A stretch of DNA of 64,000 nucleotides, from positions 1,198,966-1,262,965 of the forward strand of contig NZ_CP013015.1 in NCBI RefSeq assembly GCF_001577525.1, read 5' to 3'. Shown here in pieces: positions 1-64,000 of this stretch. The first letter of the stretch is position 1; every line of letters begins with the position of its first letter. Origin of the DNA: Candidatus Desulfofervidus auxilii (lineage in GTDB: Bacteria > Desulfobacterota > Desulfofervidia > Desulfofervidales > Desulfofervidaceae). The notes under the pieces were generated by a model that was not told where the DNA came from, ran no database searches, and saw only the letters and a program-made list of their open reading frames with translations. The position numbers and the translations under genes are program-made.

Positions 1-64
1 CATAAAATGGAAATTTGAGGAAGGTTCTGTATTTACTCCTTGCCTTGCCATGTAACTTTTATTT

Positions 65-595
65 TTATTCTCTACTAAGTATTACTTCATCCTTTCCGTC
101 TTTTTCTGACAGAAATACATCTATTCTTTCTTCTTTGGCGGTAGGCACATAGAGGCCAACATAATTGGTCATAATAGGTAATTCACGATGATTTCTATCA
201 ATAAGCACTGCTACTTCTATTTTTTGGGGTCTTCCAAAATCCATGATAGCATCCATCGCCGCTCTAATAGTGCGACCAGTGAAAATTACATCATCTACTA
301 ATATTATATTCTTTTCATTTACACTAAAAGGGATGTTGGTCTTTTTTAGAACAGGTTGATAAGTTAAACGTGTCCAGTCATCTCTATAAAGATTAATATC
401 CAAAGTACCTAAAAGAGGGGTCTGTGCTTCAGTATGACTGATTATATTCTTTAACCTTTCTGCTAAATAAGCACCACCAGTATGGATACCAATTAAGACT
501 AGATTTTTCACTCCTTTATTGTGTTCTAGAATTTCATAAGCAATTCGCATCAAGACCCTTTTCATTTCTTCTTCATTCATAATAGTCTTGATCAT
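65..595 (-). CDS. pyrR: PyrR: pyrimidine operon regulator / uracil phosphoribosyltransferase
   Basis: A type I phosphoribosyltransferase of 176 residues, the usual PyrR length. The PRPP-binding loop is visible at residues 97-109 (IILVDDVIFTGRT). In its family the protein binds UMP or PRPP, attenuates pyr mRNA in many bacteria, and has weak uracil phosphoribosyltransferase activity. It is the last gene of a tight minus-strand run, 7 bases after the DRTGG-domain gene. No pyr biosynthesis genes lie nearby, so any RNA targets are outside the window. Family assignment is firm; whether it regulates or only salvages uracil cannot be told here. Confidence 0.9.
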   Translation of the reverse strand: MIKTIMNEEEMKRVLMRIAYEILEHNKGVKNLVLIGIHTGGAYLAERLKNIISHTEAQTPLLGTLDINLYRDDWTRLTYQPVLKKTNIPFSVNEKNIILVDDVIFTGRTIRAAMDAIMDFGRPQKIEVAVLIDRNHRELPIMTNYVGLYVPTAKEERIDVFLSEKDGKDEVILSRE

Positions 596-602
596 ATTAT
601 TC

Positions 603-1670
603 CTATCCCTCGTTTAATATTTTTTCTAAACGTTCAAAATTGACATGTTTACGCACCAGGGTCAAGCCTTTATCTACCTTTTCTTTTTCTTTCAGACTCA
701 AGCGAGCAGCAATATCTTGAATCCTTTGGGCAACAAAATAGGTATTTTCTCTTACTAAAATAATAGGTACCCCTCGCTGCTCTGCCTTAGAGATAATAAT
801 TTCATTAGGCATAAGATTGCCAGTAAGGACTAAACACTGCACGCCTTGTTCAATAGAGATCAATTGAATGTCTGCCCTATCTCCTCCTACTATCACACAA
901 GCATTAGGAGTTCGTCGTAAATATTCTACAAACTTGTCTACTTCCATTCCCCCAATTAAGTAATTTTGCACAAAATTATATAGGGATTCTTGCCCACAAA
1001 TTACCCTTCCTCTCAATCTTTCGCTCAATTCAGCCACTGTTATAGACGTAAGAAAATTGTCATAAGGAATACAACCTAGCACAGGGATACCCTGTTTTTC
1101 TAGCCAAGGGATAACCAGTTCATCAATATCTGGTTTTTGTTCTTCTCTTACCCAGTTTATAATTATTCCCAAGAGTTTTTCCCCTAAACCCCCTTTTACT
1201 TCGCCTACACCGTCTAAAAAGACTTCTCCTGTATATTTATTTACTAAAAGCACTTTGGCATTTAATTCTTTTATGATTTTAAATCCAGAGATACCTAAAA
1301 AACTTCCCAGCCAGATAGTTTCAGCTCCTCCCACTAAGACAATATCCTTATTTTGGGCAACAGTCTCAAATGCCCTTTTTACTTGGGGCATAGGGTCCTC
1401 CATCTCACCTCTTAATCTTTTTACCATCAATTCATAAGTCAAGATTACCGGACACAAATTTTTCACATCCTCCTTTAACCCCAAACTCTGATAAACAAAA
1501 TAAGCCAGTTTATCTGTAACAATATTTTCTTCTGTTTTAAAAGGTATCTTACCCAGTGGTTTAAAATACCCTACTTTTAGGCCCTTATCTAGAAAATACC
1601 GGCCCAATCCCAAAGTAATTAAACCCTTGCCTGAAAAGCCTACTGTAGAGCTAATATAAATTACTTTCAT
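603..1670 (-). CDS. BioD-like P-loop plus DRTGG-domain protein (Pta N-terminal type)
   Basis: A 355-residue protein with the architecture of the non-catalytic N-terminal half of long phosphotransacetylases. A BioD/CobQ-like P-loop domain starts at residue 1 (SSTVGFSGKGLIT at 7-19), and a DRTGG domain covers about 216-335, where the name motif is degenerate (GGDRAD). Such stand-alone proteins often sit beside acyl-CoA synthetase genes and are thought to sense nucleotides or metabolites. Here the stop of the upstream ADP-forming acyl-CoA synthetase is 3 bases away, and the GGAG ribosome-binding site lies inside that gene's end, so the two are translationally coupled. A role tuning acetyl-CoA/acetate conversion is inference. 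Confidence 0.8.
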   Translation of the reverse strand: MKVIYISSTVGFSGKGLITLGLGRYFLDKGLKVGYFKPLGKIPFKTEENIVTDKLAYFVYQSLGLKEDVKNLCPVILTYELMVKRLRGEMEDPMPQVKRAFETVAQNKDIVLVGGAETIWLGSFLGISGFKIIKELNAKVLLVNKYTGEVFLDGVGEVKGGLGEKLLGIIINWVREEQKPDIDELVIPWLEKQGIPVLGCIPYDNFLTSITVAELSERLRGRVICGQESLYNFVQNYLIGGMEVDKFVEYLRRTPNACVIVGGDRADIQLISIEQGVQCLVLTGNLMPNEIIISKAEQRGVPIILVRENTYFVAQRIQDIAARLSLKEKEKVDKGLTLVRKHVNFERLEKILNEG

Positions 1671-1673
1671 TTT

Positions 1674-3767
1674 TTACTCCTTTTTTATAGTTAATCGGGC
1701 ATCTACAGCTATACATCCCTTTGTTTTTACCAAAAATGGATTGATTTCTGCCTCTACAATCTCTGGGAAGTCTAAGGCCATTTGATTTAAGGCTAGAATC
1801 CCTTCTGCTAAAGCAGAGACATCGGCTGGAGGCTCGCCTCTTATACCCCTTAAAAGAGGATAAGTCTTTATCTCTCTTATCATTTCCAATGCTTCTCTTT
1901 TTCCAATTGGGGCAATGCGAAAACTCACATCCTTCAATACTTCCACATAGATACCTCCCAATCCAAACATCAACAATGGGCCAAATTGAGAATCACGAGT
2001 AAAACCAATAATGGTTTCTTTTACTTCCTGAATCATTTCTTGGACAGAAACACCATAAATGGCTGCCTTGGGGACCTTTTCGCTTACTTTTAACATGATT
2101 TCCTCAAATGCCTCTTCCACTTCCTGAGGGGTCTCTAATCCCAAAATAACACCCCCTACATCTGTTTTATGAGAGATATTAGGTGAAACCACCTTTAATA
2201 CTATAGGAAATTTCATGCTTTTAGCTGCTTCTACAGCATCTTCTTTTGTTCTAGCCAACTTAGTTTGAGGAAAGCTAAATCCATAGGCCATAAGAATCTC
2301 TTTAGCCTCAGTCTCTGTGAGATGAAATCTGCCCTGTCTTTTTGCCATCTCCAGAAGATACCGCACCCTGCCCCTATCGGCCTGGACTGGAAAATATGTG
2401 GATAAAGGTTGAGAAAGCCAATGCTGCCTTTGCCACATCCTTTCTAAGGCACTTACTGCATCTTCAGGACAGAGATAATTGGGGACTCCATGTTTTTTGA
2501 GATAATTTACTCCTTTTTTCACTTGTAGCTGACCCATGAATGAACAAAGGATAGGTTTTTTTGTTTTTTGGGCATGTTTTGCCACTACTTTGGCAGTCTC
2601 TTCCACTTCAATGGTAGCAGTAGGGGTTAAGAGCACTATAACCGCATCAATATTTGAAGCCTCTAATAAAACTTTTAAGGCATTATCATATCTATCAAAA
2701 TGGGCATCTCCAATGATATCTACGGGATTAACAATGGAGGCCACTGGGGGCAAAAAAGAACGTAGTTTTTGAGCTGTTTTGCTATTTAATCGCACTAACT
2801 GCAAGGCCGACTGGTCGCAAGCATCAGCAGCTACAATCCCTGGTCCACCAGAATTAGTGAGAATAGCTACTCTGGGTCCTTTTGGTAAGGGCTGATTTGC
2901 AAAGGCCAAGGCATAGTTAAATAATTCGTTAACAGTCTTTGCTCTAATAATTCCACTCTGCTTAAAGGCTGCTTGATAAGCAGACTCCGAGCCAGCAAGA
3001 GCACCTGTGTGGGAAGATACAGCCCTTGCCCCGGCAGAAGTAACACCAGCTTTAATCATAATTATAGGTTTTTTCTTGGAAACTTCTTGAGCTACCTGAA
3101 TAAAAGTGGCACCATTTTCTACCCCTTCTAAATACCCCAAGATTACCTTGGTATTTTCATCTTCTCCTAAGGCAATGAGCATGTCAATTTCAGAGATATC
3201 TGTCTTATTGCCTAAACTGATAAACTTAGAAAAACCAATCTTTTCTCCCAGGACCCAATCTAAAATGGCCACACACATGGCTCCCGATTGAGAAAAAAAG
3301 CCAATTTCCCCTTGTTCCGGCATGCCAGCGGCGAAGGAAGCATTCAATTTAGAATAAGTATCAATAAGACCTAGACAGTTTGGACCTAGAAACCGCACTT
3401 TATTTTCTTTAGCCAGTGTTTTTAGCTCTTGTTCAAATCTTGCACCTTTAGCTCCTGTTTCTTTAAAGCCTGCAGAAATAACTATGGCAGCTTCAATATT
3501 TTTTTCTCCACAAATTTTAATACTCTCTAAAACTTCTAATGGTTTAACAGCAATGATAGCCAAATCCACTGCCTCAGATATTTCTTTTAGAGAATGATAT
3601 GTCCTTAAGCCTAAGATTTCATTTGCCTTAGGATTTATGGGGAAGATTTTACCTGGATACTCATATTTCAAAAGATTTTTTACTAAAATGTGACCTATTT
3701 TCCCTTCATGGGTAGAAGCACCAACAATGGCTACTGATTTGGGGTTAAAGAGCTTTCTCAATAACAT
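1674..3767 (-). CDS. ADP-forming acetyl/acyl-CoA synthetase, fused alpha and beta subunits
   Basis: A 697-residue single-chain ADP-forming acyl-CoA synthetase. The CoA-binding domain is at about 5-145 (NPKSVAIVGAS), the succinyl-CoA-ligase-like domain at about 150-460, and a C-terminal ATP-grasp domain at about 480-695. The phosphorylatable histidine of the family is seen as H253 in AVSSHTGALAGS. The enzyme interconverts acyl-CoA + ADP + Pi with acid + CoA + ATP, giving substrate-level ATP in anaerobes or activating acetate. A good AGAGGA ribosome-binding site precedes the ATG. It is 14 bases after the ClC gene and 3 bases before the DRTGG gene. Acyl specificity (acetate, propionate or aryl acids) cannot be read from sequence. 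Confidence 0.9.
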   Translation of the reverse strand: MLLRKLFNPKSVAIVGASTHEGKIGHILVKNLLKYEYPGKIFPINPKANEILGLRTYHSLKEISEAVDLAIIAVKPLEVLESIKICGEKNIEAAIVISAGFKETGAKGARFEQELKTLAKENKVRFLGPNCLGLIDTYSKLNASFAAGMPEQGEIGFFSQSGAMCVAILDWVLGEKIGFSKFISLGNKTDISEIDMLIALGEDENTKVILGYLEGVENGATFIQVAQEVSKKKPIIMIKAGVTSAGARAVSSHTGALAGSESAYQAAFKQSGIIRAKTVNELFNYALAFANQPLPKGPRVAILTNSGGPGIVAADACDQSALQLVRLNSKTAQKLRSFLPPVASIVNPVDIIGDAHFDRYDNALKVLLEASNIDAVIVLLTPTATIEVEETAKVVAKHAQKTKKPILCSFMGQLQVKKGVNYLKKHGVPNYLCPEDAVSALERMWQRQHWLSQPLSTYFPVQADRGRVRYLLEMAKRQGRFHLTETEAKEILMAYGFSFPQTKLARTKEDAVEAAKSMKFPIVLKVVSPNISHKTDVGGVILGLETPQEVEEAFEEIMLKVSEKVPKAAIYGVSVQEMIQEVKETIIGFTRDSQFGPLLMFGLGGIYVEVLKDVSFRIAPIGKREALEMIREIKTYPLLRGIRGEPPADVSALAEGILALNQMALDFPEIVEAEINPFLVKTKGCIAVDARLTIKKE

Positions 3768-3781
3768 AACTATATTTTCCT

Positions 3782-5566
3782 CTAAGTTTCTGATTTTTCA
3801 CTTATTTCTTCTCTGCCCATTAGTGTCAATAAGGCCTTATTATAAGCTGCCAAAACATCTCTTTGGGAAAGAAACCCTACCAATTTTTTAGGATTATTGG
3901 GATCCGTCACTGGTAAACGTTCAATATGGCGATATCTCATTTTTTCCATAGCTGTTTCTAAGTTTTCTTCTGGAGTAATAGTAACAACCTCCTTGGTGTC
4001 TAGGTCTTTTACCCTGATGTGGTCTTTAGGGCCTTCTTCTGCCAGCATTTTGCGGAAGTTTTGAAAGGAAATAATTCCACACAACTCTCCTTTGCCGTTA
4101 ACCACTGGGAAACAAGTATGTTTTTTATCTCGCACAAAGGCCAGAAATTCTTTAAAGGTCATATCTTCGGGAACTACTACCACATCTGGTGTCATAGCAT
4201 TCTTTACTTTAATAGAAGCAAGAATATTCCTTTCATGTCCAGCATGTAAATCAATACCTTGTTGTTTTAACTCATAGGTATCAATGGATTCCCGACTAAA
4301 GGCATAGGCTACTAATAAACCAGTAATAGAAGCAAAAAGAATAGGCAGAATAATATAATAATCCCCTGTCATTTCAAAGGCCAAAAACACCGCAGTAACC
4401 GGGGCATGAGTGAGGGCAGCTAGAAAGGCACCGATACCTACGGCTGCATAAGCAGGGTAGGCAGCCGTAATCTGGGGGAAAAAATGGTGAACCACGGCAC
4501 CAAAAGCTCCTCCAGCCATAGCCCCAATAAAAAATGCCGGTGAAAACATACCACCTACCCCACCGGAGGCTAAGGTGATAGCAGTAGCAATTATTTTTAA
4601 AAATACCAATATAATCATCAATTGAGCTGACATTTCTGCATTTAAAACCCTTTGCACTTGCTCGTAACCCACCCCAAAAATTTGTGGGAAAAACATACCA
4701 ATTAGGCCAACCATAAAAAGACCAATAAAAGGTTTGGAATAAGGCGAACAAGGCATTTTTCGGAAATAATCCTTAGTTTTGTAAAAGATGCGTATAAATA
4801 AATAGGCAAGTAAACCAATAACTGCCCCTAAAAAAATGTAAAAAAATAGCTCCCAAAGACTAACAAAGGTATAAGGAGGCATTTTAAAGGCAGTTTGATT
4901 ACCAAAAAGGGCACGAGCGGTAATGGTGCCCATGCCAGAGGAAACTACTACAGGCATAAAATTAGTAAGTTCAAAGTCACCCAAAAGCACAATTTCCAAA
5001 GCAAAAAAAAGCCCTGCAATAGGAGCGTTAAAGACAGCAGCAATAGCTCCTGCTGCACCACAAGCAATAAAGGTGCGTCTTCTTTGTTCTGAAGCCACAA
5101 AAAAACGGCTAATACTAACGCCCACTATACCCCCTATTTGAGCGATAGGACCTTCTTGACCAGCACTTCCTCCTAAACCCAAAGTAACAATAGAAGCAGA
5201 TATTTTGGCAAGTGCTTCTCTAATTCTGATTATTCCTCCCTTTAAATTAACATTCACCAAAAACTCCGGAAAGCCATAGCCATAAATAGAGGGAGAAGAT
5301 ATTTTAGCCAGTAAAAAAAGGAGGAAGGCCACTATAAGGGGAATAAAGGCAATAATGGGATGTAAAAAAAGAGAAGATTGACCAAAATGAAGAAGAGGCA
5401 AAAAACAGCTATGCCATAAAAATCCAATAACTTTCATAAATACATAACTGCCTAAGGCAGCTAACACACCAATGATAAAGGCAACTAGAACCAGAAATAC
5501 ATATTCAGGTAACTGCAGTTTCCGAACTAGGCGGACAATTATGCGTCTGACGGTGCTAATTTCCAT
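3782..5566 (-). CDS. ClC-family chloride channel/transporter with C-terminal CBS pair
   Basis: A polytopic membrane protein of 594 residues: a ClC core at about 20-440 followed by two CBS domains at about 455-575. The gating-glutamate motif is present as GQEGP (136-140, E138), and the helix N-like segment ends in APVTAVFLAFEMTG. The first selectivity motif, usually GSGIP, reads GYGFP (96-100), so the anion-coordinating serine is replaced by tyrosine. Whether it is a channel or a proton antiporter, and which anion it carries, is open. The CBS pair suggests control by adenine nucleotides. It is the first gene of the ClC-acyl-CoA synthetase-DRTGG-pyrR run. Confidence 0.9.
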   Translation of the reverse strand: MEISTVRRIIVRLVRKLQLPEYVFLVLVAFIIGVLAALGSYVFMKVIGFLWHSCFLPLLHFGQSSLFLHPIIAFIPLIVAFLLFLLAKISSPSIYGYGFPEFLVNVNLKGGIIRIREALAKISASIVTLGLGGSAGQEGPIAQIGGIVGVSISRFFVASEQRRRTFIACGAAGAIAAVFNAPIAGLFFALEIVLLGDFELTNFMPVVVSSGMGTITARALFGNQTAFKMPPYTFVSLWELFFYIFLGAVIGLLAYLFIRIFYKTKDYFRKMPCSPYSKPFIGLFMVGLIGMFFPQIFGVGYEQVQRVLNAEMSAQLMIILVFLKIIATAITLASGGVGGMFSPAFFIGAMAGGAFGAVVHHFFPQITAAYPAYAAVGIGAFLAALTHAPVTAVFLAFEMTGDYYIILPILFASITGLLVAYAFSRESIDTYELKQQGIDLHAGHERNILASIKVKNAMTPDVVVVPEDMTFKEFLAFVRDKKHTCFPVVNGKGELCGIISFQNFRKMLAEEGPKDHIRVKDLDTKEVVTITPEENLETAMEKMRYRHIERLPVTDPNNPKKLVGFLSQRDVLAAYNKALLTLMGREEISEKSET

Positions 5567-5845
5567 TCTATACCAATGATAACCAAGTTAAAGAAAAAAA
5601 CAAGGTAAAATTTGTCCCAAAATCCGCAACCTCTTTTTGGATAAAATTCCAACCTGCCCGACGGCCGTGTCTGCCGACAGGCAGGCAGGTGGGCCTGCCT
5701 GCCGTCAGGCCAATTTTTTATTCTATTTTAATTGAGGTTAGCCATTGAAAGAAAAAACGGTTTTTGGAATAAAATAAGCCGGGAATTTGGAGTAAAGACA
5801 TTCTTTGCTCTTTCAGCAAGATGTATGTGCTTTTTTCTTCAGTCA
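5567..5845. other. Intergenic region between purU and the ClC gene
   Basis: 279 bases with no credible ORF. It holds the upstream region of the minus-strand ClC gene and a GC-rich nested palindrome (listed separately) in otherwise AT-rich DNA. No confident promoter was found. Confidence 0.6.
5653..5711. repeat. GC-rich nested palindrome (dispersed intergenic repeat, copy 1)
   Basis: A roughly 59-base GC-rich block in AT-rich surroundings. The inner perfect inverted repeat is GGCAGGCAGG / CCTGCCTGCC with a TGGG loop. Outer arms CCCGACGGC (5657-5665) and GCCGTCAGG (5701-5709) pair with one mismatch. It shares the word TGTCTGCCGACAGGCAGG with copy 3 near 55.64 kb. On the plus strand a GGCCTG/CAGGCC stem runs into TTTTTT, so it could act as a terminator, although no plus-strand gene lies just upstream. 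Confidence 0.75.
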
Positions 5846-6712
5846 TTAAGTATCAAAAATGATGGTTTTATTCTCATATACCAATATTCTATTTTCTAAA
5901 TGTAATTTTATAGCCCTAGCTAAGACTAGTTTTTCTATATCTCTTCCTTTACGGATTAAATCTTCTACTGAATCCCTATGGCTAACTCGAATCACATCCT
6001 GCTCGATAATAGGTCCAGCATCAAGTTCCGGGGTGACATAATGACTGGTAGCACCTATAATTTTTACTCCTCGTTCTCTAGCCTGATGATAAGGTCTAGA
6101 ACCTACAAAAGCAGGCAGAAAAGAGTGATGGATATTAATAATCCGATTAGGATAATGAGCGATAAATTCAGAAGTGAGAATTTGCATATATCGAGCAAGG
6201 ATTATCAAATCTATATGGTGTTTTTTTAAAACAGCTAATTCTTGCTTTTCTATATCTGATTTTGTTTCTGGTGTAATGGGGAAAAAATAAAAAGGAATAC
6301 CAAAGGTTTCAGCTACTGGGCGTAAATCAGGATGGTTGCTAATGATAAGTTTGATATTGGCAAGTATTTCTCCTGAACTATGCCTTAATAAGATTTCATA
6401 TAAACAATGAGGTGCTTTGGAAACAAAAATAGCTACATTAGGCACATAATCAGTAAAACATAACATCCACTTCATTTGAAATTGCTGGGCCAAAGGACTA
6501 AATGCTTCAGGTATTTCTTTTCTTTCTAAATCAAAATCATCTAATTCCCATTCAATCCGCATAAAAAACTGCCCCTTTTCAGTATCTGTATATTGATCAG
6601 CATGGACAATATTGCCATTATGTTCATAAATAAACTGGGAAATGGAGGCTACTATTCCTTTTCTATCAGGGCAGGAAAGTAATAAGATAGCATGATTTGA
6701 TAACGAACCCAC
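5846..6712 (-). CDS. purU: Formyltetrahydrofolate deformylase
   Basis: PurU hydrolyses 10-formyl-tetrahydrofolate to formate and tetrahydrofolate, balancing the C1 pool and supplying formate for purine synthesis. The 288 residues contain an N-terminal ACT domain (1-85, starting SNHAILLLSCPDRKG) and a formyltransferase-fold domain (about 90-275). The catalytic set is visible: N193 and H195 in INIHHSFLP, and D231 in LDAGPII. The start is GTG at 6710-6712 with GAGGT about 7 bases upstream. It is transcribed alone, divergent from tolQ. Length and motifs are typical. Confidence 0.95.
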   Translation of the reverse strand: MGSLSNHAILLLSCPDRKGIVASISQFIYEHNGNIVHADQYTDTEKGQFFMRIEWELDDFDLERKEIPEAFSPLAQQFQMKWMLCFTDYVPNVAIFVSKAPHCLYEILLRHSSGEILANIKLIISNHPDLRPVAETFGIPFYFFPITPETKSDIEKQELAVLKKHHIDLIILARYMQILTSEFIAHYPNRIINIHHSFLPAFVGSRPYHQARERGVKIIGATSHYVTPELDAGPIIEQDVIRVSHRDSVEDLIRKGRDIEKLVLARAIKLHLENRILVYENKTIIFDT

Positions 6713-6781
6713 TTTTACCTCTTTATTTTTACTTTTAAAATATCATGCCATGTAATAAAGTTTTTATCAACCTAAATAAAA

Positions 6782-6809
6782 TTGACATTTTTTAAGATAC
6801 TTGTAATAT
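6782..6809 (+). promoter_or_regulatory. Sigma70-type promoter of the tol-pal operon
   Basis: TTGACA at 6782-6787 and TAATAT at 6804-6809 with a 16-base spacer; the -10 is preceded by TTG. It lies 22 bases before the tolQ ATG, which has an AGGAGG ribosome-binding site at 6821-6826. Confidence 0.75.
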
Positions 6810-6830
6810 TGAACCCTAAAAGGAGGCTAT

Positions 6831-7541
6831 ATGTGGTTTTCCCAATTTGATAAAAGTATGATTTATCAGATGATTATTCATGCTGGTCCTATGGCCAAAT
6901 TGGTTTTAATTCTCCTTACCCTTATGTCTGTATTTTCATGGACAGTGATGATTAACCGCTGGTTGGTGTTCAAAAAAGTTAATAAACAAGGAAGGAAATT
7001 TTTAGAAATTTTCTGGCGCATGGATGATTTTAAACTCATCTTTGCCGATGCTAGAAAATATAAAAAGGCACCTCAGGCGGTAATTTTTCAATCAGCATTT
7101 TCAGAATTAAAAAAGTGGACAACAAATAATCCTTCCTTAACCACAATAGATAATAAAACCATTTTAGAAAGCTGTATAGAGGTCATGCGAAAATCATCCC
7201 AGAAAGAATATCTGCGTTTACGACAGGGACTGGGGTTTTTAGCTACAGTAGGTAATACTGCTCCCTTTATAGGTCTATTTGGCACTGTTTGGGGAATTAT
7301 GCGGGCCTTTCATGACATCGGTTTACGAGGTTCTGCTTCTTTAGCTGATGTAGCTCCTGGTATCTCTGAGGCCTTAATAGCTACTGCCTTTGGACTAGCA
7401 GCCGCCATACCAGCAGTAATAGGATATAATCATTTTACCCAGCAATTATATGAGCAAAGAACAGGGATGGAAATGTTTATGACCGATTTGCTTAATCGTA
7501 TAAAAATAACTTATTGGAGCAAAGGACATGAGGGTGTTTGA
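6831..7541 (+). CDS. tolQ: TolQ/ExbB/MotA-family proton channel subunit
   Basis: Inner-membrane subunit of the Tol-Pal motor, which uses the proton motive force to drive outer-membrane constriction and lipid homeostasis. The 236 residues show three hydrophobic segments (about 18-38, 130-152, 168-190) and the family pattern TVGNTAPFIGLFGTVWGIM in the second. AGGAGG lies 4 bases before the ATG. It overlaps tolR by 14 bases. Operon context (tolR, tolA-like, tolB, pal, cpoB) favours TolQ over ExbB. Confidence 0.93.
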   Translation: MWFSQFDKSMIYQMIIHAGPMAKLVLILLTLMSVFSWTVMINRWLVFKKVNKQGRKFLEIFWRMDDFKLIFADARKYKKAPQAVIFQSAFSELKKWTTNNPSLTTIDNKTILESCIEVMRKSSQKEYLRLRQGLGFLATVGNTAPFIGLFGTVWGIMRAFHDIGLRGSASLADVAPGISEALIATAFGLAAAIPAVIGYNHFTQQLYEQRTGMEMFMTDLLNRIKITYWSKGHEGV

Positions 7542-7938
7542 TAATGATGAAAACCTTATGTCAGAAATAAATGTTACTCCTTTAGTTGATGTGATGCTTG
7601 TTTTATTAATCATTTTCATGATAACCGCACCTATGCTTACCTATGGAGTCAAAGTGAATTTACCCACTACTACTTCTAAACCCATTCCCACTAAACAAGA
7701 ACCACTTCTTATCACCGTGGATAAGAATAAAAATGTTTTTATTGATCAGTATAAGATACCATTGAAGAAACTCAGGAAAAAGTTAAAGCCTATTATTAAA
7801 GCTAATCCCAAAAGGAATGTCCTTTTACAAGCGGACCAAAGAGTCTCTTATGGTTATGTGATGCAGGTTATGGCTGAGATAAAATCAGCTGGTGTAGAAC
7901 GGCTGGGTTTGGTAACCAAACCTTTAAAAAAGAGGTGA
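7528..7938 (+). CDS. tolR: TolR/ExbD biopolymer transport protein
   Basis: A 136-residue inner-membrane protein with one N-terminal transmembrane helix (about 19-36) and a periplasmic domain. The conserved proton-path aspartate is D21 in VTPLVDVMLVLLIIF. It partners TolQ in the proton channel. The start lies inside the end of tolQ, and its stop overlaps the tolA start by one base (TGATG), so translation is coupled. Confidence 0.93.
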   Translation: MRVFDNDENLMSEINVTPLVDVMLVLLIIFMITAPMLTYGVKVNLPTTTSKPIPTKQEPLLITVDKNKNVFIDQYKIPLKKLRKKLKPIIKANPKRNVLLQADQRVSYGYVMQVMAEIKSAGVERLGLVTKPLKKR

Positions 7939-8771
7939 TGTCTTTTTTGCTCAATGCTTCATATAAATTCTCATTTTTCATTTCTCTTAGCATTCATTTT
8001 TTTATTTTGTTTTTTATATTTTTTGTCTCAATAGAACATAAACAATATCTAAATCTCTCACCAATTTATCAAGTAAGGCTAGTTGAAATGCCTGGTTTAA
8101 CAAAAGCAGGAGTAAATAAACAAAAGACAAAGGTTCGGTCAAAAAAAAGAATTGTGACTAAAAAAACGCAAGTTTCTAAAGCCAAGAAGAGTAAGGTTGG
8201 GGTATCCCAAAAAACAGGACGAAAAAAAGTCCAAACTTCCAAAGTAATTTCATTAAAGAAAAGCAAGTCCAAATCTAAATCAAAGAAAATCTCAGAACAG
8301 GCTTTAGTAGCAAAAAAAATAAAGGCCATAGAAAAACAGGTAAAAGAAAAAGAGAGGAGAGAGATAATTCCTAAAGAAGTGGCTAAAATTGCTCAGGAAA
8401 TTAGAGAAGGTGGTGCTGGAGGAGTAATCGGGGGATTTGTAAATGGAAAATTTACAGGAAGGGAAATTAGTTTGAGTTTTCAACTTTATCATGCCCAAAT
8501 CGAGGAACGTATTATGAAAAATTGGATTTTACCTACTTTTCTACTAAAAAAACAACTGGCCTTGGAAGCCATAGTGATAATTAGAATCCGCCGGGATGGG
8601 CATATTACAAAAATAAAGTTTGAGAAGAAATCAGGAAATAGCATTTTTGATCGTTCCGTAAAGGAGGCTATAAAAAATTCTGACCCTTTATTTCCTTTAC
8701 CAAAAGATTATACTCAACCTTATTATGAAGTAGGATTCAGATTTAAATGGCCAAAAGGAAGAATAGGATGA
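7938..8771 (+). CDS. tolA: TolA-like / TonB-type energy transducer
   Basis: A 277-residue protein with an N-terminal transmembrane helix (about 14-36), a very Lys/Ser-rich linker (about 60-130), and a C-terminal TonB/TolA-like domain (about 180-277) that should contact outer-membrane partners. ATG 7938 is preferred over the GTG at 7935 because of the ATG/stop overlap with tolR and the AGAGG upstream. The linker is shorter than in enterobacterial TolA. Its place between tolR and tolB supports the TolA role. Confidence 0.85.
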   Translation: MSFLLNASYKFSFFISLSIHFFILFFIFFVSIEHKQYLNLSPIYQVRLVEMPGLTKAGVNKQKTKVRSKKRIVTKKTQVSKAKKSKVGVSQKTGRKKVQTSKVISLKKSKSKSKSKKISEQALVAKKIKAIEKQVKEKERREIIPKEVAKIAQEIREGGAGGVIGGFVNGKFTGREISLSFQLYHAQIEERIMKNWILPTFLLKKQLALEAIVIIRIRRDGHITKIKFEKKSGNSIFDRSVKEAIKNSDPLFPLPKDYTQPYYEVGFRFKWPKGRIG

Positions 8772-10027
8772 AAAAAATTATTTTTTTCGTTATTTTAATA
8801 ATATGGCCTAGGATAGGACATAGTTTAGTTTATATTGATATTAACACTCCAGGGCAACAAAAAATTCCTATTGCTATTAGCCCCTTTGTAATTAAAGGTG
8901 ATAAACAAATAGGTTTAGAGGCACAACAGATTTTTCAAAAAGATTTGGAATATACAGGTTTTTTTAATATTTTAAGCCCAGAGATATTTTTAGAAAATAT
9001 ACCCACTCTAGAAATTGATTTTAAAAAATGGCAGCTTATCGGAGCATACCTTGTAGTGAAAGGCAAATTGGAAATCACACCCCAAGTGATTAATTTAGAG
9101 ATGCGTCTTTATGATGCATCCCAAGGAATAATGCTGGTAGGAAAAAGATATCAAGGGAAGAAAAACGCATTGCGTTTTATGGTGCATAAGTTTGCTGATG
9201 CTATGATGGAAGCACTCACTGGTGAACCAAGCATTTTTCAGACCAAAATTGCTTTCGTGTATAAATCCAATAATATTAAGGAAATTTTTGTTACTGATTT
9301 TGATGGTTATAATCCTCATCCATTAACTAGATTCAAAACCATATGTTTAAGTCCTAAGTGGCACCCTAATGAAAAAAAACTTCTTTTTACTAGTTATAAA
9401 AAGGGGAAGCCAGAAATTTACCTTCTGGATTTAGCCAAAGGAAAAGCAAAAAGGCTTATCTATCATTCTAACTTGAATATCACTCCTGCTTGGTCACCTG
9501 ATGGAAATAGAATTGCTGTTACCTTAGCCCAAGGTAAAAAACAAGGAATTTATTTAACAAACAAACACGGTAAGATAATCAAGTGTTTAGTGGAATCAGA
9601 GGGCATCAATGTTTCCCCTACCTGGTCACCTGATGGTAAAAAACTGGCCTTTGTCTCAGACCGAGGAGGCACCCCTCAAATTTATATCTTAAATTTGGCT
9701 TCTAATAAAATTCGGCGGATTAGTTTTAGCGGTAGTTACAATACTTCTCCTGCTTGGTCACCTAAAGGTGATTTTATTGCCTATGCGGGTTTGAAGGATG
9801 GACATTTTCAAATATTTGTGGTAAGCATGGACAGTGGTGAAATAAGACAATTGACATTTGGCGAAGCAAATCACGAAAGCCCAAGTTGGTCACCAGATGG
9901 TCATTTTTTGGCTTATAGTCAAAATGAAAAAATTTACATTTTGAGATTGACAGATGGCTCGTCCTTTCCTATTTTGTCATTAGCAGGAGGACAGTTGCAA
10001 CCAAGTTGGTCACCAAGATTAAAATAA
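8768..10027 (+). CDS. tolB: TolB periplasmic beta-propeller
   Basis: A periplasmic protein that binds Pal and links it to the TolQRA motor. The 419-residue product starts with a signal peptide (MKKIIFFVILIIWPRIGHS). An N-terminal TolB domain and about five PD40/WD40-like blades from residue about 195 follow, each carrying a WSPDG or WSPKG motif. The start is ATG 8768, which forms an ATGA overlap with the tolA stop; the in-frame ATG 21 bases upstream would spoil the signal peptide. Confidence 0.95.
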   Translation: MKKIIFFVILIIWPRIGHSLVYIDINTPGQQKIPIAISPFVIKGDKQIGLEAQQIFQKDLEYTGFFNILSPEIFLENIPTLEIDFKKWQLIGAYLVVKGKLEITPQVINLEMRLYDASQGIMLVGKRYQGKKNALRFMVHKFADAMMEALTGEPSIFQTKIAFVYKSNNIKEIFVTDFDGYNPHPLTRFKTICLSPKWHPNEKKLLFTSYKKGKPEIYLLDLAKGKAKRLIYHSNLNITPAWSPDGNRIAVTLAQGKKQGIYLTNKHGKIIKCLVESEGINVSPTWSPDGKKLAFVSDRGGTPQIYILNLASNKIRRISFSGSYNTSPAWSPKGDFIAYAGLKDGHFQIFVVSMDSGEIRQLTFGEANHESPSWSPDGHFLAYSQNEKIYILRLTDGSSFPILSLAGGQLQPSWSPRLK

Positions 10028-10044
10028 AATAGGAGGAGGTAGAG

Positions 10045-10623
10045 ATGAAAAGAGGAATTTTAGTTTTGGTATTAAGCTTAATGGTAGTTTTTCCTTTAGG
10101 GTGTGCCAAAAAAATGGTGGAAAAACCTGTTAGTGTGCAGCCTGAGCAAATTCAACCCTTAGAAGAAGTAAAACCTCCGGAAGAAGGAAAGGTAGTAGGG
10201 ATGAAAGAAGAAGCAATAACCGAAGAAGAACTAGCTAGACAGCAAAAAATCCAAATAGAAGAAACATTAAAAGAAGAGATGGCTAAATTCGAAAATGAAG
10301 ACATTCATTTTGATTTTGATAAGTATTACATCCGTCCAGATGCAGCAGAAATATTAAAAAAGAAGGCACAATGGCTAAAAGAGCATCCAGAAGTGCATCT
10401 TCTTATTGAAGGGCATTGTGATGAAAGAGGAACAGAAGAATACAATTTGGCATTAGGAGAGCGGAGGGCGAATAGTGCCAAGGAGTTTTTAGTTAGTTTA
10501 GGCATTGACCCTAAACGTATTTCTATCATAAGTTATGGAGAAGAACGTCCGGTAGACCCTAGAAGTTGTGAAGAAGCTTGGGCTAAAAACAGAAGGGACC
10601 ATTTTGTAATCATTTCCTATTAG
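10045..10623 (+). CDS. pal: Pal peptidoglycan-associated lipoprotein
   Basis: An outer-membrane lipoprotein of 192 residues anchoring peptidoglycan and binding TolB. The lipobox is PLGC with the lipidated Cys at about residue 20. An acidic, proline-rich linker follows, then an OmpA-like domain at about 85-190 with the family motif LLIEGHCDERGTEEYN and the LGERRA helix. A strong ribosome-binding site (AGGAGGAGGT) precedes the ATG. Confidence 0.96.
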   Translation: MKRGILVLVLSLMVVFPLGCAKKMVEKPVSVQPEQIQPLEEVKPPEEGKVVGMKEEAITEEELARQQKIQIEETLKEEMAKFENEDIHFDFDKYYIRPDAAEILKKKAQWLKEHPEVHLLIEGHCDERGTEEYNLALGERRANSAKEFLVSLGIDPKRISIISYGEERPVDPRSCEEAWAKNRRDHFVIISY

Positions 10624-10633
10624 GCCAACCAAG

Positions 10634-11392
10634 ATGAAAAAAGAAATTTTTCTTATTGGGTTTTTATTTTTTATGGGTTGTGCTACCCAAAAAGATTTAG
10701 CCCGCATAGAACAGCACTTGGTGTATTTAAATGGGAAAATAGAAGACCTAGAAAAAAATCAACAAAAAATAGAAAATATTATTTCTTCCCAGCAGGCGGA
10801 TTTATTAGTTCAAGTGGGCCCATTGCAGGATAAAATAAAGGAGTTAATGGGACAAAGAGAAGAAACTGTTTATGAATTACAACAATTATCTCGACGAATA
10901 GAAGAAACCAACAAAGAAATAGAGCGTTCAGAAAAACGATTAGCTGAATTAGAAGCAAAATTGGAAAAAACAATAAAGATGATGGAAGAAAAGTCAATTC
11001 CTTCTTCAAAGACGCAAAAAGAAGAATGGTTGTATAAAAAGGGGTTAAATCTTTTTCGCCAAAAAGAATATGAAAAAGCAAGAGAAACGCTTAATCAATT
11101 TCTAAAACTCTATCCCCTTTCTCCTTTAGCTGGAAATGCTCAATTTTGGCTAGGAGAAGCCTATTTTGCCCAAAAAAAATATGAAGAGGCCATCTTGGCC
11201 TACCAAAGGGTGATAAAGAATTATCCTAAAAATATCAAAGTGCCCGCTGCTTTATTTAAACAAGGGAAGGCCTTTGCCATGCTTGGTGATAATGAGACAG
11301 CACAGATTTTATGGAAACAAGTGATAAAAAAATACCCCAAAACAAAGGAGGCAAATCTGGCGCAGCAGGCATTGAAAAAGATAAAGAAATAA
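10634..11392 (+). CDS. cpoB: CpoB/YbgF-type TPR lipoprotein of the Tol system
   Basis: The last gene of the tol-pal operon. The 252 residues include a short signal peptide with lipobox FMGC, suggesting a lipoprotein rather than a soluble periplasmic form. A coiled coil covers about 20-110, and tetratricopeptide repeats start at about 133 (NLFRQKEYEKARETL). CpoB coordinates Tol function with peptidoglycan synthesis in E. coli; the role here is by family and position. Confidence 0.9.
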   Translation: MKKEIFLIGFLFFMGCATQKDLARIEQHLVYLNGKIEDLEKNQQKIENIISSQQADLLVQVGPLQDKIKELMGQREETVYELQQLSRRIEETNKEIERSEKRLAELEAKLEKTIKMMEEKSIPSSKTQKEEWLYKKGLNLFRQKEYEKARETLNQFLKLYPLSPLAGNAQFWLGEAYFAQKKYEEAILAYQRVIKNYPKNIKVPAALFKQGKAFAMLGDNETAQILWKQVIKKYPKTKEANLAQQALKKIKK

Positions 11393-11552
11393 AGATTTTT
11401 CCAAGTAAAGAATGCAACGGCGGCGATTGAATAAGGAATGGCAAGGCCCAAATGCCCAATCAATTATATGGTTTAGTCTTCTATCGGTGGGTTATATTTA
11501 AAACTTTCTTTTGGGCTTTACCATATCTTTGTGTGAAAGTAATTCCCAAATC

Positions 11553-11579
11553 TTGACATAGGAGATAAGAGTTGATAAT
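11553..11579 (+). promoter_or_regulatory. Probable promoter for tRNA-Val and the thrS operon
   Basis: TTGACA at 11553-11558 and GATAAT at 11574-11579 (15-base spacer, slightly short), 14 bases before the mature tRNA 5' end. The tRNA and thrS appear to share this transcript. Confidence 0.55.
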
Positions 11580-11593
11580 TTACAAAGAAGTGT

Positions 11594-11668
11594 AGGCACG
11601 TAGCTCAGTGGGAGAGCGCTACCTTGACGCGGTAGAGGTCGGCGGTTCGATCCCGCCCGTGCCTACCA
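11594..11668 (+). tRNA. tRNA-Val (anticodon GAC)
   Basis: A complete 75-base cloverleaf with encoded CCA. The acceptor stem AGGCACG pairs with CGTGCCT, the D arm is GCTC/GAGC, and the anticodon stem CTACC/GGTAG carries loop TTGACGC (anticodon GAC, reading GUC/GUU). The T arm is GGCGG TTCGATC CCGCC. The discriminator is A. It ends 17 bases before the thrS start codon. Confidence 0.97.
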
Positions 11669-11685
11669 TTTTTTTGAGACAAAAA

Positions 11686-13614
11686 ATGGCCAAAGAGATT
11701 GAAATCAAATGCCAGGGAAAAACAGGGCACTTCCCGGTTGGGATTACAGTTAAAGAAGCTTTATTGGCATTAACCAATTTAGCAGAGGATAAATTGATAG
11801 CGGCAAAAATAAATGGAAAACCAGTAGATTTATCTTATACTTTAATGCAAAGTGTAACCCTTGAACCTATTACTTCTGAAAATTCGTTAGGTTTAGAAAT
11901 CCTTCGGCACAGCACTGCTCATGTCATGGCTGAGGCGGTTAAACACCTTTACCCTGAAGCTAAGGTGACAATAGGTCCAGCCATAGAAAACGGATTTTAT
12001 TATGACTTTGATTATCCTCCGGGTTTTACCCCAGAAGCATTAGAAAAAATTGAGCAAGAAATGAAAAAAATCATTTCTCAAGATGAACAGTTTCAGCGGC
12101 AGGAAATTTCTAAAAAGGAGGCTCAAGAGCTTTTTCAATCTCTAAACGAAACTTATAAATTAGAAATCTTAAAAGAAATTCCTGAAGAAAAAGTTTCTAT
12201 TTATAAAAATGGGGACTTTATAGACCTTTGCCGTGGACCTCACATTGAATCTACTGGAAAAATTAAAACCTTTAAGCTCCTTTCTGTGGCTGGTGCTTAT
12301 TGGAGAGGGGATGAGAGAAATCCCATGTTGCAGCGCATTTATGGCACAGCCTTTTTTAATAAAAAAGACTTAGATAAATATCTTAAGCAATTAGAAGAAG
12401 CTAAAAAAAGAGACCATCGCCGTTTGGGTAGAGAATTAGATTTATTCATACAATTTGAAGAAATTGGAGCTGGATTTCCTGTCTATTTACCTAAAGGTGC
12501 CATTCTTAGACATATTTTAGAAGAATTTGAGATTAAGGAACACCTAAAGCGTGGTTATCAAATGGTCATAGGGCCTCAATTGTTAAAAGGGAAATTATGG
12601 GAACGTTCGGGCCACATGGAGTATTACAAGGAAAATATGTATTTTACAGAGATAGAAGGGCAACTTTATGGCATCAAACCTATGAATTGTTTAGCCCACA
12701 TTATGATTTATCAATCGCAGATACGGAGTTATAGAGATTTACCTATCCGTTATTTTGAATTAGGGACGGTGTGCAGACATGAAAAATCTGGCGTTTTGCA
12801 TGGGATGTTACGAGTAAGACAGTTTACCCAAGACGATGCTCATATCTTTTGCACTCCTGACCAATTAAATGTAGAAATTAAAAAAGTGCTTGATTTTGTG
12901 GATGATGTAATGGGAATTTTTGGCTTCTCTTACGAAGTAGAATTAAGCACTAGACCGCAAAAATCCATTGGCTCTGATGAAATTTGGGAACACGCTACCC
13001 AAGCCCTTATACAAGCCTTGCAGGATAAGGGTTTTGAATATCACATCTGTAAAGGTGAAGGCGCTTTTTACGGTCCTAAAATTGATATAAAATTAAAAGA
13101 TGCCTTAGGGAGAAAATGGCAATGTGCTACCATCCAGTGTGATTTTGCCCTTCCAGAACGTTTTGAACTCAGCTATATAGATACTGATGGACAAAAAAAA
13201 CGACCTGCCATGTTGCACCGTGTAATTCTGGGAACTCTGGAACGATTTATAGGTGTTCTTACTGAACACTTTAGTGGTGCTTTTCCACCATGGCTTGCCC
13301 CAGTCCAGGTGAAAATTCTTACTGTTACTGATAGAAATGTGGCTTATGGACAAAAAATTTATGAACTCCTTTCAGAAAATGGTTTTCGTATTGAAACAGA
13401 TTTTCGTAATGAAAAATTAGGTTATAAGATTCGTGAGGCCCAGTTGCAAAAAATACCGTTTATGCTAGTAATTGGCGATAAAGAAGTAAAGACAAACTCA
13501 GTAACACCCCGACGGCGAACCGGAGAAAACTTAGGGAGTATGTCCCTTGAGGTATTTGTAAATTTGTTAAAAGAAGAAACAGCTATTCCCAAACCAAGAA
13601 ATAAGAGGAGGTAG
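11686..13614 (+). CDS. thrS: Threonyl-tRNA synthetase
   Basis: Charges tRNA-Thr. The 642-residue product has the standard order: TGS domain (1-62), editing domain with H75-x3-H79 ([11 protein letters not shown]), class II catalytic core with motif 2 ([18 protein letters not shown]) and zinc-ligand context MNCLAHI, and a C-terminal anticodon-binding domain. The start is ATG 11686; the reading frame is open further upstream but runs through the tRNA gene. No clear Shine-Dalgarno sequence precedes it. It heads the conserved thrS-infC-rpmI-rplT-pheST-ihfA order. Confidence 0.97.
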
Positions 13615-13623
13615 TAACTTATT
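13606..13623 (+). promoter_or_regulatory. Ribosome-binding site and ATT start codon of infC
   Basis: AGGAGG at 13606-13611 is followed by 9 bases and then ATT at 13621-13623. An in-frame TAA lies at 13615, and no ATG, GTG or TTG occurs in frame between that stop and ATG 13663. The ATT frame encodes SKVRVNRQIKVRQ, the conserved IF3 N terminus. Confidence 0.85.
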
Positions 13624-14124
13624 AGCAAAGTTAGGGTAAATAGGCAAATTAAGGTAAGACAAATGCGATTAATAGATGTTGATGGAAAACAGATAGGAAT
13701 TGTTAGTTTAGAAGAGGCTTTGCAACGGGCAGAAGAAGAAGGTTTGGATTTGGTAGAAGTGGCCCCTAATGCCAATCCTCCAGTATGTCGCATTATGGAC
13801 TATGGTAAATACAAATATCAACAAAAGAAAAAACAACAAGAGGCAAGAAAAAAACAGGCTCAAGTTCAAGTAAAGGAAATAAAGATGAGGCCTAAGATAG
13901 AAGAGCATGATTTTCAGTTTAAATTAAAACACATTAAACGCTTTCTGAAAGAAAAGGCACTAGTGAAGGTTGTTATGTGGTTTAGAGGAAGGGAAATTAT
14001 TCATGCTGACTTAGGAAAGGCAGTTATGGAAAGGGTAATAGAAGAAACAAAAGATTTATCAAAAGTGCAAACACCACCAACCATGGAAGGTAGAAGAATG
14101 ACCATGGTATTGGCACCTAAGTGA
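13621..14124 (+). CDS. infC: Translation initiation factor IF-3, ATT start
   Basis: IF3 keeps 30S subunits free and proofreads start codons. Starting at ATT 13621 gives 167 residues. The N-domain begins with VRVNRQIKVRQMRLIDVDG and is followed by a Lys/Gln-rich linker (about 80-95) and the C-domain (VKEIKMRPKIEEHDF onward). A start at ATG 13663 would remove 14 conserved residues and leave no suitably placed ribosome-binding site. AUU initiation of infC is the classic IF3 autoregulation device in E. coli, so the same feedback is likely here (inference). Confidence 0.93.
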   Translation: MSKVRVNRQIKVRQMRLIDVDGKQIGIVSLEEALQRAEEEGLDLVEVAPNANPPVCRIMDYGKYKYQQKKKQQEARKKQAQVQVKEIKMRPKIEEHDFQFKLKHIKRFLKEKALVKVVMWFRGREIIHADLGKAVMERVIEETKDLSKVQTPPTMEGRRMTMVLAPK

Positions 14125-14142
14125 TAAATAGGGAGTATAATT

Positions 14143-14343
14143 ATGCCTAAGATTAAAACCAACAGAAGCGCAGCTAAACGATTTTGGGTTACAGGTAGGG
14201 GAAAAGTAAGAAGGGGCAAAGGCTGGCATAGTCATTTATTAAGCAAAAAAAGTGCTAAACGCAAAAGGCAGCTTCGCCATTTTACTATAATTGAATCTGT
14301 GGATTTAAAACGGGTTAAACGTTTAATCCCCAGTGCTTTTTAA
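14143..14343 (+). CDS. rpmI: 50S ribosomal protein L35
   Basis: A 66-residue, highly basic protein with the L35 start MPKIKTNRSAAKRFWVTG and the GKGWHSHLLSKKSAKRKRQLR core. It lies between infC and rplT, the standard order. GGGAG lies 7 bases before the ATG. Confidence 0.97.
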   Translation: MPKIKTNRSAAKRFWVTGRGKVRRGKGWHSHLLSKKSAKRKRQLRHFTIIESVDLKRVKRLIPSAF

Positions 14344-14354
14344 GGAGGTAAACC

Positions 14355-14714
14355 ATGCCTAGGGTGAGAACAGGAGTTACCAGACGGAAAAGACATAAAA
14401 AGGTTTTAAAATTGGCTAAAAGCTACTGGGGAGGAAGAGGTAGGCTTTATGCCAGAGCAAGAGAAACTGTATTTCGGGCCTTACAATATGCCTATCGTGA
14501 CCGAAAGGCCAAAAAGAGGAACTTTCGTAGATTATGGATTTTACGTATTAATGCTGCTACCCGCCAGAATGGCCTTTCTTATAGTCAATTTATTCATGGC
14601 CTGAAGCAGGCAGGGATAGGTTTAGATAGAAAGGTATTGGCAGACATGGCAGTAAAAGATCCTCAAGGTTTCGCGCATTTGGTAAAAGTAGCTCAGCAAG
14701 AACTGACAGCTTAA
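14355..14714 (+). CDS. rplT: 50S ribosomal protein L20
   Basis: 119 residues with the family start [20 protein letters not shown] and the conserved [17 protein letters not shown] segment. L20 organises 23S rRNA early in assembly, and in many bacteria it represses its own operon. AAGGAGG lies directly upstream. Confidence 0.97.
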
Positions 14715-14720
14715 TAAACC

Positions 14721-15737
14721 ATGATAATATCTGTAGAAGAACTAGAAGCCCTTGAAAGAGAGGCATTAAGGCTTATTGAAACTGCTTCATCTCAGGAAGA
14801 CCTTGAGTCCATAAAAATTAAATTTTTAGGACGTAAAGGTAAACTCACTCAAATTCTTCGTGGAGTTAAAGAACTTCCACCAGAAAAAAGGCCTATTATT
14901 GGTAAAAGGGCCAATGAAATCAAGCAAAAACTGGAAGAAGAACTTAAAAAGGCCTTTTCTGCTCAAGTGGTCTTTGTTGAAGGGGCTGCAGCCTTAGATG
15001 TAACCTTACCTGGCCGAAGGGCACATACTTTTGGCACCTTACATCCCATTACTCAAGTCTTGCAGGAAATATGTGAGATATTTTTACAAATGGGCTTTGA
15101 GATTGCTGAAGGGCCAGATGTGGAATTTGACTATTACAACTTTGAGGCCTTAAATATCCCACCCCACCATCCTGCTAGAGATATGCAAGATACATTTTAT
15201 ATCTCTAATAATGTGGTCTTAAGGACTCACACTTCTTCTATTCAAATTCGGGTGATGGAAAAAAAATCTCCTCCTCTGCGAATCATAGCCCCTGGTGCAG
15301 TGTATCGCTGTGATGTGGATATAAAACACACGCCTATGTTCCACCAGGTAGAAGGTTTATTGGTGGATAAAAATGTATCTTTTTCCCAGTTGAAAGGTAT
15401 TCTCACTGCCTTTATGGAAGCCATATTCTGGAAAGGTATTGGCGTGCGCTTTCGTCCTAGCTTTTTTCCTTTTACTGAACCCAGTGCGGAAATGGACATC
15501 GCATGTGTAATATGTGGTGGGAAGGGGTGTCGTATCTGTGAATATACAGGATGGCTAGAAATATTAGGCTGTGGCATGGTGCATCCAGCGGTATTTGAAA
15601 AAGTAGGTTATGACCCAGAGACTTATACTGGTTTTGCCTTTGGCTTAGGAGTAGAGAGGATTGTGATGTTAAAATATGGCATTGATGACATCCGCCTATT
15701 TTTTGAAAATGATTTGCGGTTTTTAAGGCAGTTTTAG
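14721..15737 (+). CDS. pheS: Phenylalanyl-tRNA synthetase alpha subunit
   Basis: The catalytic subunit of the alpha2-beta2 PheRS. The 338 residues include an N-terminal coiled coil (about 1-85) and a class II core (motif 2 near [12 protein letters not shown], motif 3 near [14 protein letters not shown]). A Cys cluster ([17 protein letters not shown]) near residue 255 is typical of this subgroup. pheT starts one base after its stop. Confidence 0.97.
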
Positions 15738-15738
15738 T

Positions 15739-18147
15739 ATGAAAGTTCCCTTAAATTGGTTAAAAGAATTTGTGGAGATAGACTGTTCTCCAACAGAACT
15801 GGCTGAATGGTTAACCATGGCCGGTTTAGAAGTAGAAGAGATAACCAGGCCTTTTTCTTATTTAGAAAAGGTTCAGGTAGTAAGGATAACAGCTATTAAA
15901 CCTCATCCTAATGCAGATAGATTGAAAATTTGCCAGGTGTCTGACGGAAATAAAGACTATGAAATTGTTTGTGGAGCGCCCAATGTCCAAGAAGGTGTTC
16001 TTGTGCCTTTAGCCTTACCTGGTTGCACTTTACCTTCTGGTCTGATCGTTAAAGAGGCAAAAATCAGAGGTATTAAGTCAGCAGGGATGCTTTGTTCTCA
16101 GAAGGAATTAGGTTTAGGGGAAGACCATAGTGGTATTTGGCTGCTCCCTTCCGATTTTCAAGTGGGCACTAAACTGATTCATGCCCTTTATCTAAATGAC
16201 ACGGTATTAGGTATCTCAATTACTCCTAACCGTGGTGATTGCCTCAGTATGATAGGTGTGGCTAGAGAAGTAGCTACTATCACTAAAAAAAAAATACGGC
16301 TTCCTCAATTTGAGATTACTGAGATAGGAACACCTGTTTTTGACTCTATTCAGGTTACTATCAAACACCCTGAGCATTGCTTTCGGTATATAGCCCGATT
16401 CATCAGGGATGTAGAAATAAAGCCTTCTCCCTTATGGATGCAAGCACGACTATTACTAGCTGGTATTCGGCCTATTAACAACATTGTAGATATTACTAAT
16501 TATGTGATGTTAGAGTATGGTCAACCTTTACATGCCTTTGATGCTCAAAAGATTGCTCAAAGGCAGATTATAGTCCGTTTAGCTCATCCAAGAGAAAAAC
16601 TGGTTACTTTAGACCAAAAGGAACAAGAACTTAAAGAAACAGATTTAGTTATTTGTGACGCAAATGGCCCTGTTGCTTTAGCTGGGGTTATGGGGGGATT
16701 GAATTCAGAAATCGGTCCTGAAACTAAAGAAGTAGTTTTAGAAAGTGCCTATTTTCATCCCATCACTATTAGACGTACAGCTAAACGCTTGGGCATAAAC
16801 ACTGAATCATCTTATCGGTTTGAAAGAGAAGTTGACCCAGAGGCTACCTATACTGCTGCTCAACGTGCCTGTTATTTTATGCAAAAAATGGCCCAAGGGA
16901 AGGTTGCTCCAGGAATAATAGATGTCTATCCATCCCCTAAAGGACTTCCTATTATTTATGTGCGTATACCCAGGATTAAACAAATTTTAGGAATAGAGAT
17001 ACCTAAAAAAGAAATCATTGATATTTTAGAAAGACTACAAATAAAAGTCAAAGCCTCTGGAGATAAAATAGAAGTAATACCACCCAGTTTTCGTCATGAT
17101 TTAGTGAGAGAGGTGGACATAATTGAAGAGATAGCCCGTCTTTATGGTTACGAAAGGATTCCCTCTGATATGCCAGTAGTCCAATTGCACCCTCTATTCA
17201 TTTCTCCCTATATGAAGTGGCGAGATAAAATAAAACATATTTTGAGTGGTCTTGGCTGGCATGAAATCATCAGCTATGCCTTTATTGACTTAAAAAGCTT
17301 TGATAGATTACTTTTACCTCCCCAACATCCTTTAAGAAAGGTCACCAAGCTAATTAATCCTATTAGTGTAGATAGGACAGTTATGCGCTCCACCCTTATT
17401 CCTGGCCTTTTAGAAGCTGCTAATTATAATCAGCGGCAAAGAATTTATCACTTTAGACTTTTTGAGTTGGGTAAGGTATTTATCCAAGACAGCCCAGAGT
17501 CTTTACCTATAGAGAAATATAAACTCGCTGGGGTAATGAGTGGATATCACTTCGACCCTTCATGGCATTTTCGTCCCGAGCCTGCAGATTTTTATGACCT
17601 AAAGGGGACTGTAGAAAATTTATTAGATACATTGGGTATAGAAGCCCATTTTGAGTCTGCAAGGGATATTTGTTATCTCAATCCCAATAATGCTGCTTAT
17701 GTCTTAAAAGGAGAAAGGAAATTAGGATATCTGGGAGAGGTTAATACCCAAGTAAAACAACATTGGGAGTTAAAGCGGTTAAAAGAGGTGTTTGTGTTTG
17801 AATTGGATTTAGAGACCCTTTGGGCAGTTACAAAAAAAGAAAAAAAAGTTACCTCATTACCTAAATTTCCATCTAGTGAAAGGGATGTATCTTTAGTAGT
17901 GCCCAAATCATTGTCTGCTCAGCCCATAGAAGAGTTTGTTTTATCTTCAAAAACCTCCTATATAGAAAATATAGAACTCATAGATGTATATGAAGGACCT
18001 CCTCTCCCCAAGGGTAAAAGAAATCTTACCTATCGCCTAACCTACCGTGCACCTGAGCGGACGTTAACAGATTCAGAAGTGGATAAATTACATAAAGAAA
18101 TTGTTTCAAAAATATTAAATCATTTCAAAATAGAGGTGAGACAATGA
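15739..18147 (+). CDS. pheT: Phenylalanyl-tRNA synthetase beta subunit
   Basis: 802 residues with the full bacterial domain set. The EMAP/OB tRNA-binding domain is at about 40-150 (ITAIKPHPNADRLKICQV). B3/B4 editing and B5 domains follow, then a class II-like core and the C-terminal ferredoxin-fold anticodon-binding domain (FPSSERDVSLVV onward, about 710-800). It overlaps the IHF-like gene by 4 bases (ATGA). Confidence 0.97.
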   Translation: MKVPLNWLKEFVEIDCSPTELAEWLTMAGLEVEEITRPFSYLEKVQVVRITAIKPHPNADRLKICQVSDGNKDYEIVCGAPNVQEGVLVPLALPGCTLPSGLIVKEAKIRGIKSAGMLCSQKELGLGEDHSGIWLLPSDFQVGTKLIHALYLNDTVLGISITPNRGDCLSMIGVAREVATITKKKIRLPQFEITEIGTPVFDSIQVTIKHPEHCFRYIARFIRDVEIKPSPLWMQARLLLAGIRPINNIVDITNYVMLEYGQPLHAFDAQKIAQRQIIVRLAHPREKLVTLDQKEQELKETDLVICDANGPVALAGVMGGLNSEIGPETKEVVLESAYFHPITIRRTAKRLGINTESSYRFEREVDPEATYTAAQRACYFMQKMAQGKVAPGIIDVYPSPKGLPIIYVRIPRIKQILGIEIPKKEIIDILERLQIKVKASGDKIEVIPPSFRHDLVREVDIIEEIARLYGYERIPSDMPVVQLHPLFISPYMKWRDKIKHILSGLGWHEIISYAFIDLKSFDRLLLPPQHPLRKVTKLINPISVDRTVMRSTLIPGLLEAANYNQRQRIYHFRLFELGKVFIQDSPESLPIEKYKLAGVMSGYHFDPSWHFRPEPADFYDLKGTVENLLDTLGIEAHFESARDICYLNPNNAAYVLKGERKLGYLGEVNTQVKQHWELKRLKEVFVFELDLETLWAVTKKEKKVTSLPKFPSSERDVSLVVPKSLSAQPIEEFVLSSKTSYIENIELIDVYEGPPLPKGKRNLTYRLTYRAPERTLTDSEVDKLHKEIVSKILNHFKIEVRQ

Positions 18148-18410
18148 CCAAAAAAGACATTATTGAGGAAGTCCATCAGCGGACAGGGTTGCCTAGAATA
18201 TTAGTCAGAGATGTGTTAAGAACCTCTCTAGATATTATTAAGGAGTGTTTAAAAAGGGGGGAGGAGGTAAAAATTGTGCGATTTGGGAAGTGGCAACCAG
18301 TATTAAGAAAAACAAAACGAGTTAAACACCCAACTAGCGGAGAAATGATACAAATTCCACCTTATGTGAAGGTGGTTTTCAAACCAAGCCAGGAGGTGAA
18401 GAAAATTTAG
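18144..18410 (+). CDS. ihfA: IHF/HU-family DNA-binding protein (IHF alpha position)
   Basis: An 88-residue HU/IHF-fold protein directly after pheT, the classic ihfA position. The dimerisation helices and FGKW core are clear, and the DNA-intercalating proline is in HPTSGE. The usual arm sequence near GRNP reads RVKHP, and the C-terminal tail is shorter than in E. coli IHF alpha (about 99 residues). An ATGA overlap with pheT implies coupling. Its last 32 bases overlap the 3' end of the convergent nfi gene. IHF alpha versus an HU paralogue cannot be settled without the partner subunit. Confidence 0.85.
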   Translation: MTKKDIIEEVHQRTGLPRILVRDVLRTSLDIIKECLKRGEEVKIVRFGKWQPVLRKTKRVKHPTSGEMIQIPPYVKVVFKPSQEVKKI

Positions 18411-19065
18411 CCCTTACACGGTTAGCTTCTATATGGGCTAGACGTGTTGGTTCTGGTAAACGGTAACCCTTTAAACAAAGAAGTAGAATTTTGTAAGCAG
18501 TATCAAAATCCATTAAATGTCCTGGAGAGACAAAAATGGGTTTAACGCCTTTTTTGGTTCTGAGGACAAAACCTATTACCTCTTCTCCTTCTTTGAGAAG
18601 ACTATAACTACCTTTAGAGGGTGGCACTGGTTGGTAGCTACCTATTAATCGTGATTTAGCACAGCCAATGGTAGAAATGTTTAAACATACCCCCAGATGG
18701 CTGGCCAGACCTATGCGTCTAGGATGGGCAATGCCTTGACCATCTACTAAAATAACATGTGGTTTGATTTGAAGTTGTCTAAATGCTTTAATAAGCAAAG
18801 GTGCTTCCCGAAAAGAAAGTAATCCAGGAATATAAGGAAATGTTGTCTCTCCTATTATGGTTTTTGTTTCTAAAAGAGTTAAGTCGGGTAAGTTTAAAAC
18901 CACTAAAGCAGCATAAATTTTACTGTCCTTACGGCTATAAGAAACATCTGCCCCGGCTATTAGTTGGGGTGAAAAGTTGGGAGGTGGTTTTAGGATTACC
19001 TTTTGACACAATTCTTTTTGCAAAATCACTGCTTGAGCATAATTTAATTTAGCAATTTTATCCAT
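18379..19065 (-). CDS. nfi: Endonuclease V (deoxyinosine-specific)
   Basis: Cleaves the second phosphodiester bond 3' to deoxyinosine in deaminated DNA, a repair task of particular use at high temperature. The 228 residues show the family motifs AGADVSY (metal-binding Asp near residue 40), LSFREAPLL (catalytic Glu), VDGQGIAHPRRIGLASHLG (Asp and recognition loop), and the terminal GHLMDFDTA segment. It is transcribed toward ihfA and ends inside that gene. Confidence 0.95.
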   Translation of the reverse strand: MDKIAKLNYAQAVILQKELCQKVILKPPPNFSPQLIAGADVSYSRKDSKIYAALVVLNLPDLTLLETKTIIGETTFPYIPGLLSFREAPLLIKAFRQLQIKPHVILVDGQGIAHPRRIGLASHLGVCLNISTIGCAKSRLIGSYQPVPPSKGSYSLLKEGEEVIGFVLRTKKGVKPIFVSPGHLMDFDTAYKILLLCLKGYRLPEPTRLAHIEANRVRAKFSSPPGLV

Positions 19066-19240
19066 TTTCCTAATGCCAGACTTGCTCCAATTACCGTAAT
19101 TCCTTCCACAAATTCATTTTAAGTCTTTTTAGGGAATAAAACAATCCCGCAAAGTAGGTGATACACATCTTGTTGACGGTAGTCTTTTTTTAGGGTAAGT
19201 ATTAAAAAATCTTAGGGACGTTATTTGAAAGTTAATTCTT

Positions 19241-20062
19241 ATGAGGGTTAAAACACTCATCGTTTCAGCTTCCTGTCAAGAAAGGACATTTTTGAGAAAG
19301 GTTTTAGATAAGAGAGATGACATTGAAATTATTGGTGAAACAGTTTCAGCTAGAGAGGCTTTTAAATTAATCCGGGCTATTCCTTATGACCTATTGTTTA
19401 TAGATATTGATTTAGAAGATATAAGCGGTTTGGAGCTAGCCAAGAGCTTAGCAAATAGCGACTTCCCTGTTTTAATAATTTTTCTGGCTAAAGATGAAGG
19501 ATGTGCAGCAGAAGCCTTTACTCTAGATGCGGTTGATTACTTGATAAAACCTATTGAAGAAGTGAGATTGTTAAACGCTGTGGACCGTGCTATCCGTTGG
19601 GAAAGGGTTCTTAAAAAAAAGAATGCATATGTAGAAAAAATTTCTATTCCTGCTCAGGCCTTTAATGAAAATGAGCTTTTTCAAGCTTTGGAAAAAAGCT
19701 GGCATAAAAATCACCAAAAAATCCCTTCCATTCAAAAATTACCTGTAGAAAAGGGAACAAGGAGAATATTAATTCCATATTCTGATATTGTATTTGCTGA
19801 AGCATGGGGTGATTATACTTATATTTATACCGCCGAAGAAAAATTATTTACTTCCTTTAGTTTGAAAACATTGGAAGAGCGCTTTCGGGGAACTTCCTTT
19901 TTTCGAGTGCATCGAAAATACTTGGTAAATCTTGACCAGGTGGTAGAAATAGCCTCTCTGCCAGGTGGTATTTTTTATTTACGCACCATGGGTAAGCATA
20001 AAATAGAAATTCCTATTAGCCGCAGGCGCTTAAAACAGTTTAAAGAAATACTTGGACTTTAA
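19241..20062 (+). CDS. LytTR-type response regulator (orphan)
   Basis: A two-domain regulator of 273 residues. The N-terminal receiver domain (1-115) has phospho-acceptor D55 in LLFIDIDLEDISG and the conserved K103 of LIKPIEE. A LytTR DNA-binding domain occupies about 165-272 (FAEAWGDYTYIYT and FFRVHRKYLVNLDQV). No histidine kinase is near, so its signal is unknown. The ATG lacks a clear ribosome-binding site. It converges with the aldehyde oxidoreductase gene, overlapping its 3' end by 4 bases. Confidence 0.9.
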   Translation: MRVKTLIVSASCQERTFLRKVLDKRDDIEIIGETVSAREAFKLIRAIPYDLLFIDIDLEDISGLELAKSLANSDFPVLIIFLAKDEGCAAEAFTLDAVDYLIKPIEEVRLLNAVDRAIRWERVLKKKNAYVEKISIPAQAFNENELFQALEKSWHKNHQKIPSIQKLPVEKGTRRILIPYSDIVFAEAWGDYTYIYTAEEKLFTSFSLKTLEERFRGTSFFRVHRKYLVNLDQVVEIASLPGGIFYLRTMGKHKIEIPISRRRLKQFKEILGL

Positions 20063-21816
20063 ATTACATTTATAAGCTCTTTATAATGGATAATAGCTTC
20101 CCTAAGGAATTCTTCTTTTAACTGCCCATAAGGGGAGAGAGTTTCTAAAATCCGCTTAGGGATACGAATATTATCCAAAGAGAAACCTTCCCTAAACTTA
20201 AATTGATATTTTTCTTTCAGGATATTCTTACCCAATTTTTTTAATTCTTCTTCTGAAAAATCAAAACCCGCAATTTTTAAAGTATTTATAATAGTAGGAT
20301 AGTCATAGACACCTCTAGCAAAGAAACAAATAACCAAAGAGGAAAGAATCTGGCGGTAGCTTTCCTCGGCAAAAAGTTTCTCTGCATAATCCCTTGGGGT
20401 CAACGGTTCCTTTCCCAAAAACTTCTGGTCAAAACTGTATCCAGCAGAATCCAAATGACTATGACGAGCTCCAGTGAGAAAAGTCAAATGGCCTCCATGA
20501 CCAGTATGATAGCCAGGCATTTCGTTTTTACCAAAGGCCAATGCAAATTCCTTTCCTCCATAGCGCTCAGAAGCATATTCTACACCTTTAGCTAGTGCTT
20601 GATAAAAATCGTTTACTTGTAAAACAATATTTTTTACTATCTCCATGTATGTTTCATAATCACCCCATTTGGGCTCAAGCCCTGATGTTTCCTTCTCGGT
20701 AATAAGCCCCTTTTGGAAGGCCTCAGTTGTCCAGGCAAGAACTACCCCTGTAGAAATGGCATCTAATCCTAATACCTCTATTTCATCTAACAAACGCAAC
20801 AAGCCTTGAGGATTACTAACACCCAGCATGGTTCCCAAGGCATAAATAAGTTCATAATCATAAGATATGAAGGTGGTTTTGTAAAAATAAGGTTCATCTT
20901 CATAAAGTTCTCTCAATGCCGCTAGGTGAATGCAGGCAATTGGACAATGTGCACAGGCAAGCCGCCGACCGAGATAATTCTCTGCTAGATGTTCCCCTGA
21001 AATTTTTCCAGCTTCTTCAAAACAAGGATTTTGCAAATTTTTCGTAGGAAGGGCTTTTAGTTTATTTAAAGGTAAAATATTTAAAGCAGTACCCAAATCA
21101 TGATATTTTTTTAAAGATGGATTAGTTAAAATTTGGTGAAAAATCTCATCATAAATTTTTTTATAAACTTTTTTATCAGTTACTGGCAAACTGCGTTTTC
21201 CACTAATAACTATGGCTTTCAATTTCTTACTCCCAAAAACTGCACCCAGTCCCAAACGGCCAAAATGACGATATGTTTCGCTAATCAAGCAAGCATAGGT
21301 CACTAATCGCTCTCCTCCTACCCCAATCCTCAAGATGGAACGTATTCCAGAACCCGGCTCTTTCTCCCTGAGGGCCCTAGCGGTTAAATTGCTTCTCATC
21401 CCCCAGAGAGCCCGTCCATCGTGAAATTGCACCTGGTCATTAAAAATAGTGATATACACAGGTATTGGGCTAACACCTTTAATTACAATTGCTCCATAGC
21501 CTGCTTGTCGAATGCATACCGCACTCCGTCCTCCAGCATGACTTTCACCTAAATTGCCTGTATGGGGTGATTTGAACATAGCCACTGTTTTAGAAGCCAT
21601 AGGAAAGAGACCCACTAAAGGACCAACACTAAAGATAACAGGATTTTCTGGCCCTAAAGGATCGGTCCTTTCTGGACACTCTTCTCGTAAAAGGACGTTG
21701 GCTACACCAGTACCACCTATATATTTTTCAAACAATTCGGGCCGATATTCAATCCAAAAACGCCGCTTGGTCAAATCTATATAAAGCACCCTTTGTAGGG
21801 GATCACGATTTAACAT
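20059..21816 (-). CDS. Tungsten-type aldehyde:ferredoxin oxidoreductase
   Basis: Oxidises aldehydes to carboxylic acids, or runs in reverse, with ferredoxin-level electrons, using a tungstopterin and one [4Fe-4S] cluster. The 585-residue chain has the AOR N-terminal pterin domain (KYIGGTGVANVLL, GGRSAVCIRQAGYGAIV) and cluster ligands C288, C291 and C295 in CAHCPIAC. The fourth Cys is about C497 (VICFFARG). These match the spacing of the archaeal AOR. The upstream ferredoxin gene overlaps it by 14 bases, and GAGG lies 9 bases before the ATG. The acyl-CoA synthetase at 1674 could generate ATP from related acids (inference). Confidence 0.92.
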   Translation of the reverse strand: MLNRDPLQRVLYIDLTKRRFWIEYRPELFEKYIGGTGVANVLLREECPERTDPLGPENPVIFSVGPLVGLFPMASKTVAMFKSPHTGNLGESHAGGRSAVCIRQAGYGAIVIKGVSPIPVYITIFNDQVQFHDGRALWGMRSNLTARALREKEPGSGIRSILRIGVGGERLVTYACLISETYRHFGRLGLGAVFGSKKLKAIVISGKRSLPVTDKKVYKKIYDEIFHQILTNPSLKKYHDLGTALNILPLNKLKALPTKNLQNPCFEEAGKISGEHLAENYLGRRLACAHCPIACIHLAALRELYEDEPYFYKTTFISYDYELIYALGTMLGVSNPQGLLRLLDEIEVLGLDAISTGVVLAWTTEAFQKGLITEKETSGLEPKWGDYETYMEIVKNIVLQVNDFYQALAKGVEYASERYGGKEFALAFGKNEMPGYHTGHGGHLTFLTGARHSHLDSAGYSFDQKFLGKEPLTPRDYAEKLFAEESYRQILSSLVICFFARGVYDYPTIINTLKIAGFDFSEEELKKLGKNILKEKYQFKFREGFSLDNIRIPKRILETLSPYGQLKEEFLREAIIHYKELINVI

Positions 21817-22222
21817 TGATCTTTTCCTCTTTTACTAAAGCAATGACCCCATGGGGACAATACTGAGCACAATAACCACAATGAATGCAAATCGCCGGCT
21901 TATTGGCATCATCATTCCAAAAAACGGCCCCAATGGTGCAAGCATCTTTACAATTTCCACACCCAATGCACTTGTGGGATTGTAGAATTACACCTCCCTT
22001 TTTTCTTATTTTTAACGCATCCGTGGGACAAACAGCAGCACATGGTGGTTCTTTGCAGGCCCGACATACTATTATAGCAAAGCCCCGACTTACACCTCCA
22101 CGGGAACGGACAAAAATGGTAGCCTTACCTAAACCTCCTTCTCCAAAACGGCGGTGACAAGCAAACATGCATAATTGGCAACCTACACATCGTTCTGGGT
22201 CTATCACACGCAAAAGGGCCAT
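21803..22222 (-). CDS. Four-cluster ferredoxin, electron-transfer partner of the aldehyde oxidoreductase
   Basis: A 139-residue HycB/DmsB-like polyferredoxin with 16 Cys positions expected to bind four [4Fe-4S] clusters. The motifs are CVGCQLCMFAC, CRACKEPPCAAVCP, CIGCGNCKDAC and CIHCGYCAQYCP. It has no signal peptide and is therefore cytoplasmic. It precedes and overlaps the AOR gene, so it probably accepts AOR electrons and passes them to a larger redox complex. Confidence 0.9.
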   Translation of the reverse strand: MALLRVIDPERCVGCQLCMFACHRRFGEGGLGKATIFVRSRGGVSRGFAIIVCRACKEPPCAAVCPTDALKIRKKGGVILQSHKCIGCGNCKDACTIGAVFWNDDANKPAICIHCGYCAQYCPHGVIALVKEEKINVKS

Positions 22223-22400
22223 AAAGGCATTATAGTTCGGCTTAAGCAGAAAAACAAGAGATTTTTAAAACCCAACATCCACGATTGATTTTTGAGATTG
22301 AGTATTGAGAGAAAAAGAAGTTTTCTTTAAGGGAGTATTTTCTCTCGGAGCGCAGCAATTGCTCCGTTAAGCCATCAAGACCAAACCCTTTGACTATAAA

Positions 22401-23258
22401 TTAGAGTGAAAACCACTGTTTTAAAAACCTTTCTGTAGCTTCCTGCCAGCTAGGTAGTTCATGGCCTAAAATATTTTTTAAGGGAAAGGTATCTAAGGCA
22501 GAAAAAGCAGGACGTAAAACAGAATTAGGAAAATCTTTGCTTCTAGCCGGAAAAAGTTTACCTGACCAATCTATTTTTTTTAATACCCATTCTGCCCACT
22601 GGTAGCGAGAACAATAACCACTATTGGTAATATGGTAAAGACCAAACCTTCCTGTCTGAATTAGGTCTAATACTGCTTTGGCAACATCCTCTGTATAAGA
22701 AGGACTGCTAATCTGGTCAGTTACTATATGCAGTTGGTCTCTGTCTTTTGACCACAAGAGAAGCTTTTTTATAAAATTTACTTCTGTCTTTCCCCTTAAG
22801 CCAAACACCCAACTCACCCGAATTAAGTAGTAACGGTTAGTCAAATGAGAGACTTCTATTTCACCTTGAAGTTTGGTTGCCCCATATTTATTCAATGGTG
22901 AAGGCAAATCAGCAATGGTATAAGGAGTGGATTTATGTCCATCAAATACATAGTCCGTGCTAAAGTGAACTAAAGATATAGCTTGTCTTTCACATATAGT
23001 GGCCAAATTGCGCGGACCGATTCCATTAACCAAAAGGGCCTGCTCCCATTCTTTTTCTGCTTTATCTACATAATTATAAGCCGCACAATTGATGACTATA
23101 TCTGGTTTTATAGTGGTAATAGCCTCTTTAACTTGCTTAAAATTTGAAATATCCAACACTTGTCGAGTAAAGGCCATTACCTCCCAGCCTTTCTTTTGGG
23201 CCAATAGCCATATATCTTGAGCCAATTGTCCATTGGCTCCTGTAAGTAAAATTTTCAT
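22401..23258 (-). CDS. rfbD: dTDP-4-dehydrorhamnose reductase
   Basis: The last step of dTDP-L-rhamnose synthesis. It is a 285-residue extended SDR with the TGANGQLAQDI nucleotide-binding start, FSTDYVFDG, and YGATKLQGE (YxxxK). Its ATG overlaps the rfbA stop by one base (TAATG). It is the end of the rfbBCAD operon. A CGGAGC/GCTCCG hairpin 35-55 bases downstream lacks a T-tract. Confidence 0.94.
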   Translation of the reverse strand: MKILLTGANGQLAQDIWLLAQKKGWEVMAFTRQVLDISNFKQVKEAITTIKPDIVINCAAYNYVDKAEKEWEQALLVNGIGPRNLATICERQAISLVHFSTDYVFDGHKSTPYTIADLPSPLNKYGATKLQGEIEVSHLTNRYYLIRVSWVFGLRGKTEVNFIKKLLLWSKDRDQLHIVTDQISSPSYTEDVAKAVLDLIQTGRFGLYHITNSGYCSRYQWAEWVLKKIDWSGKLFPARSKDFPNSVLRPAFSALDTFPLKNILGHELPSWQEATERFLKQWFSL

Positions 23259-24334
23259 TAAGGAATCTCCACAACGCTATCGTCGCCAATCATCAATTTT
23301 AGGGCCTTGGGTAGCCTATTATTCTTTAACACCTTAGAATTTCGCCCAATCAAAGCATCTTCCAAACGCTCAATATTTTCCACTTTTACCCCATCAAGTA
23401 AAACACAATGTTCCAAGGTGGAATTAATAATTTTTGCTTTATGACCAATGCTGGTAAACGGCCCAATATAAGAATTTTCAATAATAGTATGTTCTCCAAT
23501 TACCACAGGCCCCCTAACCTGACTGTTTTTTACCCTTGCTGAAGCAGGCAAGATTACTCTTCCAGAAACAATACTATCCACCACTTTACCTTGCACATTA
23601 CGCTTAATCCACTCATCTAACACAATAGTGTTTGCCTCTAATAAATCATCCTTTTTCCCAGTATCTAGCCACCATGTATCTATCACCTCGCTTAAAATAG
23701 GACAATTCCACTCGATCAGTCTCTGAATGGCATCAGTAATTTCCAGCTCTCCTCGCCAAGAAGGTCTAATGGCAGCAATTGCTTCATGAATCTTAGGAGA
23801 AAAGAGATAAACGCCAATTAAGGCCAAATTTGAAGGTGGTTTCTTAGGTTTCTCTATCAAACCCACCACTTGGCCATTTTCATCTATCCGGGCTACTCCA
23901 AAACGAGAAGGATCAGATACAGCCTTAAGCAAAATTTGGGCATCAGGCTTTTTTTCAAGAAATTTCTGGTAAAAGTGGCTTAATCCTGAACCAATGAGAT
24001 TATCCCCTAGATACATAAGAAAAGGTGCATCCTTTAAAAAAGGTTCAGCCATCTTCACTGCATGTGCCAAACCAGCTGGCTCTGGTTGCAAGATATAGGT
24101 GATATTTACTCCCCATCTATCTCCATTTCCCACCGTAGTCTTAATTATTTCCCCTGTTTCTGGGGCAATGACTATACCAATATCTTTTATGCCTAAACTG
24201 ATTATATTTTCTAAGACATAAAAAAGGATGGGTTTATTGGCAATAGGCACCAATTGTTTGGCCCCGGTATGAGTAATAGGACGTAAACGTGTCCCTTTCC
24301 CTCCACTTAAAACTAGAGCCTTAACAGAATTCAT
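23258..24334 (-). CDS. rfbA: Glucose-1-phosphate thymidylyltransferase, long form
   Basis: Makes dTDP-glucose. The 358-residue product has a nucleotidyltransferase core (ALVLSGGKGTRLRPITH) and a C-terminal left-handed beta-helix extension (IIENSYIGPFTSIGHKAKI), as in the RfbA/StrD long form rather than the short RmlA. The start is placed at ATG 24334, 6 bases after AAGGAG; an in-frame TTG at 24349 is less likely. It overlaps the end of rfbC. Confidence 0.92.
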   Translation of the reverse strand: MNSVKALVLSGGKGTRLRPITHTGAKQLVPIANKPILFYVLENIISLGIKDIGIVIAPETGEIIKTTVGNGDRWGVNITYILQPEPAGLAHAVKMAEPFLKDAPFLMYLGDNLIGSGLSHFYQKFLEKKPDAQILLKAVSDPSRFGVARIDENGQVVGLIEKPKKPPSNLALIGVYLFSPKIHEAIAAIRPSWRGELEITDAIQRLIEWNCPILSEVIDTWWLDTGKKDDLLEANTIVLDEWIKRNVQGKVVDSIVSGRVILPASARVKNSQVRGPVVIGEHTIIENSYIGPFTSIGHKAKIINSTLEHCVLLDGVKVENIERLEDALIGRNSKVLKNNRLPKALKLMIGDDSVVEIP

Positions 24335-24899
24335 CTTCATCTCCTTCAAAAGTGAAATTATTATCTGCCTCCTTTAAAGGTGGCCATTTTCTATCCCTTT
24401 CTCCCACAACTGGTGTATTCGATGGCCAAATTATGCCAATTTTAGGGTCATTCCAAATAATCCCTGCCTCATCTTTTGGAGAATAGTAATGGCTCACTTT
24501 ATAAATGACTTCAGTGTCTTCTTCGAGGGTATAAAACCCATGGGCGAATCCCACGGGGATATAGAGCATCTTTTTGTTTTCAGCAGTAAGGGTTACCCCC
24601 ACCCATTTCCCATAAGTAGGAGAACCTTTCCGAATATCTACTGCCACATCAAAGATTGCCCCTTTCACACACCGCACCAGTTTGGCTTGAGCAGTGGGGT
24701 GTTTTTGATAATGTAGTCCGCGCAATACTCCCTTGACTGAACGGGAATGATTATCTTGAACAAAGTGTTCTTTAATACCAAATTTAGCAAATGCCTTATA
24801 ACTATAAGTTTCCATGAAAAAACCACGAGTATCGGCAAATACCTTAGGTTCAATTAGGATCACTTGAGAGATTTCTAAAGGGATAAATTCAAAAGGCAT
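24321..24899 (-). CDS. rfbC: dTDP-4-dehydrorhamnose 3,5-epimerase
   Basis: A cupin-fold epimerase of 192 residues with the family motifs GFFMETYS, HFVQDNHSRSVKGVLRGLHY (catalytic His region) and PVGFAHGFYTLEE. Third in the pathway, second in the operon. It overlaps rfbB by 11 bases and rfbA by 14. Confidence 0.95.
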   Translation of the reverse strand: MPFEFIPLEISQVILIEPKVFADTRGFFMETYSYKAFAKFGIKEHFVQDNHSRSVKGVLRGLHYQKHPTAQAKLVRCVKGAIFDVAVDIRKGSPTYGKWVGVTLTAENKKMLYIPVGFAHGFYTLEEDTEVIYKVSHYYSPKDEAGIIWNDPKIGIIWPSNTPVVGERDRKWPPLKEADNNFTFEGDEDEFC

Positions 24900-25989
24900 G
24901 TTTCACTGTTTTATAAAACGCTTCTATCCAATTTTTATAAGCACCAGATTTTACCCTCTTTACCCACTCCTGGTTAGTTAAATACCACTCTATTGTCTTT
25001 AAAAGCCCCGTCTTAAAATCAGTCTTAGGTCGCCAATTTAATTCTCTAACAATTTTACTAATATCCATGGCATAGCGAAAGTCATGGCCAGGTCTGTCTT
25101 GAACAAATATGATAAGGTTTTCTCTAGGGCCAGAAGGTAATGGCCCTATTTTTTCATCTAATAGGTGGCAAATCATTTTTACCACCACTATATTTTTTTG
25201 TTGGTTTCCTCCACCAATATTATATTGCTCACCAATTTTACCTCTATTTAATAAACACCAGATTGCTTCACAATGGTCTTCTACATATATCCAGTCCCTA
25301 ATATTTTCACCTTTACCATATATGGGAATTGGCTTTCCTTCTGAGGCATTAAGGATGGTTAAAGGAATAAGCTTTTCAGGAAATTGATATGGCCCATAAT
25401 TATTAGTGCAATTAGAGATAATCACAGGTAAGCCATAAGTCTTAAAATAGGCCCTAACAAAATGGTCACTAGCAGCCTTCGATGCTGAATAGGGACTATT
25501 AGGACAATAAGGTGTCTCCTCGGTAAAAAAACCTGTTTTCCCTAAAGAACCATACACCTCATCGGTGCTAATCTGATAAAATAGACACCCTTCTGGCCGT
25601 CCCTTTTCTAACCATGCCTCTCTAGCCGCTTCTAACAAAATAAATGTGCCATTTACATTAGTTTTAACAAATTCTGCAGGGCCAATAATAGAGCGGTCAA
25701 CATGAGATTCTGCTGCAAAATGAACCACTGTATCAATGTCATAATCATGAAAGATGTTTCTTACTAATTCTAAATTACAAATATCACCTTTTACGAAAAA
25801 ATAACGGGTGCCATGGTACTTAGAATTAATCTCACTTAGATTCTCCGGATTACCGGCATAGGTAATTTTATCCAGGTTGATTACCCGCCCAGAAAATTCA
25901 GATTGAGCAAATAAATAATGGATAAAATTGCTGCCTATAAAACCACAGCCTCCAGTGATTAAGATATTTCTCAATTTACGTTTGGCCAT
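24889..25989 (-). CDS. rfbB: dTDP-glucose 4,6-dehydratase
   Basis: A 366-residue extended SDR with GGCGFIGSNFIHYL (NAD binding), HFAAESHVDRSI, ISTDEVYG and YSASKAASDHFV (YxxxK). Together these are diagnostic for RmlB. It opens the rfbBCAD cassette that supplies dTDP-L-rhamnose for the polysaccharide made by the genes upstream. Confidence 0.95.
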   Translation of the reverse strand: MAKRKLRNILITGGCGFIGSNFIHYLFAQSEFSGRVINLDKITYAGNPENLSEINSKYHGTRYFFVKGDICNLELVRNIFHDYDIDTVVHFAAESHVDRSIIGPAEFVKTNVNGTFILLEAAREAWLEKGRPEGCLFYQISTDEVYGSLGKTGFFTEETPYCPNSPYSASKAASDHFVRAYFKTYGLPVIISNCTNNYGPYQFPEKLIPLTILNASEGKPIPIYGKGENIRDWIYVEDHCEAIWCLLNRGKIGEQYNIGGGNQQKNIVVVKMICHLLDEKIGPLPSGPRENLIIFVQDRPGHDFRYAMDISKIVRELNWRPKTDFKTGLLKTIEWYLTNQEWVKRVKSGAYKNWIEAFYKTVKHAF

Positions 25990-26130
25990 AGTGGACTTAA
26001 ATTATTTCAATTTAGATTTTTTACCTCGTTTGAATATTTTTGTAAATGCCAAACCCCGCGATTGGGATTTACATAAAGCTATTTCAGAGAGGAAAATCCT
26101 CGTTTGCTCCACAAGAAACCAAGCAAGTGT

Positions 26131-26174
26131 AGTAAAATAAGGCAATTTTTTTAAAAAGACATATTTACCTAAAA
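26131..26174. repeat. Degenerate direct repeat, copy A
   Basis: Pairs with 26561-26603, 430 bases downstream: both read AG[TC]AAAATAAGGCAA, a T/A run, and then end in ACCTAAAA. About 85 percent alike by eye. Confidence 0.55.
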
Positions 26175-26329
26175 GGTGAAAATACACTCACGGGGTAAGG
26201 ACAATGATAAAACAAAAAAATCTAAAGTAAAGCAAGCTATTTTCCCCAAAATCCGTAATAACTTTAAAAGAAAATACCCAAATATAGTAACTGACCTTAC
26301 CCACAGTAAAAAAATCATTTTTTAAGGGC

Positions 26330-26351
26330 TGCGGTCAGTTTTTTGACCGCA
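26330..26351 (-). terminator. Possible terminator hairpin
   Basis: Perfect 8-base stem TGCGGTCA/TGACCGCA with a 6-base loop. Read on the minus strand it is followed by GCCCTTAAAAAATGATTTTTTT, so it could end transcripts coming from the DUF2079 gene. That gene stops about 400 bases earlier, and the T-tract is not adjacent to the stem. Confidence 0.35.
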
Positions 26352-26381
26352 ACCATACAAATATTTTATTTAGGGCTGGGG

Positions 26382-26436
26382 CTGTCAAGGAGTGCTCGCC
26401 CGCCTGCCTGCGGGCAGGGGCAGACAGGCTTGACAG
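26382..26436. repeat. 55-base nested palindrome with 8-base terminal inverted repeats (copy 2)
   Basis: Perfect ends CTGTCAAG (26382-26389) and CTTGACAG (26429-26436) enclose a GC-rich core with the inner palindrome CCTGCC-TGCG-GGCAGG (26403-26418). It resembles copies 1 and 3 in its CCTGCCTG/GGCAGG words. Confidence 0.7.
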
Positions 26437-26560
26437 AAGATCAGCCAAATCAAGTATTAAAAATTTTTTGTCCTATTAATAAAGAGCTGCTTTCTAACAT
26501 TTGCTTTCCAAATATTCTCTCTCATTACTTGTAGAATAAAATTTTTGCGTAACATCAGAT

Positions 26561-26603
26561 AGCAAAATAAGGCAAATTTTTAAAAACATAGCTTCACCTA
26601 AAA
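26561..26603. repeat. Degenerate direct repeat, copy B
   Basis: Partner of 26131-26174; see that entry for the shared words. Confidence 0.55.
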
Positions 26604-26748
26604 CAATGGCCACGTTAAAGTTTCCATATTAAGGATTTTATTTGATAGAAAACCATTTTATTGGACTTCTTATCTTTGAATTTGAAACATTCCTTTTAAT
26701 TTGTCACCATTTTTCCAACTTGTGGCATTTAATACATTCATAACTTTC

Positions 26749-28179
26749 TTATTCCTTATTCCTATTTTTTGGTGCATTTTTCTTTAAGAGAATAACGTTA
26801 TCCATTTCTTTAACTATGTCATATTGGCTATTTATTAAAAGGTCCATCACTGCCTGTATATATGCCTCCTTCATAAAGGGCCATGTAACTCCTTCTAAAT
26901 CTAGAATAATATATTGAGCATTCCGTATATCATAGCCAGGCACATCTCGAAAATGATATATATTCTTACGCATGGACAGATGGGGAACCAGGTTACTCTG
27001 TGCACAGACACTTATATCGCTTGGTATAGAATTTAAAACCTCAAAGGCTGCTTCAACATGTTTCTTATTATAGCTCCGGAAATATGGTGGTATGTTTGAT
27101 TTCATTATAATAATAAGTAAGAATAAGAAAGACAGCATGATGCCTTCTATTGCAAAAATATTAGACCTTGAAAAATTTGTTATTATCTCCTGTAAATTTT
27201 TGAATCCATAAATTGTGGCATAGAAAATAAATGGGATTAAAGTTGCCGAGTATTGGCAGCTAAATCCCCATTGAGGTTTATATGAACTAATTAGGTTCAA
27301 TATTAACGGTATTACTACAGGTATGAATTGTTTTCCAGCAAAAAGGGGTATAAATCCCAATGGGATGAATAGCTTTATAACTGAACGTAATTTTTCAGGA
27401 TTAAAAAAAGATTCCTCTAATAGGAGATATGGGTGAGTGAAAATATTTATTATAATCTGTGAGAAACTCCCACCAAGGTTTGCATATCTATAAAAATAGG
27501 GGTAGGTGGCTCCGTGGCCACGGAAAAAAGGTATTAAAAATTTAATTTCAAAAACAAAAATTAGAAGAGATAAAGCCAAAATGATCAGACCCAATTTTTT
27601 CTTTTTTCTTACAATTAGAAATACACCTAAACCAGAGATAATTAACGGAACATTCTCCTTTATGAGTAACAAAATAAATAAGGAAAGAAAAAACGCTATC
27701 CTTTTTTCTGTTTCCATAAAGTATAAACACCATAAAAATGCTGGAATAGCTAATGATATTGGATGAAAATCAAATTTACTTACCTCGTGAAGGTAGGGAT
27801 AGGCTAAGTAGCAAAGCATTAAAAAAAGGGCTTGAAATCTATTTCCTATAATTTTTAATGCCAAAACATAAACAGCAAGTCCTCCTGAGACAATTCCTAT
27901 GCTTTGAAGAACTAAAAGAACTCCGGCATTTTTCCATATTAATAGGGAAAAACAAGTAAGAAAGTGAATTGGTGAAAAGTGGTCGCCAAGATAATTGATA
28001 CCCAGGATTGAACTATAAAGAAAGTTCCCATGGATAGTATTCCAAGCCACATTGACATGAATACCAAGATCAAAAGACGATGTTTGCAACGAAAAATGCG
28101 CCATAAGCTTCAAATATGACATGTAAGCAGTTGAAAAGATCAGTATTAGAGCAACAATCAAATTGTGCATCCATGACAT
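26749..28179 (-). CDS. DUF2079 polytopic membrane protein
   Basis: A 476-residue membrane protein with about 10-12 hydrophobic helices. The DUF2079 pattern is near the N terminus (FDLGIHVNVAWNTIHG and LGDHFSPIHFL). ATG 28179 is chosen because AAGGAA lies 9 bases upstream; an in-frame TTG at 28206 has none. The family resembles GT-C membrane glycosyltransferases, and members occur near polysaccharide genes, so sugar transfer from a polyprenyl carrier is plausible but unproven. Confidence 0.75.
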   Translation of the reverse strand: MSWMHNLIVALILIFSTAYMSYLKLMAHFSLQTSSFDLGIHVNVAWNTIHGNFLYSSILGINYLGDHFSPIHFLTCFSLLIWKNAGVLLVLQSIGIVSGGLAVYVLALKIIGNRFQALFLMLCYLAYPYLHEVSKFDFHPISLAIPAFLWCLYFMETEKRIAFFLSLFILLLIKENVPLIISGLGVFLIVRKKKKLGLIILALSLLIFVFEIKFLIPFFRGHGATYPYFYRYANLGGSFSQIIINIFTHPYLLLEESFFNPEKLRSVIKLFIPLGFIPLFAGKQFIPVVIPLILNLISSYKPQWGFSCQYSATLIPFIFYATIYGFKNLQEIITNFSRSNIFAIEGIMLSFLFLLIIIMKSNIPPYFRSYNKKHVEAAFEVLNSIPSDISVCAQSNLVPHLSMRKNIYHFRDVPGYDIRNAQYIILDLEGVTWPFMKEAYIQAVMDLLINSQYDIVKEMDNVILLKKNAPKNRNKE

Positions 28180-28235
28180 AAAAGCGAGTTCCTTTTTATA
28201 AAGCAATTTACCAAAGAACTAGAGCAAATTTTTTA

Positions 28236-30287
28236 TTATTTTTCTGGTATAGATACATAATCTTTCCAATTTATCCCCCGTAGCTCTAAATTTTCTAAAA
28301 CCCACATACAATTATATTTAAGACAGCCCTTTAAAAAGTTTTCCCAATATCCTGGTGTCTTAATGTAATGTCCTTCTTTTTTAAAGAGGACAATAAAAAG
28401 CTCAGGGTGCTTTTTGGCTAATAGGGCGTCTTTTTCAAAAAATTTAGCCCGCTCTTCTAGTGATTCTCTCTTTATATTTCTCGGATGAGGAGGGTGATAG
28501 ACTATAACATCCCTAGCGTAGGGAATCTTTCCGTGATTAAGCAATCTCCAGGCAAAATCTGTATCTTCACGGAAATGGGGGTTATCAAATGTTTCATCAA
28601 AGCCATTAACCCGGTTGGCCATCTCCCGAAGCACAAATAAGTTAGCAGTCATAAAACCGATCCCCTCAAACCCTTCATTACTCACACATCTTAGATTATT
28701 TGAATCATGTTCAGATTTAATCAGTCCTTCTATTCCAATGACTTCCTGTCTTTTAAAATACTTGCGGGCATTTTCGAGCCAATCCGGGTAAGGTTCACAA
28801 TCATCATCGGTAAAGGCAATCACTTTCCCTAAAGCTAAAGCCAGCCCGATATTTCTAGCCTTTACTGCACCTTTAATATCGGTATGGTAATAATAAATAG
28901 AGAGAGCTTTAGCTATATCAGGTAACTTCCAATGCTCCTTACTTTGATCCACAATGATTACTTCAAAATCCTTAAATTTCTGTTCTGTTAATTTTTTAAT
29001 CAAATTCGATAGATGATGTTGCCGTTCATATGTTGGGATGATAATGGAAAAATAAGGTCTTCCTTTGTGTTTTCCTTCAAGATTTCTTAACAAGATCTCT
29101 CCTAAAAAAGGAGATATCCTTTCCCAAGCATATTTTTCTGTAACCAAACGCCGTGCTTCATGGCTATATTTTTTCCACATATCTCGGTCATTTAATATCT
29201 CTTTAATGGTGTTTGAAAATTCTTCTTTGGAACACACCTTAAACGCATTGCCTGTGGGATTTTCGATCCCTCTAGCCCCTATTTCGGTAGTTACCACAGG
29301 GAGCCCTGCAGCCATAAATTCAAACATCTTGATGTTGGTTCCAGACCCAGAAAACATAGGATTAATCGCTACATCTGAAGCATGTAAATAGCGAACTTTT
29401 TCTTCCTCTGTTATAAATCCTGTCACCTTAATATTTTTTATTCCCTTACTTAACAGATACTGGGTATTAAGGGCATTGCCCACGCTCCCTCCGATTACAA
29501 AATCAACTTCAGAAAGAACAGGAGCTAAATTGTTACAAATGAAAAAAACAGCCTCAACATTGGGTTTGTATTCACTCCCTAAAAAAATAGCTACTTTGCT
29601 TCCCAATCCAAGCTCTTGCTTACATTGTTGGCGAAGGCTTTCATTAGCTGGAGTTATTTTATTGACAAATACTCCATTAGGTATAATTAGGATTTTTTCA
29701 AAGGGCACGCTATAAAAATTATTAAATAGAAGACGGTCTTGGTGAGAACAAGCTAGAATGAGGTCACACTTGTGACAAAGGGTGTATTCTAATTCTATTA
29801 CCCTCCGCACAAGTTCAGTGCCAAAATTTCCATCATCTAAAAGTTCACATCGTAAAAGGCCTTCACAATTATGAGCATCGTAGACTATTAGTTGTTGTTT
29901 CCAATCTATCTGGTCTTTCACTAAAGGAAAGACCCAAGGGTGAGAAAAAATCACAATATCTGCTTTTTTCGTCGCTTTTATAGCGGCTTCTACATAGGCA
30001 GAAGATAAGTGAGCCATAAAAGGAAAGCCTACATCAATAACTGTCTTTCCACCTACTTTTTTCTTCCATTCTTCATGGAGGGCAAAATGTTCTTTTGTTA
30101 AAGGAATATCAATTTCTTCCAGAGTAGATGAAAGTTTGTGGTGTCTGTAACCCGGTCCTGGCCAATCATATGTGCCAATATAAGTTGTTGAACAAGGAAG
30201 GGCATGATAAAGCCCCAATAACCTCAGTCTTCCCCCTCCAACGGGAGGAGCTATGGGTTGCATGTCTAGGACAGTAATTTTAGGCAT
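28236..30287 (-). CDS. Fused GT4 and GT2 glycosyltransferase
   Basis: A 683-residue soluble protein with two transferase modules. Residues about 1-385 form a GT4-type GT-B domain (IFLGSEYKPNVEAVFFI; FEFMAAGLPVVTTEIGARG as the nucleotide-sugar site). Residues about 405-650 form a GT2 GT-A domain (FSIIIPTYERQHHLSN, VIAFTDDDCEPYPDW with the metal-binding Asp set). Such fusions usually add two successive sugars. It lies 21 bases after the upstream GT4 gene. Donor and acceptor are unknown. Confidence 0.88.
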   Translation of the reverse strand: MPKITVLDMQPIAPPVGGGRLRLLGLYHALPCSTTYIGTYDWPGPGYRHHKLSSTLEEIDIPLTKEHFALHEEWKKKVGGKTVIDVGFPFMAHLSSAYVEAAIKATKKADIVIFSHPWVFPLVKDQIDWKQQLIVYDAHNCEGLLRCELLDDGNFGTELVRRVIELEYTLCHKCDLILACSHQDRLLFNNFYSVPFEKILIIPNGVFVNKITPANESLRQQCKQELGLGSKVAIFLGSEYKPNVEAVFFICNNLAPVLSEVDFVIGGSVGNALNTQYLLSKGIKNIKVTGFITEEEKVRYLHASDVAINPMFSGSGTNIKMFEFMAAGLPVVTTEIGARGIENPTGNAFKVCSKEEFSNTIKEILNDRDMWKKYSHEARRLVTEKYAWERISPFLGEILLRNLEGKHKGRPYFSIIIPTYERQHHLSNLIKKLTEQKFKDFEVIIVDQSKEHWKLPDIAKALSIYYYHTDIKGAVKARNIGLALALGKVIAFTDDDCEPYPDWLENARKYFKRQEVIGIEGLIKSEHDSNNLRCVSNEGFEGIGFMTANLFVLREMANRVNGFDETFDNPHFREDTDFAWRLLNHGKIPYARDVIVYHPPHPRNIKRESLEERAKFFEKDALLAKKHPELFIVLFKKEGHYIKTPGYWENFLKGCLKYNCMWVLENLELRGINWKDYVSIPEK

Positions 30288-30308
30288 AACCCTAACACTA
30301 TTATATGC

Positions 30309-31868
30309 TTAATTGCTTTTATCACTATGTCTATTTATTTTATCTAATAACTGTTTTACTTGTTTTTCACATGACATTAGCCTTTGTTTAAGCTCTCTGC
30401 ATTCTCTTTTTAATTCGTTTATTTCGGCTAACTTCCTGTGCGTTCTAGTGAATTCCCCATGTATTTTTTGAATACTCTCTTTCAATCCATAAATAGCTTC
30501 TATAATTGCTTGGTTATAAAATACCTGCATTCGTGTAATTGGTAAGGCTACATAATTAATCACCTTTGTAATCTGTCTGAATACAAAACGTTTGAGCTTA
30601 TTATGCCTGCGGAAACCTGGTATAGTTCTCCCAACTGCAGCATGTTGTTGGGCTTGAGAAATTGCCACTTCTATTGGTTGCCAGTTAAGGTCATAAGTGA
30701 AGTTTTGGTTATTTTTCTTGGTTTGTGCCTCTCTTCTATGAATTATTTCATTTCTAATTTTTTCTAAAATTTCATCCACATTTACTTGAGAAGATTTCTT
30801 TACCAAAATTAACTCTGAATGGGGAACAACCTGCTGATTCCCAGGAGCGAGTTTTAACAGTTTGTTTATCACATTATCCCAAGTTATCTCCTTAACTGCT
30901 TTAAAACCCTCCTCTCCCATTTTTTTTGCTTCTTTAGGATTTTCAATAAGATAATTGATTTTTTCAGCAATTTTTTGAGGATTAGGCTCTACTATAAATC
31001 CATTTATACTATCTTTAACAATGCAAGCAGGTTCTCCAGAATCTATACAAGTAATTACAGGTTTCTTACTTTTAAATGCCTCTATGGTTATCAATCCATA
31101 ATCTTCGTTTATGGGAACGAATGGAACAACAATTGCTTTAGAATATAATTCTATTAATTGCTCTTGGGATATATTCCCTAAGAATTTTATTCTTTTATCC
31201 CCTTTGGCTAATTTTTTAAATTTCCCTTCATCTTCTCCTTCCCCTGTAATAATTAATTTTACATTATGTTTTATATACTTCATTGCTTCTATAACTAAGT
31301 CTACTCTTTTCCATCGGTGCAATCTTCCAGGGAGGAAGATAAATTCACCTTCTTCGGGCTCTTTGAATCCTTCTAAATGAGGGGGATGATATAATACCTC
31401 GAAGTTAACGGCATTCCAAAAACTATCTATTTTCCTCATCCTTTTATACACTTCACTTCCGTTAACAAAGTGTCTTTTTACCCTTGAAGGATGTAAACCA
31501 TATTTATCTAATTTATGGATTAATTTTCTTTGCTTGATTTTTTCCTTATCCTCTGAATCAAATTCTAGATCAAACATATCATAAAATACCCTAATTGTGT
31601 GTAAAAGGTATGAAACATGATTGGGATGTCTTACCATATAAGTGGGCGCTTTTGTGGAAATGACCAAATCATAATTATTTAAATCTAAATAAAAGCATCT
31701 ACAATATGCTTCCAAAATTTTATCAAAACTCGATTCATCCACAAGGACATTTATTTGATCAACCTCATATCCCCTTTTTTTGAAATTTGTAACTAAACCT
31801 TCATAAAAATTTTCTGCACCTCCTGTTTCGCCTGTTACTGACTTTGGAGTAACGACTGCTATTTTCAT
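30309..31868 (-). CDS. GT4-family glycosyltransferase with C-terminal coiled coil
   Basis: 519 residues starting MKIAVVTPKSVTGETGGAEN, typical of GT4 donors. The acceptor-site loop is near EDYGLITIEAFKSKKPVIT (E-x7-E). After about residue 350 comes a non-catalytic tail ending in a predicted coiled coil (about 450-515: Glu/Lys/Leu heptads), perhaps for membrane or partner docking. ATG 31868 is preferred over the 24-codon upstream extension because the family start matches and AAGGAA lies upstream. Confidence 0.85.
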   Translation of the reverse strand: MKIAVVTPKSVTGETGGAENFYEGLVTNFKKRGYEVDQINVLVDESSFDKILEAYCRCFYLDLNNYDLVISTKAPTYMVRHPNHVSYLLHTIRVFYDMFDLEFDSEDKEKIKQRKLIHKLDKYGLHPSRVKRHFVNGSEVYKRMRKIDSFWNAVNFEVLYHPPHLEGFKEPEEGEFIFLPGRLHRWKRVDLVIEAMKYIKHNVKLIITGEGEDEGKFKKLAKGDKRIKFLGNISQEQLIELYSKAIVVPFVPINEDYGLITIEAFKSKKPVITCIDSGEPACIVKDSINGFIVEPNPQKIAEKINYLIENPKEAKKMGEEGFKAVKEITWDNVINKLLKLAPGNQQVVPHSELILVKKSSQVNVDEILEKIRNEIIHRREAQTKKNNQNFTYDLNWQPIEVAISQAQQHAAVGRTIPGFRRHNKLKRFVFRQITKVINYVALPITRMQVFYNQAIIEAIYGLKESIQKIHGEFTRTHRKLAEINELKRECRELKQRLMSCEKQVKQLLDKINRHSDKSN

Positions 31869-31894
31869 AGTTTTATTCCTTAAAACTTCAAAAA

Positions 31895-33289
31895 CTATAT
31901 CTTCTTCCCTATCACTGCATAATCTTGATAATTCATACACAATTCCCTAGACCTTATATTTTCCGCCACTGGGGCAGAAAATATAATTTTTACCTCCCTA
32001 AATCCATACCATTCTAAAAGGAATTTTATGGTCTCTGGTGGGTATGGTCTTATATGAGTAAGATCCATATAAAATCGGGAAAGGGCAAAGGGACAGTGAG
32101 GGTTGACCGATTCTAGAATAATTATACCATGCTTAGCAATCCTTTTATAAGCTAATTCTACAAATTTCTTTAAGTAAGTGATATCTAAGTGTTCTATTAC
32201 TTGAAAACAAGAAATACCCATTAAGTTTTTATTAGTGTTAGATAAATATTCTAAAATATCTGAATTTTTGACATTTAACCCTTTTTGCTTTAAAAAATTT
32301 GTCTCAAATTCATTTATTTCTACGCCTAGATAGGGAATGTTATTTTCTTGTAAGAGTTCCAAGAATTCTCCCCTACCACATCCAGCATCTAAAAAAATTT
32401 CTCCCTGGGTATTTTTAGCTACTTCCAAAACATATTTTAAATAATATCTCTGCCGTTCTTTAATATCTTTTGGCTCTCCTCTGAACACATTTTCAAACAG
32501 ATAAAAAAATACATCTTTATCCTGCCCCTTTTGTGTAAGTTCAGGATAAGATAAATGAGAAGAATCAATTGCTCTAGATAAATAGGATTCTTTATCGACC
32601 TCCAAAATTTTTGGAATCTCTTTAACTTCCAATTCTTTTAATTTGTCTACCACCTCACTTGATTTAAGTTCTAGGTCAGCTAATTTATTTAAAACTTCTT
32701 TGCCTTCTTCCGTCACCTTATGGGATAAATCACTCACTTTTGTCTCTATTTCACGGATTTTAAATTGAACTTCTCTACTTATTTTTTCCAAATAATCTCT
32801 TAAATTGCCATAGTAATATTTATTTTCTACTTCTAAATTTTTTATTACCTTAGGTAATTTTAAAAAAAGATTTAACCATTTAAGAAAGTAAGAGATGACC
32901 GGGATTCTCTTAATCCCACATTTAATATAATAAAAATTTATATTTTTTACCTTTGTCCCCTTAGCTCTTCCCTCTAGTGATTTACATAAACTCACTACAA
33001 TATCTACTTTATCTAATTCTCCATTTCTCAATTTAAAAAGATAATTATTATATCCTGAAGGATCAGGTTCTCTTTTTAAAATGGCCTTATATGCAAAGTA
33101 AATAAAATCTTTGTCATGATATTTTAAAAAATCTTCCATTTCATATGTTTCTTTAGCTAAATCTGCTTCAAATTGTTCTTTCTCTGAGGGTCGTAACTGT
33201 TCTTTTTTGAGAGTTTCCCTTTGTGTCTCCAATTTTCTCCTTATTCTTTCCATAATCTCTTCTACACTCAAATCATCCATCTCTATCAT
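31895..33289 (-). CDS. DUF4214 plus coiled-coil SAM-dependent methyltransferase
   Basis: About 464 residues. The N-terminal helical region starts MDDLSVEEIMERIRRKLE. A DUF4214 segment at about 60-110 (FIYFAYKAILKREPDPSGY) and a coiled coil at about 170-235 follow. A class I methyltransferase occupies about 285-460, with SAM motif I EIFLDAGCGRGEFLELL and acidic motif II GVEINEF. Proteins of this kind cap or decorate ABC-exported polysaccharide chains in other bacteria, which fits the adjacent Wzt/Wzm. The start could be ATG 33289 or 33280; both overlap the ABC ATPase gene. Confidence 0.82.
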   Translation of the reverse strand: MIEMDDLSVEEIMERIRRKLETQRETLKKEQLRPSEKEQFEADLAKETYEMEDFLKYHDKDFIYFAYKAILKREPDPSGYNNYLFKLRNGELDKVDIVVSLCKSLEGRAKGTKVKNINFYYIKCGIKRIPVISYFLKWLNLFLKLPKVIKNLEVENKYYYGNLRDYLEKISREVQFKIREIETKVSDLSHKVTEEGKEVLNKLADLELKSSEVVDKLKELEVKEIPKILEVDKESYLSRAIDSSHLSYPELTQKGQDKDVFFYLFENVFRGEPKDIKERQRYYLKYVLEVAKNTQGEIFLDAGCGRGEFLELLQENNIPYLGVEINEFETNFLKQKGLNVKNSDILEYLSNTNKNLMGISCFQVIEHLDITYLKKFVELAYKRIAKHGIIILESVNPHCPFALSRFYMDLTHIRPYPPETIKFLLEWYGFREVKIIFSAPVAENIRSRELCMNYQDYAVIGKKI

Positions 33290-34037
33290 CACTGCATTCC
33301 ATTAATTGGACGTATTTTTTAATGGTGTCTTTAGGTGTTCCTATATGTATCAATCTACCATTATTTAACAAGGCTACTCTGTCACAAATTCTCTCTACAT
33401 CTGCTAAACCATGACTGACAAACACAATAGTTACCTTCTTTTTTTTAAATTCCATTATTTTTTCTAAACATCTTTTTTGAAAACTTATATCCCCTACAGC
33501 CAAAATTTCATCAATAAGCAGTATTTGAGGCTCTACATGGATAGCTACTGAAAAACCCAAACGGGCTAGCATTCCATCAGAATAACTCCTTATGGGTTCA
33601 TAAATAAATTGCCCTAACTCCGAAAACTCTATAATTTTTTCTATTTTGGATTTTATTTCCTTTTTAGTCAATCCTAATAAAACTCCATTTAAAATAATAT
33701 TCTCAAACCCCGTCAAATCAGGATGGAATCCTGCTCCTAATTCTAAGAGGGCAGAAACTCGACCTTTAACTACAATTTCTCCTTTATCAGGCCTTAACAC
33801 CCCAGCAATAAGACCCAAAGTAGTGCTCTTACCAGAGCCATTACGGCCTATAATACCAAAGGTTTCTCCTGGATAAATACTAAAAGAAATTCCTTTAAGG
33901 ACTTCAAAATGACGGTTGTGTCTTATCTCTTGCCAAACAGTGGGAAAATGGAAAAGAAATTGTTTTATCCCCCCTTTAAAGTGAGACTTTAAAGAAAAGC
34001 TTTTGTAAACATTATTCAAGGTAATCAAAGGCTGCAT
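33273..34037 (-). CDS. wzt: Polysaccharide ABC exporter ATPase (Wzt/TagH type)
   Basis: 254 residues with Walker A GRNGSGKST, signature YSDGMLARLGFS, Walker B ILLIDEILAVGD and the switch His in VFVSHG. It powers export of a lipid-linked polysaccharide with the adjacent Wzm. It ends shortly after the nucleotide-binding domain and lacks the C-terminal carbohydrate-binding domain of O9-type Wzt, so export is probably not coupled to recognition of a chain-end modification by this subunit. It starts 3 bases after wzm. Confidence 0.93.
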   Translation of the reverse strand: MQPLITLNNVYKSFSLKSHFKGGIKQFLFHFPTVWQEIRHNRHFEVLKGISFSIYPGETFGIIGRNGSGKSTTLGLIAGVLRPDKGEIVVKGRVSALLELGAGFHPDLTGFENIILNGVLLGLTKKEIKSKIEKIIEFSELGQFIYEPIRSYSDGMLARLGFSVAIHVEPQILLIDEILAVGDISFQKRCLEKIMEFKKKKVTIVFVSHGLADVERICDRVALLNNGRLIHIGTPKDTIKKYVQLMECSDDRDG

Positions 34038-34040
34038 AAA

Positions 34041-34832
34041 TTATATCACTTCGGCAAATTTAGGCTCTAGGTTTTTATAAACTACAAACCCCAAAAAGAA
34101 AACGAACACCGCCCAGATTGAGCCCACTAATACCATTTCAGCAGAAAAGGCATCTTCCATAAACAATTTTTGCCAACTTATAATAATAGGAGAAAGAGGA
34201 TTTAGGAAAAGAAATACCCTAAAACGTTGGGGTATCATGGTTTCAGAATAAATAATAGGAGTGCAATAAAACACCAAATTAGTGAGAATCATGGTTATGT
34301 GTTCTAAATCCCGAAAAAATAGGTTTAAAGAAGAAATTATTAAAGAGAAACCAATAATCATTAAAGAAGTAAGAAAAGATAAAAAGATAATTCCTATAAT
34401 CCATTTAAAAGAAAAGGGGTATATTTTATGAGCAATAAGCACCAAAATAAGGACAGGAATGGAAAGTAAAAAATGGACTAAATTGTTTCCCACTACTGCC
34501 AGAGGTAACGAAATACGTGGGAATTTTACCTTTTTTATCAGACTAGCATTACTTACAAAAACAGTAGGAGAAGTATTAACCGAGTTGGCAAACCATTGCC
34601 AAGGAAAAAGGCCACTTAAAAGGAAGGCAATGTAATTAGGAATTTGAAGACGCATAAAAATCTTAAAGGCTACAAAAAACACTAAAGCAAAACAAAGAGG
34701 ATTGGCAATGGACCATAGGAAACCAAAAATGGTACTTTTATATCTTATTTTTACTTCCTTAGCAGTTAAAACCCAGATTAAATCTTTATAATAAAGCCAT
34801 TTTTGTATATCAAAGCCAAAAATCATGTCCAT
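34041..34832 (-). CDS. wzm: Polysaccharide ABC exporter permease (Wzm type)
   Basis: About 263 residues with six hydrophobic helices and the ABC-2 pattern KEVKIRYKSTIFGFLWSIANP near the N terminus. The upstream-open frame adds 33 residues but overlaps the dehydratase gene more; ATG 34832 or 34826 fits family length. It forms the exporter with Wzt. Confidence 0.9.
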   Translation of the reverse strand: MDMIFGFDIQKWLYYKDLIWVLTAKEVKIRYKSTIFGFLWSIANPLCFALVFFVAFKIFMRLQIPNYIAFLLSGLFPWQWFANSVNTSPTVFVSNASLIKKVKFPRISLPLAVVGNNLVHFLLSIPVLILVLIAHKIYPFSFKWIIGIIFLSFLTSLMIIGFSLIISSLNLFFRDLEHITMILTNLVFYCTPIIYSETMIPQRFRVFLFLNPLSPIIISWQKLFMEDAFSAEMVLVGSIWAVFVFFLGFVVYKNLEPKFAEVI

Positions 34833-35847
34833 TCCAGGTTTTATAAGGCAAGTTAAGCATCCAATCCATATCTTCCCACCACTCAGGATGTTTTTTATAC
34901 CACTCGATGGTCTTTTTAAGACCCTCTTCAAAGGAAATACAAGGCTGCCAATTAATAATATTTTGAATCTTCTGGTTATTAGAAATGTGCCTTTTCACCT
35001 GCCCTGGGCGATCAGAAATATGTTGAATTGGAGAAGAAGAATCAGTAAATTTTTTTACAAATTGGGCAATCTCTTTTATGGATACTTCTTTCCCTGTTCC
35101 AATATTAAATATTTGTCCTATCACTTTTTCTTTAGGGGCATTAATCACTCCATCTATAGCCTCGCAACAATCAGTAACAAATGTCCAATCGCGGGTATTT
35201 TCTCCTGTTCCATGAATAATTAAGGGTTTGTTTTTCAACGCCCGCACAATAAACCTAGGAATCACTTTTTCTAGATGTTGCCTAGGGCCATAGTTATTAA
35301 ATGGTCTCAATATTATACCTGGAATTTCATAAGTAATAATATAAGAATAAACCAATCTATCAGCTGCGCATTTGGCACTGGCATAAGGAGTAGTAGGATT
35401 TAAAGGATGCATTTCAGACATAGGCACTTCTACCGCTGTTCCATATACTTCAGAAGTAGAAATATGCACAAAAACCTCTAGATTGTCTTTACATTTTACC
35501 ACTGCACTGGCTACACTTTGTGTGCCTAGAACGTCTGTTTCAAAAAACTTCAAATCATCAAACAGGGACCGAGCTACATGAGACTCGGCTGCCATATGCA
35601 CTACTATATCAGCATTTTTAACCAATTCAAAAACCAGGGCTCTATCTGCAATATTACCATACCAGAATTCAAACCTTTTGCTTTTCAAAACATGCTCAGG
35701 GATATTTCTTAAATGACCTGCATAAGTGAGGGCATCTAAAACTACAATCTTCCAATTAGGATGGTGATTAAAAACATACTCTACAAAGTGACTACCAATA
35801 AAACCTGCACCACCTGTGATTAAAATGGTCTTTTCCCTGTTTTTCAT
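34810..35847 (-). CDS. NAD-dependent nucleotide-sugar epimerase/dehydratase
   Basis: A 345-residue extended SDR: TGGAGFIGSHFVEYV, HMAAESHVARS, ISTSEVYGTAV, YASAKCAADRLV (YxxxK) and RPFNNYGPRQ. It differs clearly from the RmlB at 24889, so a second sugar route is likely (UDP- or GDP-linked 4,6-dehydratase or 4-epimerase). ATG 35847 is used because the NAD motif follows directly; the 13-codon upstream extension looks non-coding. It is first in the polysaccharide run and overlaps wzm. Confidence 0.85.
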   Translation of the reverse strand: MKNREKTILITGGAGFIGSHFVEYVFNHHPNWKIVVLDALTYAGHLRNIPEHVLKSKRFEFWYGNIADRALVFELVKNADIVVHMAAESHVARSLFDDLKFFETDVLGTQSVASAVVKCKDNLEVFVHISTSEVYGTAVEVPMSEMHPLNPTTPYASAKCAADRLVYSYIITYEIPGIILRPFNNYGPRQHLEKVIPRFIVRALKNKPLIIHGTGENTRDWTFVTDCCEAIDGVINAPKEKVIGQIFNIGTGKEVSIKEIAQFVKKFTDSSSPIQHISDRPGQVKRHISNNQKIQNIINWQPCISFEEGLKKTIEWYKKHPEWWEDMDWMLNLPYKTWNGHDFWL

Positions 35848-35887
35848 AAATAATAATTTATAAACTACATACCCAACGGGTGTCAAC

Positions 35888-35916
35888 TTGCCAGTTGGAA
35901 ATAATCAGTTTATATT
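35888..35916 (+). promoter_or_regulatory. Promoter of the ClpX-like gene
   Basis: TTGCCA (35888-35893) and TATATT (35911-35916) with a 17-base spacer, 32 bases before ATG 35948, which is preceded by AAAGAGGTG. Confidence 0.65.
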
Positions 35917-35947
35917 ATATTACAATAAAAAATTAAAGAGGTGAGTG

Positions 35948-37702
35948 ATGCAGGTTAAAAATACGGAAATACCTTCCCAAAAGGAGTTAGAAAGAGAGAT
36001 AAATCAATACTTATCTAGAAAATATGGGGACCGAGTGCGAGTTATTTCAGCTCCTTTCATACAACCTAAGGTAGAAAAAAAACAGGAGAAGTCCTTTGCT
36101 GAGCGCATTCTTTCTAAAATTAACTTTAACTTAAAACCCCAAGAACTTATTGCCTATCTGGATCAATATGTAGTAAAACAGGAAGCAGCTAAGGCCATCT
36201 TAGCAACCAAGATTTGTACTCATTTCAACCGCATTAAATATTGGCTTAAACACCGTAGAAACACTTTAAATCGTATAAACTATATCAAAAATAATATCTT
36301 AATGATTGGCCCCACTGGAGTAGGTAAAACTTTTATGATTAAACTAATTGCTCAAAAGTTAGGGGTGCCTTTTGTCAAGGGAGATGCCACTAAATTTAGT
36401 GAAACAGGTTACGTAGGTGGAGATATAGAAGATTTAGTGAGAGAATTAGTCCATCAGGCTGATGACGATATAGAATTAGCCCAATTTGGCATTATTTATA
36501 TTGATGAAATAGATAAGATTGCTTCCAGTGGGAACTTTTTAGGCCCAGATGTTTCTCGGACCGGAGTTCAGCGGGCATTGCTAAAACCCATGGAGGAAAC
36601 AGAAGTGGACTTAAAAACCCCTTTTGACCCCATATCTCAGTTAGAAACCATTGAACATTATCGCCGGACTGGGAAAAAGGAACGATTAGTGATTAATACT
36701 CGTCATATCCTGTTTATTATGAGTGGGGCCTTTAATGGGTTAGAAGATATTGTTAAGCAACGCTTGCATCAACAAGAAATAGGGTTTGGAGCTAATATTA
36801 CTTCTAAGAAAGAGAAAAAAAGTTATTTACCTTATGTAAAGGCAGAAGATTTAATCAAATATGGTTTTGAGTCGGAATTTATAGGTCGTTTACCAGTAAT
36901 TGCTGTTTTTGAAAGATTAGAAACAGAAGACCTTTATCAGATTTTAAAAAATCCTAATAGTGTAGTAGTTAATGCCAAAAAACAGGACTTCCGCGCTTAT
37001 GATATTGACCTAGTGTTTGAAGACCAGGCCTTTACCTTCTTTGCCCAAAAAGCGGCTGAAGAAGGAACAGGAGCGCGGGCATTGGTAAGTGTATTAGAAA
37101 GGACTTTATTACCATTTGAAAAAACACTTCCTTCCACAGAAGTGAAAAAATTAGTGATTACTAAAGAAGTAGCAGCTAATCCTAAACAAGCCTTATGTGA
37201 AATTCTGAAAGGGGATTGGAAAACTACTATAACAAAAAGGTTTGAACAGGCATTAGAAGCTGAAAAATCACATCTCCGTCAGGTAATCACAGCCAAAGGA
37301 AAAGAGCTCGCTGCCCAATATAATTTACATTTAACCCCTCAAAGAATAGAAGTGATTGTGAATGAATATGAAAAATTTGGTTATGACTTGGACTTTGCCT
37401 TTCAAGAGATGGCTAGATATATTCACCAAATAAGAATATTCGTTCAAGACTTCCAGAGAGAAACAGGATTAACATGCCAATTGTCAGAAGAAGCACAAGA
37501 TAAACTTTTAACTCAAGCTATTGTTGAGGGTAGAGATATAATGGTGCTTTGTCAAAATATCATTCAAAATCTGGAATTTGGTTTAAAGGTAATTAGAGAA
37601 AAAACAGGGCAGTCTAGTTTTGAGATTACACTGGATGCCCTGGATAATCCTGAAGGATACGTGAGGAGATTAATTAGAGAGTTTTATGGGAAAAATGTAT
37701 AG
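35948..37702 (+). CDS. ClpX-like AAA+ unfoldase without zinc domain
   Basis: A 584-residue AAA+ protein of the ClpX/HslU group. Visible features are Walker A GPTGVGKT (121-128), pore loop GYVG (154-157), Walker B IIYIDE (182-187), an IGF loop EIGFGA (277-282) like the one ClpX uses to dock ClpP, and EFIGRLPV. The N-terminal ClpX zinc domain is absent; residues 1-60 are unlike it. A helical extension of about 180 residues follows the AAA+ core. It probably unfolds a particular substrate set, perhaps with ClpP, or acts as a chaperone alone. It leads the operon with a zinc-ribbon gene and a PpiD-like gene. Confidence 0.85.
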   Translation: MQVKNTEIPSQKELEREINQYLSRKYGDRVRVISAPFIQPKVEKKQEKSFAERILSKINFNLKPQELIAYLDQYVVKQEAAKAILATKICTHFNRIKYWLKHRRNTLNRINYIKNNILMIGPTGVGKTFMIKLIAQKLGVPFVKGDATKFSETGYVGGDIEDLVRELVHQADDDIELAQFGIIYIDEIDKIASSGNFLGPDVSRTGVQRALLKPMEETEVDLKTPFDPISQLETIEHYRRTGKKERLVINTRHILFIMSGAFNGLEDIVKQRLHQQEIGFGANITSKKEKKSYLPYVKAEDLIKYGFESEFIGRLPVIAVFERLETEDLYQILKNPNSVVVNAKKQDFRAYDIDLVFEDQAFTFFAQKAAEEGTGARALVSVLERTLLPFEKTLPSTEVKKLVITKEVAANPKQALCEILKGDWKTTITKRFEQALEAEKSHLRQVITAKGKELAAQYNLHLTPQRIEVIVNEYEKFGYDLDFAFQEMARYIHQIRIFVQDFQRETGLTCQLSEEAQDKLLTQAIVEGRDIMVLCQNIIQNLEFGLKVIREKTGQSSFEITLDALDNPEGYVRRLIREFYGKNV

Positions 37703-37907
37703 AAATGAAGGGTATCAGGAATTTGAAGCTACTACTCTCTATTGTCCTTATTGCCGGCAAACAGTGCCTGTGAGGAAAAGGCTCTTGCTGGTTCTACCTG
37801 AAGGAGATAAATACGATTATTGTTGTTCTCAATGTGGTCGTCCTATTGGAGCTAAATTAGATAAAAAGGATAATTTGCAAAGTGGCATCCCGCTGAATAG
37901 GAGATAA
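37695..37907 (+). CDS. Small zinc-ribbon protein
   Basis: About 70 residues with two cysteine pairs, CPYC (near residue 16) and CSQC (near 46), expected to hold one zinc. It contains no other known domain and no signal peptide. The start is ATG 37695 or, 9 bases earlier, ATG 37686; both overlap the ClpX-like gene. Two bases separate it from the PpiD-like gene. Unknown function; context suggests protein quality control. Confidence 0.7.
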
Positions 37908-37909
37908 AG

Positions 37910-39781
37910 ATGTTAAATTTTATGCGCCGTCATGCACGTTCTTGGTTGATAAAAGCTGCCTTTATGATAATTATTATCGTTTTTATCTTTTGGGGAGTGG
38001 GTTCATTTCGCACCCGACGTATCCCAGTATTGGCTTATGTAAATGATGAGCCCATTTATTATCCCCAATTCATTACTCTATATCGTCAGGTAATAGAAAA
38101 TTATAGAAGGCGGTTTAAAAATTTTAATGAAGATTGGGTCAAAAAACTAAATCTTAAACAAACAGTGTTAAATCAGTTAATTGAAAGAAAACTGTTAATG
38201 CAAGAAGCAAAAAAAGCGGGTTTGGTGGTTACTGATATGGAATTGGCCCAAACTATCCAAAAACTGTTTCAAAAAGAAGGACAATTTGATTATAGATGGT
38301 ATAAAGAAGTTCTGGCTAGATATCACTATACTCCAGAAGAGTTTGAGGAGAATATCAGGGAGGATTTGATTATCTCTAAATTGACAGACATGATTCAAAG
38401 TTTGGTTCATGTGTCTGAAGTAGAAGCTTATGAGACCTATCGGTGGTTAAACCAAAAGATTAATCTAGATTTTATGGTGTTTGACCCTAAAGATTTTAAA
38501 AAAGGAATTGAGATTGAAAAAAACGCCCTTAAAAAATACTTTGAACAACATCAAAAAGATTATCTTATTCCTCCTCAATTTAAAGTAGCCTATGTAAAAA
38601 TTCCTTATCAAGAGCTTATCCGTGAGGTCCAAATTTCTGAAGAGGAAGTCAAGGAATATTATGAAACCAATAAGGATGAATTTTTTGAACCAAAAAAGGT
38701 ATGTGCCCGACATATCTTATTTCGCATTCCTTCAAAGGCCTCTAAAGAAGAAGTGGAAAAGATAAAGAAAAAGGCAGAAGCGGTTTTGGCTAAGGTTAAA
38801 AAAGGAGAAGATTTTGCCAAATTGGCCCAGAAGTATTCAGAAGACCGAGCAAGTGCCAAAATGGGTGGTGATTTAGGTTGTTTTTCTGAAGGGAAAATGG
38901 TTAAACCCTTTGAAAAAGCGGCATTTTCATTAAAGAAAAATGAAGTTTCTGACCTGGTGAGAACACCATTTGGGTTCCATATTATAAAAGTCTATGAGAT
39001 TAAAAAGGAAGGAATAAAACCTTTTAATTTGGTCAAAAATAAAATTATAAATAAATTGAAAAAAGAAAAGGCAACAGAAAAGGCTTTAAAAATAGCAAAT
39101 CGCATTTATGCCCAAGCTATTCTAGAAGAAGATTTAAATAAAGGGGCAAAAAATTATAAAAAAAAGACTAAAGAAACTGATTACTTTAGTGAAAAAAAGT
39201 GGCCCCCTGAGTTCCCTTTAGAATTAAAAGGGGAAATCTTATCTTTAAAAAAGGGAGAAATTTCAGCACCTTTAGAAATGTCAAATGGGTATCTTTTGGT
39301 GCAAATAAAGGATGTAAAGAAAGAACGTATCCCTTCATTTAATGAAGTAAAAGACCAGGTGAAAAATAAATGGATTATAGAGCAAGCCCAGAAAAAGGCT
39401 AAGAGAAAAGCAGAAGAAATACTAAATTTATTGCAGAAAAAGGGGAGAATACCCCATGATTATCAGAAAAACATTCAGGAAACAGGATTTTTTTCTCCTC
39501 AAAAGCCTATTCCCAAAGTAGGTTTTGCCCCTAAGGTAGAAAAGGAGCTCTTTTTACTTACCTTGAATCAACCTTATTTGGATTATGTGCCTGAAATAAA
39601 AGATAAATTTTATATATTCAAACTCAAAGCTCGCCAAGAACCAGATAAGACTGAGTACCAAAAAGACAAGGAAATGTTTAAAAAAAACCTCCTAACCCGA
39701 CAGCGTCTAATTATTTTTAATACTTGGGTAAATAGCCTTCGTCAAAAGGCAAAAGTAGAAATTAAACAAGAAATGCTGTAA
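37910..39781 (+). CDS. PpiD/SurA-type membrane-anchored peptidyl-prolyl isomerase
   Basis: 623 residues. An N-terminal membrane anchor (about 13-31) follows the basic start [16 protein letters not shown] SurA-N-like chaperone domain covers about 40-180, and a parvulin domain about 262-360 ([38 protein letters not shown]). A second, degenerate parvulin-like segment follows at about 410-500 ([22 protein letters not shown]). It should help fold periplasmic and outer-membrane proteins. The PpiD layout is clear; a distinction from other SurA-N proteins is by length. Confidence 0.88.
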
Positions 39782-40074
39782 TAATTATGATGAGTTTCCA
39801 ATTCTCCCATTCAGAGCAGTTCAAGACCTTCAAGACAGTCCTCCACCACGCAATACTTTACCATCTACCGCTAAGCCTTTGCCTTTAAAATATTCTTTTC
39901 ATCCATTAATTTACCTTTAACACAAAGGGGAAGAAAAAGTCAGAGGATTTTGATATCTGTTAAAAACAAATTATTTCGTGACTTTGACGAAGTCCTGACC
40001 TACAGACTGTTTTACTTGTATTCTTCTGATTTTGTTGTTATTCTACAAAAATTTATAATCTAAGGAGGCAAAAT
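39782..40074. other. Intergenic region upstream of the CBS gene
   Basis: 293 bases, no gene seen. It holds the word GACTTTGACGAAGTCCTGA (39980-39998), which recurs in reverse complement near 55.59 kb, and an AAGGAGG ribosome-binding site at 40062-40068. A TATAAT at 40054-40059 sits too close to that site to be a convincing promoter. Confidence 0.55.
39980..39998. repeat. Dispersed intergenic word, copy 1
   Basis: GACTTTGACGAAGTCCTGA with short GACTT/AAGTC inverted arms. 18 of its bases recur in reverse complement at 55586-55603, and the shorter form GACTTTGACG occurs at 56065-56074. Confidence 0.6.
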
Positions 40075-40470
40075 ATGAAAGCAAAGGAGATAATGAACAG
40101 GAAAATAGAATACATAAAATTTGATGCCACCGTGTATGATGCCATAGAAAAAATGGTGGATAAGCGAATCAGGTCTTTGGTAGTAAAGCCTAGAGATGAG
40201 CAGGATGTTTATGGAATAATTACTGTAAGGGATATTGTTTTTAGAGTGATAGGTAAAGGGCTTGACCCTCAAAAAATAAAGGTGGACGAAACTGCTTCTA
40301 AACCCTTAGTTTGCGTGGATAAAGATATGGATATAGAGCATATTATTAGTATGATGGAAAAATTTAATATTGCCCGTATTTTTATATGTGAAAAGAAAAA
40401 AATCCTGGGAGTGGTAGCCTTGTTAGATGTTATGGCTGGCTCTTTAATAGAAAGGGCAAAAGGAGGATAA
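40075..40470 (+). CDS. CBS-domain-pair protein
   Basis: 131 residues comprising two CBS domains (about 5-60 and 72-128), with GIITVRDIVFRVI ending the first. Such proteins usually bind adenine nucleotides and regulate a partner. It starts an operon with a PhoU-like protein and a PiT transporter, 1 base before the next gene, so control of that transporter by energy state is a reasonable inference. Confidence 0.85.
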   Translation: MKAKEIMNRKIEYIKFDATVYDAIEKMVDKRIRSLVVKPRDEQDVYGIITVRDIVFRVIGKGLDPQKIKVDETASKPLVCVDKDMDIEHIISMMEKFNIARIFICEKKKILGVVALLDVMAGSLIERAKGG

Positions 40471-40471
40471 G

Positions 40472-41101
40472 TTGTTTAAAAAGTCCTTTTTAGGTGGCAA
40501 AAATGAGGAGAGAGTCATAGAGAAAATAAAAAAACATATAAAAATTCTATACACTGCCTGTGAGACTTTTAAGAGTGCTTTAGAAAAACAGGATATAGAA
40601 AAAATGCTAACTGTTTCTGACTTAGAAAGAGAAGGAGATATAGTAAGAAGGGAAGTACTTTCAAATATTTATGAAGGAGCTTTTTTGCCCTTTATTCGGC
40701 CTAATATCTGCAAGTTTGTAGAAATTATGGATAATGTTCTCGATGAGCTAAAAAATGCTGCTCAGGTATACGATATGGGGTTAAAACTGGATAAAGACAT
40801 AAGAACTGATTGCATTGAAATAGCCCATTTAAATTTAAACATGTGTGAAATGCTCTCTATTACCTTTGAAGCGTTGTGTGAAGGCCAGGATTTGAGAGAA
40901 AAGATGTTGGTTATCAGAATCTATGAGAAAAAAGTGGATGAAATGAAATTAGATTTAGTCAAAAAACTAATGGGAAGGGAAATAAAAACCTTTTGGGAAG
41001 GAAAAGTCCTTTCTGATTTTATATCCTATCTTTCAAATATCAGCGATATCATTGAGGATGCCAGCGATTACCTCCAGATTTTAAATATAAGCATAAGATA
41101 A
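40472..41101 (+). CDS. DUF47/PhoU-like accessory protein of PiT transporter
   Basis: A 209-residue all-helical protein of the DUF47 (PhoU-related) family, which nearly always pairs with PiT transporters. The start is TTG 40472, supported by AGGAGG ending 5 bases before it; no ATG is near. The stop lies 3 bases before the PiT start. Confidence 0.85.
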   Translation: MFKKSFLGGKNEERVIEKIKKHIKILYTACETFKSALEKQDIEKMLTVSDLEREGDIVRREVLSNIYEGAFLPFIRPNICKFVEIMDNVLDELKNAAQVYDMGLKLDKDIRTDCIEIAHLNLNMCEMLSITFEALCEGQDLREKMLVIRIYEKKVDEMKLDLVKKLMGREIKTFWEGKVLSDFISYLSNISDIIEDASDYLQILNISIR

Positions 41102-41104
41102 CTT

Positions 41105-42043
41105 ATGACTGACCTAATTCCTATTATAGCCTATACCTTAATTGCCTTTAGTGTTGGCTCAAACGACACATCTAATGCCTTAAGTATATGTATAGGTGCT
41201 GAAATTATAAAATTTAAAAAGGCAGTCTTTCTATTTGGATGCTTTGTTTTAATGGGCGTTATATTACAAGGTCAAAGGGTAATGCATACCGTAGGGAAAA
41301 GCCTATTACCCATAAACTTAGCTATTTTAAATATAGCTTTGTTAATCTCTGCCTTTTTAATTATTCTTTCCAACTGGAAAAAATTGCCCCTTTCTACCCA
41401 TCAAGTAATAATTGGCAGTTTGACCGGAGCGGGAATGGCCTTTGAGGTAGATATAAATCTTTCCTCCCTTTTTAAAATCGTGCTTTCTTGGATTATATCT
41501 CCTTTAGGGGCTTTTCTCTTTTCTTTAACCCTTTACAGAATAATGGAAAAAACTCTTTCTAAAATGCCTTTGTTTCAAATTGAAAGGATTCTCAGAATTT
41601 TATTGCTCATCAGTGGTTTTTTAATAGCTTATAATACTGGTGCCAATGAACTGGCAACTATTTTAGGGGGTGTGATACATACAGGGTTAATGGACCAATT
41701 ACAGGCTTCCTTATTAGGTTCTTTTTTTGTATTCTTAGGAGCCATCCTTTTAAGCCACCGGGTGATAGAGACTGTAGGTAAGGAGATAGTTGCCTTAGAC
41801 CCCTATTCAGGTTTTGCTGCCCAATTTGGTGCAGGTATTTGTGAATTACTCTTCACTTTCTTGGGAATGCCTGTTTCCACCACTTATTGCATCATTGGAG
41901 GAATTAGTGGAGTGGGAATGCTAAAAGGAATGGAGACAGTGAAGATGGCTTTAATTAAAAAAATAGTCCTAAGCTGGATTTTAACTCCCTGTTTGGCCTT
42001 TATAACCTGTTTTATCTTAGCAAAAATTTCCCACAATATGTGA
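41105..42043 (+). CDS. PiT-family inorganic phosphate transporter
   Basis: A 312-residue membrane protein with the two PiT signature halves: SVGSNDTSNALS near residue 20 and NTGANELATILGG near 180. It also has STHQVIIGS and PVSTTYCIIGG repeats. In its family it symports phosphate with protons or sodium. The first signature, usually GANDVAN, is GSNDTSN here. It is shorter than E. coli PitA, as is common in archaea and deep-branching bacteria. Confidence 0.88.
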   Translation: MTDLIPIIAYTLIAFSVGSNDTSNALSICIGAEIIKFKKAVFLFGCFVLMGVILQGQRVMHTVGKSLLPINLAILNIALLISAFLIILSNWKKLPLSTHQVIIGSLTGAGMAFEVDINLSSLFKIVLSWIISPLGAFLFSLTLYRIMEKTLSKMPLFQIERILRILLLISGFLIAYNTGANELATILGGVIHTGLMDQLQASLLGSFFVFLGAILLSHRVIETVGKEIVALDPYSGFAAQFGAGICELLFTFLGMPVSTTYCIIGGISGVGMLKGMETVKMALIKKIVLSWILTPCLAFITCFILAKISHNM

Positions 42044-42064
42044 TTGATTTTGGGATAAGGAAAC

Positions 42065-42099
42065 AAAAAAATGTCCTGCCCTCCAAGGGGACAGGACAT
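42065..42099 (-). terminator. Rho-independent terminator of tmcDCBA
   Basis: 8-base stem ATGTCCTG (42071-42078) / CAGGACAT (42092-42099) with an inner CCC/GGG pairing. On the minus strand it is followed at once by TTTTTTG. It lies 48 bases after the tmcA stop, between convergent genes, and has no T-tract on the plus strand. Confidence 0.82.
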
Positions 42100-42146
42100 G
42101 GGTCACTACAACGAAGTAAAAGAAATTTACATAAAAAAGCAGACTT

Positions 42147-42617
42147 TCAATGTTCTTTAGCTTCCTCGGTTTTTTCTATTAACTTCCAATTTGCCCTATT
42201 ATGACATTCACCACAAGTGGCAGGGCCTGTGTTTTTCTTTTCCCTGGCCAATTTTCTATGGCAGCCCACACAATTTGTGTGATAGGCATTCATTAAAGAA
42301 GGGGTAACACCCCCATCTTCTCTTTTTTCGTCTTTGAACCCATGACAATCTGTACAACCTGTTTCTTCTCCCTCTTCATAGACTGCTTTTCCTTCTTCTT
42401 CGCTATACACATGGTGACAGTCAGCACAGGATTCATCCCCACCTAAAACATCCACATGTTTCTGATGGGTAAAGATTACTGGTGCTCTTTCTAATTTCTG
42501 AAAGACTTCCTCATGGGCAATGGTCATCTCCTCATCTTGGGCAAAAAGATATCCTCCTAATAAGACAATACTTAAAAAAGAGAGGCCTATTATCCATCCC
42601 ATCCATTTTCTCATCAT
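42147..42617 (-). CDS. tmcA: TmcA, type II tetraheme cytochrome c3
   Basis: A periplasmic cytochrome of 156 residues. The signal peptide ends near A26 (GGYLFA before QDEE). Four CxxCH heme sites are at C64-H68, C88-H92, C116-H120 and C135-H139, and likely axial His ligands are H51 and H54 (THQKH). The acidic composition fits the type II c3 that takes electrons from periplasmic hydrogenase/type I c3 and feeds the Tmc membrane complex in sulfate reducers. It has a strong AGGAGG site and is last in the tmcDCBA order. The second ATG (MRKW) is an equally possible start. Confidence 0.92.
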   Translation of the reverse strand: MMRKWMGWIIGLSFLSIVLLGGYLFAQDEEMTIAHEEVFQKLERAPVIFTHQKHVDVLGGDESCADCHHVYSEEEGKAVYEEGEETGCTDCHGFKDEKREDGGVTPSLMNAYHTNCVGCHRKLAREKKNTGPATCGECHNRANWKLIEKTEEAKEH

Positions 42618-42626
42618 TTTCCTCCT

Positions 42627-43985
42627 TTATGCCTTTATTGCTTCTGGAATTTCAATGCACTCAACCAATAGTTCACTAATAAATTTGACATGCATATCTA
42701 AATTATAATGTCCAACAATATCTTCCATTCCACTATGGCAATTATGACACGGAGTAACTACAATCTTTGCCCCGGTTCTTTCCAATTGTTCTGCCTTTAC
42801 TTTGTTGCTGTCACACCGCTTTGTCTTCCAAGGTGGTCCACAATTGATAACATCACCTCCAGCATTACAACAATAATTATATTCTCTATTTGGCCACATA
42901 TCCCTAAAGTCTTCACAAATGGCCTTCATTACATAACGGCCCATTTCATATAAACCCCTTCCCCTCATGATATTACAAGGGTCATGCAGGGTTACAGGTT
43001 CTTTTATCTTACGGGCAATTTTAATCTTTCCATCACGCAATAGTTCATAATAAAATTGAACTGCATGGACGATAGGTATGGGGTGCATCCTCCAGCCCAA
43101 TATTCTATTGCCTCTATCATAGACAGACCTAAAAGCATGGCCACACTCACCCATCACAATCTTTTTACACTTGAGGCGCATGGCTGCTTCAAAGTGGGCC
43201 TTTTTTACCCTGCCCATTACTTCCCAATCACCAGAATACATGGCCATATCACTATTGTCCCAGCCATCAAAAGAGGGCATTGTCCAGTCTATTCCTGCAA
43301 CGGTCATGATAACCGAAGCATTAGCCAGCAATTGAGCCAAAATTTTGGGTTCAGGCCCAATTACAGAATACATTACATCTGCCCCCTCTTTGTCCAAAGG
43401 AATACGTGCAGTAGTGACTATATCTTGGGCATCTTCTTCTTGCCACTGTAAGGTATCAATCCATTCGTCTTGTTTTACCCACATCTGATTCATAGTAACC
43501 GCATGGCTATTCACTGTGTCTTGTAAGTACTGAGGTACTACCCTACAAAAATGACATATTCTTCTGACTAAACTGATAAGATAGGCCATATCTATGCCAA
43601 AAGGACAGTACATAGAACACCGCATACACACATTACATTCAGTATAGACAATTTCAGCCGCGGTCTTAATAAATTCAGCATTTACTTTTCCCTTTGCCTT
43701 TAACATCGGCCAAAGGGTATTTCTAATCTTTCCTACAGGGGCAAAATGGGGATTACCATCATTAGAAAGATAATGATGACAGGCACTAGAACACAATCCG
43801 CAATGGATACAGGTATCCACATAAGCTTTAATTCTGGCCCAGCCTTCTCCAATTAATATCCGATTAACAATCTTTTCTATCCTTTCAGGTGTTAGCTTCT
43901 TTACCGGTTCATCTAAACCAATATCTTGGACATGCCATTTATCCCAATTTTCTCTAGGCTCTATAGGGCCTATATATTCTGCCAT
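42627..43985 (-). CDS. tmcB: TmcB, HdrD-like CCG iron-sulfur subunit
   Basis: A 452-residue cytoplasmic-side subunit. Two [4Fe-4S] motifs (CIHCGLCSSACHH near 60 and CNVCMRCSMYCPFG near 117) are followed by two CCG domains (CGHAFRS ... HDPCN and YNYCCNAGGD ... TPCHNCHSG). The CCG pattern is that of heterodisulfide reductase HdrD and DsrK, which handle disulfides or thiols. In the Tmc complex it is thought to deliver electrons to the cytoplasm for sulfate reduction. It is 9 bases from tmcA and 20 bases from tmcC. Confidence 0.92.
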   Translation of the reverse strand: MAEYIGPIEPRENWDKWHVQDIGLDEPVKKLTPERIEKIVNRILIGEGWARIKAYVDTCIHCGLCSSACHHYLSNDGNPHFAPVGKIRNTLWPMLKAKGKVNAEFIKTAAEIVYTECNVCMRCSMYCPFGIDMAYLISLVRRICHFCRVVPQYLQDTVNSHAVTMNQMWVKQDEWIDTLQWQEEDAQDIVTTARIPLDKEGADVMYSVIGPEPKILAQLLANASVIMTVAGIDWTMPSFDGWDNSDMAMYSGDWEVMGRVKKAHFEAAMRLKCKKIVMGECGHAFRSVYDRGNRILGWRMHPIPIVHAVQFYYELLRDGKIKIARKIKEPVTLHDPCNIMRGRGLYEMGRYVMKAICEDFRDMWPNREYNYCCNAGGDVINCGPPWKTKRCDSNKVKAEQLERTGAKIVVTPCHNCHSGMEDIVGHYNLDMHVKFISELLVECIEIPEAIKA

Positions 43986-44005
43986 AAATTAAACCTCCTT
44001 AAAAA

Positions 44006-44659
44006 TTAATAATCTTTTACATGACGCACAGCGCCAAATTCAGAACCCATATAGGCACGTGTCATCCAGAAGGTCAACATGTGACTAAGGCGGGTAAAAG
44101 GAATAGCTACAAGCATCAATTCTCCACTTAAAATATGTAAAATTAACATTATTTTATAAGGTAAAATCCATTGATAATGAGCTAAAAAACCGGTAATAAA
44201 TGGTAGGGCGGCAATAGCTAAGAGCACATAGTCAGAGGTAAAGGTAACATATTTCACTTCTGGTAAAATTCTTCTCCTCATAAAGAAAAATACACAGGCA
44301 GCAATTACTACCAAACTCATAATATCTGCCAACCAATCTGGAATTGTCCACCAACTAATTTTAAAAGATTCATACCAGAGAATATTATGGGCTAAAAGGA
44401 AAATAGGCGCTATCAATAGGCAAATGTGAAAACTAAAGGAAATAATGGTATGAGCAGGCCTTTGACGCATATTGAGACTGCCAAAAGGAATAATCCAGTG
44501 TAAAATAGAACGAAGTCCGTATTTTAAGCTAAAATAGTCATATACCGTTTGGTCTTTTTTCCAGGAAAGCCAAGAAAGATAGATTATTTTCCCTAAGCTT
44601 CCCACCACAAATACTATAAAAGTAATCCACAAAAGAGGACCTCTTACAAACTCATACAT
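44006..44659 (-). CDS. tmcC: TmcC, membrane cytochrome b subunit
   Basis: 217 residues with five or six transmembrane segments, resembling NarI/DsrM-type cytochrome b. Several membrane His residues could bind heme b (HIILW region, HICLLIAPIFLLAHN, HILSGELMLVAIPFTRLSHM). It anchors TmcA and TmcB and may carry electrons or protons across the membrane. AGGAGG lies before the ATG. Confidence 0.9.
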   Translation of the reverse strand: MYEFVRGPLLWITFIVFVVGSLGKIIYLSWLSWKKDQTVYDYFSLKYGLRSILHWIIPFGSLNMRQRPAHTIISFSFHICLLIAPIFLLAHNILWYESFKISWWTIPDWLADIMSLVVIAACVFFFMRRRILPEVKYVTFTSDYVLLAIAALPFITGFLAHYQWILPYKIMLILHILSGELMLVAIPFTRLSHMLTFWMTRAYMGSEFGAVRHVKDY

Positions 44660-44733
44660 ATCTTCCTCCTAATAACTTACATAAATAAATGTAAGCCTAT
44701 GTTTAACATTTGGTCTATACATTGTCAATAAAA

Positions 44734-46089
44734 TTAACCCAATATTTCACTTACAGAAATAATACGCCGATAATATTTTCCATTTTCAATGCATCTTAAG
44801 AGCATCTTATTTCCATCAGGACTAAAGATTGGTGGCCATATCGCATCAAATTCTTTATTCCAGACCTTTCCATTTATGGCCCAGGTATATTTGTGATTTC
44901 TTTCTACCTTAGTAGCAACATTTTCTCCATCAGGACTGAAGACAGGGTCCCAGACCATATCAAACCACTCAGGCCAGATATAGTCATCTACTACAATACT
45001 CCATACTCGGTAGGGCTTTAATTCTACCACAGGTTCATCTAATTTTACTATAGCCGCAATCTTTTTTCCATTAGGGCTAAAGACAGGCTCTACCACAGCC
45101 CCATTTACGGTAGTATTCCATGGCTTACCATCTACAGCAATAGTCCATTTCCCATTTTTCAGGGCGACTACCGCAGCAATAGAAACTTCATCAGGGCTAA
45201 AAACCTGATGCCAAAGTTGTTTAAATATAGCAGGCCAGATAATTTCTCCATCTATAGCTAAAGACCATTTGCCTTTCTGCACAGGAGCCGTCACTCTGTG
45301 GCTATTTGGCTTAAACTTAGGTCCCCATGTCCAGCTATAAGCCTCTGACCAGGGTTTTCCGTCTATAGCAATAGTATTATGCTCGGGGTCAATTCTTACC
45401 TCTGCTGCTACATGAGCGCTGTCAGAACTAAAATCTAACCCCCAAACATTTTGGAATTTTTTGGGCCAAGGCTTCCCATTGACGGCTACTGTCCAGAGAC
45501 CTTCTTCAAATTTAAAAATATCTCCTTCAGGCATGGCCTCTATCTGCACTGCCGCTGCTGTGTTTCGTCCATCAGGACTGATAACCATATCTCTCATCTC
45601 TAAAAAGTCATTTTCCCAAGGCTGGTCATTTACTACTACCTTGTATTTTCCCTCACTCCTTGCCTTGATTGCAATGCTTTTGCCATCAGCGCTGAATGTA
45701 GTATCCCATACATACTCAAACTTATTTTCCCAAGGATTTCCATCTATAGCCAGTGTCCACTCATCATCTGCACAAACCAAGGCTGTTAAACGATCGTCAG
45801 GGCTAAATTTTACTGACCAGACTTTTTCAAACGTTTCTTCCCAAGTCTCTCCGTTGACACAAATAGTTATTTCTTCATCTTCTGTCTTCACCGCTGCTGC
45901 GATTTTTTCGCCATCATTACTCACTACCAGCTCATGTACCTGAGGAAATTTTGATATCCATTCATTTATATCTGTGATACATTTTTCCTTCGTTTCCCAA
46001 TCCCAGTTCTTTATATTAGGCATAATACTTCGGCATACACAGGAGTGGACAGCAGCACTCACCGCATTCCAGGTTTTTATATCAAACAT
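44734..46089 (-). CDS. tmcD: TmcD, tryptophan-repeat subunit of the Tmc complex
   Basis: 451 residues without signal peptide or membrane helices. About nine copies of a W-[ST]-[LIV]-A-[IV]-[DN]-G-x-x-W unit start near 74, 111, 149, 199, 239, 275, 315, 363 and 401, each followed by a FSPDG-type turn. This indicates a beta-propeller-like fold built of 36-50-residue units. TmcD is the Trp-rich subunit of unknown role in Desulfovibrio. Here it is first in the operon, with AAAGGAGGGG upstream. Confidence 0.85.
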   Translation of the reverse strand: MFDIKTWNAVSAAVHSCVCRSIMPNIKNWDWETKEKCITDINEWISKFPQVHELVVSNDGEKIAAAVKTEDEEITICVNGETWEETFEKVWSVKFSPDDRLTALVCADDEWTLAIDGNPWENKFEYVWDTTFSADGKSIAIKARSEGKYKVVVNDQPWENDFLEMRDMVISPDGRNTAAAVQIEAMPEGDIFKFEEGLWTVAVNGKPWPKKFQNVWGLDFSSDSAHVAAEVRIDPEHNTIAIDGKPWSEAYSWTWGPKFKPNSHRVTAPVQKGKWSLAIDGEIIWPAIFKQLWHQVFSPDEVSIAAVVALKNGKWTIAVDGKPWNTTVNGAVVEPVFSPNGKKIAAIVKLDEPVVELKPYRVWSIVVDDYIWPEWFDMVWDPVFSPDGENVATKVERNHKYTWAINGKVWNKEFDAIWPPIFSPDGNKMLLRCIENGKYYRRIISVSEILG

Positions 46090-46115
46090 AACACCCCCTC
46101 CTTTATTTTTATTCT

Positions 46116-46130
46116 ATTTAAACAAATCTA

Positions 46131-46143
<13 letters not shown>
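46116..46143 (-). promoter_or_regulatory. Probable promoter of tmcDCBA
   Basis: Minus-strand TTGACT (46138-46143) and TTAAAT (46116-46121) with a 16-base spacer, 27 bases before the tmcD ATG. The -35 box overlaps the hairpin at the end of the preceding gene. Confidence 0.5.
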
Positions 46144-52113
<5,970 letters not shown>

Positions 52114-52219
52114 AAAAATATTTTAGCATAGATTTTAGGGAGGAGAAATATATCCAGAATCCTTAATCAGAATGATAAAGCCAGAGGTGGTGTCTCATTT
52201 CAGGTAAGGATTATTAATC

Positions 52220-53341
52220 TCACACCTTGGTTCCATATATCCGATAACGCTTTGTAAGGTGAGCGTGTATCATTTCTGTCATGCGGATGACAGGTATGTT
52301 ATCTTCTAATAACCAAGAAAATTCCAGTCTTTGATAAGAGAACTTCCTCAAGGCCTTCCCTGCTTCAAAAAGAAACAGAGGCACAATTCCTGTATGCTGG
52401 TATTGTCTTTTGATACCCAAAGTTACTGCCCTTATTCTAGTAATTTTTCGGCGATACCATAAGAATTTCAGCCACCCCAAAGAAGACAAGCTCCCATTTA
52501 AATGTTTTAAAACCTGAAAATAATCAGGCAGAAACATTAAAAAACCTACCGGTTCAGTTTTAACTTCTGCTAGCCAGACCAATTCTGGGATTACCAAAGG
52601 TTTCAAACGTTCAGCCATTTTATGAATTTCGGCATCTGTCATAGGCACAAAGCCCCAGTTTCTGGACCAGGCATGATTATAAACTTCTTGAACCCGTTTT
52701 AATTCTTCATCCCAATTTTTTATATTTATAGGTCTTATCTTCACATCTGGATATCTATTTTGTAAACGTATAGCCATCTTCCCTAATCTAGCCATAATGC
52801 CATCTCTGAAAGGTAAAGAAATTTCGTAAGCTAGTAAATCCTTTATTTTTTTAAGACCAGCTTGCTCCAATAATTCGGGATAATAAGGGGGATTATAAGT
52901 CATCATCACACAAGGAGGGTCTTTAAAATCATCTATTAGGATACCGCAAGTCTCATTAGTAGAGGGATTTACCGGGCCATAAATTTGAGCCATTCCTTGG
53001 GTTTTAATCCATGTTTTTGCAGTGTTTAAAAGCGCTTTGACCACAGATAAGTCAGGAATTGTTTCAAAAAAACCAAACCAGCCTATTTTTGCCTGATGAT
53101 AACTATTATAATTTTCATCAATAATACTGACAATTCTCCCCACTACTTGGCCATTTTTATAGGCCAGAAACAATTCCCGCTTAGCATGTTTATAAAAAGG
53201 ATTTTTTTTAGGATTTAATAAGAAATCAGTCTCTTCTAATGAGGGAGGCACCCAATAAGGGTCATTTTGATAAATCTTCCAGGGAAGATGCAAAAATTCT
53301 TGCCATTGGCGATTTGTGACAACTTTTTTTATTTCTATCAT
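52220..53341 (-). CDS. YghO-like GNAT acyltransferase, candidate bacterial ceramide synthase
   Basis: A 373-residue GNAT-fold protein of the YghO type. It opens with the family pattern FLHLPWKIYQNDPYWVPP and has the YGPVNPSTNETCGILID segment near 121-140. In Caulobacter a GNAT protein of this type (bCerS) acylates 3-ketosphinganine. The gene abuts the serine palmitoyltransferase-like gene (shared base at 53341) and follows the epimerase-like gene, matching that three-gene pathway. Assignment as ceramide synthase rests on this context; by sequence alone it is an uncharacterised N-acyltransferase. Confidence 0.7.
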   Translation of the reverse strand: MIEIKKVVTNRQWQEFLHLPWKIYQNDPYWVPPSLEETDFLLNPKKNPFYKHAKRELFLAYKNGQVVGRIVSIIDENYNSYHQAKIGWFGFFETIPDLSVVKALLNTAKTWIKTQGMAQIYGPVNPSTNETCGILIDDFKDPPCVMMTYNPPYYPELLEQAGLKKIKDLLAYEISLPFRDGIMARLGKMAIRLQNRYPDVKIRPINIKNWDEELKRVQEVYNHAWSRNWGFVPMTDAEIHKMAERLKPLVIPELVWLAEVKTEPVGFLMFLPDYFQVLKHLNGSLSSLGWLKFLWYRRKITRIRAVTLGIKRQYQHTGIVPLFLFEAGKALRKFSYQRLEFSWLLEDNIPVIRMTEMIHAHLTKRYRIYGTKV

Positions 53342-54528
53342 TAAATAATGCCTGCCTTGCGTCCTGCTTGAGCAAATGCCTCTAATGCCCTCTCCAATTG
53401 TTTTTGAGTATGGGTAGCCATCACACTGGTGCGCAATAAGGCCCTTCCAGGAGGAACTGCTGGAGGCACAACCGGACTAACAAAAACTCCATTTTCTTCT
53501 AGATAACGACACATTTCAAATGTCTTGTCTGTATTACCAATAATCACAGGCACAATGGGAGTAGTGCTATATCCTGTATCAAAACCCAAAGTTTTCAAAC
53601 CCTCTGCCCAAAAGTGGGCGTTATCCCAGAGCTTTTTTCTTCTCTCTGGTTCTGTTTTTATTATCTTAAATGCCATACTAGCAGCAGCGGCCAAAGGAGG
53701 AGCCAAACTAGCACTAAATAGTAATGCCCTACCTACATGTTTTACATATTCTATTACCTCTCTTTTGGCAGCTATAAAACCTCCAATAGTAGCTAAGGAT
53801 TTGCTAAAAGTGCCCATGATGATATCTGTTTCTTCTTCAAGACCAAAATGTTCTGCTGTCCCTCTACCATTTTTCCCCATTACTCCGATTCCATGAGCAT
53901 CATCTAACATAATCCTGACACCATATTGTTTACTTAAATCAACTATCCCGGGGAGATTGGTCAAATCTCCTTCCATACTAAAAACTCCATCTACAATAAT
54001 TAACTTTGGTTTTTCAGGCTCACATTGTAATAGACGTTCTAAACTCTGCATATCATTATGAGGATAACGTTTGAAACAGCCAGAAGCGAGACGACAGCCA
54101 TCAATGATACTTGCATGGTCAAATTTATCTAAAATAGCTACACAATCTTGGGTCACTAATGCTTGAATACAGCCTAGATTAGTCTGCATACCAGTAGCAA
54201 ATACAATGCTGGCTTCCTTTTTGAAAAATTCGGCAATTTGGGCCTCCAAGTCTTCGTGTAAGTCGATAGTGCCATTCAACAAACGGCTCCCTGCACAACC
54301 TGTTCCATATTTTTTAATGGCCTTAATGGCTGCCTCTTTAACCCTTTGGTCTTCAGTCAGGCCCAAGTAGTTATTTGAACCCAACATAATAAACCTTCTT
54401 CCGTTGATATTTACCTCTGGGCCCTGAATAGAAGAAATAGTGCGGAAATAAAAATATTGTTCTGCTTTTTTTACTGCCTCCAATTGATGGTAAAAATCAA
54501 AACACTTAGAAAAAATATCTGTTTTCAT
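53341..54528 (-). CDS. Serine palmitoyltransferase-like alpha-oxoamine synthase
   Basis: A PLP enzyme of 395 residues in the family of SPT, BioF, KBL and HemA. Motifs: FIMLGSNNYLGL (43-56), FDHASIIDG, LDDAHGIGV (D209, H212) and the PLP lysine K243 in GTFSKSLATIGG. The FSKSLA form and NNYLGL are closer to bacterial SPT than to BioF or KBL, which usually read LGKA. SPT condenses L-serine with an acyl thioester to 3-ketosphinganine. ATG 54528 is preferred over an upstream GTG at 54558; both starts overlap or abut the next gene. It lacks its own acyl-carrier gene nearby. Confidence 0.8.
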   Translation of the reverse strand: MKTDIFSKCFDFYHQLEAVKKAEQYFYFRTISSIQGPEVNINGRRFIMLGSNNYLGLTEDQRVKEAAIKAIKKYGTGCAGSRLLNGTIDLHEDLEAQIAEFFKKEASIVFATGMQTNLGCIQALVTQDCVAILDKFDHASIIDGCRLASGCFKRYPHNDMQSLERLLQCEPEKPKLIIVDGVFSMEGDLTNLPGIVDLSKQYGVRIMLDDAHGIGVMGKNGRGTAEHFGLEEETDIIMGTFSKSLATIGGFIAAKREVIEYVKHVGRALLFSASLAPPLAAAASMAFKIIKTEPERRKKLWDNAHFWAEGLKTLGFDTGYSTTPIVPVIIGNTDKTFEMCRYLEENGVFVSPVVPPAVPPGRALLRTSVMATHTQKQLERALEAFAQAGRKAGII

Positions 54529-54530
54529 AA

Positions 54531-55496
54531 TTATAACCATCCATGTATTTGATACCACCTCAATGTCAAAGTCATGCCTTTGGCCAGACTGTATTGAGGT
54601 TTATAATTCAATAAATCTTGAGTTTCTGAAATATCACAAAACCAAGTTTTTTGAAAGACCTCTTTTAATTTATTTCTAGAAAAAATTAACGGTTTTTTAA
54701 AAAAATGACTATAAAACTCAGCACCCATAGCAAAAAAATAGGTTAAAAGTTTAGGCACTTTTATCACAAAGGGCCTTTTATCCAGAATCTCAGAAATAGT
54801 ATTTATAACCCCTTGCCAGGTATATGCCTTCCCATCAGAGAGAAGGAATACCTTGCCTGAAGGTAGGTCATTTTCCAGAACTTTCATGAGGGCTTGCACT
54901 ACATCTACTACATAACAAAAACTCAAAATACCATCTGGGTTTAAAATAGGGGCAAAACCTTGTTTGATAACCTGGAAATAACTCAGGAGTTCTTTATCTC
55001 TTGGACCATAAATGACTGTTGGTCTAAAGATTATAATTGGTATTACCTCTTTGAATTTTGCCAATGTCTGCTCAGCTAGCCATTTACTTCTGGCATAATG
55101 AGTCTGAGGATAGGGAGGGTCATTTGGAGTAATTACTTCCGTTTTCTGGCCATTTACGGCCAATGTGGAAACAAATACAAAGGCCTTTAGAGGTAACTTT
55201 TGTCTCAATACTGAATTTATTAAGTTTACCGTCCCTAAATAGTTAACTTGATAAAAAAGAGAAGGTCTTATGGCTTTAACCACACCTGCCAAGTGATAAA
55301 TGAAATCTACTTTGGGCAATCTCAAGTCTTTTTTCCGGCAATCACCAACAATTAAATTTACAGGTAGGCCATGTAACCACCTTAAATTGTGTGCGTTTCG
55401 AACCAGACAATAAACTTCATGGCCTTCCTTTAAAAGTCCTTCTACTAAATGACTACCAACAAAACCCGTAGCTCCTGTAACTAAAATTCGTTCCAA
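54531..55496 (-). CDS. NAD(P)-dependent epimerase-like SDR, candidate ceramide reductase
   Basis: A 321-residue extended SDR: TGATGFVGSHLVEGL at the N terminus, HLAGVVKAIRP, VFVSTLAVNG, and YARSKWLAEQTL (YxxxK). Substrate cannot be read directly. Its place as first gene of the set with SPT-like and YghO-like genes parallels the CerR reductase of the Caulobacter ceramide pathway, which reduces the 3-keto group. A sterol or hopanoid dehydrogenase-like role is the main alternative. Confidence 0.75.
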   Translation of the reverse strand: MERILVTGATGFVGSHLVEGLLKEGHEVYCLVRNAHNLRWLHGLPVNLIVGDCRKKDLRLPKVDFIYHLAGVVKAIRPSLFYQVNYLGTVNLINSVLRQKLPLKAFVFVSTLAVNGQKTEVITPNDPPYPQTHYARSKWLAEQTLAKFKEVIPIIIFRPTVIYGPRDKELLSYFQVIKQGFAPILNPDGILSFCYVVDVVQALMKVLENDLPSGKVFLLSDGKAYTWQGVINTISEILDKRPFVIKVPKLLTYFFAMGAEFYSHFFKKPLIFSRNKLKEVFQKTWFCDISETQDLLNYKPQYSLAKGMTLTLRWYQIHGWL

Positions 55497-55585
55497 TAGA
55501 GGCCCTTTTCTTGGAGTTCGCCGATATTAAACACTAGCAGTTTACTTAATTCCATGTCATTTTTCAAGATTAACTCCAAAGTTCA

Positions 55586-55603
55586 TCAGGACTTCGTCAA
55601 AGT
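55586..55603. repeat. Dispersed intergenic word, copy 2 (reverse complement)
   Basis: TCAGGACTTCGTCAAAGT, the exact reverse complement of 18 bases of 39980-39998. Confidence 0.6.
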
Positions 55604-55634
55604 AATTTTAACGGAGATCCAAATGATAAGCGCA

Positions 55635-55653
55635 CCTGTCTGCCGACAGGCAG
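55635..55653. repeat. GC-rich palindrome, copy 3
   Basis: CCTGTC-TGCC-GACAGG hairpin followed by CAGG; shares TGTCTGCCGACAGGCAGG with copy 1 at 5669-5686. Confidence 0.7.
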
Positions 55654-56169
55654 GATGGCTCAATGCAGAATGCAAATTGAAAAATGCAAAATTGCCTTCT
55701 GTTAAATTGGAACGTTAGCACGTTGGAATTGGGAATTAGGAACTGGGAATTGGGAATTTCTATTTTCTATTTTCTGTTTCCCGTTTCCCTTTCCTTCTTT
55801 TCCTTCTTTATGCGCGTTAACACGTTTACACATTGACACGTTTACATGTTAGAAATGGAAACTGGGAATTTCTGTTTTCCGTTTTCTATTTTCTTAACTA
55901 TATTTTGTAGGTTTGACCCCAATTCCACTACATTTGACTATTTCATTCCCTCACTATTTCACTACTCACTGATTTAATGTTTTGGCATTAAGACATTTGG
56001 ATTTCATTTGGTATTTGGATTTTGAAATTTGGATTTTTTATTTTTGTTAAATTACTTATGGCCTGACTTTGACGTACCCCTCCAAGGTTCATAATAGGCT
56101 TTTTCAAAAAATAAAGGTGCAAATTTTAAAAACCTTGTTTTATCCTATAACTTTTCCTATACTTACTTC

Positions 56170-57435
56170 ATGTGGTGGCTTTATAATAGTAGTCTGTGGC
56201 TTGGTCTTTTACTCAGCCTCCCTTTAAGAAGATGGCAACCCAAGATGCAATATTATTTTTATTATCGTTTAGGGCGAACCTTAAGACAAGATTGGTCTGT
56301 TTCCTTGAGAGAAAAAAGACCTGTTTGGTTCCAAGCCCTTTCTGTGGGAGAGGTGTTTTCAGTAGTGCCTTTGGTAAAGGGTTTTTGTCAGCACTGGCCA
56401 GATGTGCCTGTTTTTTTTACTGCCAGCACCATGACTGGTCATAAAATAGCCATTAATCAGTTAAAACACACTGTTGCCGGAATTGGTTATTTCCCTTTGG
56501 ATTTTCCTTCCAATATAAATTATTATCTTAAGATGATTAATCCCAGACTCATTGTTCTTACCGAGACCGATATTTGGCCTAATTTTTTGAAAATCACTAA
56601 GGAAAGAGAAATACCTTGTCTGCTGTTGAATGCACGCATTTCAGAGCGTTCTTATCGACGCTATAAATTGATAAGAAGCTGGTTTTCAGAGACTATAAAT
56701 AGGCTCAGTTTTGTAGGTGTTCAAAGGCCAGAAGATGCTGAACGTTTTTTACACTTGGGTGTTTCTTCAGAAAAAATAAAAATTATGGGCAACCTTAAAT
56801 TCGATAAACCTATTCCCCAAATAAATACTGCCTTAGTTATGCAACTTAAAGCAGAACTGGGTATTTCAAACTATCAACCTGTTTGGATTGCAGGTAGCAC
56901 CCATCAGGGCGAAGACGAAATTATACTTAAGACACATAAGGCCCTGTTGCAATTTTTCCCAGAACTGTGTCTTATTATTGCCCCGAGACATCCTGAGCGT
57001 TTTGATACCGTAACTCAATTGGCCATAGATATGGGTTTTCGCACTAAAAGGCGCACCGAAGAAAAAGAGGGAAAGTGGGAAGTTATAGTCTTGGATACCC
57101 TAGGAGAATTAGCCCGTGTATATGCAGTGGCAGCATTTGTTTTTATTGGTGGGAGTTTGGTGCCTATAGGAGGACACAATCCTTTAGAGGCTGCAATATG
57201 GGGAAAACCAGTTATTTTTGGGCCTTTTATGTTTAACTTTAGTGAAATCGCCAAGCAAATGCTTAAGGAGAAAGCAGCCGTTCAGGTGAAAGAAAAAGAG
57301 ATTTTTAACACTTGCCGTAATTTTTTGGAACAGCCAGAATTGGCTCATAAGATGGGTAAACGGGGAAAAACAATTATTGCAAATAATCAAGGAATAGTAA
57401 AGGAATATTTAAGGATCATAGAAAGGTATTTATGA
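56170..57435 (+). CDS. waaA: 3-deoxy-D-manno-octulosonic acid (Kdo) transferase
   Basis: Transfers Kdo from CMP-Kdo to lipid IVA at the inner membrane. The 421 residues have an N-terminal membrane anchor (MWWLYNSSLWLGLLLSLPL), the GT30 acceptor domain (FQALSVGEVFSV; LTETDIWPNFL with the conserved Glu) and a C-terminal donor domain (GGSLVPIGGHNPLEAAIWG). It leads a seven-gene run of overlapping or abutting genes. Confidence 0.93.
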   Translation: MWWLYNSSLWLGLLLSLPLRRWQPKMQYYFYYRLGRTLRQDWSVSLREKRPVWFQALSVGEVFSVVPLVKGFCQHWPDVPVFFTASTMTGHKIAINQLKHTVAGIGYFPLDFPSNINYYLKMINPRLIVLTETDIWPNFLKITKEREIPCLLLNARISERSYRRYKLIRSWFSETINRLSFVGVQRPEDAERFLHLGVSSEKIKIMGNLKFDKPIPQINTALVMQLKAELGISNYQPVWIAGSTHQGEDEIILKTHKALLQFFPELCLIIAPRHPERFDTVTQLAIDMGFRTKRRTEEKEGKWEVIVLDTLGELARVYAVAAFVFIGGSLVPIGGHNPLEAAIWGKPVIFGPFMFNFSEIAKQMLKEKAAVQVKEKEIFNTCRNFLEQPELAHKMGKRGKTIIANNQGIVKEYLRIIERYL

Positions 57436-58199
57436 ATAGGTTTTGTTTTTTGGGTTGTATTCTTTTTTTTCTGTTAAGAGCTAGTATGGAAGAACAGTGT
57501 ATACATATTGATTATAAAAATACCTCTTTATTTTTAAAAAAGACACATGGTTTAAAGGCCTTAGTGCTTATTCATGGAGGTAAGGCATCCACTGAAAGTG
57601 CTAAGGCAATGTGTGAACGTTATATCCCTGCCTTTCCTGAATATGACTTAATTTCTATAGATTACCGTTTTAGTGGTTTTGGTGGAAAAGAACTAGACGA
57701 TGTAATAAATGGGATTAGGTATGCTCATTCTCTATCCATTCCTGAAGTTTATCTCTTAGGTGAAAGCCATGGGGGCTATCTTGCTTTAATGGCAGGGGCT
57801 AAAGAGAAAATAAGTGGTATTATAGATGCTTATGGAATAACAGATTTGATAGCCATGAAAGAATATACTGAAAAGGAAAATACTCAATTAAACACAGATT
57901 GGCAGGATTATATTCAGGCCACCTTAAAGGAATGTGCAAAAATAGGATTAGAGACTTGTTTAAAAAAACGTTCTCCTTATTTTGGGGCTTATAAAATTGA
58001 AGCACCAGTGTTGCTCTTACATGGCACTGAAGATGAAATTGTGCCTGTGAATCAAAGTGAACGGCTGGTGGAGCAATTTAGGCATACAGGTAAAAAGAAT
58101 TTTAAATTTATTGCCTTGGCTGGCTATTCCCATGGTTTTTCTTTATTGGAAGGGAAGGTGTATCACATAATAAAAGACTTTTTAAATACCATAGATTAA
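57432..58199 (+). CDS. Alpha/beta hydrolase (S9 prolyl-oligopeptidase-like)
   Basis: 255 residues starting with a hydrophobic stretch (about 4-16) that may be a signal anchor. It has the nucleophile elbow GESHGG, a catalytic Asp in LLLHGTEDEIVP and a His in AGYSHGF, so the triad is complete. It sits between waaA and lpxK with an ATGA overlap to waaA, and the lpxK ATG follows its stop directly. Substrate unknown; an esterase acting on lipid A or a precursor is one idea from context only. Confidence 0.8.
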   Translation: MNRFCFLGCILFFLLRASMEEQCIHIDYKNTSLFLKKTHGLKALVLIHGGKASTESAKAMCERYIPAFPEYDLISIDYRFSGFGGKELDDVINGIRYAHSLSIPEVYLLGESHGGYLALMAGAKEKISGIIDAYGITDLIAMKEYTEKENTQLNTDWQDYIQATLKECAKIGLETCLKKRSPYFGAYKIEAPVLLLHGTEDEIVPVNQSERLVEQFRHTGKKNFKFIALAGYSHGFSLLEGKVYHIIKDFLNTID

Positions 58200-58200
58200 A

Positions 58201-59295
58201 ATGGCTTCTTTTTATCCTCTTTTTTATAAAATCACCCATGATGAGCCTGGTTACCATTTTTTAAAGGCAGTTGCCTATGGATTAAGTGGAGGTTATTTCT
58301 TAGGATTAAAGCTTCATCAATGGCTTTATAAAACAGGATGGTTGAAACAAAAATCAGTTCCCTGTCATACTATCAGTGTTGGAAATCTAGTATTGGGAGG
58401 AGTAGGTAAGACTCCTTTTACTATGTTTTTAGCAAGGCTTTTTAAAAATATGGGCAAGAAAGTAATGGTAGTTACTAGAGGATACAAAGGTCAAACAAAT
58501 CACCCCTTAGTTTCTAATGGTTATAAGACCCTCTTAACTCCCTTAGAAGCTGGTGATGAGGCATATCTCCTAGCAAAAAATCTAAAGGGCATTCCCATAA
58601 TAAGAGGGAAAAATCGTTATCAAGCTATTATGTCAGTCTTTAAAGATTTTTTACCAGATATCATTATTTTAGATGATGCCTTTCAGCATTATGCCCTAAA
58701 AAGAGATTTAGATATAGTGCTCCTCAGTGCCCATAGTCCTTTTGGTAAGGGGCATTTATTACCTCGGGGTAGATTCCGTGAGCCTATTTCTGCCTTAAAT
58801 CGTGCCCAGGCAGTGGTCATTACCCATGTAAAAGAAGAAAACCAAGGGAAAAAACTAAAAAAGTTTTTAAAAAAGAGATTTCCAGATTTAACTGTCTTTA
58901 CAGGTGATATAGAGATAGAAAAAATAGTTTCTATCCAAGGCAAAGAAATAGAGCTATCTGCCCTTTCTGATAAATGCCTTTTGGCATTTTGTGGTCTGGC
59001 TGAACCTGTTTATTTTTACCAAACTTGTAAGGATTTAAATTTGGGTATTACTCATTTTTTGAGTTATCCTGACCATCACCGTTATACTAAAAAAGATGTG
59101 TTACATTTGATTGAAATTGCTAAAAAAAATAAAATAGATACCTTGATTACTACTGAAAAAGACATGGTGAAGCTCTTAGCTTTTTCTCCCCTATTTACTG
59201 AAGCTAATTGCTCCATTCTTTATCCTTCTATAACTATGCATTTATATCAAATTGAGGCGTTTATTTCATGGATAAAGGGAAAATTAGGATTTTAG
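58201..59295 (+). CDS. lpxK: Tetraacyldisaccharide 4'-kinase
   Basis: Phosphorylates the lipid A disaccharide at the 4' position. The 364 residues contain an N-terminal membrane-binding helix, a P-loop (GGVGKTPFT at 66-74), the DDAFQH motif near 158-163 (usually DDGFQH), and LLPRGRFREP. It overlaps waaF by 28 bases. Confidence 0.95.
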   Translation: MASFYPLFYKITHDEPGYHFLKAVAYGLSGGYFLGLKLHQWLYKTGWLKQKSVPCHTISVGNLVLGGVGKTPFTMFLARLFKNMGKKVMVVTRGYKGQTNHPLVSNGYKTLLTPLEAGDEAYLLAKNLKGIPIIRGKNRYQAIMSVFKDFLPDIIILDDAFQHYALKRDLDIVLLSAHSPFGKGHLLPRGRFREPISALNRAQAVVITHVKEENQGKKLKKFLKKRFPDLTVFTGDIEIEKIVSIQGKEIELSALSDKCLLAFCGLAEPVYFYQTCKDLNLGITHFLSYPDHHRYTKKDVLHLIEIAKKNKIDTLITTEKDMVKLLAFSPLFTEANCSILYPSITMHLYQIEAFISWIKGKLGF

Positions 59296-60269
59296 TGCGG
59301 GCTCCCAATTGGCTGGGCGATGCTATTATGGGCTTGCCTTTTTTAGAAAATTTACGCTATATCTATCCTCAAGCCCACATTGGGATATGGTGTAAACCTC
59401 ATTTAAGGCCCATCTTTAAGGCCTATTCTAAAATTGACCAGGTCATCATTTATCCTAACAGTATCCTTTCTTTATTTAGGTATTTTTTAAAATTAAGATA
59501 TTTTTCTGCCTGCATCCTGTTACCCAATTCCTTTTCTTCAGCCTTAAGCGCCTTTTTCAGTGGTATTCCCCAGAGAATAGGATATGCCACTGATGGACGT
59601 GATTTATTACTCACCCAGCGTTACCCACCTCCAGAGCAAGAGGCGTTACACCAGATTGATTATTATCTTCATCTTTTAAAATGTATGGGATATGAAGTAA
59701 AACACTGTATTCCCACTTTGAATACATTGCCAGAAGGAGAAGAAGAAGAGAAAAGATTAAGATTAAAATACCAATGGCAAAGAGATTACATTGTTTTTGC
59801 CCCTGGGGCAGCTTACGGATCGGCCAAGTGCTGGCCTGCTTTCTATTTTGCCAAATTAGCCAAAGAAATTAAAAAAACAGCCATAGAGGTATTAATATTA
59901 GGTAGTCAAAAAGATAAACCTATGGCAAAAAAAATCTTGGGATATTCAAAGGATAAAAAGGGGATTTATGACTTAACAGGTCTTACTTCCTTAGCTGGGG
60001 CAATGAGTATTATTAAAAAATCCATGTTAGTAATTAGCAATGATTCAGGACTTATGCACCTGACAGCCGCTTTAAAACATCCTCAGATTGCCATCTTTGG
60101 ACCCACAAATCCCAAGAGGACAGCTCCTTATGGGAAGACTACAAAAATTATCTATCACCAAGTAGCCTGTGCTCCATGCAAATATCGTCAGTGTCCTAAA
60201 GACCACATTTGTATGCACCAGATTAAAGTTGAAGAAGTATTCAATGCAGTCCAGGATTTACTTTCTTGA
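59268..60269 (+). CDS. waaF: ADP-heptose:LPS heptosyltransferase (WaaF type)
   Basis: A 333-residue GT9 enzyme building the inner LPS core. Motifs: RAPNWLGDAIMGLPFL at the N terminus, FAPGAAYGSAKCWP in the centre, and SNDSGLMHLTAAL and FGPTNPKRTAPYG in the donor site. It overlaps both neighbours. WaaF versus WaaC is judged on the PNWLGDA start and is not absolute. Confidence 0.9.
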   Translation: MDKGKIRILVRAPNWLGDAIMGLPFLENLRYIYPQAHIGIWCKPHLRPIFKAYSKIDQVIIYPNSILSLFRYFLKLRYFSACILLPNSFSSALSAFFSGIPQRIGYATDGRDLLLTQRYPPPEQEALHQIDYYLHLLKCMGYEVKHCIPTLNTLPEGEEEEKRLRLKYQWQRDYIVFAPGAAYGSAKCWPAFYFAKLAKEIKKTAIEVLILGSQKDKPMAKKILGYSKDKKGIYDLTGLTSLAGAMSIIKKSMLVISNDSGLMHLTAALKHPQIAIFGPTNPKRTAPYGKTTKIIYHQVACAPCKYRQCPKDHICMHQIKVEEVFNAVQDLLS

Positions 60270-60298
60270 CAAGTTTGAAAAATACTTATAATTTCCCC

Positions 60299-60811
60299 AT
60301 GATGTATGGTTATATTCAGATTTATACAGGTAATGGTAAGGGAAAAACCACTGCTGCCCTGGGGCTTGCCCTCCGTGCTGCAGGGGCAGGATTAAAGGTA
60401 TTCATCGGTCAATTTTTAAAAAAACAAAGTAGTGAACAGGAAGCATTAAAGCGATTTGAAGACTTAATTAAAATAGAAACATACGGAGGACCAAAGCTTA
60501 TAAAAACTCCCAGTGTTGAAGATAAAAAAAGGGCTGAAAAAGGATTCAAGGTCTGTATGGATAACATAAATTCTGGGAAATATGATGTAGTCATTTTAGA
60601 TGAAATAAATGTAGCCATTCATTTAGGTGTTTTAAATGTTGAACAAGTGGTGGCTTTTCTTAAAAAAAGACTCAAAGGTGTGGAAATAATTTTAACGGGT
60701 CGTTATGCCCCTAAAGAGTTGATAGAAATAGCTGATTTGGTTACAGAAATGCGTGAGGTAAAACATTATTATCATAAGGGAATAAAGGCCAGAAAAGGAA
60801 TTGAGTTTTAA
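60299..60811 (+). CDS. cobO: Cob(I)alamin adenosyltransferase
   Basis: CobO/BtuR-type enzyme that adenosylates corrinoids using ATP. About 170 residues: P-loop TGNGKGKTTAALG, LDEINVAIHLGVL, and ILTGRYAPKELIEIADLVTEM near the C terminus. The frame is open from TTG 60266, which overlaps the waaF stop, but ATG 60299 (or 60302) fits family length. It is isolated from cobalamin genes, inside a cell-envelope and purine-salvage run. Confidence 0.92.
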   Translation: MMYGYIQIYTGNGKGKTTAALGLALRAAGAGLKVFIGQFLKKQSSEQEALKRFEDLIKIETYGGPKLIKTPSVEDKKRAEKGFKVCMDNINSGKYDVVILDEINVAIHLGVLNVEQVVAFLKKRLKGVEIILTGRYAPKELIEIADLVTEMREVKHYYHKGIKARKGIEF

Positions 60812-61635
60812 TGGAATATAAGGCAAAAGTAGAAAAGGCCGTCCGGTTTATTCAAGGAAAAACAGATTTTAAACCTCAGATAGCTATAATTTTGGGAACA
60901 GGCCTAGGTGGTATAGCTAATGTTATTTCCCCTCATATTATTATCCCTTATAGGGAAATTCCTTATTTTCCTGTTTCTACTGCTCCAAGTCACCAAGGAC
61001 AGATTATTTTGGGCACTCTGGAAGGCAAAAATATCATGGCCTTTCAAGGACGGGTGCATTATTATGAAGGCTATTCTTTGCAAGAAGTAAGTTTTTCCAC
61101 TAGGGTGGCGGCCTTAATAGGCACAAAAATCCTGATTATTTCCAATGCCGCTGGTGGATTAAACCCCCTTTTTAGGGAAGCAGATTTAATGGCTATTGTG
61201 GACCACATAAATCTAATGGGTGACAATCCCTTACGTGGTCAAAATATAGATGAATGGGGAGTGCGTTTCCCGGATATGGTAGAGCCCTATGATAAAAAAT
61301 TAATTGATTTATTGGAAAAGGTGGCTTTAAAAGAAAGGATAAAATTGCAAAAGGGTGTTTATGTAGCCGTGGCTGGTCCGAGTTTAGAGACCGCGGCTGA
61401 AACTCGTTTTTTGAGATTGATAGGGGCAGATGCCGTAGGAATGTCTACTGTTCCAGAAGTGATTGCCGCTATTCATCATGGTTTGCGGGTTCTGGCCATT
61501 TCAGTTATTACCAATGTCAATCTTCCAGACAATTATCAACCTGCTCCCATAGAAAAGGTGGTTGCTACTGCCCAAAAGGCAGAGACCAAATTAACCAAGC
61601 TTATTTGTTGTTTTATTAAATCATTAGAAATATAA
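60811..61635 (+). CDS. Purine-nucleoside phosphorylase
   Basis: A 274-residue trimeric-type PNP: ILGTGLGGIANVI, PSHQGQIILGTLEGK, FQGRVHYYEGY, SNAAGGLNP, and GPSLETAAETRFLRLIGADAVGMSTVPE. It cleaves purine nucleosides with phosphate. It overlaps cobO by one base (TAATG), and mtaD starts directly after its stop. Whether it prefers guanosine/inosine or methylthioadenosine is not certain; the VGMSTVPE form points to guanosine/inosine. Confidence 0.93.
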   Translation: MEYKAKVEKAVRFIQGKTDFKPQIAIILGTGLGGIANVISPHIIIPYREIPYFPVSTAPSHQGQIILGTLEGKNIMAFQGRVHYYEGYSLQEVSFSTRVAALIGTKILIISNAAGGLNPLFREADLMAIVDHINLMGDNPLRGQNIDEWGVRFPDMVEPYDKKLIDLLEKVALKERIKLQKGVYVAVAGPSLETAAETRFLRLIGADAVGMSTVPEVIAAIHHGLRVLAISVITNVNLPDNYQPAPIEKVVATAQKAETKLTKLICCFIKSLEI

Positions 61636-62940
61636 ATGGAAAATTTAGATATTCTTGTTTCTGCTGAGTTTTTATTGACCTTAGAAGATGAAAATATATT
61701 GACAGATACAGCCGTGGGCATCAAAGGAGACACCATCGTTTCTGTAGGAAAAACGCAAAAACTTTTAGACCAATTTTTTCCTAAAAATCATTTCCATTAT
61801 GAACATGGTTTGATTATGCCTGGTTTGATAAATGCCCATACCCACATCCCCATGACTCTATTTAGAGGATTGGCAGACGATTTACCCTTAATGACCTGGC
61901 TCAATAAATATATCTTTCCTTTGGAGAAAAAGCTCAAACCAGAATGGGTTTATTGGGGAGCACTTTTGGGTTGTGCTGAACTCATTATGTCAGGCACTAC
62001 CTGTTTTTGTGACATGTATCTTTTTGCTGATGAAGTGGCCAAGGCCGCAGATAGGGCAGGATTGAGAGCAGTGGTAGGGGAGGTGCTCTATGATTTTCCC
62101 TCTCCTAATTATGGACCTATTGAAAATGGTTTTATTTATACAGAAACGCTTATCCAAAAATGGTCAAATCATCCCCTTATTAGTATTGCTGTAGAACCCC
62201 ATGCTGTCTATACTTGTAGTCCTGAGTTACTTAAACAGGCCAAGAAAATAAGTGAAAAATACAATGTTCCTTATGTTATCCATCTGGCAGAGACTAAAAC
62301 AGAAGTAGAAAAAACTAAAGAAAAATTTTATTGCACCCCTCCCCAACATTTAGCTAATCTTGGTATTTTAGATGAAACAGTAATTGCTGACCATTGTGTT
62401 TGGCTCACTGACTTAGATATAGAACTGATTGAAAAACATCAAGTTAAAGTGGTTCACAATCCCGAGAGCAATCTAAAATTGGCCTCTGGCATTGCCCCTA
62501 TTCCTACTCTTTTATCTCAGGACATTACTGTAAGTTTAGGCACTGACGGTCCTGCTAGTAACAATGACTTAGATATGTTCTTAGAGATGGATACTGCAGC
62601 CAAGATGCACAAATTAAAACAGGAAAATCCTACCTTGATGCCTGCCTGGCAGGTATTGGCTATGGCCACAAAACAAGGGGCTAAGACCTTGGGAATGGGT
62701 GAAAAGATTGGGACTATAACTCCTGGTAAAAAAGCAGATTTGATTGTGTTAGACTTTAATCAGCCTCATCTTATACCTGTGTATAATCCTGTTTCTCATC
62801 TTGTGTATACTGCTAGCGGGAAGGATGTTTTGACCACTATTGTAAATGGAAAAGTGCTAATGGAAAACCGAAAAATACAGAATTTAGACTTAGAAGAAAT
62901 TTATGGTCAGATAAAAGCCATTACTAGAGAATTTGGTTAA
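61636..62940 (+). CDS. mtaD: 5'-methylthioadenosine / S-adenosylhomocysteine deaminase
   Basis: A 434-residue amidohydrolase. Metal ligands H68 and H70 (NAHTHIPM), H216 (IHLAET), a later His (ADHCVWL) and the catalytic Asp in LGTDGPASNNDLDM are visible. It deaminates MTA or SAH to the inosine forms. With the adjacent nucleoside phosphorylase it would give an alternative purine/methionine salvage route (inference). The TAAATG junction means no gap from the upstream gene. Confidence 0.93.
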   Translation: MENLDILVSAEFLLTLEDENILTDTAVGIKGDTIVSVGKTQKLLDQFFPKNHFHYEHGLIMPGLINAHTHIPMTLFRGLADDLPLMTWLNKYIFPLEKKLKPEWVYWGALLGCAELIMSGTTCFCDMYLFADEVAKAADRAGLRAVVGEVLYDFPSPNYGPIENGFIYTETLIQKWSNHPLISIAVEPHAVYTCSPELLKQAKKISEKYNVPYVIHLAETKTEVEKTKEKFYCTPPQHLANLGILDETVIADHCVWLTDLDIELIEKHQVKVVHNPESNLKLASGIAPIPTLLSQDITVSLGTDGPASNNDLDMFLEMDTAAKMHKLKQENPTLMPAWQVLAMATKQGAKTLGMGEKIGTITPGKKADLIVLDFNQPHLIPVYNPVSHLVYTASGKDVLTTIVNGKVLMENRKIQNLDLEEIYGQIKAITREFG

Positions 62941-63017
62941 AAGGCAGAAGTGAAGTTGCCTCAAACTCCCACACTCAGGAACAGCTAAATAGTTGAAAAT
63001 TTGGGAAATAATTCAGC

Positions 63018-63052
63018 TTGACAGGTTAACAAAAATTAACTAAATGGTTAAC
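63018..63052 (+). promoter_or_regulatory. birA promoter region with GTTAAC repeats (possible BirA operator)
   Basis: A -35 element TTGACA lies at 63018-63023. Two GTTAAC hexamers (63025-63030, 63047-63052) are 16 bases apart, with a third TTAAC at 63036-63040. The second hexamer ends one base before the birA ATG. Spacing and hexamer resemble described BirA operators of the GTTAACC-N-GGTTAAC type. Confidence 0.5.
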
Positions 63053-63053
63053 T

Positions 63054-63974
63054 ATGCGAAAAAGGATTTTAGGTTTACTTTATCAAGAAAAGGATTTTGT
63101 CTCTGGTGAGGCCTTGAGCAAAAGACTTGGTATCTCCAGGGTGGGGGTGTGGAAGCATATTCAGGTTCTACGTAAAGAGGGGTATGTGATAGAGGCTTCA
63201 AATAAGGGATATCGGTTAATATCTGCACCTGATTTGCTCTTGCCAGAGGAATTGGCTGAGCTGGACAAAAAAGTCTATTATTTTGAGGAAGTTTCTTCCA
63301 CTATGGATGTGGCCAGAAAGTTGGCTCAAAAGGGAGAAGAAGCCATAGTTATTGCTGAAACTCAAACAAAAGGGAAAGGGCGTCGGGGCAGGTACTGGCA
63401 TTCAGGCAGAGGTGGCATTTATTTTTCTTTGATTTTAAAGCCAACAATAAATCCATCTCAGGCCCATTTGGTCAATTTACTTGCTGGGGTGGCTGTGGCA
63501 ATTACCATAAGGAAGTTATTTAACATAAACGCTACGCTTAAATGGCCAAATGATGTGCTTATCAATGAAAAAAAAGTTTGTGGCATCCTAGCTGAAATGG
63601 AAGCTGAGGCAGATATAGTAAGGTTTATTATTTTAGGTATTGGTATAAATGTAAATAACAACATCTCTGATAGGATAAAAAGTGCTATTTCTTTGAGAGA
63701 AATCCTAGGAAAAGAAGTTTCTAAAAAGAAGCTATTTTTGCCCCTTATAAAGGAAATAGAAAAATTACAGTCCTTTTTAAACCAACCTAAGGTGCTTGTT
63801 AATAGATGGAAACGGCTTTCTTCTACACTTGGGCGTCATGTAAGGGTTATTATTCAAAATAAAATATTAGAAGGAGAGGCTATAGATATTGATAATGATG
63901 GTGCATTAATTTTAAAAACTAGTGATGAAGGTTTAAAAAGAGTGGTTGCTGGTGATTGCATACACTTACGTTAA
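63054..63974 (+). CDS. birA: BirA: biotin-protein ligase and biotin repressor
   Basis: 306 residues. An N-terminal winged helix-turn-helix (1-58, LSKRLGISRVGVWKHIQVLR) makes it a likely DNA-binding repressor. The ligase domain shows SSTMDVARKLA, KGKGRRGRYW (107-115), KWPNDVL (163-169) and a C-terminal SH3-like cap. It biotinylates carboxylase carrier proteins. No Shine-Dalgarno sequence is seen before the ATG, which lies right behind the promoter-like elements. Confidence 0.95.
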   Translation: MRKRILGLLYQEKDFVSGEALSKRLGISRVGVWKHIQVLRKEGYVIEASNKGYRLISAPDLLLPEELAELDKKVYYFEEVSSTMDVARKLAQKGEEAIVIAETQTKGKGRRGRYWHSGRGGIYFSLILKPTINPSQAHLVNLLAGVAVAITIRKLFNINATLKWPNDVLINEKKVCGILAEMEAEADIVRFIILGIGINVNNNISDRIKSAISLREILGKEVSKKKLFLPLIKEIEKLQSFLNQPKVLVNRWKRLSSTLGRHVRVIIQNKILEGEAIDIDNDGALILKTSDEGLKRVVAGDCIHLR

Positions 63975-64000
63975 AACATTTTTTATAATTTTATGGTTAA

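Follow-up and report, generated by a model that had tools for sequence, protein, structure and literature searches.

The Spt-bCerS-CerR pathway of Caulobacter crescentus (PMC11087976, PMC11324152) is among the closest described counterparts of the locus reported here. Rhodobacteria are said always to keep cerS in a separate operon, and most of them have aasR and acpR near spt (PMC11324152, PMC9386255). A sphingolipid cluster of E. coli that includes YghO (plasmid NZ_MG591698, locus L095) holds a fatty acyl-AMP ligase and an acyl carrier protein within it, together with a Rhodobacteria-type Spt; around yghO of laboratory E. coli K-12, by contrast, we saw no such spt cluster. Within the Desulfobacterota, MAGs from the Black Sea water column encode an Spt-like "clade B", often with CerR and bCerS nearby, and Spt-like proteins have been reported from 38 phyla, with Desulfobacterota prominent among them (Ding et al. 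2024, PMC11334938).

The window analyzed here, a stretch of 64,000 nucleotides, comes from Candidatus Desulfofervidus auxilii (HotSeep-1), a partner of thermophilic methane-oxidising archaea (PMC10553843). The genome is a single closed contig of 2,540,211 bases, 99.97% complete, in the family Ca. Desulfofervidaceae. On the minus strand, window positions 52220-55496 contain three intact ORFs, cerR first, then spt and bCerS, with the following features:

54531..55496, minus strand: cerR, an extended SDR with a TTG start, 321 aa (Pfam Epimerase, E 1e-32)
53341..54528, minus strand: spt, a PLP enzyme of the BioF/Kbl/SPT family (Aminotran_1_2, E 1e-59; motif GTFSKSLA)
53800..53802, minus strand: codon of the PLP-binding lysine of spt in GTFSKS, equivalent to Lys244 of S. 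multivorum SPT in the alignment to 8GUH
53710..53712, minus strand: codon of the diagnostic Ala of spt, equivalent to Ala274 of S. multivorum SPT
52220..53341, minus strand: bCerS, a GNAT protein of 373 aa (Acetyltransf_1, E 1e-5, above the cut-off)

As listed, the spt ORF spans 53341-54558 and begins at an upstream GTG at 54558; translation probably starts at the ATG at 54528, leaving a gap of 2 nt to the cerR stop at 54531. At its other end, the last base of the spt stop codon, at 53341, is also the first base of the bCerS ATG (TAATG). The initial annotation had described an SDR, an SPT-like PLP enzyme with an FSKSLA lysine motif, and a YghO-like GNAT protein, encoded by overlapping or abutting genes on one strand. 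The ORFs and Pfam profiles bear out the three genes and their layout, with the gap, the overlap, and the motif as given above. Scanning the surroundings of the operon for promoters and terminators gave chance-level signals only. Repeats at 55500-56170, upstream of cerR, resemble ordinary low-complexity intergenic sequence.

All three families of the Caulobacter pathway are thus present and clustered at this locus: an Spt with the catalytic set, a bCerS of the YghO-type GNAT family, and a CerR that is a NAD(P)-binding extended SDR, the comparison with the Caulobacter proteins being indirect, through YghO, the E. coli cluster, and crystallised SPTs. Unlike in Rhodobacteria, the three genes lie in one overlapping operon with no adjoining acpR or aasR, and positions 44000-64000 of the window hold no five-gene cluster of the Rhodobacterial kind, in which AcpR and AasR lie near spt. 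Nor does the window Spt group with Rhodobacteria-type Spt in a 58-row tree. The E. coli plasmid cluster shares YghO, CerR-like homologues, and an Spt with the window, but differs in its internal ligase and carrier protein and in its type of Spt. Clade B of the Black Sea belongs to the same phylum and is likewise Spt-like with CerR and bCerS often near; those sequences come from water-column MAGs, whereas the present operon lies in a closed genome of the thermophilic Desulfofervidales, where the absence of the biotin pathway serves as an internal control (Ding et al. 2024, PMC11334938). Clustering, homology, family placement, and active-site residues support the earlier proposal that the locus encodes Spt, CerR, and bCerS, the set that forms the ceramide backbone in bacteria. 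Judged from sequence, cerR-spt-bCerS is very probably one operon that would make the backbone of ceramide-type sphingolipids.

The best solved relatives of Spt in a search of PDB sequences are the S. multivorum SPT entries 3A2B and 8GUH (E 4e-118, 398 bits), followed by Thermus BioF/Kbl (288-290 bits), S. paucimobilis SPT (275), and CFAT (253). S. multivorum SPT therefore leads every BioF/Kbl entry by about 100 bits. Among profiles, Spt scored 522 bits with the SPT model NF047600 and 394 with bioF. It nevertheless falls under the cut-offs of all three NCBIfam SPT equivalogs (NF047600, 522 against 640; NF047599, 390 against 500; NF047603, 318 against 670) and is therefore not filed in any of them, which counts against the SPT reading.

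We built a maximum-likelihood tree of 58 rows. Its references were the two types of crystallised SPT, BioF and Kbl of E. coli, and Thermus BioF/Kbl; a Pseudalkalibacillus BioF encoded in a bio operon, the bio-type enzymes of relatives, and enzymes adjoining bCerS or CerR genes were also included. Phylogeny against BioF and Kbl had been suggested earlier as a check, and it places Spt among the SPTs, inside a 29-row clade with both crystallised enzymes (8GUH, 2W8T; bootstrap/SH-aLRT 100/98). This clade takes in all enzymes adjoining bCerS/CerR genes. Forcing the window Spt family together with the BioF/Kbl rows lowered the log-likelihood by 45 and was rejected (p-AU 0.0004), in a tree whose bootstrap is not fully settled and whose BioF rows include long branches.

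The active site agrees with this placement. In the numbering of Sphingobacterium multivorum SPT (3A2B, 8GUH; PMC10196870), the closest solved relative, nearly all compared active-site positions are identical in the window enzyme: Asn52, Ala79, Gly80, Ser81, His138, Ser185, Asp210, Ala212, His213, Thr241, Ser243, Lys244, Ala274, and Arg367. Differences occur at Met271, Ser111, Phe114, and Phe83, which are Leu, Ala, Met, and Leu in the window Spt. In our alignment sample, position 274 is Ala in every row of the SPT clade, Thr in the BioF-type rows, and Asn in the two Kbl-type rows, and SulA enzymes carry Lys281 at this site (PMC9304779). Within the sample, this one position (Ala, Thr, Asn, or Lys) told the Spt, BioF, Kbl, and SulA groups apart.

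The alternative that survives best concerns the amino acid. With L-alanine as substrate, Spt would give a headless long-chain base that is then N-acylated and reduced, and the same operon would make 1-deoxyceramides. This is possible, though we regard it as unlikely. Co-abundance in euxinic Black Sea water links 1-deoxyceramides and sulfono-1-deoxyceramides to Desulfobacterota and/or Bacteroidota (Ding et al. 2024, PMC11334938), and S. multivorum SPT also accepts alanine, albeit weakly (PMC10196870). The serine-contacting Asn52 is common to Spt and the alanine-using BioF, so that the sequence is compatible with alanine use. On the other hand, positions 79-81 and 274 of Spt match the serine-preferring S. 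multivorum SPT and are unlike typical BioF rows.

Two further identities are very improbable. A sulfonolipid synthase (SulA/CFAT) acting on cysteate, in an operon leading to capnine-type lipids, would share the fold and the partner enzyme types, and the CFAT structure 28eh is among the PDB matches (E 3e-74). However, CFAT scored 253 bits against 398 for S. multivorum SPT, and the window enzyme has Ala at the position of SulA Lys281 (PMC9304779), on which ground the SulA identity was rejected. A glycine C-acetyltransferase of threonine breakdown (Kbl), or a secondary-metabolite enzyme with unrelated neighbors, is just as hard to sustain. Kbl and PKS-linked oxoamine synthases do belong to the same superfamily, but the three-gene order with bCerS and CerR is conserved across genera, and no tdh or PKS genes were seen among the window ORFs in the neighborhood. 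The Kbl rows lie elsewhere in the tree and carry Asn at 274; tree position and this residue led us to reject the Kbl identity.

That the PLP enzyme is BioF, the 8-amino-7-oxononanoate synthase of the biotin pathway, is the least probable of these alternatives and can be all but discarded. In its favor, the enzyme belongs to the same superfamily and is the only alpha-oxoamine synthase found in the host genome by profile search, and the window also contains birA (63054-63974). Yet BioB was not found in the host genome by profile search (best 35 bits, cut-off 225), nor was BioD, and BioA gave no match over its cut-off (best 271 of 405 bits). The 271-bit match is probably ArgD-like; nearly every relative has a match at the same level in addition to its true BioA. 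Relatives of the same family supply a natural control. Two of them (G001 and G003) carry a full bio operon with BioA, BioB, BioD, and a separate true BioF at 485-488 bits in addition to the cerR-spt-bCerS operon, showing that the operon is independent of biotin. Three other genomes (G002, G004, and G005) have the same biotin-gene pattern as the host, the genomes of G002 and G005 being incomplete. Together with the score of 394 against a cut-off of 426 bits, the tree, Ala in place of Thr at 274, and the absence of BioA, BioB, and BioD refute the BioF identity at the sequence level. The initial annotation had named as its counter-case an enzyme placed within BioF and serving the only biotin pathway of the genome; both halves fail, with the enzyme outside BioF and BioA, BioB, and BioD missing. 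Telling Spt from BioF is a recurring annotation problem, for which genomes with and without the biotin pathway give a clean sequence control. An ALAS identity was rejected as well, since a glutamyl-tRNA reductase found in the genome by profile search covers tetrapyrrole synthesis and an ALAS role is not needed.

The ceramide-backbone reading also draws on the two partner proteins. For bCerS, a search of PDB sequences gave no matches even at E 1. A model built from ten homologues (mean pLDDT 85, pTM 0.83) retrieved tandem GNATs as its best matches in a fold search (7q3a, Z 23.2, 301 residues, rmsd 3.5) and N-myristoyltransferases more weakly (Z about 15). N-myristoyltransferases transfer long acyl chains onto nitrogen. 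A long-acyl N-acyltransferase is thus a sensible reading of the modeled bCerS, although a shared fold alone shows no function. In sequence, bCerS is 38% identical to E. coli YghO over 172 aa (E 1e-38), the part of the plasmid YghO contained in its locus. Homologues of bCerS adjoin spt in Calditrichota, Bacteroidota, Rubrobacter, and other Desulfobacterota.

CerR homologues likewise adjoin spt in Calditrichota, Bacteroidota, and Rubrobacter. CerR has an N-terminal GATGFVG nucleotide-binding motif and a YxxxK motif (HYARSK). Within the order, its identity to the product of the leading gene of the operon is 55-65%. Genes in the CerR position of other lineages reach 28-40%, and the range for E. 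coli, Rubrobacter, Aureispira, and Calditrichia is 28-34% (E 5e-36 or better). Its PDB matches are distant epimerases and oxidoreductases only. The extended SDR family is broad, and from position and similarity we assign cerR as a predicted ceramide or 3-ketosphinganine reductase. The Rossmann motif begins within the first 10 residues, with no obvious leader, whereas Caulobacter CerR was found in the periplasm (PMC11087976); this is not a contradiction.

We infer the activities of Spt, bCerS, and CerR, as well as their amino acid and acyl donor, the sequence of the reactions, and the compartment and headgroup of the product. In the proposed scheme, Spt, with PLP on Lys243, would condense an amino acid, most likely L-serine but perhaps L-alanine, and a long-chain acyl thioester, yielding a 3-keto long-chain base. 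The tandem GNAT bCerS would N-acylate this base, and CerR would use NAD(P)H to reduce its 3-keto group. If the pathway runs as in Caulobacter, acylation may come before reduction and the product may be delivered to the outer membrane, alongside LPS. A ceramide measured in surface sediments of the Guaymas AOM setting belongs to a lipid set whose delta-13C lies between -11 and -44 per mil (PMC12322946), values that indicate a source other than methane and that we counted against the proposal.

Within 44000-64000 of the window, neither the ORFs nor the PF00550 and PF00501 profiles revealed a carrier protein or AMP-ligase gene. A search for an acyl carrier protein, also suggested earlier, found none adjoining the operon and two matches over the Pfam cut-off elsewhere in the genome. 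Eight AMP-ligase matches are likewise located elsewhere in the host genome; three form a tandem array next to LolA-like and DUF1302 proteins. The absence of an adjoining specialised acyl carrier protein or acyl-ACP synthetase was counted against the ceramide reading.

The gene set is far from a chance arrangement, as four other genomes of the family (G001-G004) carry these genes in identical order, with SPT 76-82% and bCerS 63-69% identical. All five genomes searched from the order Desulfofervidales contain the three genes; in one of them (G005) the set is split, with spt and cerR together and bCerS homologues on other contigs. The genes flanking the operon differ each time in G001-G004.

In the window, the operon adjoins waaA, lpxK, and waaF on the opposite strand. 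The profile search confirms these LPS core genes as neighbors, with lpxK and waaF over their cut-offs and waaA matching five KdtA models below theirs. The functional link that the initial annotation drew from them did not hold up. The neighbors are on the other strand and are replaced by others in each relative; the adjacency thus carries no evidence of a link and appears coincidental. Lipid A synthesis genes are nevertheless encoded in the host (LpxC at 370 bits, plus LpxK, WaaA, and WaaF, by profile), which makes a mixed LPS/sphingolipid outer membrane plausible on genomic grounds.

The ceramide pathway is known from other bacteria, including members of the same phylum, and what appears to be new is the occurrence of its gene set in Desulfofervidales. 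The initial annotation had called such membranes "not widely described" in this lineage. For the lineage the description stands, no earlier report linking Desulfofervidales with sphingolipids having been found in the literature searched; for the phylum it does not, as Spt-like proteins of Desulfobacterota were already known (PMC11334938). Going by its genes, this thermophilic sulfate-reducing order would join the lineages able to make sphingolipids.

Bacterial phosphosphingolipids from unknown producers occur in hot marine sediments of Milos at 40-80 C (PMC5572230), which makes a role in heat adaptation attractive and Desulfofervidales a testable candidate producer. That (1-deoxy)ceramides beside LPS in the outer membrane are a heat adaptation of Ca. 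Desulfofervidus, the partner of thermophilic methane- and alkane-oxidising archaea, is a doubtful proposition that we advance as speculation. If it were true, Ca. Desulfofervidus and its order would be one source of the sphingolipids of marine sediments at 40-80 C, and the (1-deoxy)ceramides would be a usable biomarker for syntrophy with these archaea.

Across the phylum, 42 of 394 sampled Desulfobacterota genomes (~11%) encode an enzyme scoring at least 497 bits with NF047600, a count made by score, with only some of the 42 placed by the tree. Below them the scores drop across a gap to 445 bits. None of the 394 genomes passes the NF047600 cut-off, and the highest score of a tree-placed BioF is 422. 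A second group, mostly from one family, scores about 415-445 bits with the same model, and one of its members falls in the SPT clade of the tree.

Besides the predicted ceramide synthase (bCerS) encoded in the ceramide operon (52220-53341), the genome carries a second bCerS paralogue, which shares 44% identity with the first. The paralogue and its orthologues lie at the following loci:

L076:7903-9012, the second bCerS paralogue, on contig C1 of this genome
L077:9709-10812, orthologue
L084:1-1036, orthologue

In two relatives, the orthologue shares a cluster with genes for long-chain acyl-CoA synthetases and for a DUF1302-like protein that is putatively located in the outer membrane, and one of these two clusters additionally contains a LolA-like protein, an aldehyde dehydrogenase, and an aldolase-SCP2 protein. 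A sister of the paralogue adjoins spt in G009, a genome from a different family.

Elsewhere on C1 (L135:4672-12802; 1941.7-1949.8 kb), three tandem genes encode acyl-CoA synthetases and are accompanied by genes for one DUF1302 protein and two LolA-like proteins. This locus resembles the second-bCerS clusters of the relatives in gene content but lacks bCerS, and may be a lipid uptake, activation, or export locus.

Another member of Desulfobacterota, G013, encodes a Rhodobacteria-type Spt with an adjoining CerR-like gene (L109:2120-4633), which suggests that a second Spt type was transferred into the phylum. This Spt groups with the E. coli cluster. E. coli K-12 retains yghO beside a copy of IS5, and the annotation of the surrounding region shows no spt cluster (L138:1044-3341). 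In contrast, an E. coli plasmid record (NZ_MG591698) contains a complete sphingolipid cluster adjoining the lptG/lptF genes.

With respect to biotin, a biotin-protein ligase gene is present at 63054-63974, while BioA, BioB, BioD, and BioF are all absent from the genome; the organism is therefore probably a biotin auxotroph. Two genomes of the same family, however, retain the full pathway.

The window also contains the following genes:

44734-46089, TmcD (521 bits against a cut-off of 440), which belongs as a subunit to Tmc, the transmembrane electron-transfer complex found in sulfate reducers
46152-51125, DUF6079/BrxC-like ATPase (1657 aa), downstream of the operon
51109-52113, TPR protein, downstream of the operon and overlapped by the ATPase gene

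The ATPase and TPR pair is possibly a remnant or variant of a BREX-like system. On the other side of the ceramide operon, 670 non-coding bases (55500-56170) separate the divergent cerR and waaA, and this stretch is rich in short near-repeats, such as GGGAATTGGGAATT.
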